DNA of 11,884 bases. It comes from Thermodesulfobacteriota bacterium. Its GTDB lineage: Bacteria > Desulfobacterota > DSM-4660 > Desulfatiglandales > HGW-15. This document shows, one piece after another, positions 1 through 11,884 of this stretch (positions are counted from its first letter, which is position 1; each line of letters begins with the position of its first letter). Under the pieces are notes generated by a model. The model was given only the letters and a program-made list of their open reading frames with translations, did not search any database and was not told the origin of the DNA. The translations under genes were made by a program, and so were the position numbers. Location: contig JALOPA010000043.1 in NCBI GenBank assembly GCA_025454125.1, positions 1 through 11,884 on the forward strand, read 5' to 3'.

Positions 1-318
1 AATCCTATGGACGTCCTGATCATGGTGATCTTCGGACTGGTAGGATACCTGATGAGGAAGTTCGAATACGAACCGGCTCCCCTGATACTGGCTTATGTTC
101 TCGGTCCCATGCTGGAGACTTCCCTCCGGCAAGCCCTCATTTATTCCAACGGCAGTCTTTCGATATTTTTCACTCGCCCTGTTTCGGCGGTGTTGCTTTC
201 GATTGCGTTTTTTTCCATTATAAGTCCTTTTTTGAAGCCGGCGTTTAGCCGAATGAAATGCATGTTTCCTCGTTTACATGGTCGCCCGCCGGGTGGAGAA
301 AAAACTTCGTCTCAGTGA
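1..318 (+). CDS. TctA-type large permease subunit of a tripartite tricarboxylate transporter, C-terminal fragment
   Basis: The reading frame is open from the first base of the window and stops with TGA at 316-318, so only the last ~105 residues of the protein are present. The ATG at 7 is internal, not the start. The visible part is hydrophobic, with membrane segments around FGLVGYLMRKF, APLILAYVLGPMLE and the TRPVSAVLLSIAFF stretch. The pattern GYLMR, then APLILAYVLGPMLE, then LRQAL, then FFTRPVSAVLL, is typical of the C-terminus of TctA family permeases. In this family TctA (about 12 membrane segments) forms the inner-membrane channel that takes a carboxylate from the periplasmic binding protein TctC. 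It is followed 79 bp later by a tctC-like gene, which supports the call. The small TctB subunit, if present, would lie upstream of the window. The charged tail after the last membrane segment is unremarkable. Confidence 0.85.
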   Translation, partial: NPMDVLIMVIFGLVGYLMRKFEYEPAPLILAYVLGPMLETSLRQALIYSNGSLSIFFTRPVSAVLLSIAFFSIISPFLKPAFSRMKCMFPRLHGRPPGGEKTSSQ

Positions 319-397
319 CGAGCATCGTATCTATTGGTGTCCGCATTCGCGGGAAGTCATAACAAGAGCGAGAAAAAAGGAAAGAAAGGAGAAGCAA

Positions 398-1360
398 ATG
401 AAAGTGAAAACCGTAGCAACTTTGATCTTCGCGGCCATCCTGGGGCTGACAGTGTCGGCGCAGACCTATGCAGCTTTTCCGGAAAAACCGATCACGATCA
501 TCGTCGGTGCAGCGGCCGGCGGCTCGACCGACATGACCGCCAGAATGCTCGCCAAGCAGCTGACGGAAATCCTGAAGGTCCCCGTGGTGGTGGAGAACAA
601 AACCGGAGCAGGTGGATTTATCGCCGGAACGGCAGTCAACTCAGCCGCACCGGACGGTTACACCGTGAACGTGTACCCGAGCAGCGCCTTTAATCTGGCC
701 CACTTTCTGCGAAAGCCTCCTTATGATGTTTTCAAGCAGACTCCCATCGCGTCCTACGGAATCTACCCTTTCACGTTTGCCGTGAAGGCCGATTCTAAAT
801 GGAAGACGTTCAAGGAGTTTCTGGATCATGTGAAAGCGAATCCCGGACAAGTGTCTTTGTCTACCTCCAACCCCGATTCGATGGAAAACCTGCCCATCTG
901 GATGCTGGAAGAAAAGCTGGGCCTCAAGATGAAGCTTGTCCCCTATCAGGGTGGGGCGCCCGCTGTCGCAGCTGTGCTCGGCGGCCATGCAGATGCTTTC
1001 ACTGGTGTGGGAGAAGCGATTCCGCACATCCGAGACGGCAGCATGCGAGGCCTTGCCACCTACCTGGGCGTCCGGATGCCCGGCCTTCCGGATCTTCCAA
1101 CTCTCAAAGAGCTTGGATATGACGTTGTGGTGGAATCCAGACTCGCCGTCTATGGGCCGCCGGGTGTTCCAAAGGATGTGGTGAAGATCCTTCAGGATGC
1201 CTTCCAAAAGGCAATGGACAACGAGGATTTTAAGAAGATATGCCTCTCCTTTGAGGTGACTCCCTCTTTCCTGAGCAGCGAAGCGACCGATAAATACCAT
1301 CGGGATCTGGCCGCCAAGACAAAACCGATTTTGCTTAAGCTCGGCAAGATCAAGGACTGA
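398..1360 (+). CDS. TctC-family periplasmic carboxylate-binding protein (TTT transporter / Bug family)
   Basis: The product is 320 residues, the usual size for this family. The ATG at 398 is chosen because it follows an AAGGAGAAG ribosome site (about 386-394) and begins a typical Sec signal peptide: MKVK, a hydrophobic core (residues 5-21), and a probable cleavage after AYA (residues 23-25). The frame is open further upstream to 278, but that part overlaps the permease gene and encodes charged residues. The mature protein starts AFPEKPITIIVGAAAGGSTD, with the family's glycine-rich ligand loop, the TDMTARMLA helix, VVVENKTGAGG and APDGYT. These are hallmarks of TctC/Bug solute-binding proteins, which capture di-/tricarboxylates, aromatic acids or other small acids in the periplasm and pass them to TctA. 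The ligand cannot be read from sequence. Position behind a TctA gene and ahead of an enolase-superfamily gene suggests it feeds the pathway encoded here. Confidence 0.93.
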   Translation: MKVKTVATLIFAAILGLTVSAQTYAAFPEKPITIIVGAAAGGSTDMTARMLAKQLTEILKVPVVVENKTGAGGFIAGTAVNSAAPDGYTVNVYPSSAFNLAHFLRKPPYDVFKQTPIASYGIYPFTFAVKADSKWKTFKEFLDHVKANPGQVSLSTSNPDSMENLPIWMLEEKLGLKMKLVPYQGGAPAVAAVLGGHADAFTGVGEAIPHIRDGSMRGLATYLGVRMPGLPDLPTLKELGYDVVVESRLAVYGPPGVPKDVVKILQDAFQKAMDNEDFKKICLSFEVTPSFLSSEATDKYHRDLAAKTKPILLKLGKIKD

Positions 1361-1378
1361 GATACGGATGAAGGAGAA

Positions 1379-1403
1379 GGCTCGGCGTTAGCCGTTTTTC
1401 TTT
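1379..1403 (+). terminator. Possible Rho-independent terminator after the binding-protein gene
   Basis: Nineteen bases after the TctC stop, CGGC-GTTA-GCCG (1383-1394) forms a small perfect hairpin followed at once by TTTTTCTTT. An alternative pairing, GGCT with AGCC (1379-1393), overlaps it. The stem is short, so strength is uncertain, but stem plus T-run in this position fits a terminator separating the transporter from the next gene. Confidence 0.4.
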
Positions 1404-1429
1404 AAGCCACTGCGGTCTGCGCATAGTCT

Positions 1430-1443
1430 TTGCATGTATGCAA
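1430..1443. promoter_or_regulatory. Palindrome upstream of the mandelate racemase-type gene, possible operator
   Basis: TTGCAT-GT-ATGCAA is a perfect inverted repeat with 6-bp arms and a 2-bp centre, about 90 bp before the ATG at 1531. Its size and symmetry resemble sites bound by dimeric repressors of the GntR type, which often control carboxylate catabolism genes. No such regulator gene is in the window, so the role is inferred from symmetry and position only. Confidence 0.35.
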
Positions 1444-1530
1444 GTCAGCCGTTAAACGATGTCACGATCTCTTTCGGGAGCCGGAGAGCTTTCGGCGTTG
1501 AATGGATCGTGAACTTTTGAGGTAGTGAAA

Positions 1531-2685
1531 ATGAAGATTGCAGAGATAGAACTGGTAAACGTAAATATCCCACTCGCAGCTTCCAACCTTCCAAAGCCGG
1601 TTGGCCGGAATTATGGCTGTTACATGCTGGTGCGGGTAAAATGCGATAACGGGCTGGAGGGAATCGGAGAAGGGTATTATGGGAATTCGGCGAGCGCCAT
1701 CGCTGCGGTGATTAAGGATGCGCTTGCTCCGGATCTCATCGGTCAGGATGCGACCAATGTAGCAGGGCTATATGAGCGCATGTATCGCGCGGGTTTTTAT
1801 TCGGGACGTGTGGGCATCTATTTTTATGCCCTGAGCGCCGTAGAAATGGCCCTGTGGGATATCGTCGGAAAACATTACGGAGCACCCGTGCACGCTCTTC
1901 TCGGCGGGGTTGCCAAGAGAACCGTGGCCCCGTATCCTTCCTTGCGTGCCCTGGCAAGCGAGAAGGAAGATGATACCATCCCCGTCTATGCCAGCATGCA
2001 GACGTATCGGACGCCGGAGGAAGTGGGTATTGTGGCTGAAGCGGCGGCGAGGGCCGGGTTCAGGTCGGTGAAGCTGCATCAGGTGGATATCGAATCCGTC
2101 AAAATGGCGCGCGAAGCGGTGGGCGATGATGTCGAAATTACCATGGATGTGAACGGCTTTTTTAACACTCTGGAAGCGGAAAGGTTCGCAAACGAATTGG
2201 CGGAATACGACGTAGGGTGGTTTGAAGAGCCGATCTGGCCGCCGGACGATTATCGTGCGTTGGCTCAGCTTCGCTTGCGTTCCCCGGTCCCGATCGCCAG
2301 CGGAGAAAATGAGTCCACGATCTATGGCTTTGAACGGATGTTCGAAGCCGATTGCGTGGACATTCTCCAGCCTGAAGTCCTGGCGGCCGGAGGGATACTC
2401 GAATCGACCAAGGTCTACTCTCTTGCCCAGGCGCGAAACATCCCCATTGCGCCGCACAACTTCAAGTTCGGCCCGGTCTGCGCGGCGACCATCCATTTGA
2501 GCCTTTTATTTTCAAATGTCATCACCACGGAAACTCCCTGGTTCAAGCTGGAAGCGGATATCTTGAAAAAGGGACCTGTCATTTCTAACGGCCGTGCAAG
2601 ACTCGCCGATTTGCCCGGGCTGGGAATCGAGGTTGATGAAGACGTGGTCAGAGAGTATCGAATTGAGAAATTTCCACGGAAATAG
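1531..2685 (+). CDS. Mandelate racemase/muconate lactonizing enzyme family protein (MR-type, enolase superfamily)
   Basis: The 384-residue product has the enolase-superfamily layout: an N-terminal capping domain (about 1-125, ending ALWDIVGKHYG...LLGG) and a TIM barrel. The Mg2+ ligands are visible as D206 (MDVNG), E232 (WFEEP) and E259 (SGEN). H309 in IAPHN is the general base expected in the mandelate racemase subgroup. The second-strand motif, usually KxK, is K181-L-H183 here, and the acid that normally pairs with the histidine (QPD) is glutamate (Q280-P-E282). Family members abstract the proton alpha to a carboxylate, giving racemization or dehydration of hydroxy acids; which reaction applies here is unknown. 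The ATG at 1531 is preferred over the in-frame GTG at 1525 because the TGAGG site (1518-1522) is 8 bp from the ATG but only 2 bp from the GTG. It lies after a TTT transporter, a common arrangement for sugar-acid or hydroxy-acid catabolism. Confidence 0.92.
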   Translation: MKIAEIELVNVNIPLAASNLPKPVGRNYGCYMLVRVKCDNGLEGIGEGYYGNSASAIAAVIKDALAPDLIGQDATNVAGLYERMYRAGFYSGRVGIYFYALSAVEMALWDIVGKHYGAPVHALLGGVAKRTVAPYPSLRALASEKEDDTIPVYASMQTYRTPEEVGIVAEAAARAGFRSVKLHQVDIESVKMAREAVGDDVEITMDVNGFFNTLEAERFANELAEYDVGWFEEPIWPPDDYRALAQLRLRSPVPIASGENESTIYGFERMFEADCVDILQPEVLAAGGILESTKVYSLAQARNIPIAPHNFKFGPVCAATIHLSLLFSNVITTETPWFKLEADILKKGPVISNGRARLADLPGLGIEVDEDVVREYRIEKFPRK

Positions 2686-2694
2686 TGCTCTCAG

Positions 2695-2730
2695 CTGTTC
2701 CTCTCCCCCGCAAGCGAGGGAGAGGAACAG
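2695..2730. terminator. Strong hairpin between convergent genes; probable bidirectional terminator or dispersed palindromic repeat
   Basis: CTGTTCCTCTCCC (2695-2707) and GGGAGAGGAACAG (2718-2730) are perfect 13-bp complementary arms around a 10-base loop CCGCAAGCGA that can itself form a CGC/GCG mini-stem. It sits in the 50-bp gap between the plus-strand MR-type gene (stop at 2685) and the minus-strand crotonase gene (stop at 2736), where a two-way terminator is expected. Neither side has a long T-run. The CTCTCCC...GGGAGAG core resembles dispersed intergenic palindromes seen in many proteobacterial genomes, so it may be a member of such a repeat family. Confidence 0.65.
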
Positions 2731-2735
2731 AATTG

Positions 2736-3527
2736 CTATTTGCCCTTAAAATTCGGCTTCCGCTTTTCCATAAACGCCTGAATGCCTTCCCTGGCATCCC
2801 AGGTGGTCTTGATGAAGTCAGACGCTTCCGCCTCATGCCTGCAAGCCGCCTCGTAACCCTCGAAAAGGGTTTTCCGCACCCCTTGCTTTAACCGCTCAAT
2901 CGCGAGAGGAGCCGCTGAACAAATGCGATTCGCAATTTCCATCGCCTCATCCATGAGCTTCTCGGGTGGCACGACTTTGCTCACCAGTCCGTATTCCTTA
3001 CCCTTTTCCGCCGGAAACCACTCTCCCAGGAGAAGAATTTCCAGCGCGTTCCTCCGACCTATCCATCGGGCCAGACGAACCATCCCTACACTCCAACTGG
3101 GGACCATCCCGAGATATGCATCCCTGGCTCCGAATCTGGCCCGATCCGTTGCGATCACAAAGTCACAGGGCCAGGCGAGGCCGGTGCCTCCGCCGGCGCA
3201 ATAACCATCCACGGCCGCGATCACCGGTTGCGGCAGAGATTCAATAAGGCCGACGCATTTCCGCCCCATTTCTCGGAACAGGTTGCTTGCATTCGCTTGA
3301 TCAAAAGCCTCCTCGTCACCCATGTCCGCCCCCGCGCAGAATGCCCTTTGTCCTGAGCCGGTTAGAATCACGGCTCGAATCGATCGATCTTGTGCGGTCG
3401 ATTGAAGCTCTTCCAGCAGCCGCCTCAGCATCGCGGGGTTCACGATGTTCAAGGGCGGACGGTTGAGCGTGATAATTTTTACCATCTCTTTTCGTTCGAC
3501 AAGAATAGGCGGGCTTTCGGTCGTCAT
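2736..3527 (-). CDS. Crotonase (enoyl-CoA hydratase/isomerase) superfamily protein with altered active site
   Basis: The 263-residue product has the crotonase fold signature: ITLNRPPLNIVN near residues 19-30, oxyanion-hole segments FCAGADM (63-69) and GYCAGGGTGLA (108-118), then FGARDAYLGMVPSW (132-145) and the C-terminal lid with AAPLAIERLKQGV. Family members bind acyl-CoA thioesters and stabilise an enolate. The two glutamates that make hydratases active (E144 and E164 in rat mitochondrial enoyl-CoA hydratase) align with G116 and D136, so simple enoyl-CoA hydration is doubtful; an isomerase, hydrolase or ring-cleaving role is possible. ATG at 3527 is chosen because GGAGG (3540-3536) lies 8 bp upstream; an in-frame TTG at 3542 overlaps this site. 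It is 45 bp downstream of the flavin reductase gene on the same strand and is probably cotranscribed with it. Confidence 0.92.
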   Translation of the reverse strand: MTTESPPILVERKEMVKIITLNRPPLNIVNPAMLRRLLEELQSTAQDRSIRAVILTGSGQRAFCAGADMGDEEAFDQANASNLFREMGRKCVGLIESLPQPVIAAVDGYCAGGGTGLAWPCDFVIATDRARFGARDAYLGMVPSWSVGMVRLARWIGRRNALEILLLGEWFPAEKGKEYGLVSKVVPPEKLMDEAMEIANRICSAAPLAIERLKQGVRKTLFEGYEAACRHEAEASDFIKTTWDAREGIQAFMEKRKPNFKGK

Positions 3528-3572
3528 CGTCCAATCCTCCAACCAGGTTTATTGATTAGCAGTCGGGCGAAT

Positions 3573-5519
3573 TCAAATTCTGAGGGAAAGCCGAAAGCCT
3601 TCCCAAATGGCATGCTGGATGTTTCGAGGCTTCACACAGTCTCCAATGGCATGAACCGGGAACGAGGCATCCTGCAACCCGTCAAGCAGCCGTCGATCAG
3701 GCTCGAAACCGGTTGCGGCGACGAGAAAAGAGGTCCTGATCTGCTGAACCCCTTCCGGACTTCTTGCCAGAACACCGTCTTCAACGATCTCCAGAACCGT
3801 TGTGCTTGTCATGATCCGAACGCCGGCCTCGAAGAGCAGTTGGCTCAACGCGTGTTTAGTGATTGAAAAGATGCCGACCATCAGATGAGGCAGCGATTCA
3901 ACGATTACGACTTCCTTCCCCGTCTTTGACAACCAAAGGGCGGTTTCGCACCCGACGAGACCTCCTCCGAGAACCACAGCACTGTCTCCGGGTGCCTCCC
4001 GGCCTTTGAGCAAATCAACCGCGTCGGAGAAACAAATTTTCTCCAATCCCCGTAACTTCGGAATAGCGGGCCGTGCGCCAGTTGCGATGACCACTTCGTC
4101 GACGTGCTCTTTCAACACCTGATCCGGCGTGGCTTCCTTGTTGAGTACGACCCGGACGTTCAAAGATTCCATTTGATGCGAAAAATAAGAAATGAGCGTT
4201 TTAACGTCAGCTTTGAATGAAGGCGTGGACGCAGGAATGAGGTTGCCTCCGAGATGCGGCTCTTTTTCCCACAGAACTACCCTATGCCCTCTCAGAGCCG
4301 CAACCCTGGCCGCTTCCATACCTGCCGGTCCGGAGCCGACAACGAGCAAGGATTTTTTATCCGAAGCCGGTTTTATCGAAAACTCCCTTTCCATTCCCGT
4401 TTGAGGGTTTACGCTGCAGCTGAGGGTTTTCCCCGCCACGATGCGGCCAAGGCAGCCGTCGTAATCCCCGATACACGGCCTGATGGCGGAGATTGCGTTC
4501 TTTTTGACCTTGATCGGCCACTCCGGATCTGCCAACAACGCTCGCCCCAGTGCAATAAAGTCTGCTTCGCCCTCCGCAAGGACCCTCTCTGCGAGATCGG
4601 GATAGCCCAATCGTCCGACTGCAATAACCGGGATCGTCACCCTTTTTTTTATCGATGAGGCGCAATCCACGGTGCATCCCCGATCCATATAGACAGGGGG
4701 ATGGGCCCAGTGTTTGGCTTCGCTGCACCCTGCATCAATGTGCAGGCAATCGACTCCGGCTTCTTCGAATTTTCGCGCAATCGCGATCGACTCCTCGATA
4801 TGCCGTCCGTCTTCAACGTGATGCCTCCCTGCCATACGAAAGATCAGAGGAAACTGGCCGCCTACGGCGCGTCGCACTGAAGCGATGATTTCCAGAGGAA
4901 ACCGAAGCCGTCCCTCTAGATCACCGCCGTACCCGTCTTTGCGCTTGTTCCATTTAGCGGTCATGAACTGATCGATCAGATAGCCCTCATGACCGTGCAA
5001 TTCGATCGCGTCAAATCCCGCCTGCTTCACAATCAAGGCGGCTGCAACAAAGGCCTTCGTCAGTTTTACGATCTCTTCGATCGTAAGTTCGCGGGCCAGC
5101 ACGGAAGGATCGCTTGAACAAGGTTGGGCCGACGGCGCGACGGCCCAGCCCGCTTGAACGACCTCGGGTCTCGCCAAGCGTCCGTATCCTGCGGTGAGCT
5201 GCGCGGCTATTTTCGCCCCATGGTCCTGGACAGCCTCCGCAAGCTCGTTCAGGCGCGGAATGTAGAGGGTCGAATCGGCCCTGGCCAAGGGGCTCCACGG
5301 GCCGCGATCCCTTTTTTCCACTTCCGTTTCAATCGCCATCAGTCCGGTAATAATCAGACCGGCGCCGCCTCTCGCACGGGCCACGTAGTAATCGACGGCG
5401 CGCTGGGAGAAGCGACCGTCGAGTTCGATCAAACCGCGAGCCCCCATGGGAGCCATCACAATTCTGTTTTTCAGCTCAAGGGTGTTTATTTTTCCTGGTC
5501 TAAACAAGAAAGAAACCAT
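3573..5519 (-). CDS. NADH:flavin oxidoreductase / 2,4-dienoyl-CoA reductase-like enoate reductase
   Basis: The 648-residue product has the three-part layout of 2,4-dienoyl-CoA reductase (FadH), BaiCD/BaiH and 2-enoate reductases. An old-yellow-enzyme FMN barrel (about 1-340) has KNRIVMAPM, and ELHGHEGYLIDQF carries H175 and the candidate proton donor Y180. An iron-sulfur linker follows at 349-368. Then comes a Rossmann region with GSGPAG (395-400) for FAD, GGGLVGCE (518-525) for NAD(P)H, and ATGFEPD with AIGDC near the end. Such enzymes pass electrons from NAD(P)H through FAD and a 4Fe-4S cluster to FMN and reduce C=C bonds of enoates or dienoyl-CoAs in the cytoplasm. In the C-x2-C-x3-C-x11-C cluster motif the second position is aspartate (C349, D352, C356, C368). 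The frame stays open upstream to 6002 over the divergent gene; ATG at 5519 starts the conserved domain and follows AAGGA by 4 bp. First gene of the minus-strand operon. Confidence 0.93.
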   Translation of the reverse strand: MVSFLFRPGKINTLELKNRIVMAPMGARGLIELDGRFSQRAVDYYVARARGGAGLIITGLMAIETEVEKRDRGPWSPLARADSTLYIPRLNELAEAVQDHGAKIAAQLTAGYGRLARPEVVQAGWAVAPSAQPCSSDPSVLARELTIEEIVKLTKAFVAAALIVKQAGFDAIELHGHEGYLIDQFMTAKWNKRKDGYGGDLEGRLRFPLEIIASVRRAVGGQFPLIFRMAGRHHVEDGRHIEESIAIARKFEEAGVDCLHIDAGCSEAKHWAHPPVYMDRGCTVDCASSIKKRVTIPVIAVGRLGYPDLAERVLAEGEADFIALGRALLADPEWPIKVKKNAISAIRPCIGDYDGCLGRIVAGKTLSCSVNPQTGMEREFSIKPASDKKSLLVVGSGPAGMEAARVAALRGHRVVLWEKEPHLGGNLIPASTPSFKADVKTLISYFSHQMESLNVRVVLNKEATPDQVLKEHVDEVVIATGARPAIPKLRGLEKICFSDAVDLLKGREAPGDSAVVLGGGLVGCETALWLSKTGKEVVIVESLPHLMVGIFSITKHALSQLLFEAGVRIMTSTTVLEIVEDGVLARSPEGVQQIRTSFLVAATGFEPDRRLLDGLQDASFPVHAIGDCVKPRNIQHAIWEGFRLSLRI

Positions 5520-5658
5520 GGCATCCTTTACAACTTCCCGATAGAAACGTCCAGAAAGATTCCTTCCTCGGCCTGACACATCGACGCTCTCCCCCCGGCC
5601 TATTTCCCTCTCGCTTTTCCCGGGGAAGTTCTGTATAGGGAAATGATATGCGGAGAGA

Positions 5659-5672
5659 TTACGGTGACGTAA
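5659..5672. promoter_or_regulatory. Palindrome in the divergent intergenic region, possible shared operator
   Basis: TTACG-GTGA-CGTAA is an inverted repeat with perfect 5-bp arms, in the 204-bp gap between the minus-strand reductase (start 5519) and the plus-strand enolase-superfamily gene (start 5724). GGTGA also recurs directly as GGTGA-CGTAA-GGTGA (5663-5677). A divergent gap is a usual place for a shared control site. I see no convincing -35/-10 pair on either strand here, so this is a candidate from symmetry and position only. Confidence 0.3.
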
Positions 5673-5723
5673 GGTGAAGGAATTGCATTTATTCTTCGAC
5701 ACCGGAGAACCGGAGGAGACGCG

Positions 5724-6863
5724 ATGAAAATAACAAGGATAGAAATACTGCCTGTAAGCATCCCCATTCAATCCCCCAAGAGAGTTGCTTTCGGTCTTTT
5801 CGACATGCGTGCCTATGTATTTGTAAAGGTATATACGGATGAAGGCATTGTCGGCGTCGGAGAGACATCGCCCTGGATACCCGAGACAAGGGAATCTCAG
5901 GAGGACATCATTCCTCTCATTGAAAAGTGGCTTGGCCCTGCCATCATCGGAGAGGATCCGTTCGAAATCCAAAGTATCTGGAAAATCATGGAAAGAATAC
6001 ACGGCAGAGTCGCCGCCAAAGGGGCTATCGATATAGCCCTTTACGATATTTTGGGAAAGGCGCTAGGTCTGCCGATTTACCGACTGCTCGGAGGTCCGTG
6101 CTTCAAGAGACTTCCCCTGGCGAGTATTGTCGGCCTCGATGAACCGGAAAAGATGGCGGAGGACGCCCTCTCCCAGATCAAGGCCTATAACGTGAAGGGG
6201 CTGCGCCTCAAGCTCGGGTCAACAATCAGAGAGGATGAGGCCCGGTTCAAGGCCGTCAGGGAAGCTGTCGGGACGGCGATGTCCATAAGAATAGATTTGA
6301 ATGGGCACTACAATTCCTCCGATGCCATAACGTTGGTCAAACGCCTCGAGGATTATGACTTGACTCTCGTGGAGCAACCCGTCCCGTGGCATGATATTCA
6401 AGGACTCAAGAGGGTGAACGAGCGCGTGGACACTCTGGTTCAACCCGATGAATCCTATTACACTTGCTGGGATCTATCCCATTTAATGGTGATGGGAGCT
6501 GCAAGCGTACTCGGCTTGAAGATGGTCCGACCCGGAGGGTTCACCAGCAACAAGAAAGTCATCGACATGGCGGAACTGCTCAATATCCCCTGCTACATCA
6601 ATTCAGCGGGAGAAATGGGAGTGGCGAAGGCGGCGGCGCTGCATTTTGCGTTTCACCATAACAATATCAAGTTTCCGTGTGAAATCAACGTCTATCGGGA
6701 AAGCGAAGAGGATATGATCGTGGAAACCTTTGAAACAGAAGATGGCTATGCCTTGGCTCCGAAGGGTCCGGGGCTTGGAGTCACGCTTGATGAGAAGCGT
6801 CTTCACAAATTCCTGGGTGAAGTAAAAGTCTGTTCAGAGAAAAGAGCGATTGTTAATCTTTAA
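5724..6863 (+). CDS. Muconate lactonizing enzyme-type member of the enolase superfamily
   Basis: The 379-residue product has the capping domain (1-125, with EGIVGVGETSPW and DIALYDILGKALG...LLGG) and a TIM barrel. Catalytic candidates are K163 in the second-strand motif (R161-L-K163, an arginine replacing the first lysine of the usual KxK), metal ligands D191 (IDLNG), E217 (LVEQP) and D242 (QPDES), and K266 in LGLKMVRPGG on the opposite face. Lysine bases on both faces are the mark of the muconate lactonizing/dipeptide epimerase/o-succinylbenzoate synthase subgroup, unlike the histidine-based enzyme at 1531-2685. The reaction could be cycloisomerization, epimerization or racemization; the substrate is unknown. 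Start is clear: GGAGG (5712-5716) lies 7 bp before the ATG. It is transcribed away from the reductase gene and is probably part of the same pathway. Confidence 0.92.
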   Translation: MKITRIEILPVSIPIQSPKRVAFGLFDMRAYVFVKVYTDEGIVGVGETSPWIPETRESQEDIIPLIEKWLGPAIIGEDPFEIQSIWKIMERIHGRVAAKGAIDIALYDILGKALGLPIYRLLGGPCFKRLPLASIVGLDEPEKMAEDALSQIKAYNVKGLRLKLGSTIREDEARFKAVREAVGTAMSIRIDLNGHYNSSDAITLVKRLEDYDLTLVEQPVPWHDIQGLKRVNERVDTLVQPDESYYTCWDLSHLMVMGAASVLGLKMVRPGGFTSNKKVIDMAELLNIPCYINSAGEMGVAKAAALHFAFHHNNIKFPCEINVYRESEEDMIVETFETEDGYALAPKGPGLGVTLDEKRLHKFLGEVKVCSEKRAIVNL

Positions 6864-6865
6864 CG

Positions 6866-6898
6866 GGCTGGAGGGCATTCCGGCCAGTGCTCTTTTTT
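6866..6898 (+). terminator. Probable Rho-independent terminator after the MLE-type gene
   Basis: Just after the TAA at 6861-6863, GGGCA (6873-6877) can pair with TGCTC (6888-6892, one G-T pair) immediately before TTTTTT (6893-6898). An alternative stem pairs GGCTGGA (6866-6872) with TCCGGCC (6879-6885). Location directly between a stop codon and a new promoter supports termination, although the stem is short. Confidence 0.45.
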
Positions 6899-6900
6899 CT

Positions 6901-6929
6901 TTGACATGCCATAACCGCTTGGTTAGTAT
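6901..6929 (+). promoter_or_regulatory. Sigma70-type promoter with internal inverted repeat, upstream of the XRE-cupin regulator
   Basis: A perfect -35 box TTGACA (6901-6906) is followed after exactly 17 bp by TAGTAT (6924-6929), matching four of six -10 consensus bases. The spacer holds the inverted repeat TAACC-GCTT-GGTTA (6912-6925), which reaches into the -10 box. Transcription would begin near 6936, giving a leader of about 20 bases to the ATG at 6956. A dyad between -35 and -10 is a classic repressor position, so autoregulation by the adjacent XRE protein is plausible but inferred. Confidence 0.6.
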
Positions 6930-6955
6930 TTGTAACCTCAGTCCGAAGGGCAGTG

Positions 6956-7522
6956 ATGAAAGAAGAACTTCAACGGCGCATCCGGTTGTACCGAAAAGAA
7001 CGCGGCCTCACCGTTCGGCAACTTGCCGAGAGGGCGGGTTGCACCCATTCCTACATTTCCCAGATAGAAAAGGGAACGACCGCTCCTTCCTTGTCCATGG
7101 TGGGTAAGCTTGCCGCTGCACTTGGGATCAACGTGGTCGAGCTCTTCAATGAGCCCCCCAACGGCCACGACGCCGATTATTATCTTGCAAGAAACGAACG
7201 AAAGACGATCAACTACCCTGACGGGAAAGTGTCGAGCCAACTTCTGGTTTCGCGAATTGCGACGAAAAAGATGGAGCCCCTGGTGAGCGCGATCCAGCCC
7301 GGGGGATCTTCGGATGAAGCGGAAAAAATGGTTCATCCTCCCGGGACCGAGGAGTTCGTCCTGGTGCTCAAGGGGGAAATCGAGTTCAAGGTGAACGGCA
7401 AGGCAATGCGCCTCAGGGAGGGGGATACCCTGAGCTTCGACGGCACGTTGCCTCACCGCTGGGAGAACAGAACCAAAAAGAAGGCGGAGGCGTTGTTCGT
7501 CTTCAGCCCGCCTATCTGGTAA
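6956..7522 (+). CDS. XRE-family transcriptional regulator with C-terminal cupin sensor domain
   Basis: The 188-residue product has an N-terminal helix-turn-helix (about 6-62; LTVRQLAERAGCTHSYISQIEKG is the core) and a C-terminal cupin_2 barrel (about 105-185; HPPGTEEFVLVLKGEIEF, then REGDTLSFDGTLPHRWEN). HTH-cupin proteins of this size usually repress or activate a neighbouring catabolic or stress operon in answer to a small ligand or metal bound in the cupin. Candidate cupin residues are H127, E132/E133 and H167. ATG at 6956 follows GAAGGG (6945-6950) by 5 bp; an in-frame GTG at 6953 is too close to that site. It has its own promoter and ends 23 bp before the Mo-hydroxylase large subunit with no terminator visible, so it may be cotranscribed with and control that operon. 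Confidence 0.9.
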   Translation: MKEELQRRIRLYRKERGLTVRQLAERAGCTHSYISQIEKGTTAPSLSMVGKLAAALGINVVELFNEPPNGHDADYYLARNERKTINYPDGKVSSQLLVSRIATKKMEPLVSAIQPGGSSDEAEKMVHPPGTEEFVLVLKGEIEFKVNGKAMRLREGDTLSFDGTLPHRWENRTKKKAEALFVFSPPIW

Positions 7523-7545
7523 GCAATCAAGACATGGAGCAGGGT

Positions 7546-9903
7546 ATGGAAACAAGAAATCACTTCAGTGTCGGCAAGGTGGCGCGACGGAAGGACGGCG
7601 TCGCCAAGGTGACGGGCAAGGAGATCTATTCCTCCGACGTCTCTTTTCCCAACATGCTTCACGCCAGGGTCCTGAGAAGCCCTTACCCCCACGCGAAGAT
7701 CCTGTCCGTGGACACCTCGGAAGCGGAAAAAATGGGTGTGGTATGCATCGCCTACAAGGACATTCCCAAGGCCCGCTACAACGAGCGCCAGGTCAGCATT
7801 CCCGAGAAAACCTACCGGGACCGAACGGTCCTGCCCGACCGCGTGAGACACGTGGGGGAAGGCGTCGCCGCGGTGGCGGCAAAGACAGAGGCTTTGGCTG
7901 AAAAAGCCATGCGATCCATCAAGGTGGAGTACGAGATCCTGCCGGCCGTCTTCGATCCCTTTGAGGCCATGAAAGAGGGAGCTCCCCGGCTCTACGAGGA
8001 TGTGATGCTAGGAGAGGTCAAGCTTCCCATAGAGAGAAACATTGCCTGCGCCAGGGAGGTGAGCGAAGGGAATGTGGAGGAGGGTTTCAAAGAAGCGGAC
8101 CTCATCGTTGAAGACGTCTTCACCACGGGCCGGGTTTACCATCAGCAAATGGAAACAAAGTCAGTGGTGTGTCGACCGGAACCGGACGGCGGCATCACGG
8201 TCTGGCCCACGGCCCAGTCCATTCACAATACCCGCCAGCTTCTCGGGCGCATTTTCAACATCCCTTTGAGCAAGGTCAACGTGCACCGGGTCCCCATCGG
8301 CGGGGCATTCGGGTCCAGCATTCAGATGAACACGCCCATCGCCATCTGCGTGGCCCTCGCCCTGAAGGCGCGGAAGCCCGTGAAGCTGAGCCTCACCCGG
8401 GAAGAAGACATGTACGATCACTGCAAGTACCCGTCCTGGATTCGCCTGAAGTACGGGGTCAAGAAGGACGGGACCATCACCGCAGGCGAGATGCAAACCG
8501 TGGTCGACATCGGCGGCCACAATATCCAGGCCTATCCCCTGCTGGGGTGCATGGCAGGGTGGTTTGTCTCCCTCTATCGCATGCCCCACCTGAGCGTGCG
8601 GGGAACCGCGGTCTACACCAACAAGGCGCCCGCCTGCGCCATGCAGGGGTACGGCAATCCCCAGGTTTCCTTTGCGGTGGAATCCATGATGGACATGATC
8701 GCGGAAAAACTGGGCCTGGATCCCATCGAGCTGCGGCTGAAGAACTACGTGGGCCTTGGGGAAACGTTCTGGGGCCAGGGTCCCACGGTCCGCTCCATCA
8801 TCCGGAGCTGCGGGGTGGAAGAGATGCTCCTCAAAGGCCGGGACATGATCGGATGGGACCGGCGGGGAAAACCTGAAGAGAGGAGCGGGCGATATCGTCG
8901 CGGAATCGGCGTTGGCCGGAGCTTTCACACCTCCGGCACAGGCGCCCCCATGCCCGGGGAGGTGATCGACTACTCCACGGCTCTGGTGAAGGTCAACGAA
9001 GACGGTTCCGTGGATTTCCTGACCGGCCTCATGTGCCACGGGGGGGGAACCCTGGAGGCATGCGCAAAGATCGTGGCAGAGGTGATGGGGGTGCCCCTGG
9101 AAAAGGTCGGCATTTCCCCCTCCAACACACTGAGCACGGGCTACGATGTGTGCACCCACGCTACAAGAGGGGTTTACTGTGGCGGGGCGGCCGTTAAGAA
9201 AGCAGCGGAATCGGCCAAGAGGATTCTCCTTGGGTTCGCTTCCAGGCTGATCGAGGTGAACCCCGACGCACTCCAGATCCGTCCGGATTCTGAATCCGGC
9301 CAAGGGGTCATCTTTCTGGAGGGCGCCAAGGGGAAATCCATCACCGTGGGAGAGACGGCAAAAACCGCTCAGATCAAGGGCTGGGGAACGGCCATTGCCG
9401 TGGAAAGCCACAGACAGGTCAACTGCCCTCCCTGCTTCGTCACCAATTTCATCGAGGTGGAAGTGGACACGGACACCGGAGAGGTCAGGCCTACCAGGGC
9501 CGTGGCGGCGGTAGACGCCGGGACGGTGATGAACCCGGATCTAACGGCGGGTCAGCTTGAGGGCGGGCTGTGTCGAGGGATCGCTTTGGCCCTGCTGGAA
9601 GGCACGGAATATGACGGACGTACGGGGAGGCTCACCTGCGGCGCAAGCATGGTGGACTACAAGATTTATACGGCCGTCGACATGCCCCACGTGGAAAAGG
9701 TGCAGACTTTTTTTGCAAACACCTATGAACCGTCCGGGCCTTTCGGTGCAAAAGGGGTGGGGGAGGCGGCCAACAACTGCACGGCAGGCGCCGTGGCCAA
9801 CGCCCTTTACAATGCCGTGGGCATTCGCTTCAAGGATGCGCCCATCACGCCGGAAAAGGTTCTTAAAGCCCTGAAGGAAAAAGCCGCCGGGGAAAGGGGG
9901 TGA
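7546..9903 (+). CDS. Molybdopterin-binding large subunit of a xanthine oxidase-family hydroxylase
   Basis: The 785-residue product has the two conserved domains of the family: the a/b hammerhead domain (about 16-135, from DGVAKVTG) and the molybdopterin-binding domain (about 155-775). Cofactor motifs are GGAFGSS (252-258), QGYGNPQ (367-373), a glycine-rich HGGGTLEA (498-505) and GAKGVGE (734-740), where E740 is the expected catalytic base. These enzymes hydroxylate aromatic heterocycles, aldehydes or CoA-linked aromatics with oxygen from water, passing electrons to 2Fe-2S and FAD subunits, encoded next door. The glutamate that contacts purines in xanthine dehydrogenase (bovine E802) aligns with I259, and the FRGFG arginine is Q367, so the substrate is probably not xanthine. 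ATG at 7546 follows GGAG (7536-7539) by 6 bp; the in-frame ATG at 7534 has no ribosome site. First gene of the Mo-hydroxylase operon. Confidence 0.93.
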   Translation: METRNHFSVGKVARRKDGVAKVTGKEIYSSDVSFPNMLHARVLRSPYPHAKILSVDTSEAEKMGVVCIAYKDIPKARYNERQVSIPEKTYRDRTVLPDRVRHVGEGVAAVAAKTEALAEKAMRSIKVEYEILPAVFDPFEAMKEGAPRLYEDVMLGEVKLPIERNIACAREVSEGNVEEGFKEADLIVEDVFTTGRVYHQQMETKSVVCRPEPDGGITVWPTAQSIHNTRQLLGRIFNIPLSKVNVHRVPIGGAFGSSIQMNTPIAICVALALKARKPVKLSLTREEDMYDHCKYPSWIRLKYGVKKDGTITAGEMQTVVDIGGHNIQAYPLLGCMAGWFVSLYRMPHLSVRGTAVYTNKAPACAMQGYGNPQVSFAVESMMDMIAEKLGLDPIELRLKNYVGLGETFWGQGPTVRSIIRSCGVEEMLLKGRDMIGWDRRGKPEERSGRYRRGIGVGRSFHTSGTGAPMPGEVIDYSTALVKVNEDGSVDFLTGLMCHGGGTLEACAKIVAEVMGVPLEKVGISPSNTLSTGYDVCTHATRGVYCGGAAVKKAAESAKRILLGFASRLIEVNPDALQIRPDSESGQGVIFLEGAKGKSITVGETAKTAQIKGWGTAIAVESHRQVNCPPCFVTNFIEVEVDTDTGEVRPTRAVAAVDAGTVMNPDLTAGQLEGGLCRGIALALLEGTEYDGRTGRLTCGASMVDYKIYTAVDMPHVEKVQTFFANTYEPSGPFGAKGVGEAANNCTAGAVANALYNAVGIRFKDAPITPEKVLKALKEKAAGERG

Positions 9904-9907
9904 TCAA

Positions 9908-10063
9908 ATGGTCGATACAAGGATCCTAGCACACGAATTCGATTTCACGGCACCGAAGGGTCTTGCCGAAGTCCTTGATCTGCTGAAACGCTATGGCTCC
10001 AAGGCCAAGATCATGGCAGGAGGCACGGACCTGCTGGTCCAGATGAAGATGGAGAAGGTTTGA
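9908..10063 (+). CDS. FAD-binding (middle) subunit of the Mo-hydroxylase, N-terminal piece of a split gene
   Basis: A 51-residue frame starts at ATG 9908, 7 bp after an AAAGGGGG ribosome site and 4 bp after the large subunit's stop. It contains the start of a CoxM/XdhB-type FAD domain: FTAPKGLAEVLDLLKRYG and the FAD-pyrophosphate loop MAGGTDLLVQMK (36-47). It ends at TGA 10061-10063 because of a perfect 17-bp tandem duplication. Removing one copy joins this frame to the following one and gives a continuous 295-residue protein, the normal size for this subunit. So this is the broken or split first part of the gene, not an independent gene. Whether the short peptide is stable or assembles with the second piece is unknown. 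Confidence 0.8.
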   Translation: MVDTRILAHEFDFTAPKGLAEVLDLLKRYGSKAKIMAGGTDLLVQMKMEKV

Positions 10064-10077
10064 AGATGGAGAAGGTT
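10044..10077 (+). repeat. Perfect 17-bp tandem duplication inside the first FAD-subunit gene
   Basis: TGAAGATGGAGAAGGTT occurs twice in a row (10044-10060 and 10061-10077) with no mismatch; the flanking bases differ, so the unit is exactly 17 bp. As 17 is not a multiple of three, the second copy shifts the frame and its first three bases read as a TGA stop. The joined protein without one copy reads QMKMEKVTPEV across the site, matching the family. Confidence 0.95.
10051..10058 (+). promoter_or_regulatory. Ribosome binding site created by the duplication
   Basis: GGAGAAGG in the first repeat copy lies 7 bp before the ATG at 10066 in the second copy. The stop codon at 10061-10063 sits between them, giving an arrangement well suited to translational restart of the second piece of the FAD subunit. 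In the ancestral sequence these bases would have been ordinary coding sequence. Confidence 0.5.
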
Positions 10078-10812
10078 ACTCCGGAGGTCATCATTAACGT
10101 CATGAAGATCACGGAGCTGGACTACATCAACGAGGAGGGCGGCCTGCGCATGGGTGCGACGACCAAACTGAGCACGATCAGGGATTACTGCGCGAAGGAA
10201 AGAAGATACGCTGCCCTCTACGAAGCCATCTCCGTGCTGGGGAAACCCCAGGTGTGGAACATGGGCACCATCGCGGGCAACCTCTGCAACGCCTCGCCTT
10301 CTGCGGACACGGCACCGCCTCTCCTGGTCTACAACGGCCGCGTGAAACTGCTGGGCATGAGCGGCGAAAGGACCCTGGGACTGGAGGAGTTTTTCAAAGG
10401 GGTGAATCGAACCGCCCTCAGGGAGGGCGAACTCCTGGTGGAGATCCAGACGGAGAAGATATCGGAGCGCACGGGAAGCGCGTTCATGAAGATGGCGAGA
10501 GTGGGCGCCGATATCTCGAAAGTCACCTGCGCCGTGGCCGTGGAAAGGGAGGGAGACCGTTGCCTGTCCTGCCGCATTGCCCTTGGCGCGGTGGCGCCGG
10601 TTCCCATGAGGGCAAAGGCTGCGGAAAACCTCATCCGGGGAACCGAGGTGGATGAAGGGGTCATCGAAAAAGCAGGCCTGCAGGTGGCGCAAGAAATCAG
10701 GCCGATTGACGATGTGCGATCAACGGTCGAGTACCGGAGAGACGTGGCGAAGTCCCTGTTCAAAGACGCGTTTTCAAAGGCGTGGCGAGGGGCTGCAGGA
10801 GAAGAAGCATGA
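10066..10812 (+). CDS. FAD-binding (middle) subunit of the Mo-hydroxylase, C-terminal piece of a split gene
   Basis: From ATG 10066 this frame gives 248 residues; it is open six bases further, to a TTG at 10060. It carries the rest of the CoxM/XdhB-type FAD subunit: GAISVLG-like helix AISVLGKPQVWN, the second FAD loop MGTIAGNLCNASPSADTAPP (about 67-86), FFKGVNRTALREGELL, and the C-terminal CO_deh_flav_C domain (from about 141) ending in VEYRRDVAKSLFKDAF. The subunit moves electrons from the 2Fe-2S clusters to an acceptor. The missing first 51 residues, with the AGGTDLL loop, are encoded in the preceding frame and separated by a 17-bp duplication. Restart at 10066 is plausible because GGAGAAGG is ideally placed. 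The stop overlaps the next ATG (ATGA at 10809-10812), so the operon remains coupled. It may be a recent pseudogene, a split functional gene, or an assembly error. Confidence 0.85.
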   Translation: MEKVTPEVIINVMKITELDYINEEGGLRMGATTKLSTIRDYCAKERRYAALYEAISVLGKPQVWNMGTIAGNLCNASPSADTAPPLLVYNGRVKLLGMSGERTLGLEEFFKGVNRTALREGELLVEIQTEKISERTGSAFMKMARVGADISKVTCAVAVEREGDRCLSCRIALGAVAPVPMRAKAAENLIRGTEVDEGVIEKAGLQVAQEIRPIDDVRSTVEYRRDVAKSLFKDAFSKAWRGAAGEEA

Positions 10813-11273
10813 GAAAGGAAAAAGTGAGCTTTACCGTGAACGGAGAAGAGCACGAGCTGTTCGTGGAATCCAACGCCCTCTTGCTGAGCGTGCTGAGAGA
10901 CGAGCTGGGGCTGACAGGAGCCAAGTACGCCTGCGGTGTCGGACAGTGTGGAGGATGCACGGTCCTCATGAATGGAGAGGCGGTGTTGAGCTGTCTCGTC
11001 CTTGCCGTGGCTGCGAACGGTGCGGAAATTCAGACCGTCGAAGGCCTGGTCAAGCCCGACGGGACGCTCGATCCTCTCCAGGAAGCGTTCCTCGACCACA
11101 GTGCGATCCAGTGCGGGTTTTGCACGCCGGGGATGGTCATGATCAGCAAGGATCTTCTCAACAGGAATCCTTCCCCGAACGAAAAGGAGATCCGGGAACA
11201 CATCCGGGGCAACCTCTGCCGGTGCACTGGGTACAACAGCATTGTGCGGGCCGTCAAGAGCTGCACAAAATAG
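10809..11273 (+). CDS. 2Fe-2S small subunit of the xanthine oxidase-family hydroxylase
   Basis: The 154-residue product has the standard two-domain structure. The N-terminal plant-ferredoxin-like domain has CGVGQCGGC (residues 39-47) plus a fourth cysteine in LSC. The C-terminal four-helix domain has CGFCTPGM and CRCTGY, whose four cysteines hold the second 2Fe-2S cluster near the Mo cofactor. All eight cluster cysteines are present, so the subunit looks functional. It relays electrons from molybdenum to FAD. The ATG overlaps the preceding stop (ATGA) and AGGAG (10797-10801) lies 7 bp upstream, pointing to translational coupling with the FAD-subunit piece before it. It belongs to the operon starting at 7546. 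Confidence 0.95.
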   Translation: MRKEKVSFTVNGEEHELFVESNALLLSVLRDELGLTGAKYACGVGQCGGCTVLMNGEAVLSCLVLAVAANGAEIQTVEGLVKPDGTLDPLQEAFLDHSAIQCGFCTPGMVMISKDLLNRNPSPNEKEIREHIRGNLCRCTGYNSIVRAVKSCTK

Positions 11274-11284
11274 GGAGTAAAGCG

Positions 11285-11884
11285 ATGATCCACATGGAAT
11301 ACGTGGCGCCGAAAACGCTTGAAGAGTTTTTCAAGGAGTTGGAAGGCAAGGCAGGGCAGGTCAAGTTTGCGGCAGGATGCACCAATGTCATCCCCGACCT
11401 CCGGGCCCGGGCGGTGTCGCCGAAATTCCTGGTGAACCTGCAGGGGTTGGAAGGCATGGCCGGGATCGAGGAGGAAAAGGAGGCCGTTTCCATCGGGGCA
11501 CTCACCACCATGACCGAGCTCGCCGCATCCGGCATCATCAAAAAATGGGCTCCTTCACTGGCTTCAGCGGCACTCCAAATGGGAAATCCCCTGGTCAGAA
11601 ACCGCGCCACCCTGGGCGGTAATCTCGCCGACGCCTCTCCGGCCGCCGATTCGGCGCCGCCCCTTCTTTCCCTTGAAGCGGTGATCCATACGGTGCAGGC
11701 CGACGGGGCGAAAAGACAGATCCCTGTGGAACGTTTTTTTGCTGGGCCGAATCGAACGGTCCTGGCCGGGGAGGAGCTTATCAGGAGGGTGACCTTTCCG
11801 AAGCCGAAGGATCCTTCAAAGAGCGCCTACATCAAGCTCGGTCTGCGGAATGCTTCGGCCATTTCCGTGGTGAGCATCGCCCTC
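11285..11884 (+). CDS. Second FAD-binding (middle) subunit of a Mo-hydroxylase, C-terminus beyond the window
   Basis: The frame is open for 200 codons from ATG 11285 to the last base of the window. GGGAG (11273-11277) is 7 bp upstream, and the gap from the 2Fe-2S gene's stop is only 11 bp. The product starts MIHMEYVAPKTLEEF and has the first FAD loop FAAGCTNVIPDLR (about 28-40), VSIGALTTMTEL, the second FAD loop RNRATLGGNLADASPAADSAP, and FFAGPNRTVLAGEEL. It is a full CoxM/XdhB-type FAD domain and a diverged paralogue of the broken subunit at 9908-10812, sharing the NASPSADTAPPLL/DASPAADSAPPLL and FF-G-NRT patterns. In the first loop it has AGCTN where the first copy has AGGTD. It could replace the broken copy in the same enzyme, or be the first gene of a second Mo-hydroxylase continuing downstream. 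Confidence 0.9.
   Translation, partial: MIHMEYVAPKTLEEFFKELEGKAGQVKFAAGCTNVIPDLRARAVSPKFLVNLQGLEGMAGIEEEKEAVSIGALTTMTELAASGIIKKWAPSLASAALQMGNPLVRNRATLGGNLADASPAADSAPPLLSLEAVIHTVQADGAKRQIPVERFFAGPNRTVLAGEELIRRVTFPKPKDPSKSAYIKLGLRNASAISVVSIAL

Follow-up and report, generated by a model that had tools for sequence, protein, structure and literature searches.

What became of the FAD-subunit gene that carries an exact 17-bp tandem duplication in this bacterial contig, and does the duplication represent a true mutation, an error of assembly, a way of making one subunit as two chains or an on/off switch? The question is raised by an 11,884-nucleotide stretch of DNA assigned to Thermodesulfobacteriota (contig JALOPA010000043.1), hereafter the window, in which two identical copies of the unit TGAAGATGGAGAAGGTT stand head to tail, the first at 10044-10060 and the second at 10061-10077 (plus strand, as are the subunit genes and sites described below). 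The run of identity between the copies is exactly 17 bases long, so the repeat does not continue beyond the unit at either border. It is the sole exact tandem repeat with a unit of at least 8 bases in the window, and since the largest tandem unit seen in dinucleotide shuffles of the window was 9 (n = 30), a unit of 17 is not a chance outcome of base composition. When the unit was searched for on both strands with up to three mismatches, only the two adjacent sites were found, against 0.03 expected, and exact tandem repeats with units of 10-99 bases were absent from 71,428 bases of sequence covering 13 loci, some of which overlap one another. The perfect duplication at 10044-10077 reported in the original prediction is therefore present, with both copies exact and adjacent, and the sequence as deposited does carry the split that it causes.

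The frame that opens at ATG 9908 runs for 51 codons before it meets a new in-frame TGA at 10061-10063, created by the duplication as had been proposed, and this yields a 51-residue N-terminal piece (9908-10063). The downstream frame is open from TTG 10060 or ATG 10066 to 10812, and from the ATG would encode a C-terminal piece of 248 residues (10066-10812). Judged by its domains, the gene at 9908 is the FAD subunit of a molybdenum hydroxylase of the xanthine dehydrogenase family: both FAD_binding_5 and CO_deh_flav_C are present, the latter in the C-terminal piece, and the Pfam FAD_binding_5 domain is divided over the two frames, with positions 2-41 in the N-terminal piece (27.1 bits, with a cut-off of 27) and positions 41-166 in the C-terminal piece. 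The break also separates two conserved motifs, AGGTD (codons 10016-10030) and TIAGN (codons 10267-10281), which we take to be the FAD-binding loops known from CO dehydrogenase structures. Residues A37, G38, G39 and D41 of the first motif and T115, G118 and N119 of the second are invariant in an alignment of 65 sequences. Because AGGTD precedes the stop and TIAGN follows it, a single chain with both FAD motifs is absent here. Programmed frameshifting and stop read-through were considered as ways around the stop and rejected: frame 0 after TGA 10061 meets its next stop at 10103, and a -1 shift at GTT-TGA would, judging from the bases around it, lack a slippery heptamer.

Relatives of the subunit were taken from a search of 5.77 billion protein sequences clustered at 90% identity, in which 5781 sequences cleared the threshold and the top 120 of them were used. 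Among these best 120 of 5781, an unbroken frame free of insertions crosses the site in 115 (105 recognised by a simple pattern with identical spacing, and a further 10 by eye, with the same spacing and substitutions in the pattern), while five start downstream of the AGG motif; of the 34 rows in this set that are at least 75% identical, 31 span the site unbroken and the other three begin downstream. The closest relative of the C-terminal piece among the matches listed, P0001, is an intact protein of 295 residues with the junction QMKMEKVTPEV, and its one-copy state is read from protein sequence only. Its residues 1-51 are identical to the N-terminal piece, and it matches the C-terminal piece with 98% identity by BLASTP and 97% over the full alignment (7 differences in 248). 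Both the length and the junction that removal of one copy had been predicted to restore are thus found in an intact relative. Of the genomes with DNA that were found, the best share about 60% identity with the C-terminal piece, and the one-copy state is accordingly seen in proteins and in distant DNA. Since clustering was at 90% identity, with P0001 standing for 11 sequences, broken members inside a cluster would be hidden.

Two of the five relatives that start downstream begin right at the site, namely P0104 (250 aa, on a 1366-bp contig) and P0114 (247 aa, on a 924-bp contig). The first 25 residues of P0114 are the same as those of the intact P0117, which makes truncation by the contig end likely, with the protein data leaving a break possible, and both proteins may have been cut in this way. 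Another short relative, P0031 (211 aa, on a 736-bp contig), has a first few residues that are off-family and a remainder that matches, so that its start looks as if it had been cut or fused to other sequence. With the 51-residue piece as query, no candidate for a second copy of the allele was found among proteins of its size range, where short N-terminal fragments may simply lack gene predictions. The 34-mer comprising both copies had no match in viral_contigs, and 9600-11884 had no near match in plasmids. Within the order of the nearest genome, one of the 150 matches listed had an internal stop and none began after residue 18 of P0001, in a tally made by hand and in which a lone C-terminal piece would score lower. 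The single row with an internal stop is a related FAD subunit in another genome (G059:C49:15430-16293), with one TAA inside the match.

The broken gene lies in an operon whose order is large subunit, broken FAD subunit, [2Fe-2S] subunit and second FAD subunit. The large (molybdopterin) subunit gene (7534-9903, with a start that may be ATG 7546) and the [2Fe-2S] subunit gene (10809-11273) are intact by family profiles, and the ATG of the latter overlaps the stop of the FAD-subunit frame (ATGA, 10809-10812). The remaining genes wholly inside the window are likewise intact by family coverage. In two deltaproteobacterial MAG contigs, L001 and L002, the genes follow the same order, again behind a helix-turn-helix/cupin regulator; the FAD subunit is intact in both, with 60% and 59% identity over the C-terminal piece, respectively. 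In the window this regulator (6953-7522) lies immediately 5′ of the large-subunit gene, as it does in L001 and L002. NCBIfam models of several enzymes match the operon proteins, every one of them below its cut-off.

The second FAD-subunit gene (11285-11884), identified by Pfam FAD_binding_5 and with a counterpart at this position in both L001 and L002, adjoins the [2Fe-2S] gene, is divergent from the first and runs off the window. It is followed by a second [2Fe-2S] gene in L001, and by a second [2Fe-2S] gene and a second large-subunit gene in L002; these second subunit sets suggest that two related enzymes share one operon. The second FAD subunit might partly replace the broken one. Two different enzymes of the mandelate racemase/muconate-lactonizing type lie beside the operon (1531-2685 and 5724-6863), and the region 398-6863 also holds a tripartite tricarboxylate transporter receptor, an enoyl-CoA hydratase and an old-yellow-enzyme-type reductase, neighbours that suggest a catabolic cluster.

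Could the downstream piece still be made? The sequence GGAGAAGG lies at 10051-10058, 7 bases ahead of ATG 10066, just as the original prediction had it, and is a possible ribosome-binding sequence for restart. The ATG sits 2 bases past the new TGA in the frame of the downstream piece, and a TTG in the same frame (10060-10062) overlaps the stop (TTGA, a 4-nt overlap type). Both start codons lie inside the stop-to-start distance of -8 to +10 nt from TGA 10061-10063 that is taken as predictive for termination-reinitiation in the pertinent part of PMC10666635. Restart of the downstream piece could in principle take place, as far as the arrangement of these codons goes. The anti-Shine-Dalgarno duplex energy of ATG 10066 is -7.7 kcal/mol and that of TTG 10060 is -6.4; the native start reaches -17.3, and the starts of the [2Fe-2S] gene and the second FAD subunit have -7.4 and -8.5, respectively. 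A signal at least as strong as that of ATG 10066 was found at 21 of the 194 plus-strand ATGs scored, ATG 10066 included.

As a control, we scored every 17-bp duplication that could arise in six intact genes, 6,425 cases in all. A start codon in the correct frame close to the stop resulted in about 62%; in about 12% such a start had a signal at least as good as -7.7, and in about 1.6% it was an ATG with that signal (totals summed from rounded per-gene fractions, which vary widely, by gene 2-34% where any start is counted and 0-11.5% where it must be an ATG). Control duplications often make similar sites; the restart site is thus somewhat lucky, and selection is not needed to explain it. The proposal is borne out in that the new stop has correctly framed start codons next to it, while the case for a specially built site is weak, the signal being ordinary and similar ones arising in about 12% of controls. 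Were restart to fail, translational coupling to the [2Fe-2S] gene would presumably be lost as well.

We also considered where the break falls in the folded protein and whether the C-terminal piece has begun to decay. In a predicted model of P0001 (mean pLDDT 89), which resembles the flavoprotein subunits of CO dehydrogenase (TM about 0.9 to 1ffu_C), the break falls in a loop between helix 41-47 and strand 55-58, which on this model would be a mild place for a cut. When the C-terminal piece is modelled by itself, a fold is still predicted (pLDDT 89.5), with strand 55-58 missing; both models were built with alignments of about 65 relatives and so carry little information on stability. In a tree with 30 relatives, the end branch of the C-terminal piece measures 0.015 against 0.011 for its intact sister P0001, and the intact [2Fe-2S] protein, which is 99% identical to its nearest relative, has an end branch of 0 in a tree of its own. 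With so few changes (7 in 248), there is no clear decay or acceleration of the C-terminal piece relative to P0001. This lack would mean that the break is very young, that the protein still works or that the break is not real, and it suits an artefact and a still-working two-chain subunit equally.

Taken together, these data are best explained by a frame-breaking duplication of an ordinary kind or by an error of assembly. We put the chances at about even that the duplication is recent, private and real and that the FAD-subunit gene is impaired. On this account, a de novo head-to-tail duplication of 17 bp, which needed no prior repeat, would have broken the FAD-subunit frame in the sequenced cell line. 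Precedent comes from the part of PMC6954433 that describes, for a topA mutant of E. coli, de novo tandem duplications 2-19 bp long for which no repeat already present was required: that range covers a 17-bp event without homology at its borders, and the duplication seen here, an exact head-to-tail repeat of 17 bp with no flanking repeat, falls within it. Ribosomes would halt after residue 51, where the sequence places the stop, and some may restart at TTG 10060 or ATG 10066, which would maintain translation of the C-terminal piece and of the [2Fe-2S] gene that overlaps it. With two conserved FAD motifs now on different chains, the FAD subunit itself would most likely be lost or strongly impaired, and the restart site is probably an unselected by-product of the duplication. 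A considerable probability, short of even, attaches to an error of assembly or consensus, in which contig ends or strain variants sharing 17 bases were joined with the overlap left unmerged, or one aberrant read was followed, and the gene is whole in the organism. The repeat stops exactly at its unit borders, as an unmerged 17-base overlap probably would; a nearly identical intact protein is known, a short truncated relative was not found among proteins of that size range, and the C-terminal piece is without clear decay. In addition, many purported pseudogenes in bacterial assemblies are attributed to assembly errors in the relevant portion of PMC11017572. Against this, every other gene lying wholly inside the window is intact, so errors are not widespread in this sequence, and exact short tandem duplications are also documented as a real class of mutation in the part of PMC6954433 cited above.

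Two further readings would give the duplication a function. It is unlikely that the FAD subunit works as two chains, with termination-reinitiation yielding residues 48-295 and the FAD site being re-formed when these dock onto residues 1-51. The start codons at the stop (the TTGA overlap and the ATG at +2) are in the right frame, the -7.7 signal is close to those of the neighbouring subunit genes, the break is predicted to fall in a loop and the C-terminal piece shows no clear decay; P0104 and P0114, among the best 120 of 5781 relatives, begin at the site and could carry a break there. Set against these points, about 12% of the control duplications offer a similar restart (about 1.6% if an ATG is required), the site is crossed without a break in 115 of the best 120 of 5781 relatives, the short contigs that carry P0104 and P0114 may have truncated both at a contig end, and the duplication may be too young for missing decay to signal selection. 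The fuller claim, that one 17-bp duplication gave two co-translated chains sharing one FAD site, with the same mutation supplying stop, start and ribosome-binding sequence, we regard as quite unlikely. Very unlikely is a phase-variable switch, in which passage between one and two copies would toggle the enzyme on and off, as the original prediction had suggested. A perfect tandem repeat can lose one copy, which speaks for such a switch, as do the reversible frame-shifting indels reported for another bacterium, Mycobacterium tuberculosis, in the corresponding part of PMC8339072. However, known phase-variable genes carry short-unit tracts, unlike the two copies of a long unit found here, and an internal catabolic enzyme would, to our knowledge, be an unusual target. 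Also against a switch at this locus, none of the 115 site-spanning relatives (best 120 of 5781, 90% clusters) carries an insertion, and no short truncated relative was found in the size range searched; the suggestion gained no support here.

The locus serves mostly as a caution, since a single broken frame among intact operon genes is easily over-read as a switch. If the allele is real, and if both chains are made and assembled, it would provide a clean natural case of gene fission by one mutation with function kept.

As a mutation, the event, if real, would resemble the duplications of the E. coli topA R168C strain (as described in part of PMC6954433), which are head-to-tail, of 2-19 bp and independent of repeats, as is the 17-bp duplication in the window. 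The reversible indels of Mycobacterium tuberculosis (part of PMC8339072) likewise break a frame in a way that could later be undone, whereas the window locus is without sign of recurrence or restoration. Termination-reinitiation gene pairs, in the portions of PMC10666635 and PMC6728339 that concern them, have a stop and start that overlap or lie at most 2 nt apart and belong to one operon and one complex, features shared here; unlike those pairs, the pair in the window was made by mutation within one gene, and its coupling is putative. The gene itself shares FAD_binding_5 and CO_deh_flav_C with the FAD (medium) subunits of xanthine dehydrogenase and CO dehydrogenase (CutM 1ffv_C, CoxM 1n5w_C and glyceraldehyde oxidoreductase 4zoh_B), its intact relative P0001 shares the fold of the CO dehydrogenase FAD subunits, and the genes for the large and [2Fe-2S] subunits adjoin it as they do in the xanthine dehydrogenase family. 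Unlike in these known FAD subunits, the frame in the window is broken between the two conserved FAD motifs, at a site through which all five of the PDB chains aligned run without interruption.
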